64,000 nucleotides of DNA from Rouxiella chamberiensis. Lineage in GTDB: Bacteria > Pseudomonadota > Gammaproteobacteria > Enterobacterales > Enterobacteriaceae. Every line of letters starts with the position of its first letter. Position 1 is the first letter of the stretch. The notes under the pieces were generated by a model. That model was not told the DNA's origin and did no database searches. It saw nothing but the letters and a program-made list of their open reading frames with translations. The position numbers and the translations under genes are program-made. Shown here one piece after another: positions 1 through 64,000 of the stretch. The stretch is from positions 1,178,001 to 1,242,000 of the forward strand of contig NZ_CP114058.1 in assembly GCF_026967475.1 (NCBI RefSeq). Reading direction: 5' to 3'.

Positions 1-621
1 CCATTGCGACAGCGTTTGTACCTGCGCGCCTGCCTGCTGCATCTGTTCAATGGCCTGCTGACTGTCTTCGGGCCGCAGGTTGACGCCACGGCAACCGTCG
101 CTGAGCAGAGTGACCTGATAACCCAGCTCCAGCGCATCCAGCACGCTGAACTTGACGCAATAGTCGGTCGCCAGCCCCATGACAATCACGTGGTCTATCT
201 GACGGGCTTTCAGCCAGTCGTGCAACGGCGTGGCGGCACGTTTGCCGTTGTCGAAGAATGCACTGTAACTGTCGATGGCCGGGTCCTGCCCCTTGTGCAC
301 AATATAGTCCACGGCGGCGATATTGAGCTCGGGATGAAATTTGGCCCCTGAGCTGCCCTGCACGCAATGCACCGGCCACCAGACCTGCGGCAGGCCTTCC
401 AGCTCGCCCATTGTCCATGCCTGCGCGTCGGCGTTGACGGCAAAGCTGCGGTGATGGGCCGGATGCCAGTCCTGCGAAGCCACCACAGGCATATTGGCGT
501 GACGACAGGCGGCGATCGCCAGATTGGCGACCTCCACGGTGGCATCGCCTTGCGCCACGGCCAGTGCGCCCCCTTCACAGAAATCGTTTTGCAGGTCGAT
601 CAGTAACAGCGCAGTGCTCAT
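1..621 (-). CDS. pncA: Nicotinamidase PncA (3' end cut by window edge)
   Basis: Hydrolyses nicotinamide to nicotinate in cytoplasmic NAD salvage (family knowledge). The frame opens at ATG 621 with MSTALLLIDLQNDFCEGG and stays open for 207 codons to the window edge; enterobacterial PncA is about 213 residues, so only the last few are missing. The isochorismatase-fold catalytic triad is visible: Asp9, Lys110 (VHKG) and Cys155 (GLATDYC). The metal-binding segment SQDWHPAHH lies around residues 49-57. A strong ribosome site, GAGGAG, precedes the start. It lies 20 bases downstream of ansA on the same strand, the usual ansA-pncA pair. No frameshift was found. Confidence 0.95.
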   Translation of the reverse strand, partial: MSTALLLIDLQNDFCEGGALAVAQGDATVEVANLAIAACRHANMPVVASQDWHPAHHRSFAVNADAQAWTMGELEGLPQVWWPVHCVQGSSGAKFHPELNIAAVDYIVHKGQDPAIDSYSAFFDNGKRAATPLHDWLKARQIDHVIVMGLATDYCVKFSVLDALELGYQVTLLSDGCRGVNLRPEDSQQAIEQMQQAGAQVQTLSQW

Positions 622-641
622 CTCATCTCCTCAATAATCTA

Positions 642-1651
642 TCAGGCGGATAACTCTCCGCGCAGGTCTTGCTGCATCTGCTCGCGAATGTCGGCTGCAG
701 ACAGCGGCTGGCTGAGCAGGTAGTGCAGTTTGGTCAGGGTTGCCTCGACGGTCATGTCGAAACCGCTGATAACGCCCGCGTGCGCCAGCGCATTGCCGGT
801 TGCATAACCCCCATGTTGACCTTGCCCGAAATACACTGGGTCAGGTTAATCACCACAATGCCGCGATCCGAGGCTTCTTTCAGCTCGTTGAGCAGGTCAC
901 CTTTCTGTGGCGCGTTGCCTACGCCATAAGAGCGCAATATCAGCGCCTTGACCGGCTGTTGCAGGAAGTTGCGCACCACTTCGGCAGAAATGCCGGGATA
1001 GATGGTGACGACGCCAATAGGCTGCGGGGTAATGTTGTGCACACGCAGCGGACCGGTGGTTGCCGGAATCGACGGCGTGGACAGGCGGCGAATATGAATA
1101 CCGGCTTCGAGCAGCGGCGCCATGTTCGGCGACGCGAAGGCATCGAAACCATCGGCGTGCGCCTTGGTGCTGCGATTTCCGCGATACAGACGGTTGTTGA
1201 AGAACAGGGTGACTTCATTTACCGGATGGTTGGCGGCGATGTACAGCGAGTTCAGCAGGTTTATCTGGCCGTCGGAGCGCAAGGCTTCCAGCGGGATCTG
1301 CGAACCGGTCACGATAACAGGCTTGTCGAGGTTTTCGAGCATAAAGGACAGCGCCGAGGCGGTGAACGCCATGGTATCGGTGCCGTGCAGAATAACGAAG
1401 CCGTCATACTGATCGTAATGTGCCTGAATATCGTCGGCGATATGCTGCCAGTCTTCCGGCGTCATGTCGGAGGAGTCCATCAGCGGCGAATATTCCTGAA
1501 TGTGGAAATCGGGCATCTCGGGGCGATGGAACTCGGGCATCAGCGCCAGCTGGCGCTGGAGGTGACCGGAGACAGGAATATAGCCCTGTTCCGAGCGCTG
1601 CATGCCGATGGTACCGCCGGTATAGGCAACATAAATCGATTTTTTAGTCAT
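642..1651 (-). CDS. ansA: L-asparaginase I (cytoplasmic), frameshifted in a G run
   Basis: Converts asparagine to aspartate and ammonia in the cytoplasm. The translation matches enterobacterial AnsA over its length: N-terminal YTGGTIG with nucleophile Thr14, the HGTDTM motif, then TGSQIP and FFNNRLYRGN. I chose ATG 1651 (MTKKSIYV) over the in-frame TTG at 1657. The frame breaks at 808-812, where the coding strand has five G; six would restore MGGYATGNALAHAG and run on to the stop at 642. About 336 residues after correction. This is one of many homopolymer frameshifts here and is probably a sequencing artefact. Upstream of pncA and downstream of the sppA terminator, so it likely has its own promoter. 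Confidence 0.93.
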
Positions 1652-1743
1652 GAGCAAAAGTCTTTTTTAATCAGCCAGACAGGCCAGGTGGGGGCGATTA
1701 TAAAGCGAGTGGGGCCGGAATAAAAATTTGAATGTTAAGTGAT

Positions 1744-1775
1744 AAAAAAATGGCCTCGTCACGAGGCCATTTAAA
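1744..1775 (-). terminator. Rho-independent terminator of sppA
   Basis: Inverted repeat ATGGCCTCG-TCA-CGAGGCCAT with a run of seven T on the minus strand after the stem. It sits just downstream of the sppA stop codon and separates sppA from ansA. Confidence 0.85.
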
Positions 1776-1814
1776 GGGAGGATTTACGCAATCAGCGCAT
1801 TAATTCAGCATCCG

Positions 1815-3674
1815 TTACTTCACGTCACCGCAGGTCAGACACATCGCATAGCGATTTTGCGGGTCGTTGAGGTTGTTGAACAAGTCGGCCTGCGAGCGCA
1901 TTTTCAGCGCCACATCGGCCACCGGCGCGGGCAGGTAAGCCTGTGCCACCGCAGGCAGCATCGCGTGAACCGACGCGTTCATCTGTGAAAACACCATGTC
2001 GGTGAGGCTTGGCTGGTCGACATACCAGTTAAGCTGCCATTTAGGCAGTTTAGCCAGCTCGGCGGCTTTCTTGACCGCGTCATCGAAATCACCCAGTTGA
2101 TCCACCAAACCGTTGTTCTTGGCATCCGTTCCAATCCACACGTGGCCCTGCGCAATCTCGTCTACCTGTTCCGGCGTTTTGTTACGCGACTTGGCAACCA
2201 GTCCGAGGAAGGTTTTATAACCATTCTCGATATTCAATTGCATCATCTGCGAAAACTCCGGCGGCAGCGCCTTGGTGGTCGCGATATCCGCCAGTGGCGA
2301 GGTCGCTACACCATCGGTATGCACGCCATATTGGCCGAGCGTATCCTGATAGGTGTTGATCACGCCGAAGATGCCGATGGAACCGGTCAAGGTGCTGGGG
2401 CTGGCAATGATGTAGTTGGCGGGCGTTGAAATCCAGTAACCGCCGGATGCCGCCATGCCGCCCATCGAAACGACGACCGGTTTGCCTGCCGCCTTCGCCG
2501 CAGCCAGTTCAGAACGGATCACTTCGGACGCGCTTACACTGCCGCCCGGACTGTTGACGCGAAAGACGATAGCTTTCACTTTCGGGTCAAGACGCGCTTC
2601 ACGGATCTGCTCGGCGGTGGTATCGCCGCCAACATCACCCGGCTGCCCTTCACCGTCAACAATAGCGCCATTGGCAAAGATAACCGCAATCTGCGACTGA
2701 CCGTTGTCTGGTTTGGCTTTTGGCGAATAGTCTTCAATGCTGGTGTAGTTGAAGTCTTTCTTCTGTTTGTCGAAACCAAAGGCCTTGATCATCGCCTCGT
2801 CTGCTTCGCCGCGAGAAGCCAGTTCGTCCACCAGCTTGTTTTTCAACGCATATTCCGCCGTGTCGCCGCCCACCTGCTGCAATCCGCTTAGCACGCCTGC
2901 GGCACCCGGGAAGAGTTGTTCAGGGGTTAACTGACGGTTCGCCGACACGGTGTTGAGGTAGTTGTTCCACAGCCCGCCAACCCAGCGTCCATCGGCATCG
3001 CGCGCCGCAGGCGACATGTTGTCGCGCATCAGCGGCTCGACGGCCGATTTATAGGTTCCTACGCGGAAGATGTTGGTGGTGACCTTCAGCTTGTCGAGCA
3101 GGGTTTTGTAGTACAGCGTGTTGGTGGCAAACCCATGCAGGTCGACCGTGCCCATCGGCGACAGGTAAATCTTGTTGGCAAAGCTCGCCAGATAATACTG
3201 CGACTGGTCATAGCTGTCGCCCACGGCAAAGATAGGCTTGCCCGCGTCGCGGAACTCGCGCAGCGCCTTGCCGATGTATTGCAGCGAGGCCTGATCGGTT
3301 CCGGTGAAGTCGGTCAGCGACAGCACCATGCCGGTGACGTTGCTGTCATCTTTGGCAGCACGAATAGTCTCCACCAGGTCAAACAGCGACGTCTCCTGCA
3401 GGCGATTGCTCGAGGTGCCGAGCAGTTCTCGACCCAGCTGGCGCACGCGGTTGTTGACCGTTGGCTTGTCGACCACGGACCCACTTAAATCGACCAGCAG
3501 CGCGCCCTTGGTCGGGGTGGTGTCAGCAGGTTTGGATTGCAGCTCGTAATAAATCCCCACGCCGACCAGAATGATCAACACGAGGAAAAGATTGAGAATA
3601 AATTCCCTTACAAAATTAAGCAGACGCCAGGTCCACTTAAAAAAACCGGCGATGATTCGCCACAGTATGCGCAT
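1815..3674 (-). CDS. sppA: Signal peptide peptidase SppA (protease IV)
   Basis: Membrane-anchored serine protease that degrades cleaved signal peptides. Length is 619 residues against 618 in E. coli. An N-terminal transmembrane segment lies at about residues 25-47 ([19 protein letters not shown]). The tandem S49 peptidase domains are complete: the catalytic lysine lies in GTYKSAVEP (K209 in E. coli numbering) and the nucleophile serine in [10 protein letters not shown] (S409). It starts at ATG 3674. A clean terminator follows the gene. It is divergent from ydjA, with about 175 bases between them for both promoters. Confidence 0.96.
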
Positions 3675-3850
3675 GTTGTCTCCATCAAGAGCGACTCGTG
3701 TTGCTATCCTAATGACCTGCCGGAAAAAAGTCAGCTTTAAATCCTTTGATAAATTGGCAGCATTCGTAACAGAGAAGCCCGTGTGGGTTAGTCAGACCCG
3801 CGCGGCTTATGCTAACGTTAAGGCATACGCTCATAATAAGGAGAGAAAAA

Positions 3851-4402
3851 ATGGATGCTCTGGACCTCTTGCTAAACCGTCGTTCCGCCTCGCGCCTTGC
3901 CGCACCTGCGCCTTCGGGGGAATCCCTGCAAAATATCATCAATGCCGGGATGCGCGCCCCGGACCACGGCGCACTTCAACCCTGGCGCTTTGTGATTGTC
4001 GAAAACGACGGGCTTATCCGTTTTAGTCATTTGCTGAAAAGTGCCGCAGAGAAAGACGGGCTGGACCAGAAGGCTATCGAGAAGGCGACGCAGGCGCCCA
4101 TGCGCGCGCCGCAAATCATTACGGTCATTGCCGATTACAAAGAGAGTGCCAAGGTGCCGCAGTGGGAGCAGGTGGTGTCGGCGGGCTGTGCCGTTCACGC
4201 CATGCAGATGGCTGCCCTGGCGCAAGGCTTTAACGGGATCTGGCGCACCGGTCCCTGGACCGAACACGCAGCAGTGCGCGAGGCATTCGGCTGTCATGGC
4301 CACGACCAGATTGTCGGTTTCCTGTATCTCGGCACGCCGCAGCTTAAATCCAGCACGCAGGTTATTCCGGCCGACAGCGCCGCCTTTGTCAGCTACTTCT
4401 GA
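3851..4402 (+). CDS. ydjA: NAD(P)H nitroreductase YdjA
   Basis: Small flavin-dependent nitroreductase-family oxidoreductase; the natural substrate in E. coli is unsettled. It has 183 residues like E. coli YdjA and starts [16 protein letters not shown]. The conserved segments [14 protein letters not shown] and the C-terminal [12 protein letters not shown] are present. I chose ATG 3851 with AAGGAGAG just upstream; an ATG at 3809 is in frame but lacks a ribosome site and family similarity. The stop at 4400-4402 is followed immediately by the next gene, so it probably starts a three-gene operon with the MocA-like and PaoD-like genes. Confidence 0.93.
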
Positions 4403-4403
4403 T

Positions 4404-5012
4404 ATGGGCATTCTGCTGATGGCGGCAGGTCAGGGGCAACGCTATCGTGCGCTGGCCCCTGACGTCTTTAAACTCGATGCGCCGCTTGCAGGGGGCGCAT
4501 CGGTGTTTGCCACCACGCTTGAAGGTTGTCTGCGCACCGGGTTGCCGGTTTATGTCGTGACCCGCCCCGAGCATCAAGAGATTATTGATACCTGCCGACA
4601 ACGGGGCGTCAGTTACGGCTGCCATCAGACCGACACGCTTGCCGACTCGATTGTGGCGGGCGTCAAGGCCTGTAACGACTGGAACGGCTGGCTGGTGCAT
4701 CTGGCCGATATGCCGCAGGTTGCCAGCCAGACATTTTTAGCGATCTATACCTTGCTGAGCGAACACGCCATCGCGCGCCCCGTGTATCGGCATGCGCCCG
4801 GCCATCCGGTCGGGTTTGCCAGAAGCATGCAATCGGCGCTGCTGGCCCTGACGCCGGGCGAGGGGGCCAAGGCGTTGCTTCGCCGCCATAACTGCTATTT
4901 TTTAGATATTGATGATGCCGGTGTTGTTTGTGACATCGATACCCCTGACGATCTCGACAAGGTGAATGCGCATGCAAAGTTTGGACAAGCAGGTGATGGC
5001 GCAGGCGAGTGA
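4404..5012 (+). CDS. MocA/MobA-like nucleotidyltransferase (molybdenum cofactor)
   Basis: Protein of 202 residues beginning MGILLMAAGQGQRY, the N-terminal nucleotide-binding loop of the NTP_transf_3 family. HLADMPQV gives the family's metal-binding Asp-Met-Pro motif, and DIDTPDDL near the end matches MocA-type enzymes. Relatives transfer CMP or GMP to molybdopterin for hydroxylase enzymes. The neighbourhood supports this: it begins one base after the ydjA stop, overlaps the PaoD-like gene, and faces the molybdoenzyme genes paoABC. I infer that it supplies molybdopterin cytosine dinucleotide to PaoC. The loop is less canonical than in E. coli MocA, so no symbol is given. Confidence 0.8.
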   Translation: MGILLMAAGQGQRYRALAPDVFKLDAPLAGGASVFATTLEGCLRTGLPVYVVTRPEHQEIIDTCRQRGVSYGCHQTDTLADSIVAGVKACNDWNGWLVHLADMPQVASQTFLAIYTLLSEHAIARPVYRHAPGHPVGFARSMQSALLALTPGEGAKALLRRHNCYFLDIDDAGVVCDIDTPDDLDKVNAHAKFGQAGDGAGE

Positions 5013-5976
5013 ATGGATAACCCATCACACCCTGTGGCTGTGCACCGTGCTCAGTACTTTTGGTTCATCGCCGCGTTCGCCGGGCACCATGATGGTAATC
5101 AACAACGCAGGGCAGTTTTGCGGCTCGCTTTCCGGCGGTTGTGTGGAAGACGATTTTCTCGAGCGTATCGCGCTTGGGCAGTTTAATGCCGACAGCCAGC
5201 GCGTTATCTACGGGGAAGCCGGACTGACGCCGAACAAGACCTTGCCGTGCGGCGGGTCGATTGCCATTCTGATTGAGAGGTTGAAGCCCGGTGCGGAAAG
5301 CGCGGCCTATCTGGCGCGTATGCAGGCTGCGCTGGCAGGGGCCATTACGCTGCGTAAACGTCTGGTGCTGCCTCTGCCGTGCTATCTGCTCGAAGAGTGC
5401 GACTATGCCAGCAGCACGCAGGTCGAAGACGATGAACAAACCCTCACCATCACACTGGCGGCCGCACCGCAGCTGGTGATTGCCGGACTCTCCGAGGTGG
5501 CGGTGTACTGCGCCGACTTCGCCACGGCGCTCGGGTTTAATACCATCGTCTGCGAGACGCGCAGTGACATGCTGCAAAACTATCGCCATCGTTTGCCGCC
5601 TAGCGTACAGCTTGAAGAGGTCTTTCCGGCGAAATGGCTCGAGCAGCACGGGCAGCATCAATGCAGCGCGGTAGTGGCGTTGACGCATGACCCGCGCATG
5701 GATGATTTAACGCTGATGGAAGCAGTGCTGACGCCCGCGTTTTATATTGGCGCGATGGGATCGCAGCGCACTAGCGAGAAGCGTTTCGAGCGATTAAAGC
5801 GGATTGCCGGTTTGACCGATGACGAGATGCAGCGCATTCATGCGCCCATTGGTTTGCCGATAGGTAGTAAAACGCCAGCCGAAATTGCGCTGGCGGTGAT
5901 GTCTGATGTGGTGAAAACCAAAAATCAGGCGATGATGCGTGAAACGGGCGTCCCTGCCCGTATCGCCGTCAAATAA
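4972..5976 (+). CDS. paoD: PaoD/XdhC-family molybdenum cofactor insertion chaperone
   Basis: XdhC/CoxI family protein of about 334 residues. Members bind the molybdenum cofactor and load it into xanthine-dehydrogenase-type enzymes. An N-terminal XdhC_CoxI domain is shown by SSPRSPGTMMV and SLSGGCVEDDF, and a C-terminal Rossmann-like XdhC_C domain by TPAFYIGAMGSQRT and GLPIGSKTPAEIA. Two ATGs (4966, 4972) are possible; I prefer 4972, which lies nine bases after AAGG. The gene overlaps the MocA-like gene and converges on paoC with the last few bases shared. In E. coli paoD follows paoC on the same strand; here it is in the opposing operon. Confidence 0.87.
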   Translation: MQSLDKQVMAQASEWITHHTLWLCTVLSTFGSSPRSPGTMMVINNAGQFCGSLSGGCVEDDFLERIALGQFNADSQRVIYGEAGLTPNKTLPCGGSIAILIERLKPGAESAAYLARMQAALAGAITLRKRLVLPLPCYLLEECDYASSTQVEDDEQTLTITLAAAPQLVIAGLSEVAVYCADFATALGFNTIVCETRSDMLQNYRHRLPPSVQLEEVFPAKWLEQHGQHQCSAVVALTHDPRMDDLTLMEAVLTPAFYIGAMGSQRTSEKRFERLKRIAGLTDDEMQRIHAPIGLPIGSKTPAEIALAVMSDVVKTKNQAMMRETGVPARIAVK

Positions 5977-8251
5977 GTTTGTCCAGGGTGATCGGCAGGT
6001 CGCGGACGCGCTTGCCGGTTGCGTGATACACCGCATTGCTGAATGCCGCCGCGACGCCCACAATACCCAGCTCACCCACGGCCTTGCCGCCCAGTCCCGT
6101 CGCCTGATAATCCGGCTCGCCGACGTCAAGGGTGATGATTTCCGGCACATCGGCGTTAATCGCCACCATATAGTCGGCCAGATTGTTGTTGATCACCCGC
6201 CCGTTGCGCGGGTCGACCTGACCTTCTTCCATCAGCGCCTGACCCAGACCCATAATCATGCCGCCAATCCACTGGCTACGGGCCAGTTTCGGGTTATAGA
6301 GCCTGCCGCTGTCGAATGCGCCGACCATACGGCTGACGCGCACGGTGCCGAAGTCTTCATCGACCCGAACCTCGACAAACTGCGCGCTCCAACTGTGTGC
6401 GGAGACATCGCCCGCCGTCGCGCCTTCGGCATCTTCCATCGCGCTGACGATATTCTTGCGATCCTCGGCCGAGGTGCCGTCCTTAAAGGTGTGGGCATCA
6501 ACCTGCAACTCTTGAAGACCGGCCAGCTGAATCAGCTGTGACAGCGAAATGGCCCGCTCGGGCTGGCTGGCGGAGCTGACACTACCGTCAACCAGCAGCA
6601 GCGCGGAAGGGGACTCTTTTTCCAGTGGCGATCCGGCCTGCGTGGCGGCAAGCGAGACTAGTCGTTCGCGCATTTGCAGCGCCGCCTTGTGCGTTACGGT
6701 GGTCAGATTGCCTGCGAGCTGCGAGCCGCCCGCCACACCGGCCAGCGGGAAGCGCGTATCACCCAGCTGGACTTTGACCCGCGATGAAGACACTTGCAGC
6801 ACTTCGGCCACGGTTTGCGCCAGAATCGTGTAGGTGCCCGTACCCAAATCGACGCCGCCGCTTTGCAGCAGGAAACTGCCGTCCTTTTGAAGAGTCAGGC
6901 GGGCTTCGGCGGGCATCCGGCTCACCGGATACGTTCCGGCCGCCATGCCCCAGCCGATAAGCTCATGGCCTTCGCGCATGGAACGGGGTTTGGCCGAGCG
7001 CTTGTCCCAGCCAAAGGCTCTGGCCCCTGCCGCATAGGCTTCCTTCAGACGGCGAGTGGTCCACGGGATCCCGGATTTATAGTCGTGATCTGCCCAGTTG
7101 CGCAGGCGCAGCTCAAGCGGGTCTATCCCAAGCTCGTAGGCCATTTCATCAATCGCGACTTCGAGTCCGAAGGTGCTCGGATTCTCGCCCGGCGCGCGCA
7201 TCCAGCCCGGCGTAACGGTATTGATGGGCACAACGCTGTGTTTTGACGTGACGTTAGGAATGGCATACATCAGGGCGGTGACCTTGTTGCATGACTCGGC
7301 GAAGGCGTCATTGAGCGAGGTTTCGCTCATCCCTTCGTGGATGATGGCGTTGATTTTGCCGTCGTGGTCCGCACCCATTTCCAGCGTTTGCGAGGTGGCA
7401 GGGCGGCCGCCGAAACCGGTAAAGGTCTGCGGACGGGTCAGCACGACTTTTACCGGACGTTTCAGCTCGCGCGAGGCAACGCTCGCCAGGGCGACGTGGG
7501 TATACGGCACCGGTTTGGAGCCAAAGCCGCCGCCCACATAGGGCGAAATGATACGCACGTTTTCACGCGGTAAATCAAACCATTCGGAAATAACCGTCTG
7601 CGATCCGGATACCCACTGGCTCGGCTCCCACAGGGTTAACTCATGCCCTTGCCAGTCGGCGATGCAGGCGTGCAGCTCCATCGGCATATTGTATTCGCGC
7701 GGCGTGGTATAGGTATGCTTGATGCGCACGGCAGAGGCCTGCATCGCCTTGTCGGCGTCGCCGAGGGCGATATCGCTGCTGTCGACCTGCTGCGGTTTGG
7801 CCTGCGGGTCGGTCTGAAACAGAATGGCGGGCGTCTCTTCATACTCGATGTGAACCCGCGCCGCCGCCGCGGTTGCCTGTTCAAAGGTTTCGGCGATGGC
7901 GATGCCGATATTCTGGCCGTTGTGCAAAATCACGTCGTCCTGCAACGGCACATAGGTCGTTTGCGCCGCGCCTCCTTCGGCAATGGCGGTCGGCGTGTTG
8001 ATTTTCAGGCCGCTTTCATGGGTGTAAATTGCCAGCACGCCGGGCAGCGCGGCGGCCTCGGCCGTATCCATTTTGCTGATACGCCCGCTGGAGATGGTCG
8101 ACTGGATAACCACGCCGTACAGCATGTTATCTCTTTCCTGCTCGACGGCATAACTGGCGGCACCGGTGATTTTAAGCTCGCCATCGATGCGGCTCTTGCC
8201 GCTGCCGAGGGCCTGATAATCGGTTTTCGGGGTGTTCAGGGTCTCGCTCAT
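5969..8251 (-). CDS. paoC: Molybdenum-binding subunit of aldehyde oxidoreductase PaoC
   Basis: Large catalytic subunit of a xanthine-oxidase-family molybdenum hydroxylase, 760 residues (E. coli PaoC about 732). It contains the ENVRIISPYVGGGFGSK molybdopterin region, GWMRAPGE, and near the C-terminus KAVGELGIVG, whose Glu is the catalytic base of the family, followed by RVRDLPITLDKL. In E. coli PaoABC oxidises aromatic aldehydes; the substrate here cannot be read from sequence. The start overlaps the paoB stop by four bases (ATGA), so translation is coupled. No frameshift was found. Confidence 0.93.
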   Translation of the reverse strand: MSETLNTPKTDYQALGSGKSRIDGELKITGAASYAVEQERDNMLYGVVIQSTISSGRISKMDTAEAAALPGVLAIYTHESGLKINTPTAIAEGGAAQTTYVPLQDDVILHNGQNIGIAIAETFEQATAAAARVHIEYEETPAILFQTDPQAKPQQVDSSDIALGDADKAMQASAVRIKHTYTTPREYNMPMELHACIADWQGHELTLWEPSQWVSGSQTVISEWFDLPRENVRIISPYVGGGFGSKPVPYTHVALASVASRELKRPVKVVLTRPQTFTGFGGRPATSQTLEMGADHDGKINAIIHEGMSETSLNDAFAESCNKVTALMYAIPNVTSKHSVVPINTVTPGWMRAPGENPSTFGLEVAIDEMAYELGIDPLELRLRNWADHDYKSGIPWTTRRLKEAYAAGARAFGWDKRSAKPRSMREGHELIGWGMAAGTYPVSRMPAEARLTLQKDGSFLLQSGGVDLGTGTYTILAQTVAEVLQVSSSRVKVQLGDTRFPLAGVAGGSQLAGNLTTVTHKAALQMRERLVSLAATQAGSPLEKESPSALLLVDGSVSSASQPERAISLSQLIQLAGLQELQVDAHTFKDGTSAEDRKNIVSAMEDAEGATAGDVSAHSWSAQFVEVRVDEDFGTVRVSRMVGAFDSGRLYNPKLARSQWIGGMIMGLGQALMEEGQVDPRNGRVINNNLADYMVAINADVPEIITLDVGEPDYQATGLGGKAVGELGIVGVAAAFSNAVYHATGKRVRDLPITLDKLI

Positions 8252-9246
8252 GACGCTTCTCCTGCCATCAATACGGCACGGGTAATGACGCGCGGCGCCA
8301 AAATGATTTTATAGCGGTTGTCGTGCTGCGGCTGTGCGGCTGCGACTACCTGTTGCGCAGCCTGTGACACTAACTGCTCGTCAAAGGGCTGACCTATCAG
8401 CGCATGTTCCACCTCACGCGCGCGCCACGGCTTGGTGGCAACACCCCCAAGGGCGATGCGAATATCTTCGATAACGCCGTCGACGACCTTGACGCCCACC
8501 GCCGCACTTGCCGCCGCAAACTCGTAGGAGGCGCGGTCACGAACCTTGAGGTAGTGCGAATGTTTTAACGTAGGCAGCGCCGTTGCCGGGAGTTCGATTG
8601 CCGTGATCATTTCGTCTTCGGCGAGATCATGCTCGAGATGCGGCGTGTCACCCGGCAGCAGATAGAAATCGTCGATATTGACTCGACGTTCATTGCCTGC
8701 GGCATTGGTCAGCACTACAACGGCATCGAAGGCCGTCAGCGCCACGGCAAAATCACCCGGATACGTTGCAATACAGCTGGCGCTGGTGCCCAGTACGGCG
8801 TGATTGCGATTAATGCCGCCAAGGGCGGAGCAACCCGAACCCGGCGCTCTTTTATTGCAGGCCGGGAAGGTTTCAGGGTCGCGGAAATAGGTGCAGCGCG
8901 TGCGTTGACGTAGATTGCCGCCGAGGGTCGCCATATGACGAATCTGCGACGACGCCGCCTGAGTCAGACTGCCCCAAATCGCAGGCGCCAGCGAGGCGCA
9001 CAGTGGATGCTCGGCCAGCTGGCTCATTTTTACCAGCGCACCGATTTTGATGCCGTCGTCGCTGAATTCAATCTGATCCAGTTGCGGCAGGTCAAGAATG
9101 TTTATCAATGAAGAGGGGGTCAGGACGCCGCACTTCATCAAATCGAGCTGCGTCGTGCCGCCGGCCAGCAGGTTGACGCCCGCCTGACCCTTGAGTTGTG
9201 CGGCGTCGAGGGTGGAAGCGGCCTGACGAAAGATGAGTTCATTCAT
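8248..9246 (-). CDS. paoB: FAD-binding subunit PaoB of aldehyde oxidoreductase
   Basis: Medium FAD subunit of the molybdenum hydroxylase, 332 residues. NLLAGGTTQLDLMK near the N-terminus and the ATLGGNLRQRTRC loop are FAD_binding_5 signatures. The cysteines in RCTYFRDPETFPACNKR and PGSGCSALGG match the extra [4Fe-4S] cluster insertion typical of PaoB-type subunits rather than ordinary xanthine dehydrogenases. The C-terminal CO_dehydrogenase flavoprotein domain (IRIALGGVATKPWRA) is intact. It overlaps both paoA and paoC by four bases. Confidence 0.92.
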   Translation of the reverse strand: MNELIFRQAASTLDAAQLKGQAGVNLLAGGTTQLDLMKCGVLTPSSLINILDLPQLDQIEFSDDGIKIGALVKMSQLAEHPLCASLAPAIWGSLTQAASSQIRHMATLGGNLRQRTRCTYFRDPETFPACNKRAPGSGCSALGGINRNHAVLGTSASCIATYPGDFAVALTAFDAVVVLTNAAGNERRVNIDDFYLLPGDTPHLEHDLAEDEMITAIELPATALPTLKHSHYLKVRDRASYEFAAASAAVGVKVVDGVIEDIRIALGGVATKPWRAREVEHALIGQPFDEQLVSQAAQQVVAAAQPQHDNRYKIILAPRVITRAVLMAGEAS

Positions 9247-9731
9247 ACCTGCTCCTTCTTCACGGCCTGCGCCGCCTGTTTGACGGCGTCAATGATGTGC
9301 GGGTACGCGCCGCAGCGGCAAATATTGCCGCTCATGTATTCACGAATTTCATCGTCACTGTTGGCGTGACCCTCGCGGATACAGGCAACGGCAGACATAA
9401 TCTGGCCCGGCGTGCAGTAACCGCACTGGAAGGCGTCGTGGTCGAGAAAGGCCTGTTGCACGGCATGCAGTTCACCGCTCGGTTGGGCAAGCCCTTCGAT
9501 AGTCGTAATAGACTTGCCGTTGGCCTGTGCGGCCAGCGTCAAGCAGCTCAGCACGCTTTTGCCTTCGATATGCACGGTGCAGGCGCCGCACTGACCCTGA
9601 TCGCAGCCTTTCTTGGTGCCGGGCAGCGCAAGATGTTCACGCAGTGCATCCAGCAGCGTGGTGCGCGGATCGACAGAGATAGACCGCTGGGTTCCGTTGA
9701 TGCTAAAACGCAATGGCAGAGTGTTAGACAT
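9243..9731 (-). CDS. paoA: 2Fe-2S subunit PaoA of aldehyde oxidoreductase, no Tat leader seen
   Basis: Small iron-sulfur subunit with two [2Fe-2S] clusters. The plant-type ferredoxin set is GTKKGCDQGQCGACTV followed by LSCLTL, and the C-terminal set is FQCGYCTPGQ and NICRCGAYPHI. From ATG 9731 it has 162 residues; an in-frame ATG at 9782 would add 17 residues (MHYSPIDVQHTVNTG). E. coli PaoA is about 229 residues with a twin-arginine export leader. Neither start here gives an RR motif or hydrophobic leader, so this complex may be cytoplasmic. First gene of paoABC. Confidence 0.9.
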   Translation of the reverse strand: MSNTLPLRFSINGTQRSISVDPRTTLLDALREHLALPGTKKGCDQGQCGACTVHIEGKSVLSCLTLAAQANGKSITTIEGLAQPSGELHAVQQAFLDHDAFQCGYCTPGQIMSAVACIREGHANSDDEIREYMSGNICRCGAYPHIIDAVKQAAQAVKKEQV

Positions 9732-9782
9732 AGATTTTCCAGTATTGACAGTATGTTGAACGTCGATGGGTGAGTAATGCAA

Positions 9783-10125
9783 AAGAACAGCGTGGCAAGA
9801 CGAAACTCTTTATTGGGAATCGTGTAGGTATGAGTTTTCTGTGGGAATGTCTTGCACCCTATTAAGCGTAGCCAAAGATTTCCGGCCTGCGTCCCTAACA
9901 ACCGTGTGGACTCTTGTTTTTTGACATAATCGGCAATTCGCTGCTTTTGCAGGCAGGATTTCAGACGTTATCGGTCTGATTTATCCGATAAATCCTTTTT
10001 TCGCCGTTTTTGTGAGCGAACGTCCCGTCGAGAGTGCAATCCCGACTTATCAATTGTTTGCCCAGCGGCTAACATAGGCAGATATTAAGGATGAAATGCC
10101 GCCCTCTGCTTGTGAGTCACGCCCG
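9783..10125. other. Divergent intergenic region between paoA and topB
   Basis: About 340 bases with no credible gene; it must hold the promoters of paoABC (leftward) and topB (rightward). TTGACA occurs in the middle (near 9920), but I see no convincing -10 at the right distance, so no promoter is called. Confidence 0.5.
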
Positions 10126-10467
10126 ATGCGCTTGTTTATTGCCGAAAAACCCAGCCTTGCCCGAGCGATTGCTGATGTCCTGCCGAAACCGCATAAACGT
10201 GGCGACGGGTATATTGCCTGCGGCAATCAGGATGTCGTGACCTGGTGTGTTGGACACTTGCTGGAGCAGGCGCAGCCTGACGCCTACAACAGCCGCTTTG
10301 CGCGCTGGTCGCTGGAAGACTTGCCGATTATTCCCGAAAAATGGCAGTTGCAGCCGCGTCCTTCCGTTGCCAAACAGTTGAATGTCATCAAAAGATTGCT
10401 GCTCGAGGCGCAGGAAGTGGTGCATGCCGGTGACCCCGACCGCGTACTGGTACGATGTTCTTATTGA
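10126..10467 (+). pseudogene. topB: 5' fragment of host topB, split by the mobile element
   Basis: Codons 1-106 of DNA topoisomerase III from ATG 10126 ([20 protein letters not shown]), including Toprim residues Glu7, Asp103 and Asp105 (AGDPDR). After Arg106 (CGC, 10441-10443) the sequence turns into element DNA, encoding VLVRCSY and a stop at 10465. The missing remainder resumes at 24766 with [13 protein letters not shown]. The truncated product of 113 residues lacks the catalytic tyrosine and cannot be active. The topB promoter upstream is intact and could read into the element, whose recombinase genes lie in the same direction. Confidence 0.95.
10445..10453 (+). repeat. Left terminal inverted repeat of the element
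   Basis: TACTGGTAC starts one base after host codon 106. Its partner at the right end, read on the minus strand, is TACTGTTAC: eight of nine positions match. Confidence 0.55.
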
Positions 10468-10524
10468 ATTAGATTGTTACGTCGATAATCTATGAACTTA
10501 TGAAATCATCCGGCAGGTACTCGT

Positions 10525-11853
10525 ATGAGCATCATTCTTTGGGAAGTTCCTGACTTTGTTGTTGACCAGAAGATTAATAGGGAAATTGATACTGATACTG
10601 GGGAGTTATCGGTAAATTTTGTAGGTGAAGGTCAGCATTTAGGAAAGCTGCCGCTATTATTTATGGAAGACGGTAGCAGTATCAGAGTCGCCAATAATTG
10701 GCTAATTCATTTGAAAGCTAATTTACGTAAAAAAGAGGTTAATACACAGGCTCAGGCATTGTTGCATTATTTTACCTTTCTCCATGATATTGGTATGTCA
10801 TGGGATGAAATGCCAATATCGCTCAGACTACGTCCTACCTATGCATTCCGTAAGCATTTACGAGAAATGTTCAAACAGGATGAATTGGCGCGCAGTACTG
10901 CTAATAGTTATATGGGATCGGTGATTAATTTTTATAAATTTTATCTGGCTCGCGATCACTTTTTTGCCTATCCTCCCTTTAAATATGAAGTGGTTCGGTT
11001 ACATAGAAATTCACCCCATGAATATATGAGAAATCATTTTATTCATGTTGATACCACGGATTTAAGATTAAAATTACCTAATGATACCCGACACTTTGGA
11101 CTATCACGAAAACTGGTTCCGATTAGCAGTAACGAATGGCAAATCGTTGAGTCTGTATATAAAATCCGTGGTTTAGGTGTTTCAACCAGTACAGGTGAGG
11201 GTAATGAGGTTCCACTATCAGAGGAATGTAAGTTAGCTATTGATCTTAGCCGATACTCTGGGCTTAGAAGATCGGAAATAATATCGTTAAGAGTAAAGCA
11301 AATTTATAAACCAGATACTGAACAGCTTAAGAAAAAATATCTGATCAATACTGAAGGCTTGCTGCTTGATCCTCGACAAGGCGTTAAAACTAAAAATGGT
11401 ACAATACGCACGGCTGAGATCCACTCTGAATTAATGCAGACTCTGTATGATTATATTAATTCATCCAGATATATTAAGCGTAGAAATAGATATCAAGAGC
11501 GTTATCCTGAACATAAAGATAACCCACCATTGTTGCTCAATCAAAATGGTAAACCCTATGCCGCTAAAACACTGGATGCCAGATGGTGTGAAATCAGAAA
11601 TGCGGTTAGAAAAGAGTTACCCAACTTTAGTCATAAATTTCATAATTTACGTTCAACCTATGCAGTAGAAAGGCTAAAAGAATTATTGAATGCTGGGTTG
11701 AAGGAGGGTAAAGCGCTTGATTATCTGCAATCAATGATGGGACATAAAAGTAGAGCGACCTTACTGGGTTACCTAAAATTCTGTGAGGAAGAAACAATGA
11801 AAGCTAATGAAGTGCATGAGAAAGCATTGAATATTATTCTCAAGAGTGATTAA
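10525..11853 (+). CDS. Tyrosine recombinase 1 of the element (TnpA-like)
   Basis: Site-specific integrase of 442 residues with the phage-integrase catalytic set. The first Arg lies in DLSRYSGLRRSEIISLRV, the HxxR box in HKFHNLRSTYAV, and the second His plus nucleophile Tyr in MMGHKSRATLLGYLKF. An N-terminal core-binding SAM-like domain (about residues 60-140) precedes the catalytic half. ATG 10525 follows a GGCAGG stretch. It is the first gene inside the left end and is followed five bases later by recombinase 2. Role inferred: DNA cleavage and strand exchange at element ends and target. No frameshift. Confidence 0.9.
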   Translation: MSIILWEVPDFVVDQKINREIDTDTGELSVNFVGEGQHLGKLPLLFMEDGSSIRVANNWLIHLKANLRKKEVNTQAQALLHYFTFLHDIGMSWDEMPISLRLRPTYAFRKHLREMFKQDELARSTANSYMGSVINFYKFYLARDHFFAYPPFKYEVVRLHRNSPHEYMRNHFIHVDTTDLRLKLPNDTRHFGLSRKLVPISSNEWQIVESVYKIRGLGVSTSTGEGNEVPLSEECKLAIDLSRYSGLRRSEIISLRVKQIYKPDTEQLKKKYLINTEGLLLDPRQGVKTKNGTIRTAEIHSELMQTLYDYINSSRYIKRRNRYQERYPEHKDNPPLLLNQNGKPYAAKTLDARWCEIRNAVRKELPNFSHKFHNLRSTYAVERLKELLNAGLKEGKALDYLQSMMGHKSRATLLGYLKFCEEETMKANEVHEKALNIILKSD

Positions 11854-11858
11854 TAATT

Positions 11859-13643
11859 ATGGCATTTTTAAAAGAGAATAAACGCAAAACAGTAACATCA
11901 TCGTTTATTGATACGGATACAATAATTAATATTAATTTACGGGATCAATCCATCACTGATGGCCATGGTACTGCGAACTTCGAACGTTTGTTATATAAAC
12001 ACTGTCCTGTTTTAGCTATGAAGGAGCGGCGTGTTACTATATCTGTTAATCAACCAGATCTTATTGATGCAAACAGAAGAGAACTCGTAGTACGTATTTG
12101 TAATACAATTCACTCTTTAGATGTTACAGATAGAACGAAGATCAATATTTTTAATGAGACTGTACGCTTTATCCGAATGGTTGACGAGCAAGATATTAAT
12201 CAGATTTTTTGCATTGATTCTGTCAGCTTATATATAAAGAGCCTTACAGAAGCTTACCGGAGTGGGCACAAAGGGAAAACATTATCTGGCAGACAAAATT
12301 CACTTAAAGCGTTGCTGATGGGGTTAGACCCTGATCTTTTTAAACAATGTAAAAATATCTTCATTACATTCCCTGCTGACACTCAGAACATTTTACCCTA
12401 TACAGATGATGAACTAAAAGAGTTGGTTTCAGCCCTGTATATAATCTATGATGATTATTGTTTGCATATTGAAAGTGGTACTGAACCTGATATCTTTCCT
12501 CTTTATAGCGTAAAAGATCTAAAGGGTATTTATCGATATAGACATAACTTATCAACAGAAAGAACGGTATCATATAATAACAGTGATACAGTATGGATAA
12601 GTGACCTAGTGCGAGCGGCCTATTTTATTAGTTGTTTTTATACTGGCGCAAACGCCACATCTTTGTTAAAAATGAAATTGTCAGATCTTACTGATGAACC
12701 ATTTAAAGACCTTGCAAGGAAAGTATTTAAACTGAGTGTTAAAAAAGGAAGGCAGTCTGGCCGAATCAATGAAATTGATGTGGGCTTTACCAGAGAAGCA
12801 CGTATATTTTTTGAAAAGTGGATCGTGATAAGTAAAATAATAAATCACGATAAAAATGGATTTTTATTTCCAAATCCTACTAACGATAAAAATTCCTATA
12901 TGACAGGTAACAGCACTGGCATTTTAAATAAAATTTTTGTAGACCTTGGTTTACCTGCCTTAAGAAGCCAGCGCTTTAGAAAAACTAAAGCTTCATTAAT
13001 TATGAGAGCTACAGAGAGTGTGTTCTTTGTTTCTCAGGGGCTCAATAATTCCGTTGAAACGGTCGCAAAACATTATGCAGATGGTAACCCTGTTACCACT
13101 GAGTTCTCACTGGCTTCCGCGCTGTATATTCGAGAGCAGACTGCCTTGGGAAAACCTCTAGATAAGGCTATTACTGAGAGTGCATTCCTTTACCACGACC
13201 CACTAAAAGAAGGTGAAGCCAGTAAAGAATTTAAAAAACTGACTAATGGCTTAAGATGCGGTGGAGCATTTAAAGATAAGGCTATAAAAGTTAAAGAGGC
13301 TTTGGTTAAAAATGGCTTGGCTGAATCCCATGATGTCGTAGCTTGCCATAAGTTTCTTGAATGTTTTGGGTGCAAGCATCACGCTATTATCGCAGAGGTC
13401 GATGATATTTGGCTTTTACTCTCATTTAACGATGTGATTCTGGATTCTGTCACAAGACCAGCAATTAACTCCCGCCCATCAAACTTACTGAACAAAGTGA
13501 ATAATACTATTCAGATCATCATTGAACGAATGAAAACGGAGCATAATGCGGTATACAATGAAGCCTATGATAAATATTTGAATGGAATGCACCCCATTTG
13601 GCAGGATGTGAATGATCTAGAATTGATGCTGGGTATTTACTGA
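11859..13643 (+). CDS. Tyrosine recombinase 2 of the element (TnpB-like)
   Basis: Protein of 594 residues related to the middle, longer recombinase of recombinase-trio elements. The region AYFISCFYTGANATSLLKMKL aligns with the first catalytic Arg box of integrases, but Arg is not at its usual place (TGANATS instead of TGxRxSE). RSQRFRKTKASLIM and VETVAKHYAD occupy the HxxR and Tyr regions. The C-terminal part has a Cys/His-rich patch (ACHKFLECFGCKHH) that could bind zinc. It may be a degenerate or regulatory partner. Its stop overlaps the next start (TGATG at 13641-13645), so the trio is translationally coupled. Confidence 0.8.
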   Translation: MAFLKENKRKTVTSSFIDTDTIININLRDQSITDGHGTANFERLLYKHCPVLAMKERRVTISVNQPDLIDANRRELVVRICNTIHSLDVTDRTKINIFNETVRFIRMVDEQDINQIFCIDSVSLYIKSLTEAYRSGHKGKTLSGRQNSLKALLMGLDPDLFKQCKNIFITFPADTQNILPYTDDELKELVSALYIIYDDYCLHIESGTEPDIFPLYSVKDLKGIYRYRHNLSTERTVSYNNSDTVWISDLVRAAYFISCFYTGANATSLLKMKLSDLTDEPFKDLARKVFKLSVKKGRQSGRINEIDVGFTREARIFFEKWIVISKIINHDKNGFLFPNPTNDKNSYMTGNSTGILNKIFVDLGLPALRSQRFRKTKASLIMRATESVFFVSQGLNNSVETVAKHYADGNPVTTEFSLASALYIREQTALGKPLDKAITESAFLYHDPLKEGEASKEFKKLTNGLRCGGAFKDKAIKVKEALVKNGLAESHDVVACHKFLECFGCKHHAIIAEVDDIWLLLSFNDVILDSVTRPAINSRPSNLLNKVNNTIQIIIERMKTEHNAVYNEAYDKYLNGMHPIWQDVNDLELMLGIY

Positions 13644-15504
13644 TGAAAAAAGCGCTGGAATTTATTGATGGCAATAATACTTATGATGCTCTGATTGTTT
13701 CTTTTGATACTGAAGGTCGTCCATATAGTCACTATGCTTCTGATGATTGGTATTTATGGTCATTAGGTTTTAACATTTCTTTCTCTAGATTATCTGGTTC
13801 GTTCAAATCAACAGTAAAATATTTAGTTTATAAGGTCATATCAAATAATAGCTTAAAGTCAAAAAAAGTGCGGTTAAAAGCATTATTGAAGGCGCTGTCA
13901 TTTTTGAAAAATGTATAACAATATGCAATGGTACATCATATAGCGTTATTGATAATGATGATTTTTTCAGACGGTTACTAGTTGAGGCTAAAAATAAGAG
14001 GTTGAAGTTCAAAACATGGAAAAACAACCTTATATTCTTATCTCATTTGTACAACGCAGATATAATAAAAAGAGAGATAAAAAATCATGAAGAGTTAGCT
14101 ATGTATTTATCAGTAAGTGGTACATTAGTCTCGCAAGCCGTGTGTATTCCAGAATCTATTGCGTCCAGATATTATAGTGAGGCATTGAAAGTTATTGAAA
14201 CTTATCACCCTTACAGAAATGAAATATCTTCATGCTATAATGATTTCGTGTCCGGATATTTTGAATCATCAAAACATTATGATTCTAATCGTTCAGCAAG
14301 AAGATATGCACTTAAGAATATTAAAAATCTACCAAAAAATATTAATATTCAATTTGACTATGGTGGTTCATGGTTATCCTGGCTCAGAGGAGCCTGTTAC
14401 ACCGTGATTGCGGCATTTACAGGTTGCCGGGATGGTGAGATAAAGTCTTTTAGGATTGATTCCTATCAAGAGAAAAAATACGCAGGTATGATCGTGCCTG
14501 TCTTACATGGTCTAGATACTAAGCCTAATTTGGGTGGTGTGGTACGACATACTTCATGGGTGACGATACCGAGTGTCAAAAAAGCAATCGAACTGCTTTG
14601 GGATGCATTTAGCTTTGCGCGTGAAAAGTGGAGAGAAAGAGCGGAATCAATAGCACATCCTGATGAAAAAAATGTTTTTCTTGAAAAGGTCGATAGCTTA
14701 TTTGTTACGCTCCCCTATATGCGGGGACATCGACCTGATGCTGGAAAACAATCATTGGCTCATTCTCTTAACACCTTCGTTAAATCCGTGGGATATCGTG
14801 CCACAAAGGATGACGTTCAAGAGTTCGACTTATTAAATCCATCCAGAAAAGGTGAGCTTAAAATAGGACAGATACTGAAAGTCCATCCTCATGCATTTCG
14901 TCGAACTTTTGCTGTTTATTTGGTGCGTAATAAGTTGGCCTCTCTGCTGGATATTAAGTATCAGTTTAAGCATATGAATATGACCATGACATCCTGGTAT
15001 GCCAATCAGGCTAATATCGCTTCTTATGTTGATATGATGATTGATAAAGATCTCCAGGATGAAATTGCAGGTGAGAATCTAAACCATATGACAGATGTTT
15101 TTTATCATTTTTATAATGAAGCTGAAACTTTAGCAGGGCATGAAGGAAAAAGAATAAAAAACCTTCGGTCTGAGGGCGACACGCGTATTTACTTAAGCCG
15201 AGAAGAGATTCGCAAACAAGTTCAAGATGGGCAGCTTTCTCTTGTTGAACATCCAGGCGGCTATTGTACGAATCCAAATTGTGATCGTATTTGCGATATG
15301 ACGACCTGTCAGTACAAAATTGTGACTAAAGAGCAAGCTAAATCACTGATTCTGATTAGAGAACAGTTAATAACAAAATATAATCTGATTGCCACTGCCG
15401 GATTTGATATGCCGAATGTCACTTCAAAGTTCTTCTATGGAATTAAGGCTATTGAGCAGGTCTTATCCGAGCATCATTTTGATTATGTTTCTTTTAAGAA
15501 ATAG
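13643..15504 (+). CDS. Tyrosine recombinase 3 of the element, frameshifted near 13878
   Basis: One gene of about 620 residues that appears as two frames. The first 75 or so codons (MKKALEFIDGNNTYDALIV) continue in the +2 frame as SIIEGAVIFEKCITICNG if the A run at 13876-13879 had one more A. Catalytic features: FTGCRDGEIKSFRID (first Arg), HPHAFRRTFAVYL (HxxR) and QFKHMNMTMTSWYAN (second His and Tyr). A Cys-rich segment, GGYCTNPNCDRICDMTTCQYK, near the C-terminus may form a zinc site. The break is most likely a homopolymer read error. Confidence 0.85.
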
Positions 15505-15515
15505 GACACTTATTT

Positions 15516-15991
15516 ATGATTGATGAAGAAACGCTCACTGAGCGAGGTAAACTAACGATAATCAGGCTTGAACGGGCTCTTGAGCGTTTATTAAACGGCG
15601 TTCCGGAACGGACTCCCCACGATGGGCGAGTCAGTCTGAGTCGTATCAATCAGGAAGCAGGTCTCGGTTCGGGGGCATCTACTATTACGATGAGTTTGTC
15701 CAGAAAGCTAAAAGAGCTATTCACGAAAGAAAGCTCGACAACGCAGTGTCTACTATCGAGTCAGGTAAAGCCTCGGTGGATAAAATGCGCGTACAAAGGG
15801 ACAAAGAACGGGAGTTAAAAGAGCGTTACAGGTCTCAACGAGACGATATCAAAGCCTTCTGCGATAAGATTATTGCTAAAAATGCTCAGTTAGAATTCTC
15901 TTTGTTCGAAGCATTAGATAAGATCGAGGATCTGGAAAGGGAAGTATCGGCACTCAAGGTTGTTGATATAAGTAGCAGGAGAAGTCAGTGA
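15516..15991 (+). CDS. Small coiled-coil accessory protein of the recombinase trio (TnpC-like)
   Basis: About 158 residues after correcting one frameshift in the G run at 15671-15675 (five G; six would give GLGSGGIYYYDEFVQKAK). The N-terminal half looks like a small helical DNA-binding domain (DGRVSLSRINQEAGLGSG). The C-terminal half is a charged coiled coil (RVQRDKERELKERYRSQR, LEFSLFEALDKIEDLEREV). Size, position after the recombinases and coiled coil recall TnpC of Tn554, which affects frequency and orientation of transposition; function here is inferred. Its stop overlaps the GTG start of the element topB. Confidence 0.7.
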
Positions 15992-17910
15992 TTTTGTACA
16001 TAGCTGAAAAACCGAGTGTTGGCAGGGCAGTTGCTGATGTTCTGCCGAAACCACATCAAAAAGGGGACGGGTTTATTAGAACCGCAAACGGTGATGTGGT
16101 GACTTGGTGTATTGGCCATTTACTCGAACAGGCTGAGCCTGATGCCTATAACCCTGACTTTAAAAAGTGGCGCAGGGAGCATTTACCCATCGTGCCAATA
16201 GAGTGGAAACACTCGGTAAAACCTGCCACGCAGAAGCAATTTAACGTTATAAAAAAATTGATTAACGAAGCCGATGTGCTGGTCAATATGGGCGACCCCG
16301 ATAGGGTCGGGCAAATTCTGGTTGATGAGATCATCAATTATTGCGGTGTCCCAAAAGAGAAGCGTGAAGCAGCCAAGCGCTGTTTAATTAACGATATGAA
16401 CGCCGATGCTATCCAACGGGCGCTAAATGACCTGCGTAGAAATATCGACTTCATACCTCTGGCTACCTCAGCATTAGCGCGTGCACGCGCTGACTGGCTC
16501 TATGGTATCAATATGACCCGTTTATGTACCTTACGGGGACAGTCATCGGGTTATAACGGTGTGCTATCTGTAGGACGGGTACAGACGCCGGTATTAGGTT
16601 TGGTCGTTAATCGTGATTTAGAAATCGAGAATTTTGTCTCTAAACCCTTCTATGACGTGGTTATCGATCTTAAAACCGATAAAGACCAAATTTATACGGC
16701 AAAATGGAAACCAAGTGCCGCCTGTGAACCCTATATGGATGAAGAGGGGCGACTGGTGCTGAAAAAGCTGGCTGAAACCGTATTGAAGAAGGTAACAGGC
16801 CAGCCAGGAACTGTGGTTGCGGTAACTGAAGAACCGGGCGAAACAAGCCCCGCCATTACCCTATAACTTGTCCGCACTGCAAATCGATGCTTCCAGACGT
16901 TTTAATCTCAATGCCCAGAAGACGCTCGATGTGTGCCAGCAGCTCTATGAGAAACATAAGTTGATTACTTATCCTCGTTCAGATTGTCGCTATCTACCCA
17001 GCGGACACTTTGGCGATACACATAGAGTCACCCAAGCGGTCGCTAAAACTGTTCCTGGACTGGCGACAGCTGTTGAAATTGCCGATCTGGCAGTCAAATC
17101 TAAGGCGTGGAATGATGATAAGGTCAGTGCGCACCATGCCATTATTCCGACCAGTCGTGGGGTTGATACGAATCGTCTATCGCTTGATGAGCAGAACATC
17201 TATGAATTGGTCGCCAGACAGTATCTGATGCAGTTTTATCCACCTTTTCAATATCAGGAAAAGCAGATCGATACCGAAGTGGGTGGCGGCTTGTTTATCA
17301 GCAGGCAAAAAGAAGTTGTTGATAAAGGCTGGAAAGCATTATTACCCGAGCGGAAATCATCTTCTGAAGATCCAGAGTTCTCAGCCGTAAGGTTGCCAGA
17401 GGTTATCAAAGGGGAGGGGGTAGTTTGTGTTGATGGCAAGCTAGATGAAAAGCAAACCTCGCCGCCACGTCACTTTACCGATGCCTCTTTGCTATCAGCG
17501 ATGACTGGAATTGCCAGATACGTCACCGATAGAGCGATCAAAAAGGTACTTAGAGAGACCGATGGCTTGGGAACAGAAGCGACCCGAGCAGGTATCATTG
17601 AATTACTGTTTAAGCGTGACTATTTGACCAAAAAAGGCAAAGAAATTCATGCTACGGATATTGGCCGCAGGTTGATACTATCTCTGCCAGAAGCTATGAC
17701 AAAGCCTGATATGACGGCACATTGGGAGTCACAGCTAGAAGCGATTTCTGAGAAAAAATTAAGTATGGTCAGTTTATGCAACCTATGGTTGATGGTTTAC
17801 ATGTGTTTATTCATCAGGTCGATAATATCCGTTTTAACGGGCTTAGAGGCTTAGGTAAGGCTCCACGAAAAATTGCGATGCAGAAAAAACAGGTAAAACG
17901 GCAACAATAA
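15988..17910 (+). CDS. topB: Element-borne DNA topoisomerase III with E107V, two homopolymer frameshifts
   Basis: Second full-length TopB (about 640 residues; E. coli 653), starting at GTG 15988 (MILYIAEKPSVGRAVADVLP). Toprim residues Glu7, Asp103 and Asp105 are present, but the motif reads GDPDRVGQ, with Val107 in place of the normally invariant Glu. The active-site Tyr is intact in [15 protein letters not shown], and [18 protein letters not shown] follows. Two frameshifts lie at 16848-16851 (one C too many) and 17753-17758 (one A too few); correcting both gives a continuous frame ending QKKQVKRQQ. Since core host genes show the same error type, the gene may be intact. It probably replaces the split host topB. 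Its G+C looks higher than that of the surrounding cargo. Confidence 0.9.
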
Positions 17911-17997
17911 CGAGTTGTGCATCTTTAAATATGGCTATCACATTAATTAGTGCCGGAGATAATCGTCCTTGCGCATGGTAAAGTATTGTTTGGAATG

Positions 17998-18025
17998 GGA
18001 TGCCAGTTAGTTGGCATCCTTCTTT
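17998..18025 (+). terminator. Terminator after the element topB
   Basis: Eight-base-pair stem GGATGCCA-GTTAGT-TGGCATCC followed by TTCTTTC. It lies about 90 bases after the topB stop and just before the convergent gene at 18028. Confidence 0.75.
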
Positions 18026-18027
18026 CC

Positions 18028-18501
18028 CTACATGGATAACAGCTGGTTAATTGCTCTAATTGTACCATTTAACTGGTTAAATTTTTCAGCAGTATCTTTC
18101 TGTAGTTTCGTGATTTTAAGCTTTTCTTGTGGGATTTTTTCTAATAACTCCCTGTAAGCTTGCAGTTCGTAGCGAATCAGCAATAGATCTTTTTCTAATG
18201 CTTTCTTTTCTGAAGAAAGCATGCAGTTACCGTCATTAGCTTGATGAAATAATGATGGATTTGTGACTTCTGACGAAAATTTGTAGATTATATTTTTGAT
18301 ACTACCACTCGAGATGACAAGTCCTTGCATCTTCAACTGATGAACACCACGATCAACCAATCCAGTAGCCTGTATTCTAGACAATTTTATCTCTTTAATT
18401 GCTATATTAATCAAATGGTTACGTGAAATTTTATTATGGTTTATCTGGGCTAAAACCCGACCAAATTTTTTACTGATCTTAAATGAAATCCTACAGGTCA
18501 T
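18028..18501 (-). CDS. Unrecognised protein with basic N-terminus and C-terminal coiled coil
   Basis: Protein of about 157 residues from ATG 18501 (MTCRISFKISKKFGRVLAQ); an upstream GTG at 18522 would add seven. I do not recognise a family. Residues about 20-65 (NHLINIAIKEIKLSRIQATG through GVHQLKMQGLV) look like a small helical, winged-helix-like domain, and about 95-157 form a charged coiled coil (EKKALEKDLLLIRYELQAY onward). It is divergent from the XRE regulator, with two operator-like palindromes between them, so it is probably co-regulated or a partner regulator. No frameshift. Confidence 0.6.
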   Translation of the reverse strand: MTCRISFKISKKFGRVLAQINHNKISRNHLINIAIKEIKLSRIQATGLVDRGVHQLKMQGLVISSGSIKNIIYKFSSEVTNPSLFHQANDGNCMLSSEKKALEKDLLLIRYELQAYRELLEKIPQEKLKITKLQKDTAEKFNQLNGTIRAINQLLSM

Positions 18502-18527
18502 ATCTACAAAAGCTCTTAACACTAATA

Positions 18528-18542
18528 CTTAGGATTGCTAAG
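18528..18542. promoter_or_regulatory. Operator-like palindrome 1 (CTTAG-N5-CTAAG)
   Basis: CTTAGGATTGCTAAG. It shares both half-sites with a second copy centred 34 bases away; together they fill the gap between divergent regulator genes. Likely binding sites for the adjacent XRE-type regulator (inference). Confidence 0.6.
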
Positions 18543-18561
18543 TATACAGGAGTGCGAGAAA

Positions 18562-18576
18562 CTTAGACAATCTAAG
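18562..18576. promoter_or_regulatory. Operator-like palindrome 2 (CTTAG-N5-CTAAG)
   Basis: CTTAGACAATCTAAG; read on the other strand it is CTTAGATTGTCTAAG, close to site 1. The spacing of 34 bases, about three helical turns, puts both sites on the same DNA face. It lies 19 bases before the regulator start. Confidence 0.6.
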
Positions 18577-18594
18577 CTACTGAGACGCTATGTG

Positions 18595-18912
18595 ATGAAA
18601 AAGATTTGCAAAAAAACCCAATACCAGAGCGCCTTAGGCAGGCCAGAAAAAAGCCGGCATATCCCAAAAGGATTTGGGGGTGAAGGCTGGAATGGATGAA
18701 GGATCAGCCAGTGGTCGTATGAATCATTACGAGAAAGGTCGGCATGCTCCTGATATTGAAACATTACGTAAGATAGGAACAATACTGAATGTTCCTCTGA
18801 GTTACTTTTTTGTGAAGATGAGCTAAGTGCTGAGATGGTGACTCTTTTTCAAGATTTGAATGAAAATGAAAAAAATAACATTATCCAAATACTTCGTGGA
18901 GATAAGAAATGA
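18595..18912 (+). CDS. XRE-family helix-turn-helix regulator, frameshifted
   Basis: About 106 residues after correction, reading NPIPERLRQARKKAG, ISQKDLGVKAGMDEGSASG, RMNHYEKGRHAPDIETL, then NVPLSYFFCEDELSAEMV. This is the compact HTH_3/XRE family with recognition helix around the Asp-Glu-Gly-Ser-Ala-Ser segment and a short acidic tail. Runs at 18610-18616 (A7), 18647-18652 (A6) and 18806-18811 (T6) each seem one base short; a TTG start at 18605 would avoid the first correction. It probably binds the two palindromes just upstream and controls itself, the divergent gene and perhaps the cassette downstream. Confidence 0.75.
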
Positions 18913-19051
18913 ATTGTTATTTTTCTCGCTCAATGACAATATATTAGCATTGAAATGTAATGTGTTTAAACATGGAACTTATCAGCTTTGACTGAACATC
19001 GATAAGGTTATTTACCTATTATCTGGATAAACCTGTGAAAGAAGAACTTTT

Positions 19052-20882
19052 ATGAATGATATATATATTAGTCGTGTGCAAATTGAAGGTGGTTTTCTTG
19101 ATGGTTTAGATGTATCTCTAAAACATGGTTTAAATACGATTATTGGTGCACGAGGAACCGGGAAGTCTACATTCATCGAACTGATTCGGTACTGCCTAGA
19201 TGTTAAAGGTCATACCATTGAATCAAATAATAAAGCTATATCTCATGCCAAATCTGTTCTTAATGATGGGCAAATAACCGTTACCATATGTAATGGTAGT
19301 GACTCTTTTTCTTATACGAGAACTGGTGATAGTGAGCCTACTCCTCCAATAGATCGCAATCTGAAAACTCCACTGATATTTTCCCAAACAGAAATTGAAA
19401 ATGTTGGGCTAACATCCTCTGGGCGAATGAAACTCATTGACGATTTTTTGTCTGGTCTCGATACGTTACACCAGCAAGAATTTGCAGAAATAGCTATTGT
19501 AGAATCTTATGCATCAGAGATTCTATCATTATCATCGAGTGTTGATGATGTCGAAGACAAATTGTTAATGCTACCACAGCTTAGACAACAAATGATTTTA
19601 ATCGAGTTAGAAGAAAAAAATAGCTGGAATATCTGAAGTCGCAAAATTAAAATCTGATGACTTAAAGAAACTAAGTGATGTTTACTTTAAATTAAATGAA
19701 AATGTTGAAAAAAATAATAAAAAGATAGAAAAAATCAGTTCATTAAAGCGTAACTTAAACTCATTCATGGCTGAAAAACAAGAAGTAGAATCGTGGGTGT
19801 CAAGTGAAGTTTCTAGTGATGCTAGAATAGTAAATGAATTAAAAATAGCAGGAGGTCATATATCTTCGATAATCTCTGCTTTTGATAGTTTCATGCATGA
19901 TATATCAATTGAATTAAATGAACTGCAAGTTAAGATACAAGATATAACAAAACAAGGACAAGGCTTGCGTTCTGACATCGATAAAATACAGGAAGGAGCA
20001 GGAGAGGTAGCTAGGAAGCGTCAAACACTTCAGCAATCTATCTTAAATCTTGAAAATATTAAAAAACTCAACTTTGATAAAAGTATTAAAGTATTGGATT
20101 TAAAAAACAAAAGAGACCTTTCTCTAACAAGGCTTTGTGATCTCCGAAAACAGAGGTCTGACTTACGTGTTGCCAAATGCAATGATTTGAATAAAGCATT
20201 GAAACCTAAAATAAAAGTAACTATCGAAGTCGCTAATAGATTAGATGACTATCAACAGGTATTGATAAATGCATTGAAAGGGGGGTATTAGATACAATGA
20301 CATTGCACCGATTATTAGCGAATCAATTCCTCCTGTTATTTTAATTAAAATTCTTGAGTCTAACGATATTGATGGTTTTATTTCACTTGTTTCAATATCT
20401 AAAGACCGAGCATTGAAGATAATCAACAGTCTCAAACAAGCTACTGATAAGATAGCCACTGTCCTGCTTGAAGATGAAATAAAACTAGAGTTATTAGACG
20501 GTTCTGAATATAAAGATTTTACTGCGCTTTCTACTGGTCAGCGATGTACAGTGATACTACCGATAATTTTAGAGCATAAGGAAAGCATCTTAGTAGTAGA
20601 TCAGCCTGAAGATCATATTGATAATGCATTTATTGTAGAAACATTAATTTCTTCCATCACTAGGCGAGCTAATGATGGGCAAATCATTGTTTCTTCGCAC
20701 AATGCAAATGTACCAGTTTTAGGTGGTGCCGAAACTGTTATTCATTTAAATTCTGATGGGACTCGGGGATATGTTATTGCAGAGGGGGACTTGATGATAT
20801 TAATATCGTGAGTTCAATATCTAATGTCATGGAAGGTGGCAGAGAGGCATTTAACCGTAGGGCTGACTTCTATGGTAGATGA
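19052..20882 (+). CDS. SMC/RecF-like AAA ATPase, first gene of the cargo cassette, frameshifted
   Basis: About 610 residues after correcting three homopolymer breaks (19614-19620, 20280-20285, 20784-20788). Order: N-terminal ATPase lobe with Walker A GARGTGKST at residues 32-40; a long coiled coil (about 150-440); C-terminal lobe with a signature-like FTALSTGQRCTVILP, Walker B SILVVDQPEDHID and an H-loop region IIVSSHNANVPVLG. The end (VMEGGREAFNRRADFYGR) is typical of this ATPase group. The DQPEDHID motif recalls TrlF-like and other defence-associated ATPases, but there is no PHP or nuclease domain. Its end overlaps the start of the next gene by 11 bases, so the two are coupled. Confidence 0.82.
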
Positions 20883-21750
20883 TTTAAAAAAGCTTTAGAT
20901 AATTTGATATCTTCAGATGCCAACGAACGATTTTATGCAGCGAGATATTTTATAGAAAATAATACTCCAAGTGCTCGCTCTAAGTTAGAGGAACCAGAGG
21001 AGCAAGGAGTTAGTGAGACATGTTCGTATGGCTTTGGATAAAGCTCTACACCACATGTCTCCAGATTCACAGAATTTTCCTGAAACAGATGATTTGACTG
21101 ATAAAGCAAGAGTTAGATTCTTAAAGCGTGAAGCAATAAATGAATTCTCAGGGACAATACTCCATGAACTTTCACCTAAAATTGGTTTGTTAAAAGAACA
21201 TTTAGCTAATGAAATCCATGAATACGATAGTAGTAGTTCAAGGAAAGTCGTTGATAGCCTGCTTCGTATATTTGGTGCGATTGAAAGTCTTAGGCGCACT
21301 GCTAAGAAGCCAGAAAGCCATGAGTTTGACTTGGCACAGTTAATTAGAGATATAATCGCTGAAGAGCATAGTGAAAATATTTCATATTTATATGAGGGGA
21401 TTCAGCCCTGCATAATTAAATCAGATCGTCGCATTTTGGGCTTAGCACTTGCGAATGGCATACGTAATGCCATTGAATCAATTAACGCACACGCTTTTAG
21501 TGAAAGAGATTTAACGATTTGTTGGGGAGCAAGTGATGTTGATAATTGGGTAAGCATTATCGATACTGGCACCGGATTGCTAGGTTCTCCAGAGGCTGCT
21601 TTTAAAATCGGTAATACCAATAAGGCCAATCATACAGGATTTGGTATGGCTATAATTCAGCAGGCAGTTGAGAACTTAGGTGGTTCTGTATCTCTTGCTA
21701 ATATCGTTTCTGGTGGAGCTAAGTTAGATTTACGGTGGGGTAACTTTTAA
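20872..21750 (+). CDS. Soluble histidine kinase with HEAT-like N-terminus, frameshifted
   Basis: About 291 residues from ATG 20872 (MVDDLKKALDNLISSDANER) after correcting an A run (20886-20891, one short) and an extra G at 20990-20991. The N-terminal 60 residues look like one HEAT-type helical repeat (NERFYAARYFIENN). A dimerisation/phosphoacceptor helix has the H-box GTILHELSPKIG near residue 97. The GHKL ATPase domain has the N-box LANGIRNAIES, G1 box DTGTG and G2 box HTGFGMAI. No transmembrane segment or periplasmic sensor: it must sense something in the cytoplasm. It overlaps the receiver gene by one base (TAATG), making a cognate pair likely. Confidence 0.8.
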
Positions 21751-23191
21751 TGTCAAATAGAAATTTTAAATTGTTAATTGTAGAAGATGAACCTGATATA
21801 TCGGATAATATTTCTAGCGTGTTTAAGCGCATATTCAATGATATAGATATTACTTTTGCTACTTGTCGTGATGAGGCATTTGAAATTCTAGAGAGTGAGA
21901 ATGTTTTTTTTGACTATATTACATTGGATTTGAATTTTTCAGTAATAAAAAATGGATTTGATAAAGATCCCCAAAATGGCCTAGCAGTGCTTGCGAAATG
22001 CGTGAGCGATATCAAAGGAACACCAATCCTCATCCTGACTGGAACTAGTACAGTTGATATGATTGGGCAATTCTTATCCTCATCGGTTATTACTGACATT
22101 TGGGGTAGCGGAGTTGCAGGTCCTACAATTGAGCATTGTAGAAAGGAAAATATAAACGAGCTTTCTAAAATTGTTGAAAGTTTAAAAATAAAATTTGACA
22201 ATATATATAATGTAGAACTGAATTTTGAATCTGATAACATTACTCTTCCGATTGAACATGATCGATTATTAAGGATATTTAGTAAAAAACATGGCAGCGT
22301 CATTACAAAAATAAAAGCTATAGGGGGAGGGCTATCAGCATCAAAAGTCTATGGATTAGAACTGTCAAATGAGTATGGTCATGTTTTTTGAGAGTGGTGT
22401 CTAAGTGCGGTCCAAATGAAAAAGTTAATGAGGATGAAACTAATTATCGTACTTTTATATCAAGGTTGTCACCTGGAGCAACTCCACGATACATAGATCT
22501 TATAGTTCATGGGGCAGCTTCTTATGGTGCTGTATTCTATGGGTTTGCTCACACTTATGATCATTCATTTTTCAGTGCCTCTGAAGCCGGCGTAATGAAT
22601 AGTGATTTATACTTAAATACGAGAAATATACTTGATATTTGGTATGATGCTCGAGTTATGAGAAATTGTTCTATAAAAAGTATACGTCAGCAAATATTAT
22701 CAGATGAAAATGCCTTTGATTTAATGAAAAAATATAATCTTAATACAGCGTTTCATTTTGAAAATCATACTGTAAATTGTTCACATTCCGTTCAGCATGG
22801 TGATTTACATGGTGAAAATATACTGATTAACACCAAAGATCAATCATCATCTCTTATTGATTATGGTGATATTGGAGAAATGGTCAGTATTTTAGATCCT
22901 CTTACATTAGAATGTAGCTTCTTATTTCATCCAGATGCAGCCAAGTATGACTGGCCCACTGATGAGAATTTAGATAATTGGCATTCAATAGAGCAGTATC
23001 TAGATGGTTGTCCTATTGCTTCTGAAATCCGATTTTGTAGAGATTGGCTTAATTCAAGGAAACGCGGTAACAGAGAGGTTAGTGCTTGCTTATATTCCTA
23101 CGCCTTACGTCAATTAAAATATCCTGGGACTGATAAAAATAGAGCTTTAAGACTGATTGATGCGGCATATAGGCTTTACGTAGCATCCTAG
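21750..23191 (+). CDS. Response-regulator receiver fused to an APH-like kinase, frameshifted
   Basis: About 480 residues after adding one T in the run 22384-22389. Residues 1-125 are a receiver domain: acidic pair Glu12-Asp13 (LLIVEDEPD), phosphoacceptor Asp60 (ITLDLNF), Thr97 (ILTGT). The usual lysine near the fifth strand is not evident. From about residue 175 an aminoglycoside-phosphotransferase/choline-kinase-like domain follows: glycine-rich loop GGGLSASKVYGLEL, VVSKCG lysine strand, catalytic loop SVQHGDLHGENILIN (HxDxxxxN) and metal-binding SLIDYGD. The split falls inside the kinase N-lobe, which argues for one fused protein. A phosphorelay controlling a small-molecule or protein kinase is inferred; the kinase substrate is unknown. 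Confidence 0.78.
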
Positions 23192-23219
23192 TTAATTTAT
23201 TAATTTTGATTTTTATCGC

Positions 23220-23252
23220 AGTGAGCTTTATTTCACAAAGCTCACTTGTTTT
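23220..23252 (+). terminator. Terminator after the cargo cassette
   Basis: Perfect ten-base-pair stem AGTGAGCTTT / AAAGCTCACT with a seven-base loop, followed by TGTTTTA. It begins 28 bases after the stop of the receiver-kinase gene and separates the cassette from the next gene. Confidence 0.85.
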
Positions 23253-23437
23253 AGCATGTTTCTTCTATACGAAAATGAAAATTAAGTGAATAATGTTTTT
23301 ACAGGTTTAATGAATATTAATAGACGTGAATTTCTAAATAATTCTTTATGCTAATATTAAAAATTCTTTACAGCTGGATTATTTGATTGATAAAATAGAT
23401 GCGTTGAGTGTACAGGATGGTTAAAAAGGATATAGTA

Positions 23438-24445
23438 ATGGATGAGTTGTGGAATGAACTTAGTGTGAAATTAAATGGATATATTACCACTTTAAAGAAA
23501 ACTAACCCTAATGGTAAATACAATAATAATTTTCCAAGAAAAAATAAAATTAGCTCTACTAATGAAGCGCAAATAAATATTATTTTTGAGCAAAGTGAAA
23601 AGATTTTGAATTTGAGGGGAAACGATAATGTACTAGGTTTAAATCTCCATCAAGATGATAAAGTTGATTTGTTGAAACATTTCCTGGCTGACCTTGAGCA
23701 ATTTTCCACAGAAAATGGGCTTTACTTAGGAGGAAATCAGATATTCACGTATGGTCAATCTAGGATAGCTGAGCACGCTTTGTTTCATTTGGCTGCATCT
23801 CCAGTTTTTCCCAATACATATAGAACTATAGAACAACATGCAGGTAAAGTCTTCGATGTCTATTCTATTCCATTTAAAATTAGAGTGTCACTTGAAAATA
23901 AAATAAAAAGCATTATCGGCTTTGAAAGTATTGATGTGGTGAAATTAAATGGTGATAATGTGAAATCATATGATTTTCCTTTTACATACATATTAAATGA
24001 GCTGATTTATTTGAAATGCTTAGATTTACCATGTTCTTTGGAGAATATAAAAAATATTTATCAGTGGAGTTGTAACTTCTGTCATACAGGGGAGAAGGAG
24101 CCTATATGGCTTTCACTTAAAGCGCTTGAAATTATTTCACCTCTTTTTATTTTCAAATATCAAAAAGAGTATGAAATTAGTGTCATGGAGCTATGGCATA
24201 GATATGTCTTTTCTGAGGAGTATATGTTGGGAAAGTTATCCAGATATAAAGGTTTTGTTAATCCAATTTATCATCTAAAAAAAGGTTGGTCAATTAATAA
24301 GTTGCAGAGCTGTTTAAATAAACCAATCGATGTTAAAAGAAAATATAAAAGAAAGGATGCAAAGGAAGTCCTATTTAATCTGTCTGAAACACAACTTAGC
24401 GAGGTGAGCTATTATTTTTGTGATAGGACAAGGGAGTATTACTAA
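23438..24445 (+). CDS. Unrecognised cargo gene near the right end of the element
   Basis: Protein of 335 residues from ATG 23438 (MDELWNELSVKLNGYITTL), chosen for AAGGAT eight bases upstream; earlier in-frame starts are GTG 23408 and ATG 23417. I recognise no family. It is soluble and mixed helical, with conserved-looking aromatic segments (YGQSRIAEHALFHLAASPVF, YQWSCNFCHTGEKEPIWLS, MELWHRYVFSEEY) and a basic Lys/Arg stretch near the C-terminus (VKRKYKRKD). A single CxxC (CNFC) is present. It stands alone after the cassette terminator, before the element's right end, in a typical cargo position. The frame is intact over 1 kb of AT-rich DNA, so the gene is real. Confidence 0.65.
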   Translation: MDELWNELSVKLNGYITTLKKTNPNGKYNNNFPRKNKISSTNEAQINIIFEQSEKILNLRGNDNVLGLNLHQDDKVDLLKHFLADLEQFSTENGLYLGGNQIFTYGQSRIAEHALFHLAASPVFPNTYRTIEQHAGKVFDVYSIPFKIRVSLENKIKSIIGFESIDVVKLNGDNVKSYDFPFTYILNELIYLKCLDLPCSLENIKNIYQWSCNFCHTGEKEPIWLSLKALEIISPLFIFKYQKEYEISVMELWHRYVFSEEYMLGKLSRYKGFVNPIYHLKKGWSINKLQSCLNKPIDVKRKYKRKDAKEVLFNLSETQLSEVSYYFCDRTREYY

Positions 24446-24478
24446 ATAAGGTAACTAAAATCTTAATGTCCATAAAGT

Positions 24479-24492
24479 AACTTAGCTAAGTT
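24479..24492. repeat. Perfect 14-base palindrome near the right end
   Basis: AACTTAGCTAAGTT. The half-site CTTAG/CTAAG is the same as in the two operator-like sites at 18528 and 18562, but without the five-base spacer. Confidence 0.55.
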
Positions 24493-24751
24493 ATTATTCT
24501 AGAGAGGTTAATTTCAGACTTTTATCTAGTGTTTTTGGTTGCTAAAGGATAATGGAATGTTAAATAATTATGATTTATCGCTCATAACAGGCTCATTAGT
24601 TGATTTTGAAAGGCTCATGTCAAACGAATTTTACATTGTTCTATATGCAATAGTCAGCTCTTGGCACTTTTTTTTATGAAAATCCCAAAACTCTGAAGTC
24701 CAATTTTTTTCATGGAAATCATAAAAATAAATTTTTTCACAAAAAATACTT

Positions 24752-24760
24752 GTAACAGTA
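24752..24760 (-). repeat. Right terminal inverted repeat of the element
   Basis: GTAACAGTA on the plus strand (TACTGTTAC on the minus strand), partner of the left repeat. Five bases, ATGAT, lie between it and host codon 107; they could be a coupling sequence carried from an earlier insertion site. Confidence 0.55.
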
Positions 24761-24765
24761 ATGAT

Positions 24766-26372
24766 GAGGGGCAATTGCTGGTCGACGAAGTGCTGGATTA
24801 TCTGGATCTTGACGCCACCAAGCGCCAGCAGGTGCAACGCTGTCTGGTCAATGATCTCAATCCGCAGGCGGTCGAGCGGGCGGTGTCCCGTCTGCGCGAC
24901 AATCGCGATTTCATTCCATTGTGTGTTTCTGCGCTGGCTCGTTCCGCGCCGACTGGCTCTACGGCATCAACATGACGCGCGCCTACACGATTCTTGGACG
25001 CAACGCCGGTTACAACGGCGTGCTTTCCGTGGGGCGCGTGCAGACGCCGGTACTCGGGCTGGTGGTCCGCCGCGACGAAGAGATTGAAAACTTTGTGGCC
25101 AGAGACTTCTTCGAGGTCAAGGCGCACATCGTGACCCCCGCCGACGAGCGCTTTGTCGCCGTCTGGCAACCCAGTGAGTCCTGCGAACCTTATCAGGATG
25201 AAGAGGGGCGTCTGCTGCATCGTCCACTGGCCGATCACGTGGTGGCGCGCATCGGCGGGCAGCCTGCTGTTGTCAGCGGCTACAACGACAAACGCGAGTC
25301 TGAAACCGCGCCGCTGCCGTTCTCGCTCTCCACGCTGCAAATCGAGGGAGCCAAAGCCTTTGGTTTAAGCGCGCAGAAAATCCTCGACATCTGCCAGCGT
25401 CTGTATGAAACCCACAAGCTGATTACCTATCCACGTTCCGACAGCCGCTATCTGCCGGAGGAGCATTTCGCCGGCCGTCATTCCGTGCTTAACGCCATCG
25501 GCATCCATCAACCCTCTCTGATGCCGCAGCCAGCGCTGGATACCGATAAACGCAATCGTTGCTGGGATGACAAAAAAGTCGATGCGCACCACGCGATTAT
25601 TCCGACCGCGCGCAGCAGCCGTGTCAACCTGACCGACGATGAAAGCAAGATTTACGGCCTGATTGCCCGACAATACCTGATGCAGTTTTGCGCCGACGCA
25701 GTGTTCCGTAAATGCGTGATTGATCTGGATATCGCCGGCGGTAAATTTGTCGCCAAGGCGCGTTTTCTGGCCGATGCCGGTTGGCGCACGCTGCTCGGCA
25801 GCAAAGAGCGCGACGAAGAAAACGAAGGAACGCCGTTACCCGTTGTGGCCAAGGGCGATGAACTGCTCTGCGAGCGCGGCGAAGTGGTCGAACGCCAGAC
25901 CCAGCCGCCACGCCCGTTTACCGACGCCACGCTGCTTTCGGCGATGACCGGCATTGCCCGCTTCGTGCAGGACAAGGCGCTGAAAAAGATTTTGCGTGCC
26001 ACGGATGGCCTAGGCACGGAGGCCACGCGCGCCGGAATTATCGAGCTGCTGTTCCGCCGTGAATTCCTCTACAAGAAAGGACGCTATATTCATTCCAGCG
26101 ACACCGGAAGGGCGTTGATTCACTCGCTGCCCGACATCGCCGCGCGCCCCGATATGACCGCCGACTGGGAATCGACCCTGACGCGCATCAGCGAAAAGAA
26201 CTGCCGTTATCAAGATTTTATGCAGCCATTGGTCTCGACGCTGCAAGACCTGATTGTGCAGGCCAGACAAAATCGTGTGTCTCCGGCCTTTCGCACTATC
26301 CCGTCCAAGCCCAAAGCTGCCGCGCCAAAACGTAAACGCGCGCCCGCCAAGGCCGGCAAAAGCGAGAAATAA
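24766..26372 (+). pseudogene. topB: 3' fragment of host topB, with one frameshift
   Basis: Continues the split topB from codon 107: [13 protein letters not shown] onward to the stop at 26370. It holds Glu107, the rest of Toprim, the catalytic Tyr ([20 protein letters not shown]), [12 protein letters not shown] and a basic tail ([18 protein letters not shown]). It has no own start at the junction and lacks the first 106 codons, so it is not functional while the element is present. A single-base gap at 24944-24945 (CC, expected CCC before GCGCCGAC) breaks the frame and is likely a read error. Precise excision of the element would rebuild an intact gene. Confidence 0.94.
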
Positions 26373-26411
26373 AAAAAGCCCAAGGTGACGTTGTCACGTT
26401 GGGCTTTATTG
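26373..26411. terminator. Bidirectional terminator between topB and nudG
   Basis: AAAGCCCAA..TTGGGCTTT with an inner GTGAC/GTCAC stem, A run before and TTATT after, located between the convergent topB and nudG stop codons. Confidence 0.85.
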
Positions 26412-26420
26412 CGCTGCCGC

Positions 26421-26822
26421 CTAGCAACACGAGGCGAGATACGCTTCCAAAAGGGGAACGTCGGCAGGAGCAAGGTCGTACTCGCAAGCCTGCTGCGGCG
26501 TCACCCAGACCGTTTCGCTGTGACAACGTAACGAAAGGGTGCCGGTAAAGCCGCTGACTCGCAGCGCATGCAGTTCGATAATTCTTTCACCGCGCTGCCA
26601 GCGGTGGCTGGCAATCCACTGCTCGACCTGCGCGTCGATGTTCAACTCCTCGTGCAACTCACGCTGCAAAGCCTGCGACAGCGTTTCGCCAGCCTCGACC
26701 TTGCCGCCCGGAAACTCCCATTTACCGGCAAGATCGCTACTGTTGTCACGCCGCGCCAGCAGAATATGGTCGCCGCGTTCGATAATCGCGGCGACCACAT
26801 GCAACGTGTTCAAGGTGCTCAC
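26421..26822 (-). CDS. nudG: CTP pyrophosphohydrolase NudG (Nudix)
   Basis: Nudix hydrolase of 133 residues (E. coli 135) acting on CTP, dCTP and oxidised pyrimidine nucleotides in E. coli. The Nudix box is complete: [13 protein letters not shown] followed by [28 protein letters not shown] and the C-terminal [13 protein letters not shown] match NudG. The start is GTG 26822, overlapping the xthA TGA stop (GTGA), so the two nucleotide-damage genes are translationally coupled. Confidence 0.9.
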
Positions 26823-27628
26823 TTAAGGTCGAACTCCGCCCAGACAGGCGCGTGGTCGGAAGGTTTTTCCATCGCGCGTGTCACATAATCGATGCCGGTT
26901 GCCGTGCAGCGTGCGGCCAGCGGCGTGCTGGCCAAAACCAGATCGATGCGCAGCCCGCGATTGTCGTCAAAGCCTTTGGAACGGTAGTCAAACCATGAGA
27001 ACTGATCGTTGACCTCGGGATTGGCAAACCGGAAGGTGTCGACCAGACCCCAACCTTTAAGCTTGTCCATCCATTCACGTTCTTCCGGCAGAAACGAGCA
27101 TTTGCCGGTCCGCAACCAGCGCTTACGGCTGTCTTCGCCAATTCCGATATCCAGATCGGTCGGGCTGATATTGACATCGCCCATCACCACGACCGGTTTC
27201 TCGACGGAAAGCTGCTGCTGCAGATAGTCCTGCAAATCGGCGTAGAAACGCTGTTTGGCCGGGAATTTGGTCGGATGGTCGCGGCTTTCGCCCTGCGGGA
27301 AGTAGCCGTTGATCACGGTGAGCACGCCCTGCGGGGTGTCGATATCCGCCATGATGATGCGACGCTGGGCGTCTTCTTCATCGCCCGGAAAACCGCGGCG
27401 TACGTCCAGCGGCTTTTCTTTGGTCAGCAGTGCCACGCCATAGTGACCTTTCTGCCCATGATAATAGACGTGATAACCATGTTGGCTGACTTCTTCGAGC
27501 GGGAACATGTCGTCGTGGACTTTTGTTTCCTGCAAACCGATAACGTCGGGCTGATGTTGTTCGATAATTGCCGCAAGCTGATGGGGGCGAGCGCGCAATC
27601 CGTTGATATTGAAAGAGACGAACTTCAT
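26819..27628 (-). CDS. xthA: Exodeoxyribonuclease III (AP endonuclease)
   Basis: Base-excision repair enzyme cutting at abasic sites, 269 residues, intact. Exonuclease/endonuclease/phosphatase-fold residues are visible: [18 protein letters not shown] with metal-binding Glu34, [13 protein letters not shown] (Asp151 and Asn153), and [12 protein letters not shown] with the catalytic His259. It starts at ATG 27628 and its last bases overlap nudG. Confidence 0.96.
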
Positions 27629-27878
27629 AGTCGGGAACCATTTGGCGTTGAATTCAGCCGCTGATGGTAGCAGAGTTTGTTCTGCAATGTCACGATGGGC
27701 GCGGACTGTTACGTCTGATGAACAGGCATTAGCAGGGCGTTAGCGCCTGACCCTGATGAGGAAACCGTCAGGCAGCAAATTTTCTGTCAACATTTTGTGA
27801 CAGTCTCTTTTTACAGGAGGCGCGACAGGGTATTATGACCCCAAGAAATTCTGTATTCCTCGAAGAAGGTCAACACTG
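27629..27878. other. Divergent intergenic region xthA/tyrR
   Basis: 250 bases with no gene. Before tyrR, TTTACA (27810) and TATTAT (27831) are 15 bases apart, a weak promoter candidate. I see no clear TyrR box (TGTAAA-N6-TTTACA). Confidence 0.4.
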
Positions 27879-29452
27879 ATGCGCCTGGAAGTTTTTTGCG
27901 AAGACCGTCTGGGTCTTGCCCGAGAGTTACTCGATTTATTGGTGCTGCGCAGTATTGATTTGCATGGGATAGAGATTGCGGCCTCCAGCCGAATCTACCT
28001 CAACTTTTCGCAGCTCGATTTTGACACCTTCCGCGCCCTGATGGCCGAAATACGCCGTATCGAAGGCGTGACCGATGTACGCACCGTGCCGTTTATGCCG
28101 TCGGAAAGAGAACATCGCGCGCTGCGTGCACTGCTGGTTTCCATGCCCGAGCCGGTGTTTTCCATCGACATGAAAGGCCGTATCGAACTGGTCAATCCGG
28201 CGGCGCTGTCGCTGTTTGATCTCGAAGAAGCCAGGGTGCGTCAGCACACGGCGGGCAGCCTGATTAGCGGTTACAACTTTACCCGCTGGCTCGAACACGA
28301 CAGCGACAAACCGCATACCGACCGCGTTGTGATCCACGGGCAGGATTTCCTGATGGATCTCACGCCTATTCAACTGGACGATGAGAACCGCGCCAGCGAA
28401 GTCGTGGGTGCCGTGGTGATGCTGAAATCGGCCGCCAGAATGGGACGTCAGCTTCAGGATTTGACCATCAACGACGAGCGCGAGTTCGACCACATCGTTG
28501 CCGTCAGCCCGAAAATGCGTCAGGTGCTGGAACAGGCGAAAAAACTGGCGATGCTCGATGCCCCGCTGCTTATCATCGGCGATACCGGCACGGGTAAAGA
28601 CCTGCTGGCGCGCGCCTGCCATCTGCGCTCGGCGCGCGGCAAGAATGCCTTCCTTGGCCTGAACTGCGCCTCTTTGCCCGACGACGTGGTCGAGAGCGAG
28701 CTGTTTGGCTATGCGGCCGGCGCGTATCCCAATGCGGTTGAAGGTAAAAGGGCTTCTTCGAACAGGCCAACGGCGGTTCGGTGCTGCTCGACGAAATCGG
28801 CGAGATGTCGCCTCGCATGCAGATAAAGCTGCTGCGTTTTCTCAATGACGGCACGTTCCGCCGCGTGGGGGAAGAGCATGAGGTCAAGGTCGACGTGCGC
28901 GTCATCTGTGCCACGCAGAAGAATCTGGTAGAACTGGTGCAGCGCGGTGAATTCCGCGAAGATCTCTATTATCGTCTCAACGTGTTAACGGTGACGCTGC
29001 CGCCGCTGCGCGAACGTCCGACCGATATCATGCCGCTGGCCGAGCTGTTTGTCGCGCGCTTTGCCGATGAGCAGGGCATGTCGCGTCCGAAGCTGAATCC
29101 TCAGCTTGGCAGTTACCTTACCCACTACGGCTGGCCGGGCAACGTGCGTCAGTTGAAGAACGCCATCTATCGCGCGCTGACTCAGCTTGAGGGCAACGAG
29201 CTTCGCCCGCAGGATGTCGCGCTGCCGGACTTCGATGCGGAAGTCACCCTGGGTGAAGAGGCGCTGAACGGATCTCTGGATGATATCAGCAAGCGTTTCG
29301 AGCGGTCTGTGCTGACACGGCTGTACCGCAACTATCCGAGTACCCGCAAGCTGGCGAAACGTCTTGGGGTGTCGCATACCGCCATTGCCAACAAGTTGCG
29401 CGAATACGGATTAAGTACCCGTAAGCCGGAAGGCGGCGAGGGCGAAGAGTAG
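27879..29452 (+). CDS. tyrR: Transcriptional regulator TyrR, frameshifted at 28746
   Basis: Regulator of aromatic amino-acid biosynthesis and transport. The start MRLEVFCEDRLGLARELLDL is the ACT domain, followed by a PAS domain (about residues 80-190), a central sigma54-type AAA+ domain with Walker A GDTGTGKDLLA, and a C-terminal helix-turn-helix (STRKLAKRLGVSHTAIANKL). The frame breaks at 28746-28749, where a fifth A would restore GKKGFFEQANGGSVLLDEIG. About 524 residues when corrected; the E. coli protein is 513. Ends at TAG 29452. The break is in a homopolymer and the rest is perfectly conserved, so the gene is likely intact. Confidence 0.94.
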
Positions 29453-29479
29453 CCGTTTTGTGATCTTAAGAGTGACACA

Positions 29480-29510
29480 TAAAAAACCCGTCCATGAGAC
29501 GGGTTTTTTT
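29480..29510. terminator. Bidirectional terminator between tyrR and tpx
   Basis: AAAAAACCCGTC-CATGA-GACGGGTTTTTTT, with an A run on one side and a T run on the other, between convergent tyrR and tpx. Confidence 0.92.
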
Positions 29511-29538
29511 ATGCTCGGTCGATGCCTGACTGACTGTA

Positions 29539-30043
29539 TCAGTTCAGGGCGGCGAGTGCGGCATCGTAGTCAGGTTCCTGGCTGATTTCGCTGACCAGTT
29601 CGCTGTAGAGAACGTTGTCCTGGTTCGTCCAGAACGACCACGGCGCGTGAGGTCAATCCCGCCAGCGGACCGTCGGTGATGGCAACGCCATAAGTAGATT
29701 TGAAATCATCGCCGCGCAGCGTGGAAAGGGTCACGACGTTTTCCAACCCCTCTGCACCGCAGAAACGCGACTGAGCAAACGGCAGGTCGGAGGAGATGCA
29801 CAGTACCACGGTGTTTTCGAGTTCGGCGGCCGCTTTGTTGAAGGTGCGAACGGAAGCGGCACATACGCCGGTGTCTACGCTTGGGAAAATATTCAGGACT
29901 TTGCGTTTCCCGGAGAAGCTGCTCAAGGCAACGTCAGAGAGATCTTTGGCGACCAGTGTGAAAGGTTTGGCAACGTCACCCTTTTGCGGCAGTTGGCCGG
30001 CAACGCTGACGGGATTACCTTGAAGATGTACGGTCTGAGTCAT
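29539..30043 (-). CDS. tpx: Thiol peroxidase Tpx, frameshifted near 29622
   Basis: Periplasm-associated atypical 2-Cys peroxiredoxin reducing hydroperoxides via thioredoxin. From ATG 30043 it reads [16 protein letters not shown]; the peroxidatic Cys lies in [12 protein letters not shown] and the resolving Cys in [10 protein letters not shown]. An extra base in the CC at coding position DEPG (29622-29623) shifts the frame; removing it gives [19 protein letters not shown] and the normal end at 29539. 167 residues when corrected (E. coli 168). Confidence 0.94.
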
Positions 30044-30157
30044 GATTTTTCCTTTATGCTCAATGGCAAGAGTAAAAACCAGTTTTACAAATTAACCCTC
30101 TAAATTCAAATTTGTTTATTAGAAGTCACTTTTTGTTCTTATCGTTGTGTTCAGGAT

Positions 30158-30192
30158 AAAAAAAAGCCCGCCCTGAAAACAGGACGGGCTTC
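30158..30192 (-). terminator. Terminator of metG
   Basis: AAGCCCGCCCTG-AAAA-CAGGACGGGCTT with one mismatch, followed on the minus strand by seven T. It lies about 20 bases after the metG stop. Confidence 0.88.
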
Positions 30193-30211
30193 GCGTGCGA
30201 GGCCTGGGAGG

Positions 30212-32241
30212 TTACTTGACCTGCATGCCCGGCTGTGCGCCGCTGTCCGGGCTTAGCAGGAAGATATCCTTACCGCCGGGACCCGCCGCCATGACCATGC
30301 CCTGCGACACGCCGAAACGCATTTTACGCGGCGCGAGGTTGGCGACCATGATGGTCAGACGGCCTTCCAGCAGTTTAGGATCCGGATAGGCAGAGCGAAT
30401 GCCGGAGAAGATCTGGCGCTTCTCTCCACCTAAATCCAGCTTCAGGCACAGCAGTTTGTCGGAACCTTCCACGAAGTCGGCGCTTTCAATCAGGGCAATA
30501 CGCATATCGACCTTGGCGAAATCATCAAACGTGATGGTTTCCTGAATCGGGTCGTCGGCCAGTGGACCGGTTACCGCAGGCTGCGTGGCGGCAATATCTT
30601 CCTTCGAGGCATCAACCATTGCCGTCACTTTATCCATTTCGATACGGGTAAACAGCGCCTTGAACGGGCTGACTTTGTGGTTCAGCAGCGGTTGCGCGAT
30701 GGCATCCCACGTCAGTTCGGTGTTGAGGAAGGCCTCGGTGCGCTCGGCAAGCGAAGGCAGAACCGGTTTGAGGTAGGTCATCAACACGCGGAACAGATTG
30801 ATACCCATCGAGCAGATAGCCTGCAGGTCGGCGTCGCGGCCTTCCTCTTTTGCCACCACCCACGGAGCCTGTTCGTCAACGTAGCGGTTGGCAAGGTCGG
30901 CCAGCGCCATGATTTCACGGATTGCACGGCCCGACTCGCGGCTGGCAAAGGCTTCGGCGATGCTGGCCGCCGCGTCGGTAAAGGTCTTGTACAGGGCTTC
31001 GTCTGCCAGTTTGTCGGACAGTACGCCATCGAAACGCTTGTTGATGAAACCGGCATTACGCGACGCCAGATTCACCACTTTATTGACGATATCGGCATTC
31101 ACGCGCTGCACGAAGTCTTCGAGGTTAAGGTCGATGTCGTCGATACGTGAGGAGAGCTTGGCGGCGTAGTAGTAGCGCAGACAGTCGGCATCCAGGTGTT
31201 TCAGGTAGGTGCTGGCCTTGATAAAGGTACCGCGCGACTTGGACATCTTCGCGCCGTTCACCGTGACATAACCGTGCACGAACAGGTTGGTCGGCTTGCG
31301 GAAGTTGCTGCCTTCCAGCATCGCCGGCCAGAACAGGCTGTGGAAATAGACGATGTCCTTGCCGATGAAGTGATAGAGCTCGGTCGTTGAGTCTTTCTTC
31401 CAGAATTCGTCGAAGTCCAGATCGGGGCGACGATCGCACAGGTTCTTGAAGGAACCCATGTAGCCGATTGGCGCGTCCAGCCAGACGTAGAAGTATTTGC
31501 CCGGGGCATCGGGGATTTCAAAACCGAAATAAGGCGCGTCGCGGCTGATGTCCCACTGTTGCAGACCCGATTCGAACCACTCCTGCATCTTGTTGGCGAC
31601 CTGCTCCTGCAACGCACCGGAGCGTGTCCACGCCTGAAGCATGGCGCTGAATTCCGGCAGGTCGAAGAAGAAGTGTTCGGAGTCGCGCAGTTCTGGCGTC
31701 GCGCCCGACACGGCGGATTTCGGATCGATAAGCTCGGTCGGGCTGTAGGTAGACCCGCACACTTCGCAGTTATCGCCATACTGGTCCGGTGACTTGCACT
31801 TCGGACAGGTGCCCTTCACGAAACGATCGGGCAGGAACATGCCTTTCTCGGGATCGTAAAGCTGGGAAATGGTGCGGTTCTTGATGAAGCCATTTTCTTT
31901 CAGGCGGCTGTAAATCAGGGTCGACAACTCGCGGTTCTCTTCGCTGTGCGTAGAGTGATAGTTGTCGTAGCTGATGCCGAAACCGGCGAAATCTTTCTGA
32001 TGCTCCTGGCTCATCTCCTCAATCATTTGCTCCGGCGCAATGCCCATCTGCTGAGCTTTCAGCATGATCGGGGTGCCGTGCGCATCGTCGGCGCAGATGA
32101 AGTGAGTTTGGTTGCCGCGCATTCGCTGGTAACGGACCCAGATATCTGCCTGGATGTGCTCGAGCATGTGTCCGAGGTGAATTGAACCGTTAGCATAAGG
32201 AAGTGCACAGGTTACCAAAATTTTTTCGCGACTTGAGCCAT
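30212..32241 (-). CDS. metG: Methionyl-tRNA synthetase, frameshifted at codon 7
   Basis: Essential aminoacyl-tRNA synthetase charging tRNA-Met. Class I signatures HLGH ([14 protein letters not shown]) and KMSKSRG are present, as are the zinc knuckles [17 protein letters not shown] and the C-terminal tRNA-binding domain ([16 protein letters not shown]). The true start is ATG 32241 ([19 protein letters not shown]), which needs one more base in the T run at 32221-32226. Without that correction the open frame instead starts at 32278 with an unrelated leader, [14 protein letters not shown]. About 676 residues, as in E. coli. Divergent from mrp. Confidence 0.95.
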
Positions 32242-32428
32242 AGTTAGAGCGTGCTTTCTTTTTGAGTATTGGGCCCATGATGTTAACTCACTGCGCGGCC
32301 CTACGTAAACCTAGAGCCTTTCTGTTATGCTATTTTTATAACAGTGAGATAGCAGAATGTTCGGATGATTCTGCCCAGTAAATCCTGCTGACCAACAAAA
32401 AACCAAATAGAGATTTCAAGGAGCCGGG

Positions 32429-33541
32429 ATGACATCACAATCCCCCCAGAACGCAACGCCCGCCGAACTGCACGCCGCTGTCAACGTGGTGCTGGCGACT
32501 TTTACCCATCCTACCCTGCAAAAAAGCCTGACGGCGCTGAAGGCGCTGCACCAGTGTGTGGTGCTGGACAACGTGCTGCACATCGAGTTGACGCTGCCCT
32601 TTGCCTGGAAGTCTGGCTTTGAACAACTCAAGTTGCTGACCACCTCCGAACTGCTGCGCGTGACCGGCACCCGGTCCGTGGAGTGGCGATTGTCCCATGA
32701 TATCGTCACGCTGCGCCGTGCCAACGATAAACCGGGTATCAAGGGCGTGCGCAATATTCTGGCGATAAGCTCGGGCAAGGGCGGTGTGGGCAAATCGACG
32801 ACTGCCGTCAATCTGGCGCTGGCGCTGGCGGCCGAAGGGGCGAAGGTCGGCCTGCTGGATGCCGATATCTATGGCCCGTCTGTACCGAATATGCTCGGCA
32901 CGGAAGAGGAACGCCCGACTTCTCCCGATGGTCAGCATATGGCGCCGATTATGGCGCATGGACTTGCGACCAACTCGATAGGCTACTTGGTCACAGATGA
33001 AAATGCGATGGTATGGCGCGGCCCGATGGCGAGCAAGGCGCTGTTGCAGATGTTGCAGGACACGCTGTGGCCGGACCTCGACTACCTTATTCTGGATATG
33101 CCGCCGGGCACGGGCGACATTCAACTGACGCTGGCGCAAAGTGTGCCGGTGACCGGCGCGCTGGTCGTGACCACGCCGCAGGACATCGCGCTGCTCGATG
33201 CAATGAAGGGCATCGTCATGTTTGAAAAGGTCAAGGTGCCGGTGCTGGGTATTATCGAGAACATGAGCATGCACATCTGCTCGCAGTGCGGTCATCACGA
33301 GGCGATTTTCGGCACCGGCGGGGCGCAGAAGCTGGCCGAGAAATACCGCTGCGAACTGCTGGCGCAAATGCCGCTGCATATCTCGCTGCGTGAAGACCTC
33401 GACCGCGGTGAACCGACGGTTGTTGCCAATCCCGACAGCGAATTTACGGCAATCTATCGCCAGCTTGCCGCCAGGGTCGCCGCGCAGCTGTACTGGAAAG
33501 GCGATGCCATCCCGACGGAAATCGCTTTCCGCGCCGTCTAA
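32429..33541 (+). CDS. mrp: Iron-sulfur cluster carrier ATPase Mrp/ApbC
   Basis: P-loop NTPase that carries Fe-S clusters in the cytoplasm, 370 residues, intact. An N-terminal MIP18-like domain (residues 1-90) is followed by the deviant Walker A ISSGKGGVGKSTT, DADIYGPS (switch I), LDMPPGTGD (Walker B) and the cluster-binding CxxC in HICSQCGHHE. ATG 32429 has CAAGGAG upstream. The metG/mrp divergent pair is conserved in enterobacteria. Confidence 0.95.
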   Translation: MTSQSPQNATPAELHAAVNVVLATFTHPTLQKSLTALKALHQCVVLDNVLHIELTLPFAWKSGFEQLKLLTTSELLRVTGTRSVEWRLSHDIVTLRRANDKPGIKGVRNILAISSGKGGVGKSTTAVNLALALAAEGAKVGLLDADIYGPSVPNMLGTEEERPTSPDGQHMAPIMAHGLATNSIGYLVTDENAMVWRGPMASKALLQMLQDTLWPDLDYLILDMPPGTGDIQLTLAQSVPVTGALVVTTPQDIALLDAMKGIVMFEKVKVPVLGIIENMSMHICSQCGHHEAIFGTGGAQKLAEKYRCELLAQMPLHISLREDLDRGEPTVVANPDSEFTAIYRQLAARVAAQLYWKGDAIPTEIAFRAV

Positions 33542-33565
33542 ACGCCCTTTTTTGGCGATTAATTT

Positions 33566-33602
33566 AAGCCAGCCAGCCGCTTAGTGGCTTTAAGGCTGGC
33601 TT
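33566..33602 (+). terminator. Hairpin after mrp
   Basis: AAGCCAGCC ... GGCTGGCTT outer stem with an inner AGCC/GGCT stem, 25 bases after the mrp stop. There is no T run after it, so it may be a weak or RNA-stabilising hairpin rather than a classic terminator. Confidence 0.5.
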
Positions 33603-33689
33603 CATCCATCACATATACCTATAATTGGCGCGATCAAAGCGCCATCTGGCTGCTTGCCCTTCAAACCTCCAAATCAGGTCGTTAATTTT

Positions 33690-34332
<643 letters not shown>

Positions 34333-34433
34333 TAAGTATATTTACTCTATTCTTTTGAATTATCCAAATAGCTATTCACTAGCACTCTGGTAGTTGGCGT
34401 AGTTTCAGGGCGGCAAGACGTCATTATGCGATG

Positions 34434-34450
34434 CGCTGACCTTGTCAGCG
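34434..34450. repeat. Perfect small hairpin between udk and dcd
   Basis: CGCTGAC-CTT-GTCAGCG, seven base pairs with a three-base loop, 66 bases before the dcd start. No T run. Role unknown. Confidence 0.4.
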
Positions 34451-34516
34451 AGTCGAAGGGCGCATCAAGGCCAGCGTCGTGACACCGCCAACTCCCGGAA
34501 GGAAAAGGAAAACACC

Positions 34517-35098
34517 ATGAGATTATGTGACAGGGATATAGAAGCGTGGCTGGACGACGGCCGCCTCAGCATCGAACCACGGCCGCCCGTCGAGCGTATC
34601 AACGGCGCGACCATTGATGTGCGTCTTGGCAACGGCTTTCGGGTATTTCTGGGCCACAACGCGGGTTACATCGACCTGAGCGGCCCGAAACACGAAGTGG
34701 GCGCCGCGCTCGACCGCGTCATGAGCGACGAAATCGTTCTGCCCGAAGGCGAGGCATTCTTCCTGCATCCGGGCGAGCTGGCGCTGGCCGTTACGCTCGA
34801 GTCTGTCACCCTGCCAAACGATCTGGTGGGCTGGCTCGACGGTCGTTCATCGCTGGCGCGTCTTGGCCTGATGGTTCACGTGACCGCACACCGTATCGAT
34901 CCGGGCTGGCAGGGCCGCATTGTGCTTGAATTCTATAATTCAGGTAAGCTGCCGTTGGCCTTGCGTCCGGGTATGTTGATTGGCGCGTTGAGCTTCGAGC
35001 CGCTTTCAGGCCCGGCGGCACGCCCGTACAACAGTCGGCAGGATGCCAAATATCGCGATCAGCAGAGTGCGGTGGCCAGCCGTATAGATAAAGACTGA
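34517..35098 (+). CDS. dcd: dCTP deaminase
   Basis: Converts dCTP to dUTP for thymidylate synthesis; a homotrimer. 193 residues, the same as E. coli. ATG 34517 ([18 protein letters not shown]) follows AAGGAAAA; a longer in-frame start at 34442 lacks support. The conserved [10 protein letters not shown], the motif [20 protein letters not shown] with the catalytic Glu region further on (IVLEFYNSG), and the C-terminal [10 protein letters not shown] are present. Intact. Confidence 0.95.
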
Positions 35099-35144
35099 TA
35101 CGTTCTGGCAGGATGCGAGAGCAGGCAAACTACAAGAGGATGGC

Positions 35145-36988
35145 ATGAAGAGATTAGTGACAACGTTGGTTATTTTGCTGGTGGTAGTTATTGCCGGTAT
35201 GACCTCGCTGGTTTTTTGATCAACCCGAATGACTTTCGTAACTACATGGTCAATCGCGTTGAACAGAGAAGCGGTTACAAATTGGCAATCGACGGCGATC
35301 TTCGCTGGCATGTCTGGCCCCAGCTGAGCATTTTGGCGGGGCAAACCTCTCTGACGGCACCGGGCGCGAAAGACCCGGTGGTCAGCGCAGAGAACATGCG
35401 TCTCGACGTCCGCCTTCTGCCTTTGCTCTCACATAAGCTTTCAGTCAAGCAGGTGATGCTGAAAAGCGCCGTCATCCGCCTGACGCCAGACAGCGAAGCC
35501 AATGAACCCGATGCCCCGATTGCTCCGGCCAGTTCCGGCAGTCAGCCGTCGGACGATGCCGAACAGGGGTGGAAATTCGATATCGGCCGCCTGAGCGTGG
35601 TCGACAGTCTGCTTATCTGGCAGCGCGGTGACAGTTACCCGGTCAATGTGCGTGATATCAATTTGCAGATGGATCAAAACGATCATCAGCAGGCAACGGT
35701 TCAGCTTTCGAGCCGCATCAACCGTGATCAACGCGACCTGTCGCTGAGTCTCAATGCCACCCTCGACATGCAGAACTATCCGCGACAGTACGCGGCCAAC
35801 ATCTCCACTCTGACCTATAAACTCAGCGGGGCCGATGTGCCGCCCAACGGGATTAGCGGGCAGGGCAGCCTACAGGCGAAATATCTGCAAAACAGCAATA
35901 CGCTGACGCTGAACAAACTGGCGCTGACGGCCAACCAGAATCAACTCACCGGCAGCGGGCAGGCTATCCTGGACGATGTGCCGACCTATCAGTTGAGCCT
36001 GCAATCCGACAAGATGGATCTCGACGCCATTTCCGGCTGGCAGGCCAGCGGCACCGACAGTACGGTGCAGAAGGGACAGGCTGTCACCTCGGCACCGGTT
36101 ATCGCTCACGATATGGACAGCCAGCAAAACAGCCTGTCACTGCTCAATGGTTTTAATGCGCAACTTGCCCTCAAGGCTATTGATCTCACTTATCGCGGTT
36201 TGAAAATCCAGAACCTCGACCTGCAGGCGGTGAACCGTGAAGGCAATGTCCGTCTTTCTACGCTGACCGGCAGTCTCGGGCAGGGCACGTTCTCGTTGCC
36301 GGGTACGCTAAATGCCACTGGAAAACGTCTGGTGGTGAACTTTACCCCTGACATCAAGAACATCGAACTCAGCGATTTGCTGCGGGCCTACAATCTGCCC
36401 AAAGCCATGTCGGGCAGTTTCAGCATGCAGGGTAATTTGAGCGGCAACGGCCTCTCGATGAACGATTTCAACAGCAACTGGCAGGGCGACGCGCAAATGT
36501 CGATGGCCGATGCGCATCTCAACGGATTGAATATCCAGCAGCTTATCCAGCAGGCGGTCACCCGCAACAGCAATCGGGTTCAGGGAATGGAACGTTATAA
36601 TACCTACTCCAACATCCGCCAGTTGAGCGCGCATGGCGCTCTGCGTAGTGGAGTGCTGGACTTGAACAATCTGGCGGCAGAGTCGGATATGATCAACGCC
36701 AAGGGCGCAGGGCAGGTGAATTTCCCGGGTGAACAGGTCGACATGAACCTGCTGGTGAGAGTGACCGGCGGCTGGCAGGGCGACAATGCGCTGATTGCCA
36801 CGCTGCAAAAAACCGATATTCCGCTGCGCGTCTTCGGCCCCTGGAAGAAGCTCAACTACGAGCTGAAAGCCGATCAGGTCCTGCGCCAGCAACTGCAAAA
36901 AGATGCTCGCAGCGCTATTCAGAACTGGATAGACAAGAATGCGGACAACAAGCAGCTGCAAGACGGCAAATCGCTGTTAAAGAGATAA
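35145..36988 (+). CDS. asmA: Outer-membrane assembly protein AsmA, frameshifted at 35212
   Basis: AsmA-family envelope protein, implicated in lipid transport or assembly between inner and outer membranes. Starts at ATG 35145 (MKRLVTTLVILLVVVIAGMT), an N-terminal membrane anchor. One T is missing from the run 35212-35217; adding it joins TSLVFLINPNDFRNYMV to the long downstream frame. The rest is the AsmA repeat-rich beta domain and AsmA_2 C-terminus (NSNRVQGMERYNTYSN, GPWKKLNYELKADQ). About 614 residues (E. coli 617). SD AAGAGGA. Confidence 0.93.
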
Positions 36989-37008
36989 TCGACGAACAAG
37001 CCTATCGT

Positions 37009-37046
37009 GTTTTGTCCGGGATGGCACAGTCTGTCCCGGGCAAAAC
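37009..37046. repeat. Hairpin between convergent asmA and yegH
   Basis: TTTTGTCCGGGA ... TCCCGGGCAAAA, twelve positions with one G-T pair and a 12-base loop. There is no T run on the plus strand. A weak transcription stop is possible. Confidence 0.4.
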
Positions 37047-37197
37047 AAGCCAGCTATCGCTGATAGCGCCTTCCTGCCAGAACACTTCACTCTGATTCGA
37101 AAATCCCCCTGTCTAGGTTGCCAGACGGACTGCATCAACGCGCTGCATCGCTTTGCCAAAACAGCAGGCGAGCCGAGACTTCGGCCGCCTGCAAATT

Positions 37198-38783
37198 TTA
37201 GACTTCGTAATCGGGTTCGAGGGTCTTGAGCGGGGTGATTTTTACCTTGAGTATGCGGTGGCTGTTCACCTCGAGCGGTTCAAAGAGGTAGTTGTCGATG
37301 TGCAGCTGCGTGCCTTCCTGCGGAATATTTTGGGCGTACTCCATCAACAGACCGGCGATAGTGTGGTATTCGCGTTTTTCATCGATGGGCAGCGGAATAT
37401 ACATCACCAGATCGTCGAGCGGCATGTAGCCGTTGGCAATCCAGCTGCCGTCTTCCAGTTGCACAATGTCATGCCGCGCGTCCAGCGTCGCGGAAGATTC
37501 CGGCATACTGCCGGCGATGGTTTCCATGACATCCGTCAGCGTAACGATGCCTTCCACCGATCCAAACTCGTCGACCACAAAGGCGAAATGCGTCTTGGCC
37601 TGCTTGAACTGCTCCAGAGCCGCCAGCAGAGAGAGCTGCTCCGGAAAGATGAGCGGCTGTTTGACGATAGCCTTGAGATTCAATTTATTGTGCAGCAACT
37701 GCTGGCGGAGCAGATCCACGACATGGATAACCCCGAGTGGCGAGTCGGTCGAACTGTTTTCGGTAACCAGCATGCGCGTGTGGCTGTTTTCGGCAATCCG
37801 ATGCGTCAGCACGTCAAGCGGTTCGCTCAGCTCAAGGTTGTCGACGTCGTGGCGCGAGGTCATGACGCTGCTCACCGAACGTTGCGCCAACCCCAATACC
37901 CGCTCAATCATATGCCGTTCCTGCTGATTGAAGATGGCATCTTCTTCCTTGGCGATATCGGCAATCATGTTCGATGAATGGGCGTCCAGCTCGGCATCGT
38001 CATGCTTGCCGCGCAGCACGCGCAAGACCGTTTCGGCGGTGCGCTCGCGCAGGAACGGCGGGAAGACAGAAAACGGCGGCGGTTGAACTGCGCCCACTGG
38101 TTCAGCATCTCGATGATGACCGAGAAGCCAATCGCGGCATAAAGATAGCCTTTCGGAATATGATAACCAAAGCCTTCGGCTACCAGACTGAAACCTATCA
38201 TCAGCAGGAAGCTTAAACAGAGAATAACGATGGTCGGGTGGTCATTGACGAATCGGGTTAGCGGACGACTGGCGAGCAGCATCAAGCCGATGGCAATACA
38301 CACGGCGGCCATCATGACGGGCAGGTGGTCGACCATGCCGACCGCAGTGATCACCGAGTCGAGAGAGAAGACGGCGTCGAGCACCACTATCTGCGCCACA
38401 ACGGGCCAGAAGCGCGCGCGGCTTCCCTGCTGACCATTGTCTTCGTCTTTACCTTCAAGCCTTTCGTTGAGTTCCGTGGTGGCCTTGAACAACAGAAAGA
38501 GGCCCCCGGTCAACATAATCAGGTCGCGTGCGCTGAAGCCGTGCGAAAAGAGAGTGACGAGAGGGCGCGTCAACGTTGAAAGCCACGAGATGGAGGCCAG
38601 CAGCAGCAGGCGCATCACCAGAGCCAGCAACAGACCGGTCACACGGGCGCGTTCACGCTGACTTCTGGGCAGTTTATCGGCAAGAATAGCGATAAAAATC
38701 AGGTTATCGATGCCCAGAACGATTTCGAGCACTACCAGGGTAGCCAGCCCGGCCCAGATTGACGGATCGGCGATCCATTCCAT
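37198..38783 (-). CDS. yegH: TerC/CBS/CorC-HlyC membrane protein YegH, frameshifted at 38054
   Basis: About 528 residues (E. coli YegH 527). The N-terminal 235 residues are a TerC-family domain of seven or so membrane helices ([41 protein letters not shown]). A pair of CBS domains (about 305-425, [20 protein letters not shown]) and a C-terminal transporter-associated CorC_HlyC domain ([16 protein letters not shown]) follow. The family is linked to metal homeostasis, but no substrate is established for YegH. The break at 38054-38055 needs one more T on the coding strand to join RRRFLSSRR to [12 protein letters not shown]. The asmA-yegH order near the polysaccharide locus is as in E. coli. Confidence 0.92.
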
Positions 38784-39253
38784 AATGCGTTTTAACCTTG
38801 AATGCGCGGCGAAGTCCGCTCAGTGAATAATGGCCGCTGCACCGGTAAAATTCAAATTTAAAATCAGTAGGCTAGCGTGTTAAGGGCAAGACTCGGCGGT
38901 GTATAAAAAATAGAGCGCTTTTGTTCAAAAACGCACCGATTAGTAGGTAACAATCTTAAATTGAAGGGTTTAAGTTACTGTCTTGCTTAAGATGCTGCTA
39001 TCTTACTAAACGAAACCATTATGTTAATAAGAATTGAAAGTACAGTTATTAAGCAGCAGTAAGCCAACATCTTTATGCAGAAAGGGACCTGGCATTTCGG
39101 CCCTGTTCAAACCAAGACGAAGGTCTATACTTTGCTTAAGTGATTAGGGCGTGGTAACAATTCCTTAAGTTAATTCGGTGCAATGCCTTGTTGTCCAGAC
39201 GCATTGTTGCTGGCTGAAATTTTATCTCACGGTGTTGAGGAGTATCTCTTACA
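38784..39253. other. Intergenic region yegH/galU
   Basis: 470 AT-rich bases with no credible gene; it holds the divergent promoters of yegH and galU. No JUMPStart or ops sequence is here; that lies after galU. Confidence 0.5.
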
Positions 39254-40141
39254 ATGTTAAAAGCTGTTATCCCTGTAGCTGGCCTGGGTACCCGTATGTT
39301 GCCTGCAACAAAAGCAATTCCGAAAGAAATGCTGCCGATTGTTGACAAGCCACTGATCCAGTACATCGTGAACGAATGTGCTGCCGCCGGCATTAAAGAA
39401 ATCATTCTGGTGACCCACTCTTCCAAGAATGCCATCGAAAACCACTTTGATACCTCCTTTGAACTTGAAAGCATGCTGGAATCCCGCGTCAAGCGCCAGT
39501 TGCTCGAAGAGATCCAGTCTATCTGCCCGAAAGGCGTAACCATCATGAACGTGCGTCAGGGCCAGTCCAAAGGTCTGGGTCACGCGGTTCTGTGCGCTCG
39601 TCCGCTGATTGGTGATGCACCTTTCGCCGTTATCCTGCCTGATGTGCTGATGGACGAAGTTTCCTGCGATCTGCGCAAGGACAACCTGGCCGCGATGCTG
39701 CGCCGTTTCGAAGAAACCGGCAACAGTCAGGTTATGGTAGAAGAAGTGCCGGAAGAAGATGTCTCCAAATACGGTGTGGTCGACTGTAACGGCGTTGAAG
39801 GCGAACCGGGTAAAAGCATCCCGATGAAAGCCATCGTCGAGAAGCCGGATCGTAAAGACGCGCCTTCCAACCTGGCCGTAGTTGGCCGCTATGTCTTCAA
39901 CGAAGATATCTGGCCTCTGCTGGCGGTAACTCCTTACGGCGCGGGCAACGAGATCCAGCTGACCGATGCCATCGCGTTGCTGATGAAAAAAGAAACCGTT
40001 GAAGCCTTCACCATGACCGGTCGTTCACACGACTGCGGTGACAAGCTGGGCTACATGAAAGCTTTCGTCGAGTACGGCATTCGTCACAAAGGGACCGGCG
40101 CGGCATTCAAAGAGTGGCTTGAAGAATTTACCGCTAAATAA
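39254..40141 (+). CDS. galU: UTP-glucose-1-phosphate uridylyltransferase
   Basis: Makes UDP-glucose for LPS, capsule and osmolyte synthesis. 295 residues, intact. The catalytic loop [21 protein letters not shown] is of the GalU type; GalF paralogues have MHM or similar in place of [23 protein letters not shown] and the C-terminal [18 protein letters not shown] are conserved. It occupies the position galF has in E. coli, just upstream of the O-antigen operon. Codon use is of a highly expressed type. Confidence 0.94.
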
Positions 40142-40163
40142 GTTCGCTGTTTTGTCGAATCAT

Positions 40164-40197
40164 GGAAAGCTCTCTTCACTGGGCTTTCCTTTTTTCA
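40164..40197 (+). terminator. Terminator of galU
   Basis: GGAAAGC ... GGCTTTCC stem followed by TTTTTTC, 23 bases after the galU stop. Confidence 0.88.
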
Positions 40198-40477
40198 TTT
40201 ATAAGACGTGTGAATTGACCATTTTTAATGCGATGACGGTCGAACGTTCGACCTCGCGCTGGGTCCTGAACCACGTAAAAATCGAGCGCCCTGACTTTCT
40301 AGAGGAACCGAGAGCGTTCTTGAAGAAAATCAACAAAGGTAGTGGTAATATACGGGCTTCATTGTTATCAGTGGTGAGGTAACAGTTATTAATTACCTGA
40401 TATTCATTGATTTATCGGGTTGCCCTCGGGCCGGAAATTCGCAGCCGTCACTACAGCATTCAACGACAATTTTTTGG

Positions 40478-40516
40478 TACTTTGGTTGCTACACGCCAAG
40501 GGCGGTAGCATGCCAA
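40478..40516 (+). promoter_or_regulatory. JUMPStart with ops element upstream of the O-antigen operon
   Basis: TTGGTACTTTGGTTGCTACA followed by CGCCAAGGGCGGTAGCATG resembles the 39-base JUMPStart. GGCGGTAGCATG at 40501-40512 matches the ops core GGCGGTAGCGTG in eleven of twelve positions. ops pauses RNA polymerase and recruits RfaH, which allows full transcription of long polysaccharide operons. It lies about 80 bases before manC and marks the start of the leader. Confidence 0.85.
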
Positions 40517-40590
40517 TTGCATACGAAATTATTCAACTTTCCGTTAGTCGCTATATTTGAAAATTTAGCAATTCTGTAAGGATTAAAAAA

Positions 40591-42015
40591 ATGATACTAC
40601 CGGTCATTATGGCGGGCGGCACTGGGAGTCGTTTATGGCCAATGTCGCGTGAGATGTACCCTAAGCAATTTCTGAGATTGCACAGCAAGAATTCAATGCT
40701 GCAGGAAACCCTGTTGCGTTTGAATGACTTGAGTGTGAGTGAGCCGGTAGTTATCTGTAATGAAGAGCATCGCTTTTTAGTCGCGGAGCAGTTGCGCGAA
40801 ATCAATAAGCTCTCCAACAATATTATTCTTGAACCGATGGGCCGCAACACCGCGCCCGCCATCGCGCTTGCCGCAATCAACGCGGTGAAAGACGGCAACG
40901 ATCCCGTGATGCTGGTTCTGGCCGCCGATCACGTTATCAATAACGTTGACGCCTTCCACGTTGCCATCGAAAAAGCCATTCCTTTCGCCGAAGCGGATCG
41001 TCTGGTGACCTTTGGTATCGTTCCTACGGGTCCGGAAACCGGCTACGGCTATATTCAGCGCGGCGAGTTGATTGGCGAAAATAACGAAGGCTATAAAGTT
41101 AAATGCTTCGTGGAAAAGCCAAATAAACCGACGGCCGAAAGTTATATCGAAACCGGCGACTACTATTGGAATAGCGGAATGTTTATGTTCCGCGCGAAAC
41201 GTTATTTGCAGGAACTGAAAAAATTCCGTCCAGATATTCTGGAAGCCTGTGAATTGGCGCTTTCGCAAACCAATGTAAACTCTGATTTTATTTCCGTCGA
41301 TAAAGAAACCTTTGCCAATTGCCCGGATGAGTCGATTGATTATGCGGTCATGGAAAAAACCCATGACGCCATGGTGGTACCTCTGTCGGCAGAGTGGAGC
41401 GACGTCGGGTCATGGTCGGCACTGTGGGAAGTAAACAGCAAAGACGACGCGGCCAATGCGCTTACCGGCGACGTCTTCCTGCACAACACCAACAATTGCT
41501 ACATCAACACCGATGAAAAACTGGTCGCTGCCATTGGTGTCGATAATCTGGTCATCGTCAACACCAAAGACGCCGTGCTGGTCATTGATAAATCTCAAGT
41601 CCAGGACGTAAAACGCGTTGTAGAATTCCTTAAAGAGAACGAGCGTAGCGAATATCGTCACCACCGCGACATTTACCGTCCGTGGGGCCGCTGTGATGCC
41701 GTGGTCGCCGAAGACCGCTTCAACGTTAACCGCATTACGGTGATCCCGGGCGGCAGTTTCTCTCTGCAAATGCACCATCATCGCGCGGAGCACTGGATTA
41801 TTCTCGCCGGAACGGCGAAGGTCACCATCGGTGAAAAAACCTTCCTGCTGACGGAAAACCAGTCCACCTTTATTCCGATCGGGTCATTACACAAGTTGGA
41901 AAACCCCGGCAAGATCCCGCTTGAGCTACTCGAAATCAGCTCGGGTTCCTATTTGGGTGCCGATGACGTAGTGCGTATCCAGGATCAGTACGGTCGCTAT
42001 AATATCCAGCCGTAA
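40591..42015 (+). CDS. manC: Mannose-1-phosphate guanylyltransferase / mannose-6-phosphate isomerase
   Basis: Bifunctional enzyme making GDP-mannose, 474 residues, intact. The N-terminal nucleotidyltransferase starts [21 protein letters not shown]; the [14 protein letters not shown] motif follows. The C-terminal type II isomerase cupin has [10 protein letters not shown] and [25 protein letters not shown]. First gene of the O-antigen operon, 19 bases before manB. Confidence 0.95.
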
Positions 42016-42034
42016 TCAAGATTATGAGGCAAGA

Positions 42035-43415
42035 ATGAGTACACTGAGTTGTTTCAAAGCTTATGACATTCGCGGAAAACTGGGCGAAGAGTTAAATACC
42101 GATATTGCCTACCGTATTGGCCGTGCATTCGGTGAATACCTCAAACCCGAAAAAGTGGTATTGGGCGGCGATGTCAGGCTGACCAGCGAAGAACTGAAAC
42201 TGGCCCTGGCCAACGGCCTGATGGACGCGGGCACCGATGTGTACGACATTGGCGTGAGCGGCACCGAAGAGGTCTATTTCGCGACTTTCCATCTGGATAT
42301 GGACGGCGGCATCGAAGTGACTGCAAGCCATAACCCGATGAACTACAACGGCATGAAGCTGGTGCGCAAGAATTCGCAGCCTATCAGCGGCGACACCGGC
42401 CTGCTGGATATCAAAAAACTGGCCGAGCAGAATACCTTTGCCGCAGTCGATGACGCCAAACGGGGCGCGTATCAGAAAATCGATATTCTCGAGCACTATG
42501 TGGATCACCTGCTGAGCTATATCGATGCCGCAGCCCTGAAGCCGATGAAACTGGTTATCAACTCGGGTAACGGCGCAGCAGGTCACGTCATTGACGAGAT
42601 AGAGCGTCGTTTCAAACGCGACAACGTGCCCGTGACCTTTATCAAGGTCCACAACGAGCCAAACGGCAATTTCCCCAATGGGATCCCTAATCCATTACTG
42701 CCGGAATGCCGTGCCGATACCGCCGATGCAGTCAAAGCGCACAAAGCGGATATGGGCATTGCCTTTGACGGTGATTTCGACCGCTGCTTCTTCTTCGATG
42801 CCGACGGCGAATTCATCGAAGGCTACTATATTGTCGGCCTGCTGGGTCAGGCGTTCCTCGAAAAGAATCCGGGCCAAAAGATTATTCACGACCCGCGCCT
42901 GACCTGGAACACGCAAGATATTGTGACCCAGTCCGGCGGCGTGCCAATTATGTCGAAAACCGGCCATGCGTTTATCAAAGAGCGTATGCGTCTGGAAGAT
43001 GCCATTTATGGCGGCGAGATGAGTGCGCACCACTATTTCCGTGATTTTGCCTATTGCGACAGCGGCATGATCCCGTGGTTGCTGGTGGCCGAGCTCGTTT
43101 CCGTGAAAGGCCATTCTCTTAGCAGCATGGTAAAAGACCGCATGGCGGCCTTCCCGGCGTCGGGCGAGATTAACCGTAAAGTCGTCGGGGCCGCAGAAGT
43201 CATCGGTCAAATCCGCGCCGTATACGAGAAAGATGCGGTAAATGTGGATTTCACCGACGGCATCAGTATTGAATATGCTGACTGGCGCTTCAACCTTCGC
43301 TCGTCGAATACCGAAACCCGTGGTTCGTTTAAACGTCGAATCTAAAGAGGACATTGCGCTAATGAAACAGAAAACGGCGGAAATCCTGCAGTTATTGGGT
43401 GGTGAGGCGCTGTGA
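42035..43415 (+). CDS. manB: Phosphomannomutase, frameshifted near the 3' end
   Basis: Interconverts mannose-6-P and mannose-1-P to feed ManC. The phosphohexomutase active-site serine region [13 protein letters not shown], the metal loop [15 protein letters not shown] and the [13 protein letters not shown] sugar loop are present. An extra A at 43314-43316 ends the apparent frame early; corrected, it reads [21 protein letters not shown] and stops at 43415, overlapping the wzm GTG start. 459 residues (CpsG 456). Confidence 0.94.
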
Positions 43416-44206
43416 AAGATTTGTTATTAGCTATCTATCGCTATCGTGGTTTTATTATCAGCAGTGTAAAGCGAGACTTTCAGTCTCGCTACCAGACAAG
43501 CATGCTGGGCGCTCTGTGGCTGGTGCTTCAACCTCTCGCCATGATTCTGGTTTATACGCTGGTATTTTCGCAGGTCATGCAGGCAAAAATGCCGGGTGAA
43601 ATCGGTCCCTTCGCCTACAGTATCTACCTGTGTTCCGGCGTACTGACCTGGACTCTGTTTACCGAGATTATCGATAAAAGCCAGAATGTTTTTATTGCCA
43701 ACTCCAACCTGATTAAAAAGCTGAATTTCCCGAAAATCTGCCTGCCGATTATCGTGGTACTTTCGGCGGTCATGAACTTCCTGATTATATTCAGCCTGTT
43801 CGTTATTTTCCTGCTGATTAGCGGCAGTTTCCCCGGCACCTTATTCCTGGCCATTATTCCGCTGCTGTTTATTCAGTTGCTGTTCTCGGTCGGACTTGGG
43901 ATGATTTTCGGCGTCATGAATGTCTTCTTCCGCGACGTCGGTCAGTTTGTCAGCGTGTTATTGCAGTTCTGGTTCTGGTTTACCCCTGTCGTTTATGTTC
44001 TCAGCGCCTTGCCAAGCTGGGCACACAACGTACTTATGTATAATCCGATGGCGCGTTTAATGGCGGCCTATCAGTCTATCTTCGCCTATCAGAAGATGCC
44101 GGACTGGGTATCTTTATGGCCGGTGCTGTTGTTGGGGATTATCTTTTGTGCGTTAGGAATGCGCCTGTTCAGGAAGCATTCTGCAGACATGGTGGATGAA
44201 TTATAA
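43412..44206 (+). CDS. wzm: O-antigen ABC transporter permease Wzm
   Basis: ABC-2 type inner-membrane permease that exports undecaprenyl-linked O polysaccharide. 264 residues with about six transmembrane helices (MNFLIIFSLFVIFLLISGSF, LFIQLLFSVGLGMIFGVM, VSLWPVLLLGIIFCALGM). The N-terminal amphipathic part contains RDFQSRYQTSMLGALWLVLQ, typical of Wzm/KpsM. GTG start 43412 overlaps the manB stop; the wzt start overlaps its stop (TAATG). Confidence 0.92.
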   Translation: MKDLLLAIYRYRGFIISSVKRDFQSRYQTSMLGALWLVLQPLAMILVYTLVFSQVMQAKMPGEIGPFAYSIYLCSGVLTWTLFTEIIDKSQNVFIANSNLIKKLNFPKICLPIIVVLSAVMNFLIIFSLFVIFLLISGSFPGTLFLAIIPLLFIQLLFSVGLGMIFGVMNVFFRDVGQFVSVLLQFWFWFTPVVYVLSALPSWAHNVLMYNPMARLMAAYQSIFAYQKMPDWVSLWPVLLLGIIFCALGMRLFRKHSADMVDEL

Positions 44207-45438
44207 TGAGCTATATTTCTGTTGATAAAGTAGGCAAGGCCTACAAACAGTATCCCTCTAAATCTGCCCGTCTGGTCGAGTGGTTGTCGCCTACCAAGAA
44301 ACAGCATCACAAACTCAAATGGATCCTTAACGATATTTCGTTTGTGGTGAAGCCCGGTGAGGCGGTCGGTATTATCGGAATCAACGGCGCAGGGAAAAGT
44401 ACGCTGCTTAAACTGATTACCGGGACGGCAAAACCGACTACGGGCGAAATCCGCCTTGAAGGCCGCGTGGCGGCGATGCTCGAGTTGGGAATGGGTTTCC
44501 ACCCGGACTTTACCGGCAGACAGAATGCGTATATGTCCGGTCAGCTACTGGGTATGACGTCTCAGCAGATCACCGACCTGATGCCCGAAATCGAAGAGTT
44601 TGCCGAAATCGGCGACTATATCGACGAGCCGGTGCGCGTTTATTCCAGCGGCATGCAGGTGCGTCTTGCCTTCAGTATTGCTACAGCTATTCGTCCGGAT
44701 ATTCTGATTGTTGACGAAGCCCTCTCGGTCGGCGATGCCTATTTCCAGCACAAGAGTTTTGCCCGTATTCGCGAATTCCGCGAGCAGGGTACGACCCTGT
44801 TGCTGGTGTCTCACGACAAAACCGCCATACAGTCCATTTGCGATCGCGCCATTTTGTTGAATAAGGGACGCATCGAGAAGCAGGGTAATCCGGAAGAAAT
44901 TATGGATTACTACAATGCTATGCTGGCCGAAAAATCCGGCAACCCTGTAACGATTCGCCAGGAGCAGACCGAAAGCGGTCAGGTTCAGACCATTTCCGGT
45001 AACGGCGATGCGACAGTCTCGGCTATTTCACTCATCAACAGCAGCGGAAAAGTGTCGGAGAATATCGGTGTCGGTGATCTTGTTACTCTGAAGATTGATG
45101 TCGATGTGCATCGACCAATCCGAGAGCTGGTACTTGGGTTCCAGATTAAAGACCGTCTCGGACAAGTGGTATTTGGCACCAACTCCTACCACATGAAAGC
45201 CATTGTCAATGATTTGCCGGCGGGCCAGAAGGTTACCTTCAACTATAAATTCCCGATGAATATCGGTGAGGGTAACTTTTCCGTGGCAACCGCGCTGCAC
45301 GATCGCGACACGCACATCAACAACAACTTCGAGTGGCGGGATCTGGCCCTGGTGTTCAATGTTATCAACATTGACAGGTCAACCTTTATGGGAGTGTCGT
45401 GGTTGCAAACGGAGCTAGAGTGTACTTATGAAAGATAG
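44206..45438 (+). CDS. wzt: O-antigen ABC transporter ATPase Wzt with C-terminal carbohydrate-binding domain
   Basis: 410 residues. The nucleotide-binding domain (about 1-240) has Walker A IGINGAGKST, signature VYSSGMQVRLAFSIA, Walker B ILIVDEALSVGD and the H-loop LLLVSHD. Residues about 255-410 form a Wzt_C beta-sandwich that in O8/O9a-type systems recognises the capped end of the polymer before export. The presence of this domain predicts a chain-terminated O antigen, consistent with the methyltransferase encoded next. Overlaps that gene by 11 bases. Confidence 0.93.
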   Translation: MSYISVDKVGKAYKQYPSKSARLVEWLSPTKKQHHKLKWILNDISFVVKPGEAVGIIGINGAGKSTLLKLITGTAKPTTGEIRLEGRVAAMLELGMGFHPDFTGRQNAYMSGQLLGMTSQQITDLMPEIEEFAEIGDYIDEPVRVYSSGMQVRLAFSIATAIRPDILIVDEALSVGDAYFQHKSFARIREFREQGTTLLLVSHDKTAIQSICDRAILLNKGRIEKQGNPEEIMDYYNAMLAEKSGNPVTIRQEQTESGQVQTISGNGDATVSAISLINSSGKVSENIGVGDLVTLKIDVDVHRPIRELVLGFQIKDRLGQVVFGTNSYHMKAIVNDLPAGQKVTFNYKFPMNIGEGNFSVATALHDRDTHINNNFEWRDLALVFNVINIDRSTFMGVSWLQTELECTYER

Positions 45439-46880
45439 TTTTTATAGCGCATTTGAAAAGAAGTACCGTGGTTCCCGTGAGCAAATCGGGGCGCGGCTTG
45501 AAGCTTATATTCCAACCATCGCGCCATTGCTGGACATTTACCCGCAGGCCAGCGCACTGGATTTAGGCTGCGGTCGTGGTGAATGGCTGGAAATGGTCTC
45601 CAAAATGGGCTTCGATGCCCGCGGTGTCGACCTCGATGAAGGCATGCTGTCTTATTGCACCGAACTGAATCTCAAAGCAGAAAAAGCCGAAGCGATTGCC
45701 AGCCTCAAAGCGTTGCCGGATGAATCGATAGCCCTTATCTCGTCGTTTCATCTGGTCGAGCACATCGGATTCGAGAATGTGCGCAGTCTGATTAACGAGT
45801 CGCTGCGCGTACTGAAACCGGGTGGCCTGCTGATTCTTGAAACGCCGAAACGCTGAAAACCTGCAGGTCGGCACGCACACTTTCCATCTTGATCCCACGC
45901 ACGACAAACCGATTCCGCATCAGCTTTTGGAGTTTGTGGCAGAGTATGCAGGGTTCCACCGCACCAAGATTATGCGTTTGCAGGAACCTGGGCATATCAG
46001 TCTGGAAAACGAACAGTTTTCACTCACCGACGTCTTGCTGTCTGTCAGCCCGGACTACAGCGTTGTCGCGCAGAAAGTGGCAGACGAGGCTATTCTTGCT
46101 CAGTTTGATACGCCTTTTGCAACGCGATACGGGGTGTCACTTATCGAGATGGCCAATGCCTACGATGACAGGATACAACACAAAGAGGACGCTCAGTTGG
46201 CTCGTGTACAGACCATGCAAGAAGAGATAACGGAACTGAAAACCAATCTGGATAGGGTGGAATCTTTCAGTTCGAGCGGCGTGCTGGAAGCCAAAATTCG
46301 TCTCGAATATGAAAATCAGCAACTCGCGTTGGCCAATAAAAAGCTCGAGACTGAAAAAGCCCAGCTCAAAGCGGCGCTCGAGCTTGAAAGGGATGAACTG
46401 GAAGCCGCGCTGGGTTTCAAAAACAACCAGATTAAAGCTGCGCTCGAAAGCGAAAATGAGCAGCTCAAGGCCGCGCTGGAACAGAAAACCCGCGAATACA
46501 TTGACGTCAGTACCGCGCATCACCATGTCGTGTACAGCCGTTCGTGGAAGATGACCAAACCCTATCGTTTCGCAGGCCAACAGTTCAGATACGTTGCCCA
46601 GCATGGTCCGGTCAATCGCTCCAAACAGATTATCAAGCGCATCCTCGTCGCACTGAACCACAGGCTCAATCGCTATCCCGATATTAAAGCGAAGCTGGTC
46701 AAGGGTGTGAAAAAAGCCGGTCTCGAGAAAATCGCCCGACGTATTTATGTGAAGGCGCAAAGTACTCCTCATGTTGTTTCAACCGCTGAAGTCTTACAGC
46801 ATCAGGATCTCGTGAATCAACTCCACGATCCTGCGTTGCTCCCGGTTGAAGTTAAAGAAATATTCTCGAAGCTTAAATAA
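45428..46880 (+). CDS. WbdD-like chain-terminating methyltransferase with coiled-coil ruler, frameshifted at 45848
   Basis: About 483 residues when one A is removed from the run near 45848-45850 (joining LILETPNAENLQVGTHTF). The N-terminal class I SAM methyltransferase has LDLGCGRGEWLEM, GVDLDEGML and SSFHLVEHI. From about residue 255 to 365 a long coiled coil with near-repeats (KAQLKAALELE, NNQIKAALESEN, EQLKAALEQK) extends to a basic C-terminal segment. In E. coli O9a WbdD a methyltransferase-kinase caps the chain, and its coiled coil acts as a length ruler. No kinase domain is seen here, so methyl-only capping is inferred. Confidence 0.82.
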
Positions 46881-46902
46881 AGATAATTTGAGGAAAGATA
46901 CT

Positions 46903-49404
46903 TTGCATATTTTAATTGACCTTCAAGGTTGTCAATCTGAAAGTCGCTTGCGTGGAATAGGGCGTTACAGTGTTTCTCTCACCAAGGCGCTCATCCGCAT
47001 TGCTCCGCAGCATAAAATTTCTATTCTAATTAACGGCATGTATGATATCGATAATATCAATGCCGTTAAAAAGCTTTATCGCGATGTGATTGACCCGGCC
47101 GATATGTATATATTCTCTGCGCATATGCCGACCAATTACAGCGACACGACAAACCACGGCCGTTTGAAAGCCGCACAGATTAACCGCGATCACGCAATTG
47201 CCAATATTAATCCCGATATTGTTTTTGTGACCTCTTTCTTTGAAGGTTTTTCAGATAATTTCGTGGTGTCGATTCCTGAATCCAAACATTCATGGAAGAG
47301 CTTCTGCATTTGTTATGACCTGATCCCGCTGATTAACCCTGCCGTCTATCTTAGCGATGCGTTATTCAAGCAGTTCTACATGAGCAAGATTAAAGAATAC
47401 GAGAATTACGACGGCGTGCTGGCTATCTCTTATTCTGTGGTTGAGGAAGTTAAAAAACATACGCAGGTCGTGCCGGAAAAAGTAGTGCATATTTCTTCTG
47501 CGGTAGACGACGAATTCCATGTTTTGGGATTAAGTGACGTCGAACGCGATGCACTGCGAGCTAAATATCATATTCCGGGCGATTTCCTGATGACCATCGG
47601 GGTCGTTGAACCGCGCAAGAATATCGATGCGCTGATCGAAGCCTACGGTTTGCTGCCGGAAGGTGTGCGTGCGCAATATAGCCTGGTGCTGGCCTGTCAG
47701 ATTAAGCCGCACAACCGCACCTATCTGCTGGAAGTGGCCAGGAAGCATGGCGTGCCGATGGAGCAAATCGTCTTTACCGGTTATCTCTCCGATGAAGACC
47801 TGATTGGCCTTTACAATATTTGTCGACTGTTTGTTTTCCCGTCATTGCATGAAGGCTTTGGCCTGCCTCCGCTTGAAGCGATGAAATGCGGTGCGGCGAC
47901 CATTACCTCCAATGCCACCAGCCTGCCGGAAGTCATGGGGTGGGAAGCCGGGATGTTTGACCCTCGCGATACCCGCGCAATGGCGGCGCTCATGGAGCGC
48001 GCGTTGACCGATGAAGCTTTCCACGCCGAACTGGTCACTCACGCCACCCAGCAGGCAACCAAATTCTCCTGGGAGCGCAGCGCCGAGCTTTCACTGGCTG
48101 CCTTTGAACAAGCGCTGGCAGCGCCCGCTGAAATCGAACCGGTTTCCAACGCGGTAAGTCTTGACCACGCGATTGAACATATCAACGCCATTCCGGCGTT
48201 TACGGAAGAAGACCGGCTTGGAACGGCCTGGGCCTTGGCTCAGAACAGCTTTGCCCGCCACAAGAAAAAACTGCTGGTGGATGTCTCGGTGCTGGTCGAA
48301 CACGACGCCGGAACCGGTATTCAGCGTGTTGCGCGTAGTGTGTTGTCTTGTCTGCTGGAAATGAATCTGCCGGACTACGACGTGCGCCCGGTTTATTGCC
48401 ATATGGGCAAGAACTACCATTACGCCAATACCTATCAGGACCGCAAGTTTGGTTCGCACCACGGCGAAGATGACGCGGTACTGTTCTGCAAGGGCGACCT
48501 GCTGCTGGTGCTGGACCTTACGGCGCACCTGTTCCCTTATCTGAATACGCAGCTCGACAAAATTCGCCGCACCGGGACCCAGGTCCACTTTGTGGTGTAT
48601 GACATTATTCCGATTTCGCAGCCAAAATGGGCCGCGGAGAGCATTCAGCAAGTGTTCCCGGGGTGGCTGGCCTCTCTGGCTCAGCATGCCGACGGTATCG
48701 TCTGCATCTCCAACAGTGTCGCGAACGAAGTGCGCACCTGGCTCGACGAGCAGCGTGACAGCATTCCCGTCAACCCTTACCTGACGGTAAAAAACTTCCT
48801 GCTCGGTGCGGATCTCGACGCCAGTATGCCAAGCAAGGGCATGCCGGAAAACGCGGCACAGATTCTGGCGACCATGAAGCAGAACGACTCGTTCCTGATG
48901 GTCAGTACCGTCGAGCCACGCAAGGGATATCAGCAGGCCTTCGAAGCCTTCGACCTCCTTTGGCGTCGGGGCGTCAAGTGCAATCTGATTATCGTCGGCA
49001 AGCAGGGCTGGGCCGTTGAAGAATTGGTCGAGAGAATCCGTAACCATCCTGAACTGGACAAACAACTGTTCTGGTTGAACGGAATAAGCGACGAATTCCT
49101 TGAAATGCTGTATGCCCAGTCGAGCGCGTTGCTGGTGTCATCTTTTGCCGAAGGTTTCGGCCTGCCGGTGATTGAAGCGGCGCAGAAAAATTTACCGGTC
49201 ATTATTCGTGATATTCCGGTATTCCGTGAAATCGCGGGCGATCATGCGACCTACTTCAACGGGTCAGATCCGGCCATTCTGAGCGATGCCATCGTAACCT
49301 GGATTGAGCAGGCCAAGACCGGAAACATCCCTCGGTCTTCGGATATCAACTGGTTGACATGGCGCGAAAGCACGGAATTACTGGTCAGGCAATTGCCTTT
49401 ATAA
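46903..49404 (+). CDS. Tandem two-domain GT4 glycosyltransferase (WbdA-like polymerase)
   Basis: 833 residues from TTG 46903 (MHILIDLQGCQSESRLRGIG) with GAGGAAAG upstream; a more distant TTG at 46846 lies inside the previous gene. It has two GT-B/GT4 modules. Module 1 (about 1-405) has GVVEPRKNIDALIEAYG and EGFGLPPLEAM; module 2 (about 450-833) has STVEPRKGYQQAFEAF and EGFGLPVIEAA. Fused mannosyl- or rhamnosyltransferases of this design extend repeat units of homopolymeric O antigens. The sugar could be D-Man or D-Rha; gmd and rmd in the operon favour D-Rha. Intact. Confidence 0.85.
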   Translation: MHILIDLQGCQSESRLRGIGRYSVSLTKALIRIAPQHKISILINGMYDIDNINAVKKLYRDVIDPADMYIFSAHMPTNYSDTTNHGRLKAAQINRDHAIANINPDIVFVTSFFEGFSDNFVVSIPESKHSWKSFCICYDLIPLINPAVYLSDALFKQFYMSKIKEYENYDGVLAISYSVVEEVKKHTQVVPEKVVHISSAVDDEFHVLGLSDVERDALRAKYHIPGDFLMTIGVVEPRKNIDALIEAYGLLPEGVRAQYSLVLACQIKPHNRTYLLEVARKHGVPMEQIVFTGYLSDEDLIGLYNICRLFVFPSLHEGFGLPPLEAMKCGAATITSNATSLPEVMGWEAGMFDPRDTRAMAALMERALTDEAFHAELVTHATQQATKFSWERSAELSLAAFEQALAAPAEIEPVSNAVSLDHAIEHINAIPAFTEEDRLGTAWALAQNSFARHKKKLLVDVSVLVEHDAGTGIQRVARSVLSCLLEMNLPDYDVRPVYCHMGKNYHYANTYQDRKFGSHHGEDDAVLFCKGDLLLVLDLTAHLFPYLNTQLDKIRRTGTQVHFVVYDIIPISQPKWAAESIQQVFPGWLASLAQHADGIVCISNSVANEVRTWLDEQRDSIPVNPYLTVKNFLLGADLDASMPSKGMPENAAQILATMKQNDSFLMVSTVEPRKGYQQAFEAFDLLWRRGVKCNLIIVGKQGWAVEELVERIRNHPELDKQLFWLNGISDEFLEMLYAQSSALLVSSFAEGFGLPVIEAAQKNLPVIIRDIPVFREIAGDHATYFNGSDPAILSDAIVTWIEQAKTGNIPRSSDINWLTWRESTELLVRQLPL

Positions 49405-49475
49405 GCATGACGACTGACTCCCTGCGTGACGAGTTTCCCGCGCGCCAGGATCACGATATGAATGCAATCCCTTAA

Positions 49476-49500
49476 TCGCCCGCCCCTTATAGGGCGGGGT
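49476..49500. repeat. Strong GC hairpin inside the O-antigen operon
   Basis: CCCGCCC-CTTATA-GGGCGGG between two glycosyltransferase genes, with no T run after it. It may stabilise or process the mRNA and reduce downstream expression. Confidence 0.5.
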
Positions 49501-49526
49501 CGAGCGAGGGCATAAAGGTGTTAACC

Positions 49527-50660
49527 ATGAAGCTAGTCTTTGCGTCAGACTGCATAAAGTATCCCCTGACCGGGATTGGGCGTTATGCGCTGGAGTTAGC
49601 CACGCAGCTTGAAACCCGCAGCGACATTACCTCGCTGCGTTATCTCAACGGACGAACACTGGTAGAAAAGTTGCCCGTGCCGGTCGAGAGCGGTGAGGTC
49701 GAGCCGAAGATGCGGGGCATGTTACGCAAGAATCCGTTGATTACCGGAGCCTATCGGTTTGTCTACCCGTGGCTCAAGTCGCGCACCTTGAAGCAGGCCG
49801 AAGGGGCTATATTTCATTCACCCAACTACTTTTTGCCGCCAAGCGTTGACCGCGCCATCGCGACGTTTCATGACCTGTCGATTTTTACCTGGCCCGAGTG
49901 TCATCCCGCCGACCGTATCGCATTTATGCGCAAGGAATTATTGCTGTCGCTGCGTCGTGCGCAACGGCTGGTGACTATCTCGGAATTCTCGCGACAGGAG
50001 ATAGCCAGCTATTTCAATTATCCGCTGGATAAAATCGATATGGCGCCCCTGGCGAGCAGCGGTCAGTTTTATGCACGCTCGAGCGCAGAAACAGCCGATC
50101 TCATGCGTCGACTGGGTTTGAAACATGGTCACTATTGCCTGTATACGGGCACTATCGAGCCACGTAAAAATATTGGCACACTTCTGGATGCCTATGAGAA
50201 ATTACCGATTTCACTCAGGGCGCACTATCCGCTAGTGTTATGCGGATATTCAGGATGGGGCAGCGAGGCGATTCACCAGCGCTTTGAGCGCGGCGAGCGC
50301 GAAGGGTGGATCAAGTATCTGGGCTATATGGCTTCGCAGGATCTGCCGTTGCTGTTTGCCGGCGCGCGTGCGTTTTTGTTCCCTTCGCTTTATGAAGGTT
50401 TTGGCTTGCCGGTTCTTGAAGCCATGTCTTCCGAAGTGCCTGTGGTGTGCTCGAATGCGGCTTCATTACCCGAGGTCGTGGGCGAGGCGGCACTGGTTTG
50501 TGAACCTCTCGATGTCGAGGGGTTTACTCAGGCGATTCAGCGCGCGATTGAAGACACGGTCTGGCGCAGTGAGGCCATCACCGCCGGACTTCATCAGGCC
50601 GGAGGGTTCTCCTGGGCACATTGTGCGGACGAGACTCTCAAGGCTTATAAAAAGCTGTAA
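49527..50660 (+). CDS. GT4 glycosyltransferase of the O-antigen operon (first of a paralogous pair)
   Basis: 377 residues from ATG 49527 ([20 protein letters not shown]), eight bases after AAAGG. GT-B fold: acceptor-side N-terminal half, then [19 protein letters not shown] and [20 protein letters not shown], the GT4 nucleotide-sugar motif. It is clearly paralogous to the gene at 52778 (shared start [25 protein letters not shown]). Probably transfers mannose or D-rhamnose from a GDP donor (context inference). Confidence 0.85.
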   Translation: MKLVFASDCIKYPLTGIGRYALELATQLETRSDITSLRYLNGRTLVEKLPVPVESGEVEPKMRGMLRKNPLITGAYRFVYPWLKSRTLKQAEGAIFHSPNYFLPPSVDRAIATFHDLSIFTWPECHPADRIAFMRKELLLSLRRAQRLVTISEFSRQEIASYFNYPLDKIDMAPLASSGQFYARSSAETADLMRRLGLKHGHYCLYTGTIEPRKNIGTLLDAYEKLPISLRAHYPLVLCGYSGWGSEAIHQRFERGEREGWIKYLGYMASQDLPLLFAGARAFLFPSLYEGFGLPVLEAMSSEVPVVCSNAASLPEVVGEAALVCEPLDVEGFTQAIQRAIEDTVWRSEAITAGLHQAGGFSWAHCADETLKAYKKL

Positions 50661-50827
50661 AAATCCGATTTTATTATCGCTTTGCCTGCGTCACACTCTT
50701 GCTCCTCGGCAAAAGAAAAATCGTCATGCAAAGGGAATTGTTGTACCGATTTACGCTGAAAGTACTCAACAACTTATTAATGCACTTTTGATTGATAATC
50801 AATAAACTATAACATTTGTAAACCTAG

Positions 50828-51879
<1,052 letters not shown>

Positions 51880-51880
<1 letters not shown>

Positions 51881-52778
51881 TGACAACAAATGGCAAAATA
51901 GCTTTAATCACCGGGATTAAGGGATTTACAGGCCATTTCATGGCAGCCGAGTTATCGGCTGCCGGATACCAGGTTCATGGCCTGGGCACGCAGCCATCCC
52001 CATCGCTGGTTAACTATGCCGTCGCCGATCTGACCGATTTCGAGGCGACGAAATCCATTATAGAAAGCATCAAACCCGATGTTGTCGTGCATCTGGCCGC
52101 AATAGCCTTTGTAGGCCACGCCGACATCAACGCTTTCTACAACGTGAATGTGTGCGGCACCCGCAATCTGTTGCAGGCACTGGTTGAATGCTCGCATCAA
52201 CCCGAAGCCGTGCTCATTGCCAGCAGCGCCAATGTCTATGGCAACGCGGCAGAAGGGCGGTTGAGCGAAGAGACCGAGCTGAACCCTGCCAACGATTATG
52301 CCGTCAGTAAAATTGCCATGGAGTACGTGGCTAAGCTTTACGCGAGCAAATTGCCGATTATCGTTACACGTCCGTTTAACTATACCGGTGCAGGGCAGGC
52401 GAACAATTTCCTGATCCCGAAAATCGTCGATCACTTCAAGAGACGTTCTCCGACCATCGAGTTGGGCAATATCGATGTGTGGCGCGATTTCTCCGATGTC
52501 AGATATGTTACGGCCGTTTATCATGCGTTGATCAACGCGCAGGCTTTTGGCGGCACCTATAATGTGGCTTCCGGCGAAATGTATTCGCTGCGTGACGTGA
52601 TTTCGCTTTGCGAAAAAATAACCGGCCATAAAATCGATGTCCAGGTGAATCCTCTGTTCGTCAGGCAAAACGAAATCAAGGAACTCTGCGGCGATACAGG
52701 TGGTTTGCAGTCAACCTGTCACGTGTTGCCGAAAAAATCGAATTGGAAGAGACCCTGCGTTGGATGCTGAATAACTAA
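51880..52778 (+). CDS. rmd: GDP-6-deoxy-D-mannose reductase (GDP-D-rhamnose synthesis), frameshifted near 52700
   Basis: SDR reductase turning GDP-4-keto-6-deoxymannose into GDP-D-rhamnose. ITGIKGFTGHFMAAELSAAG gives the cofactor loop; SSANVYGN and NDYAVSKIAMEY (YxxxK) the active site. Close relatives make GDP-6-deoxy-D-talose, which cannot be excluded. One base is missing between 52695 and 52703; restoring it gives AVNLSRVAEKIELEETLRWM and a TAA at 52776-52778 overlapping the next ATG. 299 residues corrected. The overlap with both neighbours supports this reading. Confidence 0.87.
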
Positions 52779-53926
52779 TGTTGAAAATAATCCTTTCCAC
52801 TGACTGCGTAAAGTTCCCGCTAACCGGTATTGGGCGCTATGCATTCGAGCTGGCCAAACAGCTCGAAAACAGCCAGAGTGTTGACCTGTCCTACCTCAAT
52901 GGCTTATCGATTACGAAGACATTGCCCGTGGCCAGCGAAACGGGTAATAGCGGACAAGGATTGAAAAGGCAGTTACAGAAAAGCCGTCTGGTCAGTGACA
53001 TTTACCGTGTCACCTATCCTTACGCCAAATCCTATGTACTGAAAAAACAGCAAGAGCACATCTTCCATAGCCCCAATTACTATATTCCGCCCAATATCGG
53101 CAAAAGCGTGGCGACCTTCCATGACCTTTCCGTGTTCCACTGGCCGGAGTTTCATCCTGCCGGTCGTGTGCATCTTATGCAGAAAGAGTTAAAGAAGACG
53201 GTAGCCCGTGCGAAAGTGCTTATCACCGATTCGGAATATACCAAAACCGAGCTGGTCGAGTATTTCTGTCTGGATGCCAGCGACGTTGTGGTTGCGCCAC
53301 TGGCGAGCAGCGGATTCTTCATGCCGCGACAACCCGCCGACGTGCATTCCGTATTGAACAAATACAAGCTGGGTTATAAGCAGTTCTTCTTGTACACCGG
53401 CACCATCGAACCGCGTAAAAATATTCTGAGTCTGTTGCAGGCTTACGATAGGTTGGATGCGGTGACAAAGAGAAACTTCCCGCTGGTCATTAGCGGGTAT
53501 AAAGGCTGGGAAAACGAAGAGTTGTTCAAGCTGTTCAAGAAAGGTAGCGACGAAGGCTGGCTTAACTATCTCGGCTTTACGGCCTCGGAAGATTTACCCA
53601 AGCTTTATGCCGCAGCCAAAGGTTTTCTGTTTCCTTCGATTTATGAAGGTTTCGGATTGCCTGTGCTTGAGGCGATGGCCTCAGGCGTGCCGGTCATCTG
53701 TTCCAACGCCAGTTCACTTCCGGAAGTGGTGGGAGAGGCGGCGCTCATGCACGACCCTTATGACGTTCCTCGTTTTTCTGAATCGATCGATCGACTTATT
53801 CAGGATCCCTCGATTGAACAACGCATGATAACTGCCGGTATTGAAAGGGCCAGCCAATTTTCCTGGAAGCATTGCGCGGATAAAACCATTCAGGCCTATC
53901 ATCAGGTTTCGGAACGCTATGATTAA
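52778..53926 (+). CDS. GT4 glycosyltransferase of the O-antigen operon (second paralogue)
   Basis: 382 residues, intact, starting [28 protein letters not shown]4 motifs [19 protein letters not shown] and [20 protein letters not shown]. Paralogous to the gene at 49527 and similar in type to WbpY/WbdC enzymes that add linker or repeat mannose/rhamnose residues. Its start overlaps rmd (TAATG) and its end overlaps the next gene by eight bases. Confidence 0.85.
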
Positions 53927-55040
53927 CGTCTTACATTGTTATAAAACCTATTACCCGGACTCTTTTGGCGGCATTGAACAGGTTATCTATCAGTTATCCG
54001 AAGGGGGCGCGCAACGTGGGATCGCTTCCACCGTTTTCACGCTGACCTCCAACGAAATTGGACCAAACCCGCGCCAGATTGAGCACCATTCAAGCTACCG
54101 CATCAAGACCCAGCTTGAAGTGGCCTCGACGCCTTTTTCTCTGAAAGCCTTCAACGAATTCAAGAAGCTGGCCGAACAAGCAGATATTATTCACTATCAC
54201 TTCCCGTATCCGTTTATGGATTTTCTGCATTACGGAGCGGGTATCAAGAAGCCGAGCGTAGTCAGTTATCACTCTGATATCGTGAAGCAAAAATATCTGC
54301 TAAGCCTTTATACGCCCTTGATGAACAAGTTTTTGTCTGATGTCGATGTCATCGTTGCCGCCTCGCCCAACTATGTGGAAAGCAGCAGCGTATTACAGAA
54401 TTTCAAGGACAAAGTCGCCGTCATTCCTTATGGCCTCGACCGGAAATTTTATAATAACGCCTCGATTGATGTGAAAGCCCAATGGAAACAGCGCTATCCC
54501 AACGGCTTTTTCCTGTTCGTCGGCGCTTTTCGTTATTATAAAGGGCTGCACATTCTCATTGAGGCGGCGAGAAATTCACAGTACCCCATCGTGCTTATCG
54601 GTGGCGGGCCTATCGAAGCTGAACTGAAAGAGCAGGCAAGCGCCAGCGGCGTCACCAATATCGATTTCCTGGGGGCGTTGGGCGATGAAGACAAAGCCGC
54701 CTTGCTCGAGCTTTCGACGTGCCTGGTGTTTCCTTCGCACCTCCGTTCGGAAGCCTTTGGTATCTCGCTGATTGAAGCTTCCTTGTATGGCAAGCCGTTG
54801 ATCTCTTGCGAAATCGGTACGGGCACGACCTTTATCAATATCGCCGAGTCCACCGGTTTGGTGGTTCCACCCGACGATCCCAAGGCTCTACGCGTGGCGA
54901 TGGACCGAATCTGGTCAAATCCCGAAGAGGCGCAGCGCTTTGGCGAGGCTTCCAAAATACGTTTTGATCAACTGTTTACCGCCGAAAAGATGGTCGAACA
55001 GTACGCGCAAATCTATGAAAGACTTATCTCGGGCCGCTGA
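53919..55040 (+). CDS. GT4 glycosyltransferase, WbpZ/WbdB-like
   Basis: 373 residues from ATG 53919 ([21 protein letters not shown]). GIEQVIYQLSEGGAQRG is the donor-loop region of this GT4 branch; FVGAFRYYKGLHILIEAA and SEAFGISLIEASLYGKPLISC are the nucleotide-sugar motifs. Relatives (WbpZ, WbdB) transfer the first mannose or D-rhamnose onto the lipid-linked GlcNAc primer, so it may start the chain. Last gene of the operon; no terminator seen directly after it. Confidence 0.84.
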   Translation: MINVLHCYKTYYPDSFGGIEQVIYQLSEGGAQRGIASTVFTLTSNEIGPNPRQIEHHSSYRIKTQLEVASTPFSLKAFNEFKKLAEQADIIHYHFPYPFMDFLHYGAGIKKPSVVSYHSDIVKQKYLLSLYTPLMNKFLSDVDVIVAASPNYVESSSVLQNFKDKVAVIPYGLDRKFYNNASIDVKAQWKQRYPNGFFLFVGAFRYYKGLHILIEAARNSQYPIVLIGGGPIEAELKEQASASGVTNIDFLGALGDEDKAALLELSTCLVFPSHLRSEAFGISLIEASLYGKPLISCEIGTGTTFINIAESTGLVVPPDDPKALRVAMDRIWSNPEEAQRFGEASKIRFDQLFTAEKMVEQYAQIYERLISGR

Positions 55041-55326
55041 AGCCATTCCAACTGGTGAAAACTCCGGCAGAAAACATTTCATCGCTCTTTTTGACCTGCA
55101 ATTTACCGCTGTTACCGGTAAAGTGTTTCGTGCTCAGCATGGTGGCTGAGGCTTGGCTGCAATGACCACGTACTGGTTGTGCTAGTTATAGCTGTGATAG
55201 GTACACCCTCAGTCATTCTGATGTACAATGCTTGGGTTCATTTGTATGGCGCGGTGGCGATAAACCCACTAATAACATGGGATTACGTTGCACCGGGCTA
55301 TCAACTATTTCAGACAGGAGTTGCTA
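55041..55326. other. Intergenic region before gnd
   Basis: 286 bases between the O-antigen operon and gnd. No gene recognised. It contains the gnd leader and probably its promoter; the boundary of the O-antigen locus lies here. Confidence 0.45.
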
Positions 55327-56736
55327 ATGTCCAAACAACAGATCGGCGTAGTGGGTATGGCGGTAATGGGTCGTAACCTGGCGCTTAACATTGAAAGCCG
55401 TGGTTATTCCGTTGCTATTTTTAACCGTTCCGGCGACAAGACTGAAGAAGTCGTTGCCGAGAATCCGGGTAAGAATTTGGTACCGTACTACACAGTTGAA
55501 GAGTTTGTTGAGTCACTGGAAAAACCACGCCGTATTCTGCTGATGGTGAAAGCAGGCGAAGCGACCGATAAAACCATCGCCTCCCTCACACCGCACCTTG
55601 ATAAAGGTGACATCCTCATCGATGGCGGCAACACCTTCTACAAAGATACCATCCGTCGTAACAAAGAACTTTCCGAGCAGGGCTTCAACTTTATCGGTAC
55701 CGGCGTTTCCGGTGGCGAAGAGGGCGCACTGAAAGGCCCATCCATCATGCCTGGTGGTCAGAAAGAAGCTTACGAACTGGTTGCTCCAATCCTGACCGAA
55801 ATCGCGGCACTGGCCGAAGACGGCGAACCTTGCGTTGCCTACATTGGCGCCGATGGTGCGGGTCACTACGTTAAAATGGTTCACAACGGTATCGAATACG
55901 GCGACATGCAGCTTATCGCCGAAGCCTATTCCCTGCTGAAACAGTCTCTGAACCTGAGCAATGAAGAGCTGGCCAAAACCTTCGTCGAGTGGAACGAAGG
56001 CGAGCTGAGCAGCTACCTTATCGACATCACCAAAGATATCTTCACCAAGAAAGACGAAGCGGGTAACTACCTGGTTGACGTCATTCTTGACGAAGCTGCC
56101 AACAAAGGTACCGGTAAGTGGACCAGCCAGAGCTCTCTGGACCTCGGCGAACCGTTGTCTCTTATCACTGAATCCGTCTTCGCTCGCTACCTGTCTTCCC
56201 TGAAAGACCAGCGCGTTGCTGCCTCGAAAGTGCTGACCGGTCCAACCGTGAAAGCCTTCGAAGGCGAAAAAGCCGAGTTCATCGAGAAAATCCGTCGTGC
56301 ACTGTACCTGGGTAAAATCGTGTCCTATGCACAGGGCTTCTCACAGCTGAAAGCGGCGTCCGACGAGAACAACTGGGATCTGCAATACGGCGAAATCGCC
56401 AAGATCTTCCGCGCGGGCTGTATCATCCGTGCCCAGTTCCTGCAGAAAATCACCGATGCCTACGCGGAAGATGCGTCCATCGCGAACCTGCTGCTGGCGC
56501 CTTACTTCAAAAACATCGCTGACGAATACCAGCAGGCGCTGCGTGACGTGGTTTCCTACGCTGTACAGAACGGTATCCCGACGCCAACCTTCTCCGCTGC
56601 TATCAACTACTACGACAGCTACCGCAGTGCGGTTCTGCCAGCGAACCTGATCCAGGCTCAGCGCGACTACTTCGGTGCTCACACGTACAAGCGTACCGAC
56701 AAAGAAGGCGTCTTCCACACCGAGTGGATGGAATAA
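55327..56736 (+). CDS. gnd: 6-phosphogluconate dehydrogenase (decarboxylating)
   Basis: Oxidative pentose-phosphate pathway enzyme producing ribulose-5-P and NADPH. 469 residues (E. coli 468), intact. NADP loop [21 protein letters not shown]; substrate motifs [19 protein letters not shown] and the catalytic [14 protein letters not shown]-terminal [16 protein letters not shown] and [15 protein letters not shown] 55327 is preceded by CAGGAG. Standard distal border gene of enterobacterial O-antigen loci. Confidence 0.97.
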
Positions 56737-56787
56737 GTTCAGCAGTGAACTGACCTATTGCGGACAGTCATACTGTCCAGCCAATCA

Positions 56788-56820
56788 AGGCCCCGGAGTT
56801 TTACTCCGGGGCTTTTTTTA
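56788..56820 (+). terminator. Terminator of gnd
   Basis: GCCCCGGAGT-TTT-ACTCCGGGGC followed by seven T; perfect ten-base-pair stem. Confidence 0.95.
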
Positions 56821-56961
56821 TACGTTTTTCAAGCCTCCCGAGGCGGCAGGCACAGGACAATGCTTAAAACGCCGTTAACGTTTGGACACGCTTCGCCAAC
56901 CTCTGTAAACTTCCTTACTGATTCCATACGGTAAAAATACAATTATATTTAAGGATGTTAC

Positions 56962-59035
56962 ATGTTGCTAAGTAGTCCCGAGCAAGGGGATAACTATCGC
57001 GGTTTTCTGCTTTCAATTTTTATTGGCATCGTGTTTTATTTTGCAATTTTTGGCACCGAAATCATCAATCCCGCTAATATCGCCTGGTTGAGTCATGGTG
57101 ATACGGCGCAGGCGTATCTAGGGTGGGAATTCTTTAGAAACACACCCTGGCGCTTTCCTGTCATTGGCTTGACCCCTGATTTTGGTATGGAAGTGAGCAA
57201 TGCCGTGGTCTACTCGGATTCAAATCCACTGTTGGCCATAATCTTTAAAATATTTAACTCTTTCCTGCCTGCCGATTTCCAGTATTTTGGGATCTGGTTG
57301 TTGGGTTGCTGTGTATTGCAGGCTATTTTCGCCTGGAAAATTATCCGATTGTATTCCGAAAGTATCGTTATCAAGCTTGCGGGAACCTTGCTGCTGATGT
57401 TTATACCTGCGTGGATAAACCGCATCTATCACATCAACCTTATGGCAAACTTCTTTATACTGGCCGCCGCTTACCTCACCCTGAATCCCAAACACAGAGA
57501 AAATGCGCTGAAGTGGGGGATTCTCATCTGCTTTTCGATTTTGGTTCACCTCTATCTTTCCCTTATGGTCTGCGTGGTTCTGGGGAAGCATCATGTTGTT
57601 CAGGGCGATTAAAGACATTAAAAAAGCACCTAAAATGATTCTCTTCGAGATGGTGCCTATTTTTGTCTGTGTCGCACTGCTGGCCTATGTCACCGGCTAT
57701 TTTTCCGTAAGTCATGGTGTGGCGGCGCAAGGATTCGGCGCATATCGGGCCAACCTGCTTTCACCTGTACTGGCTAATGGCTGGTCACTGCTTATCAATA
57801 CGCATTCCTATTACCCGACCGAGGGAGAAGGCTTCAACTTCCTGGGACTTGGCGTAATATTCCTGCTGCTGTTGAATGTCAGAAGCGTGGTTCGCTACTT
57901 CACGGCCTCGAAAGTCAAACAGCATGGCGCTGTCATCTTTGCCGTTGCCTTCTTGTTTATCTACTCCCTGAGCAATCAGATAGGTATTGGTCCTTACGTC
58001 GTACATTATCCTCTGCCGGATTTCGTGCTTAAAATCTGCGCCATATTCAGGGCGTCAGGTCGACTCATGTGGCCTGTCACCTATTTCCTGATTATTTTCC
58101 TGGTCGTACGGACTATCAAGAACAACAGCCGCAGCACAGCCGGTTTCCTGCTGGCGTTTTGCGCATTTGTGCAGATTGTCGATACCAGTAGCGGTTGGGT
58201 GGCGATTCACAAGCAGTACAGCGCGTCTGAACAACCTGACTGGACCCCTCATCTGAAAAACGCCTTCTGGCGCGATGCGGTCGCTAAATACAAATATATT
58301 CGCTGGGTGCCTTTCGACAACTCCTCCGAGAAGTATTGGAAAGAGCTTTCCTATTATGCGTCCAAAGGCAACAAGGCTACGGATGCGGTGTACATGGCGC
58401 GCTTTGACAGCAAAAAAGCAGGGGAGATGAATCAGGCCGTGCTTGAATCCCTGCTGGAAGGCAATTATCAAAAAGACACCCTGTATGTCATGGACAGAGA
58501 CTGGAGTTCATTATTCAATCTCCGACCGCAGGATTTGTATGCCAAAATTGACGGCGTATATGTGCTTGCGCCAGGTGATGCGGCATGTGCTGCCTGTGAA
58601 GTGGTTCAGCCGAAAAATACGGTAGAGAGTTTCTTCGACTTTAGGGAGCAGGGTAAAAACACCTTGCTGCTGGCCGATGGCTGGTCGGTTCAGGAACCCT
58701 GGGGCGTATGGAGCAGCAACCGCGAAACGGCGATTACGTTGCCGATAAAACCGGGAGCACACAAAATCACGCTGGCCTATAACCCGTTTATCTCCTCAAA
58801 AACGCCTGTTCAGCACGTTATCGTCACGCTCGAGGGTAAAACGCTGGCTGAATTCTCGAGTGCCGACGGCGCGGGTGCGACCCAGGAGATTGCGCTTCCG
58901 CACGCCTTGATTCAGGGCCGTAAAACCGTGAGCCTTCACTTTGAACTTCCTGATGCGATTATTCCGCTCAATGCAGGTCTGGGTATGGATTCACGCATGC
59001 TGGCAATAGGTATCAAAAGTATAAATGTTGAATAA
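56962..59035 (+). CDS. DUF6311-like membrane glucosyltransferase (O-antigen modification), frameshifted at 57582
   Basis: About 690 residues when one G is removed from the run 57582-57585, joining VCVVLG to SIMLFRAIKDIKK. Around ten transmembrane helices fill residues 1-400 (FLLSIFIGIVFYFAIFGTEI, VPIFVCVALLAYVTGYF, VIFAVAFLFIYSLSNQIGIG), followed by a periplasmic globular C-terminus. The N-terminal half has GDTAQAYLGWEFFRNTPWRFP, as in GT-C enzymes of the DUF6311 type. With gtrA and gtrB next to it, it is probably the serotype-specific glycosyltransferase that decorates the O antigen in the periplasm. ATG 56962 follows AAGGATG. Confidence 0.78.
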
Positions 59036-59088
59036 TCGGCGCGCGTTAATATGTACGGTTTGCCTGACTCGGCACGGAGAGGTGCAAC

Positions 59089-59451
59089 ATGATTAAAGTC
59101 TTTATCAAATACGTGGTCGTCGGAGGCTTTAACACGCTGCTGCATTGGGCCACATTTGCCCTTGTTTATAATCTGATTGTTCGCAATCAGATGATCAGCA
59201 ACTTCGTCGCTTTCTGTGTTGCCGTCACTTTCAGCTTCTATGTCAATGCAAGATGGACATTCAAAGCCGAGCATACTTCCATGAGATATTTCATGTTTGT
59301 CGGTTTCATGGGACTTGTCGCGCTGTGCTTTGGCCTGCTGGCTGATGAACTAAAACTGAATCCGTACATTACCCTGATCGGTTTTTCAGGCACCAGTCTG
59401 CTCATCGGATTTCTTTATTCGAATTTCATCGTGTTCAGGAAAAAAGCATAA
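59089..59451 (+). CDS. gtrA: GtrA-family bactoprenol-glucose flippase
   Basis: 120 residues with four transmembrane helices ([77 protein letters not shown]). [10 protein letters not shown] is a GtrA family signature. Thought to flip undecaprenyl-phosphate-glucose to the periplasm. GGAGAGG upstream of ATG 59089; overlaps gtrB (TAATG). Confidence 0.88.
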
Positions 59452-60362
59452 TGAAAATTTCTCTTGTCGTTCCCGTGTATAACGAAGAAGACACTATTCA
59501 GATTTTTTATAGAGAGGTCCGTGGTTATGCCGAGTTGAAAGACTACGACGTTGAAATAGTCTTTATCAACGATGGCTCCCGTGATAGCACCGAGTCCATT
59601 ATCAATGCCCTGGCATTGGCCGACAATAACGTGCAGGCGATTAACTTTACCCGAAATTTTGGTAAGGAACCGGCGTTGCTGGCCGGTCTTGAACATGCCA
59701 CGGGCGATGCCATCATTCCTATCGATGTGGATTTACAAGACCCTATCGAGGTCATCCCGCTATTGATTGAAAAATGGCAGACCGGTGCCGATATGGTTCT
59801 CGCCAAACGAACCGATCGTTCAACCGATGGTCATCTGAAAAAGCAGTCTGCGCTGTGGTTTTACCGCTTGCACAACAAAATCAGCAACCCCAAAATCGAA
59901 GAGAATGTGGGTGATTTTCGCTTGATGTCGCGTGATATGGTCGAGAATATCAAGCAACTTCCCGAAAGAAATCTCTTTATGAAAGGGGTGTTGAGCTGGG
60001 TTGGAGGCAAGACGGAAGTCGTCGAGTATTCCCGCGCGGCCAGGGTAGCCGGTACCTCCAAATTCAATGGCTGGAAACTGTGGAATCTGGCGCTGGAAGG
60101 TATCACCAGCTTTTCAACCTTCCCGTTGCGCGTCTGGACCTATATTGGGCTGCTCGTCGCGCTGACTTCATTTGTCTACGGTGCCTGGCTGGTTCTCGAC
60201 ACGCTGGTTTTTGGAAATCCCGTTCACGGCTATCCTTCCGTCATGGTGTCAATCCTGTTCCTGGGCGGCGTTCAGCTGATTGGTATTGGCGTGCTGGGTG
60301 AATATGTCGGCAGAATATATGTTGAAACCAAGGGACGACCGCGATTTATCATAAAAAAATAA
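59451..60362 (+). CDS. gtrB: GtrB-family bactoprenol glucosyl transferase
   Basis: 303 residues. GT2 catalytic domain: [42 protein letters not shown] (metal-binding Asp motif) and [10 protein letters not shown]. Two C-terminal membrane helices ([38 protein letters not shown]) precede [16 protein letters not shown], the standard GtrB tail. Transfers glucose (or another hexose) from UDP to undecaprenyl phosphate. Last of the three gtr genes. Confidence 0.9.
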
Positions 60363-60385
60363 CGTGTCCCTCCAAATAAACTGAC

Positions 60386-60422
60386 AAAAAAGGCCGCCCG
60401 ATAATTTCAGGCGGCCTTTTTG
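60386..60422. terminator. Bidirectional terminator between gtrB and hisI
   Basis: AAAAAAGGCCGCC ... GGCGGCCTTTTT with a ten-base loop, between convergent gtrB and the his operon. Confidence 0.92.
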
Positions 60423-60469
60423 ATTATCGCAGCGAGATAATTCTGCCAGCGAGTCGTCTTCGCAGGCGG

Positions 60470-61131
60470 TTACTTGCTATGACGCTGACGCAGATTATCG
60501 ATAACTGTACTCAAATCCAAATCCTGGTCCTGAAGCAGTACCATCAGGTGATACAGCAGATCCGAGGCTTCGTTCTTCAGCTCGAAGCGGTCATTGACGG
60601 TGGCTGCCAGCGCTGTTTCAACGCCTTCTTCACCGACTTTCTGCGCGATGCGCTTGGTGCCGCTGGCGTATAGGCTTGCGGTATAGGAGCTGTCAGGGCT
60701 TGCGGTTTTACGCGAGGCCAGCAACTGCTCAAGCTGATACAGGAAACCCCAGTCGCTGCTCGCAGGGTGGAAGCAGCTATTGTTGCCCTTGTGACAGGTC
60801 GGGCCGATAGGGTTGACCAGAATCAGCAGCGAGTCGTTGTCGCAGTCCGGCGTAATGCTGACGACGTTCAGGAAGTGGCCGGAGCTTTCTCCCTTGGTCC
60901 ACAGACGCTGCTTGGTGCGCGAGAAGAAGGTCACCTTGCCGGTGTCTTGCGTGACGCCCAGCGCCTCCTGATTCATGTAGCCCATCATCAGGACTTCACC
61001 GGAGACGGCGTGTTGCACGATGGCCGGCATCATGTGATCAGTCTTTTCCCAGTCGAGTTGCGCGAGTTGTTCTGCGCTCAGCATGCGGGGTTCTTTGATA
61101 CTTTTCACATCTTGATTCTGTTCTGCGTTAC

Positions 61132-61135
<4 letters not shown>
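60470..61135 (-). CDS. hisI: Phosphoribosyl-AMP cyclohydrolase / phosphoribosyl-ATP pyrophosphatase
   Basis: Bifunctional HisIE, steps 2 and 3 of histidine synthesis. The cyclohydrolase domain has [35 protein letters not shown] and DCDNDSLL with the Zn/Mg ligands; the C-terminal MazG-like pyrophosphatase has [23 protein letters not shown] 61135 overlaps the hisF stop and has GGAG upstream (221 residues). ATG 61084 ([14 protein letters not shown]) gives 204 residues, the family's usual length, and is a fair alternative. The apparent in-frame fusion with hisF is an artefact of the hisF frameshift. Confidence 0.93.
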
Positions 61136-63221
<2,086 letters not shown>

Positions 63222-63222
<1 letters not shown>

Positions 63223-64000
63223 TAGAGCACTCCCTTCGAGCTCGGCAGCGTGTTGCCATCGACGCGGATCGCCTGACGCAGTGTGCGGCCAAAGGCCTTG
63301 AACAGACTCTCGACGCGGTGGTGGTCGTTTTTGCCCTTGGTTTTCAGGTGCAACGTGCAGCCCATCGCGTAGGAGAGCGAGCTGAAGAAGTGTTCCACCA
63401 TCTCCGTGCTGAGATCCCCAACGCGTTGATAGCTGAATTCGGCTTTATATTCGAGGTGCGGGCGGCCGGAGATATCCAGCGCACAGCGCGCCAGACATTC
63501 GTCCATTGGCAGCACAAAGCCGAAACGGCCGATGCCGCGCTTGTCACCCAGCGCCTTGTTCAGCGCTTCGCCGAGCGCCAGACCGGTATCTTCCACGGTG
63601 TGGTGATCGTCGATGTAAAGGTCGCCCTTGACTTCGATGTTCATGCGAAAACCGCCGTGGGTGGCAATCTGGTCCAGCATGTGGTCGAAGAAACCGACGC
63701 CGGTCTTGATTTTGCTGCCGCCTTCGCGGTCCAGCCAGACGTCGACGTCAATCGCCGTCTCGCGGGTTACGCGGTTCACCTTGGCGTGACGATCGCGCTG
63801 CGTCAGCTGTTTGGCGATGGCCGCCCAGCCCAGCGAGTCGCGCTGATAGCGCAGGCCGCCGATGCCCATGTTCTGGGCGAGTTGAATGTCCGTCTCGCGA
63901 TCGCCAATCACGTAGCTGTTGGCGCTGTCCAGCACGCCGCTGTCGAGATAGGTTTGCACCAGTCGGGTTTTCGGCTTGCGGCAATCGCACTCGTCCGCCG
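63222..64000 (-). CDS. hisB: Histidinol-phosphatase / imidazoleglycerol-phosphate dehydratase HisB (5' end outside window)
   Basis: C-terminal 259 residues of bifunctional HisB. The frame is open to the edge. The end of the HAD-type phosphatase domain is seen as [14 protein letters not shown] (zinc-binding Cys) and [18 protein letters not shown]. The dehydratase domain is complete: [52 protein letters not shown], with the Mn-binding His clusters. Its stop overlaps the hisH start. Confidence 0.96.

What the first reader, a model, noticed from the sequence alone, without database searches (positions are those of the whole stretch)
19052..23191. Candidate undescribed three-gene system: SMC-like ATPase, cytoplasmic histidine kinase, receiver-kinase fusion
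Three overlapping genes form one operon bounded by an XRE regulator upstream and a perfect terminator downstream. The ATPase has Walker A, an ABC-like signature and DQPEDHID, as in several defence ATPases. The kinase is soluble with an H-box and full GHKL boxes. The response regulator output is an APH-like kinase domain. A DNA-end-sensing type ATPase feeding a phosphorelay that switches on a phosphotransferase would be a new layout. The mobile-element cargo setting fits defence; that role is inference.
Basis: partly seen in the sequence, partly recalled or inferred. Interest (0 to 1): 0.85.

Follow-up and report, generated by a model that had tools for sequence, protein, structure and literature searches.

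The report
ATPase-fed phosphorelay with kinase output
A three-gene operon carried by mobile DNA in many bacteria appears to join a DNA-sensor-like ATPase to a soluble histidine kinase and then to a response regulator whose output is itself a kinase, which looks like an undescribed, probably anti-phage, signalling system.

Summary
The operon is real. Window 19052-23191 encodes an SMC-like ATPase, a soluble histidine kinase and a receiver fused to an APH/TCAD9-type kinase. The window's reading frames are interrupted, mostly at short homopolymers; intact relatives exist. The same three genes in the same order occur in 16 of 17 loci found with the receiver-kinase (14 of 17 without breaks), on plasmids, in viral-collection contigs and in chromosomes, from Erwinia to Rhodococcus. 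The system is rare (2 of 394 genomes of Erwinia's order). Catalytic residues are nearly invariant. Four loci lie within about 4 kb of CBASS, Hachiman, AbiE or a Drt8-like fragment (hand-picked neighbours, no enrichment test).

The ATPase matches the ATPase part of the TrlF family, but lacks the PHP domain and misses the cut-off. The set matches no system in PADLOC (2023) or NCBIfam (2026). A second lineage (11 loci) pairs a related ATPase with a histidine kinase and a response regulator of different output, which suggests a modular sensor-to-phosphorelay class.

Best reading: infection-triggered ATPase, then histidine kinase, then receiver, then a kinase that halts the infected cell. Defence, trigger, phosphotransfer and substrate are inferred, not shown.

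The parts
19052..20882 (+). SMC/Rad50-like ATPase, stand-alone TrlF-type ATPase module (frame interrupted three times in this assembly)
   Evidence: Pfam AAA_23 above its cut-off on the first piece, AAA_21 weakly on the last; intact relative L001: NF045780 positions 289-944, E 2.5e-72, 245 bits, below cut-off 350; AF2 model pLDDT 87.0, Foldseek matches to JetABC, SMC, MukB, Rad50 and LmuB chains; G31, G36, K37, S494, G496, Q497, D517, E520, H550 in 68 of 68
20836..21750 (+). soluble histidine kinase, possibly HEAT-like N-terminus, H-box plus HATPase_c (frame interrupted twice near the start)
   Evidence: HATPase_c above its gathering score; P0001 intact, 100% identical over the 245-residue query; H110, E111, N207, N211, D243 and G boxes 23 of 23, no 19-residue window above 1.41 on the Kyte-Doolittle scale; profile positions 9-75 resemble alphaRep repeats (whole-sequence E 1.6e-6, no single stretch significant)
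21750..22214 (+). receiver domain of the response regulator (phospho-acceptor Asp60)
22242..23191 (+). APH-like/TCAD9 kinase domain, output of the response regulator (one frame break at about 22385)
23220..23246 (+). possible intrinsic terminator
   Evidence: perfect 10-bp stem, weak T tail, at chance rate in the scan
18596..18912 (+). broken XRE-like regulator gene upstream; neighbour, not a conserved part
   Evidence: translation in three frames, judged by eye; none annotated directly upstream of the ATPase in six plasmid loci
10468..24740 (.). mobile island that carries the operon (ends approximate): inserted inside host topB, with recombinase-like genes (10525-15504) and its own topB (15988-17854)
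   Evidence: GC 36.8% against 58.0% and 56.3% on either side; recombinase matches weak; host topB pieces 48-62% identical to the element copy

Best explanation
It is a mobile three-component signalling system, most likely anti-phage. Shown by sequence and models: a stand-alone TrlF-type, SMC-like ATPase; a soluble histidine kinase; and a receiver fused to an APH-type kinase, with catalytic residues kept, inherited together. Inferred: the ATPase dimer binds an infection cue, probably phage DNA or DNA ends. Its ATP-dependent change is passed to the (probably HEAT-like) N-terminus of the histidine kinase. That kinase autophosphorylates on the H-box histidine and passes the phosphate to Asp60 of the receiver. 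The phosphorylated receiver releases the APH-like kinase, which phosphorylates a cellular target (small molecule, peptide or protein) and stops phage growth or the cell. Position +4 of the H-box is mostly Pro or Ser, not the Thr or Asn that supports phosphatase activity in HisKA kinases (recalled rule), which would favour a one-way switch.
For: Order ATPase, histidine kinase, receiver-kinase in 16 of 17 loci; 14 of 17 have all three frames open. Distance matrices of the three proteins over 13 loci correlate at r 0.953-0.960, Mantel p 0.0001. Catalytic residues invariant except K219R in 1 and T97S in 2 of 84. APH and receiver folds; SMC/Rad50-type head, with Wadjet JetABC first and Lamassu LmuB among the first 50 matches. 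PADLOC-supported neighbours: CBASS (L004), Hachiman (L009), AbiEii (L010), Drt8-like fragment (L005). Two copies in contigs of a viral collection. Rare: 2 of 394, 1 of 369, 1 of 385 genomes, seed genomes included. Relationships cross taxonomy: the Leclercia receiver-kinase is 28.9% identical to the Erwinia one, that of Idiomarina 45.9%. A second lineage couples a related ATPase to a histidine kinase and a response regulator in 11 of 11 loci. TCAD9 is named in a figure legend as associated with vWA-MoxR-VMAP (PMC10910872).
Against: No functional data. The neighbour proteins were hand-picked (10 proteins from 7 loci); no enrichment or background rate was tested, and 12 of the 16 relative loci showed no supported anti-phage gene among what I looked at. 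Correlated distances follow from co-inheritance of any operon. ATPase relatives (at least 880) far outnumber receiver-kinases (193), so this ATPase type also has other partners. Piscirickettsia keeps a short histidine kinase and the receiver-kinase without the ATPase, and Wenxinia has a stop in the ATPase and a split receiver-kinase. Foldseek superpositions are loose (ATPase TM 0.37 or less by query). HEAT-like assignment is weak. No evidence yet for DNA binding, phosphotransfer or the kinase target. The window copy may be non-functional if its frame breaks are real.
Confidence: 0.58

Rival explanations
1. A stress or maintenance signalling system of mobile elements, not an immune system: the ATPase reports DNA damage, replication state or conjugation, and the kinase tunes host metabolism or element transfer.
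For: Several copies sit on plasmids near relaxase, replication or toxin-antitoxin genes. The second lineage's response regulator has a non-kinase C-terminus that by eye could bind DNA, so a regulatory output is possible.
Against: CBASS and Hachiman neighbours and presence in viral-collection contigs fit immunity better; the ATPase's first fold matches are defence or DNA-handling proteins.
Confidence: 0.23
2. A toxin-antitoxin-like addiction module: the kinase is a toxin held back by the unphosphorylated receiver and the histidine kinase, and loss of the operon kills cells.
For: Plasmid and island carriage, toxin-antitoxin neighbours in some loci, tight gene overlap.
Against: Three large proteins with kept catalytic residues and an ATPase sensor are more than an addiction module needs; one Piscirickettsia locus lacks the ATPase.
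Confidence: 0.1
3. An inducible small-molecule detoxifying kinase, as aminoglycoside or macrolide phosphotransferases are.
For: APH/choline-kinase fold; precomputed Pfam lists APH (PF01636) for many relatives; weak similarity to MphL on a window piece, 19.6 bits against a cut-off of 612.
Against: In intact L001 and L006 only TCAD9 passes its cut-off for this half, APH stays below its own, and NCBIfam gives no match at E 1e-4. An ATPase-histidine kinase input has no obvious link to drug sensing.
Confidence: 0.04

Closest known systems
TrlF family (NF045780; trlF of the Photorhabdus TRL operon)
   Same: The ATPase aligns to positions 289-944 of the family model, E 2.5e-72.
   Different: No N-terminal PHP-type part, 245 bits against cut-off 350; the output would be supplied in trans by a histidine kinase and a receiver-kinase. 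PMC7554251 (passages only) saw no mutations in trlF and left its role open.
Detocs (DtcA, DtcB, DtcC)
   Same: A three-gene defence system with a histidine kinase and a response regulator (passage in PMC11728103).
   Different: In that passage Detocs has a DtcB phosphate buffer and no ATPase gene; its usual output, a nucleosidase, is recalled. Here no second receiver gene is annotated beside the operon, and the output is an APH-like kinase.
Ppl and Lamassu (LmuB)
   Same: Anti-phage ATPases with local similarity; LmuB chains among the fold matches.
   Different: 88 and 101 bits against a cut-off of 1000 for Ppl; LmuB matches cover part of the profile; no PHP domain or LmuA partner recognised.
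TCAD9/APH-like domains of vWA-MoxR-VMAP ternary systems
   Same: The output domain passes the TCAD9 cut-off. Kaur et al. 2020 (PMC7159879, passages) mention active APH-like kinases among such effectors, and a receiver domain, but no histidine kinases.
   Different: No vWA, MoxR or VMAP gene is named in the annotated regions of L008-L014 (tables incomplete); the domain is fused to a receiver and sits behind a histidine kinase.
LxmK (lexapeptide dehydratase complex LxmKY)
   Different: 11% identity, no receiver; a shared fold tells nothing about the substrate.

Membership tests
TrlF family (NF045780) | full-length score above the curated cut-off of 350 bits | tested here: not met
   245.0 bits for L001, 260.6 for L006
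TrlF family (NF045780) | N-terminal PHP-like part fused to the ATPase | tested here: not met
   The 610-612-residue proteins start at profile position 289-290; no PHP-type motif in the L001 ATPase. Among five longer viral-contig relatives, Pfam PHP passes its cut-off in one and is weak in another; the DxHxH-type motif is in all five
TrlF family (NF045780) | TrlF-type ATPase part | tested here: met
   positions 289-944 aligned, E 2.5e-72
Detocs | DtcB phosphate-buffer protein in the operon | tested here: not met
   Judged by annotation, not by a DtcB search: no further receiver gene is annotated beside the three genes in L008-L011, L013, L014
Detocs | histidine kinase of the DtcA type | tested here: inconclusive
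   No PADLOC model matches the L001 and L006 histidine kinases at E 0.01; whether that library holds DtcA under this or another name is not known
Two-component phosphorelay | H-box histidine and ATP-binding boxes in the kinase; phospho-acceptor Asp and Lys in the receiver | tested here: met
   23 of 23 and 84 of 84
Two-component phosphorelay | phosphate moves from His to Asp60 | not testable with these tools
   needs biochemistry
APH/TCAD9 kinase | passes the TCAD9 gathering score; catalytic residues kept | tested here: met
   52.3 and 46.7 bits against 40 for L001 and L006; D352, N357, D371 84 of 84
vWA-MoxR-VMAP ternary system | vWA, MoxR and VMAP genes beside the effector | tested here: inconclusive
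   None named in the annotated regions of L008-L014, but these tables are incomplete and no family search was run for them
Lamassu | LmuB-type SMC subunit with LmuA effector | tested here: inconclusive
   partial LmuB matches, LmuB chains among fold matches; no LmuA-like gene recognised, not searched for
SMC/Rad50-like ATPases | Walker A and B, LSxGQ-type signature, head plus coiled coil | tested here: met
Anti-phage defence system | protects cells from phage | not testable with these tools
   only context is available

The most novel reading that the evidence does not exclude
A modular class of immune phosphorelays. One DNA-sensing ATPase type, known elsewhere fused to a PHP-type domain (TrlF), works in trans through a soluble histidine kinase that fires swappable response-regulator outputs: an APH-like kinase here, another domain in a second lineage. 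Bacteria would thus have decoupled sensing from killing by inserting a two-component relay between an SMC-type sensor and its effector.
Probability: 0.45. Interest if true: 0.86.

Novelty: new variant of a known kind. Interest (0 to 1): 0.73.

Why it matters
Two-component phosphorelays are rare in known phage defence (Detocs is the only named case I recall). A sensor ATPase of the SMC/TrlF type that talks to a histidine kinase would link DNA surveillance to classical bacterial signalling. A receiver that switches on an APH-like kinase would be a new effector type, and the swapped outputs would show how immune sensors are re-wired. All of this can be tested with one operon in E. coli K-12.

Tried and rejected
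DNA-level searches of complete E. coli genomes found nothing (megablast, blastn), although the protein search lists relatives labelled E. coli. No hit in annotated phage genomes by tblastn with the receiver-kinase; two contigs of the viral collection carry the operon. No genome is held for the window, so its species is unknown; its exonuclease III is at most 80% identical to plasmid-collection proteins (best rows Klebsiella and Proteus, 5 of 358 records listed). I considered gamma-mobile-trio islands from memory: no NCBIfam model of that name matched the recombinases, and I saw only the listing of papers.

Literature: ten searches of open-licence PMC were used. Three aimed at the set and seven at parts or named systems; none listed a description of the set. 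The one paper found was not opened. Two papers that might describe it or Detocs were not held. PADLOC-DB is from 2023; DefenseFinder was not available. PDC-M60B and PDC-M60C of PADLOC match only the receiver half.

The second lineage's response-regulator C-terminus looks like an OmpR-type winged helix to my eye, but Pfam and a profile search of PDB sequences did not show it, so it stays unassigned. HEAT-like N-termini are weakly supported: HEAT_2 in 1 of 23 of our histidine kinases at E 0.097, alphaRep similarity without a single significant stretch, HEAT_2 E 0.002 in one second-lineage kinase. Profile comparison of the two kinase groups is carried by the catalytic part.

Rows left out: 8 of 47 plasmid records were fetched (36 of the 47 are Piscirickettsia; one fetched). 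The mirror-tree test used 13 loci; L003 (broken), L012 (no ATPase), L060 and the window were dropped. In some searches, 11 of 13 matched genomes were fetched around one ATPase each; further copies in G1151 and G1218 were not examined.
Full report
What is there. The window holds three consecutive, overlapping genes between 19052 and 23191. Their frames are interrupted in this assembly: three breaks in the ATPase, two near the start of the histidine kinase, one in the receiver-kinase. Five of these six places hold a run of 5-7 equal bases. Other genes of the window are broken as well, so sequencing or assembly error is the simplest reason, though not shown. A protein identical over the 245-residue histidine kinase query, 304 residues long, exists in another assembly (P0001), and Erwinia sp. 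JUb26 carries all three genes intact (L001). I therefore worked with intact relatives and searched the window's pieces apart.

The ATPase. Close relatives have about 605-615 residues. NCBIfam's TrlF model matches it from position 289 to the end (944) with E 2.5e-72, but at 245 bits against a cut-off of 350, and the N-terminal 288 positions are missing. It is thus a stand-alone TrlF-type ATPase part. More distant relatives in viral-collection contigs have 863-982 residues. Of five tested, Pfam PHP passes its cut-off in one and is weak in a second; a PHP-type DxHxH-like motif is in all five. The AlphaFold2 model (pLDDT 87.0, pTM 0.68) is a head with a coiled coil. The first Foldseek matches are Wadjet JetABC chains (1.1e-11), SMC, MukB and Rad50 heads, with Lamassu LmuACB chains further down; superpositions of the whole chain are loose (TM by query 0.37 or less). 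Walker A, signature, Walker B and H-switch residues are invariant in 68 of 68. At least 880 proteins match at E 1e-10 against 193 receiver-kinases, so this ATPase type also has other partners.

The histidine kinase. It has no membrane-like segment (highest 19-residue average 1.41 in 23 proteins) and invariant H-box, N box and G boxes (23 of 23). Positions 9-75 resemble designed alphaRep repeats (whole-sequence E 1.6e-6, no single stretch significant); HEAT_2 appears in only 1 of 23 at E 0.097. I call the N-terminus HEAT-like with reserve. At +4 from the phospho-histidine there is Pro in 21, Gly in 1 and Ser in 1 of 23; in a set of 13 loci it is Pro or Ser except Thr in Rhodococcus. From memory, Thr or Asn there supports phosphatase activity; its usual absence would favour a one-way switch.

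Co-occurrence. Seventeen distinct loci carry the receiver-kinase: the window, L001-L015, and G259 (L031/L060). A histidine kinase is adjacent in 17 of 17 and the ATPase in 16 of 17; the exception is a reduced Piscirickettsia copy, L012. All three frames are open in 14 of 17 (13, L060): the window is interrupted, L012 lacks the ATPase, and Wenxinia (L003) has a stop at codon 91 of the ATPase and a receiver-kinase split between two contigs. Seven loci were found by the histidine kinase and nine by the receiver-kinase, so each search tests the other two genes. Hosts include Erwinia, Klebsiella, Leclercia, Idiomarina, Vibrio, Caballeronia, Paraburkholderia, Rhizobium, Shinella, Methylosinus, Wenxinia, Piscirickettsia and Rhodococcus. 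Distances of the three proteins over 13 loci correlate at r 0.953-0.960 (Mantel p 0.0001), as expected for a set inherited together. Relationships cross taxonomy: the Leclercia receiver-kinase is 28.9% identical to the Erwinia one, the Idiomarina one 45.9%. The system is rare: 2 of 394 genomes of the Erwinia genome's order, 1 of 369 in the Idiomarina class and 1 of 385 in the Methylosinus class, each count including the seed genome.

Context. PADLOC supports CBASS genes (E1-E2, cyclase, phospholipase) at L004, HamA and HamB of Hachiman at L009, an AbiEii at L010 and a Drt8-like fragment at L005. The nearest of these genes lie about 1.4-3.7 kb from the operon (coordinates). The ten proteins tested, from seven loci, were chosen by eye, so this is association, not enrichment; the other 12 of 16 relative loci showed no supported anti-phage gene among what I looked at. 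Two copies lie in contigs of a viral collection, one near phage replication-type genes (L006), one after tail-type genes (L007) (judged from the translations). In the window the operon is cargo of an AT-rich island (GC 36.8% against 56-58%) inserted in the host topB gene.

A second lineage. An ATPase profile run on 398 genomes of the same phylum found 13 with a match at E 1e-40. In 11 of them, one locus each was fetched; the ATPase (about 27-30% identical to ours over its length where complete) is followed by a histidine kinase and a response regulator of about 305 residues in 11 of 11. The receiver is related to ours (hhalign E 1.1e-11), but the C-terminal part has no Pfam match and is not a TCAD9/APH kinase by that test. 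The other two genomes are the Erwinia seed and one with an 887-residue open frame whose N-terminus I could not assign. These 11 form a tight group (ATPases at least 62% identical to L053), so this is one lineage, not eleven independent events. It shows that this ATPase type pairs with a histidine kinase and response regulator more than once and that the output can change.

Mechanism. I propose: phage DNA or another infection cue is bound by the ATPase; its ATP-driven change is passed to the N-terminal part of the histidine kinase; phosphate goes from the H-box histidine to Asp60; the receiver frees the APH-like kinase; the kinase modifies a cell target and stops infection. Parts, residues, gene order and co-inheritance are shown; the trigger, the contacts, phosphotransfer, the substrate and the defence role are inferred.

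Comparison. Detocs also uses a histidine kinase and a response regulator but, in the passage I saw (PMC11728103), has a buffer protein and no ATPase gene. TrlF and Ppl share the ATPase type but not the layout. TCAD9 is named in a figure legend as associated with vWA-MoxR-VMAP conflict systems (PMC10910872), and Kaur et al. 2020 mention active APH-like kinases and a receiver domain among such effectors but no histidine kinases (passages). No model in PADLOC 2023 or NCBIfam 2026 covers the set. Ten literature searches, three of them aimed at the set, listed no description; two likely papers were not held. I therefore call it a new variant of a known kind (defence-like phosphorelay), with a fair chance that it is a class of its own.

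Noticed in passing
window 10096-26372: The island splits the host topB gene after about 107 codons and brings its own topB (15988-17854, itself frame-broken), 48-62% identical to the host pieces, possibly as a replacement copy.
   Followed up: partly
window 10525-15818: Recombinase-like genes in a row: 442 aa and 500 aa with weak tyrosine-recombinase matches, and a 594-aa gene between them without an NCBIfam match, plus small genes. The layout recalls atypical multi-integrase elements; element family not settled.
   Followed up: partly
L049-L059: Second lineage of the ATPase-histidine kinase-response regulator operon with an unassigned output domain; one genome (G1151) has three ATPase matches, and WYL-like, HsdM-like and AbiEii-like genes (by eye) lie nearby in some loci.
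   Followed up: partly
L009 10468-17395: On a Caballeronia plasmid the operon lies next to Hachiman, followed by Ku and LigD genes, a possible DNA-end-related island.
   Followed up: no
L012 7293-9269: A Piscirickettsia plasmid keeps a short histidine kinase and the receiver-kinase without the ATPase; 36 plasmid records of this species match the receiver-kinase, one was fetched.
   Followed up: no
L003 8202-11523: The Wenxinia copy has a stop at codon 91 of the ATPase and a receiver-kinase split between two contigs, so it looks degraded.
   Followed up: partly
window 23408-24445: A 345-residue island gene downstream of the operon has no NCBIfam or PADLOC match and only a sub-threshold Pfam match.
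   Followed up: no
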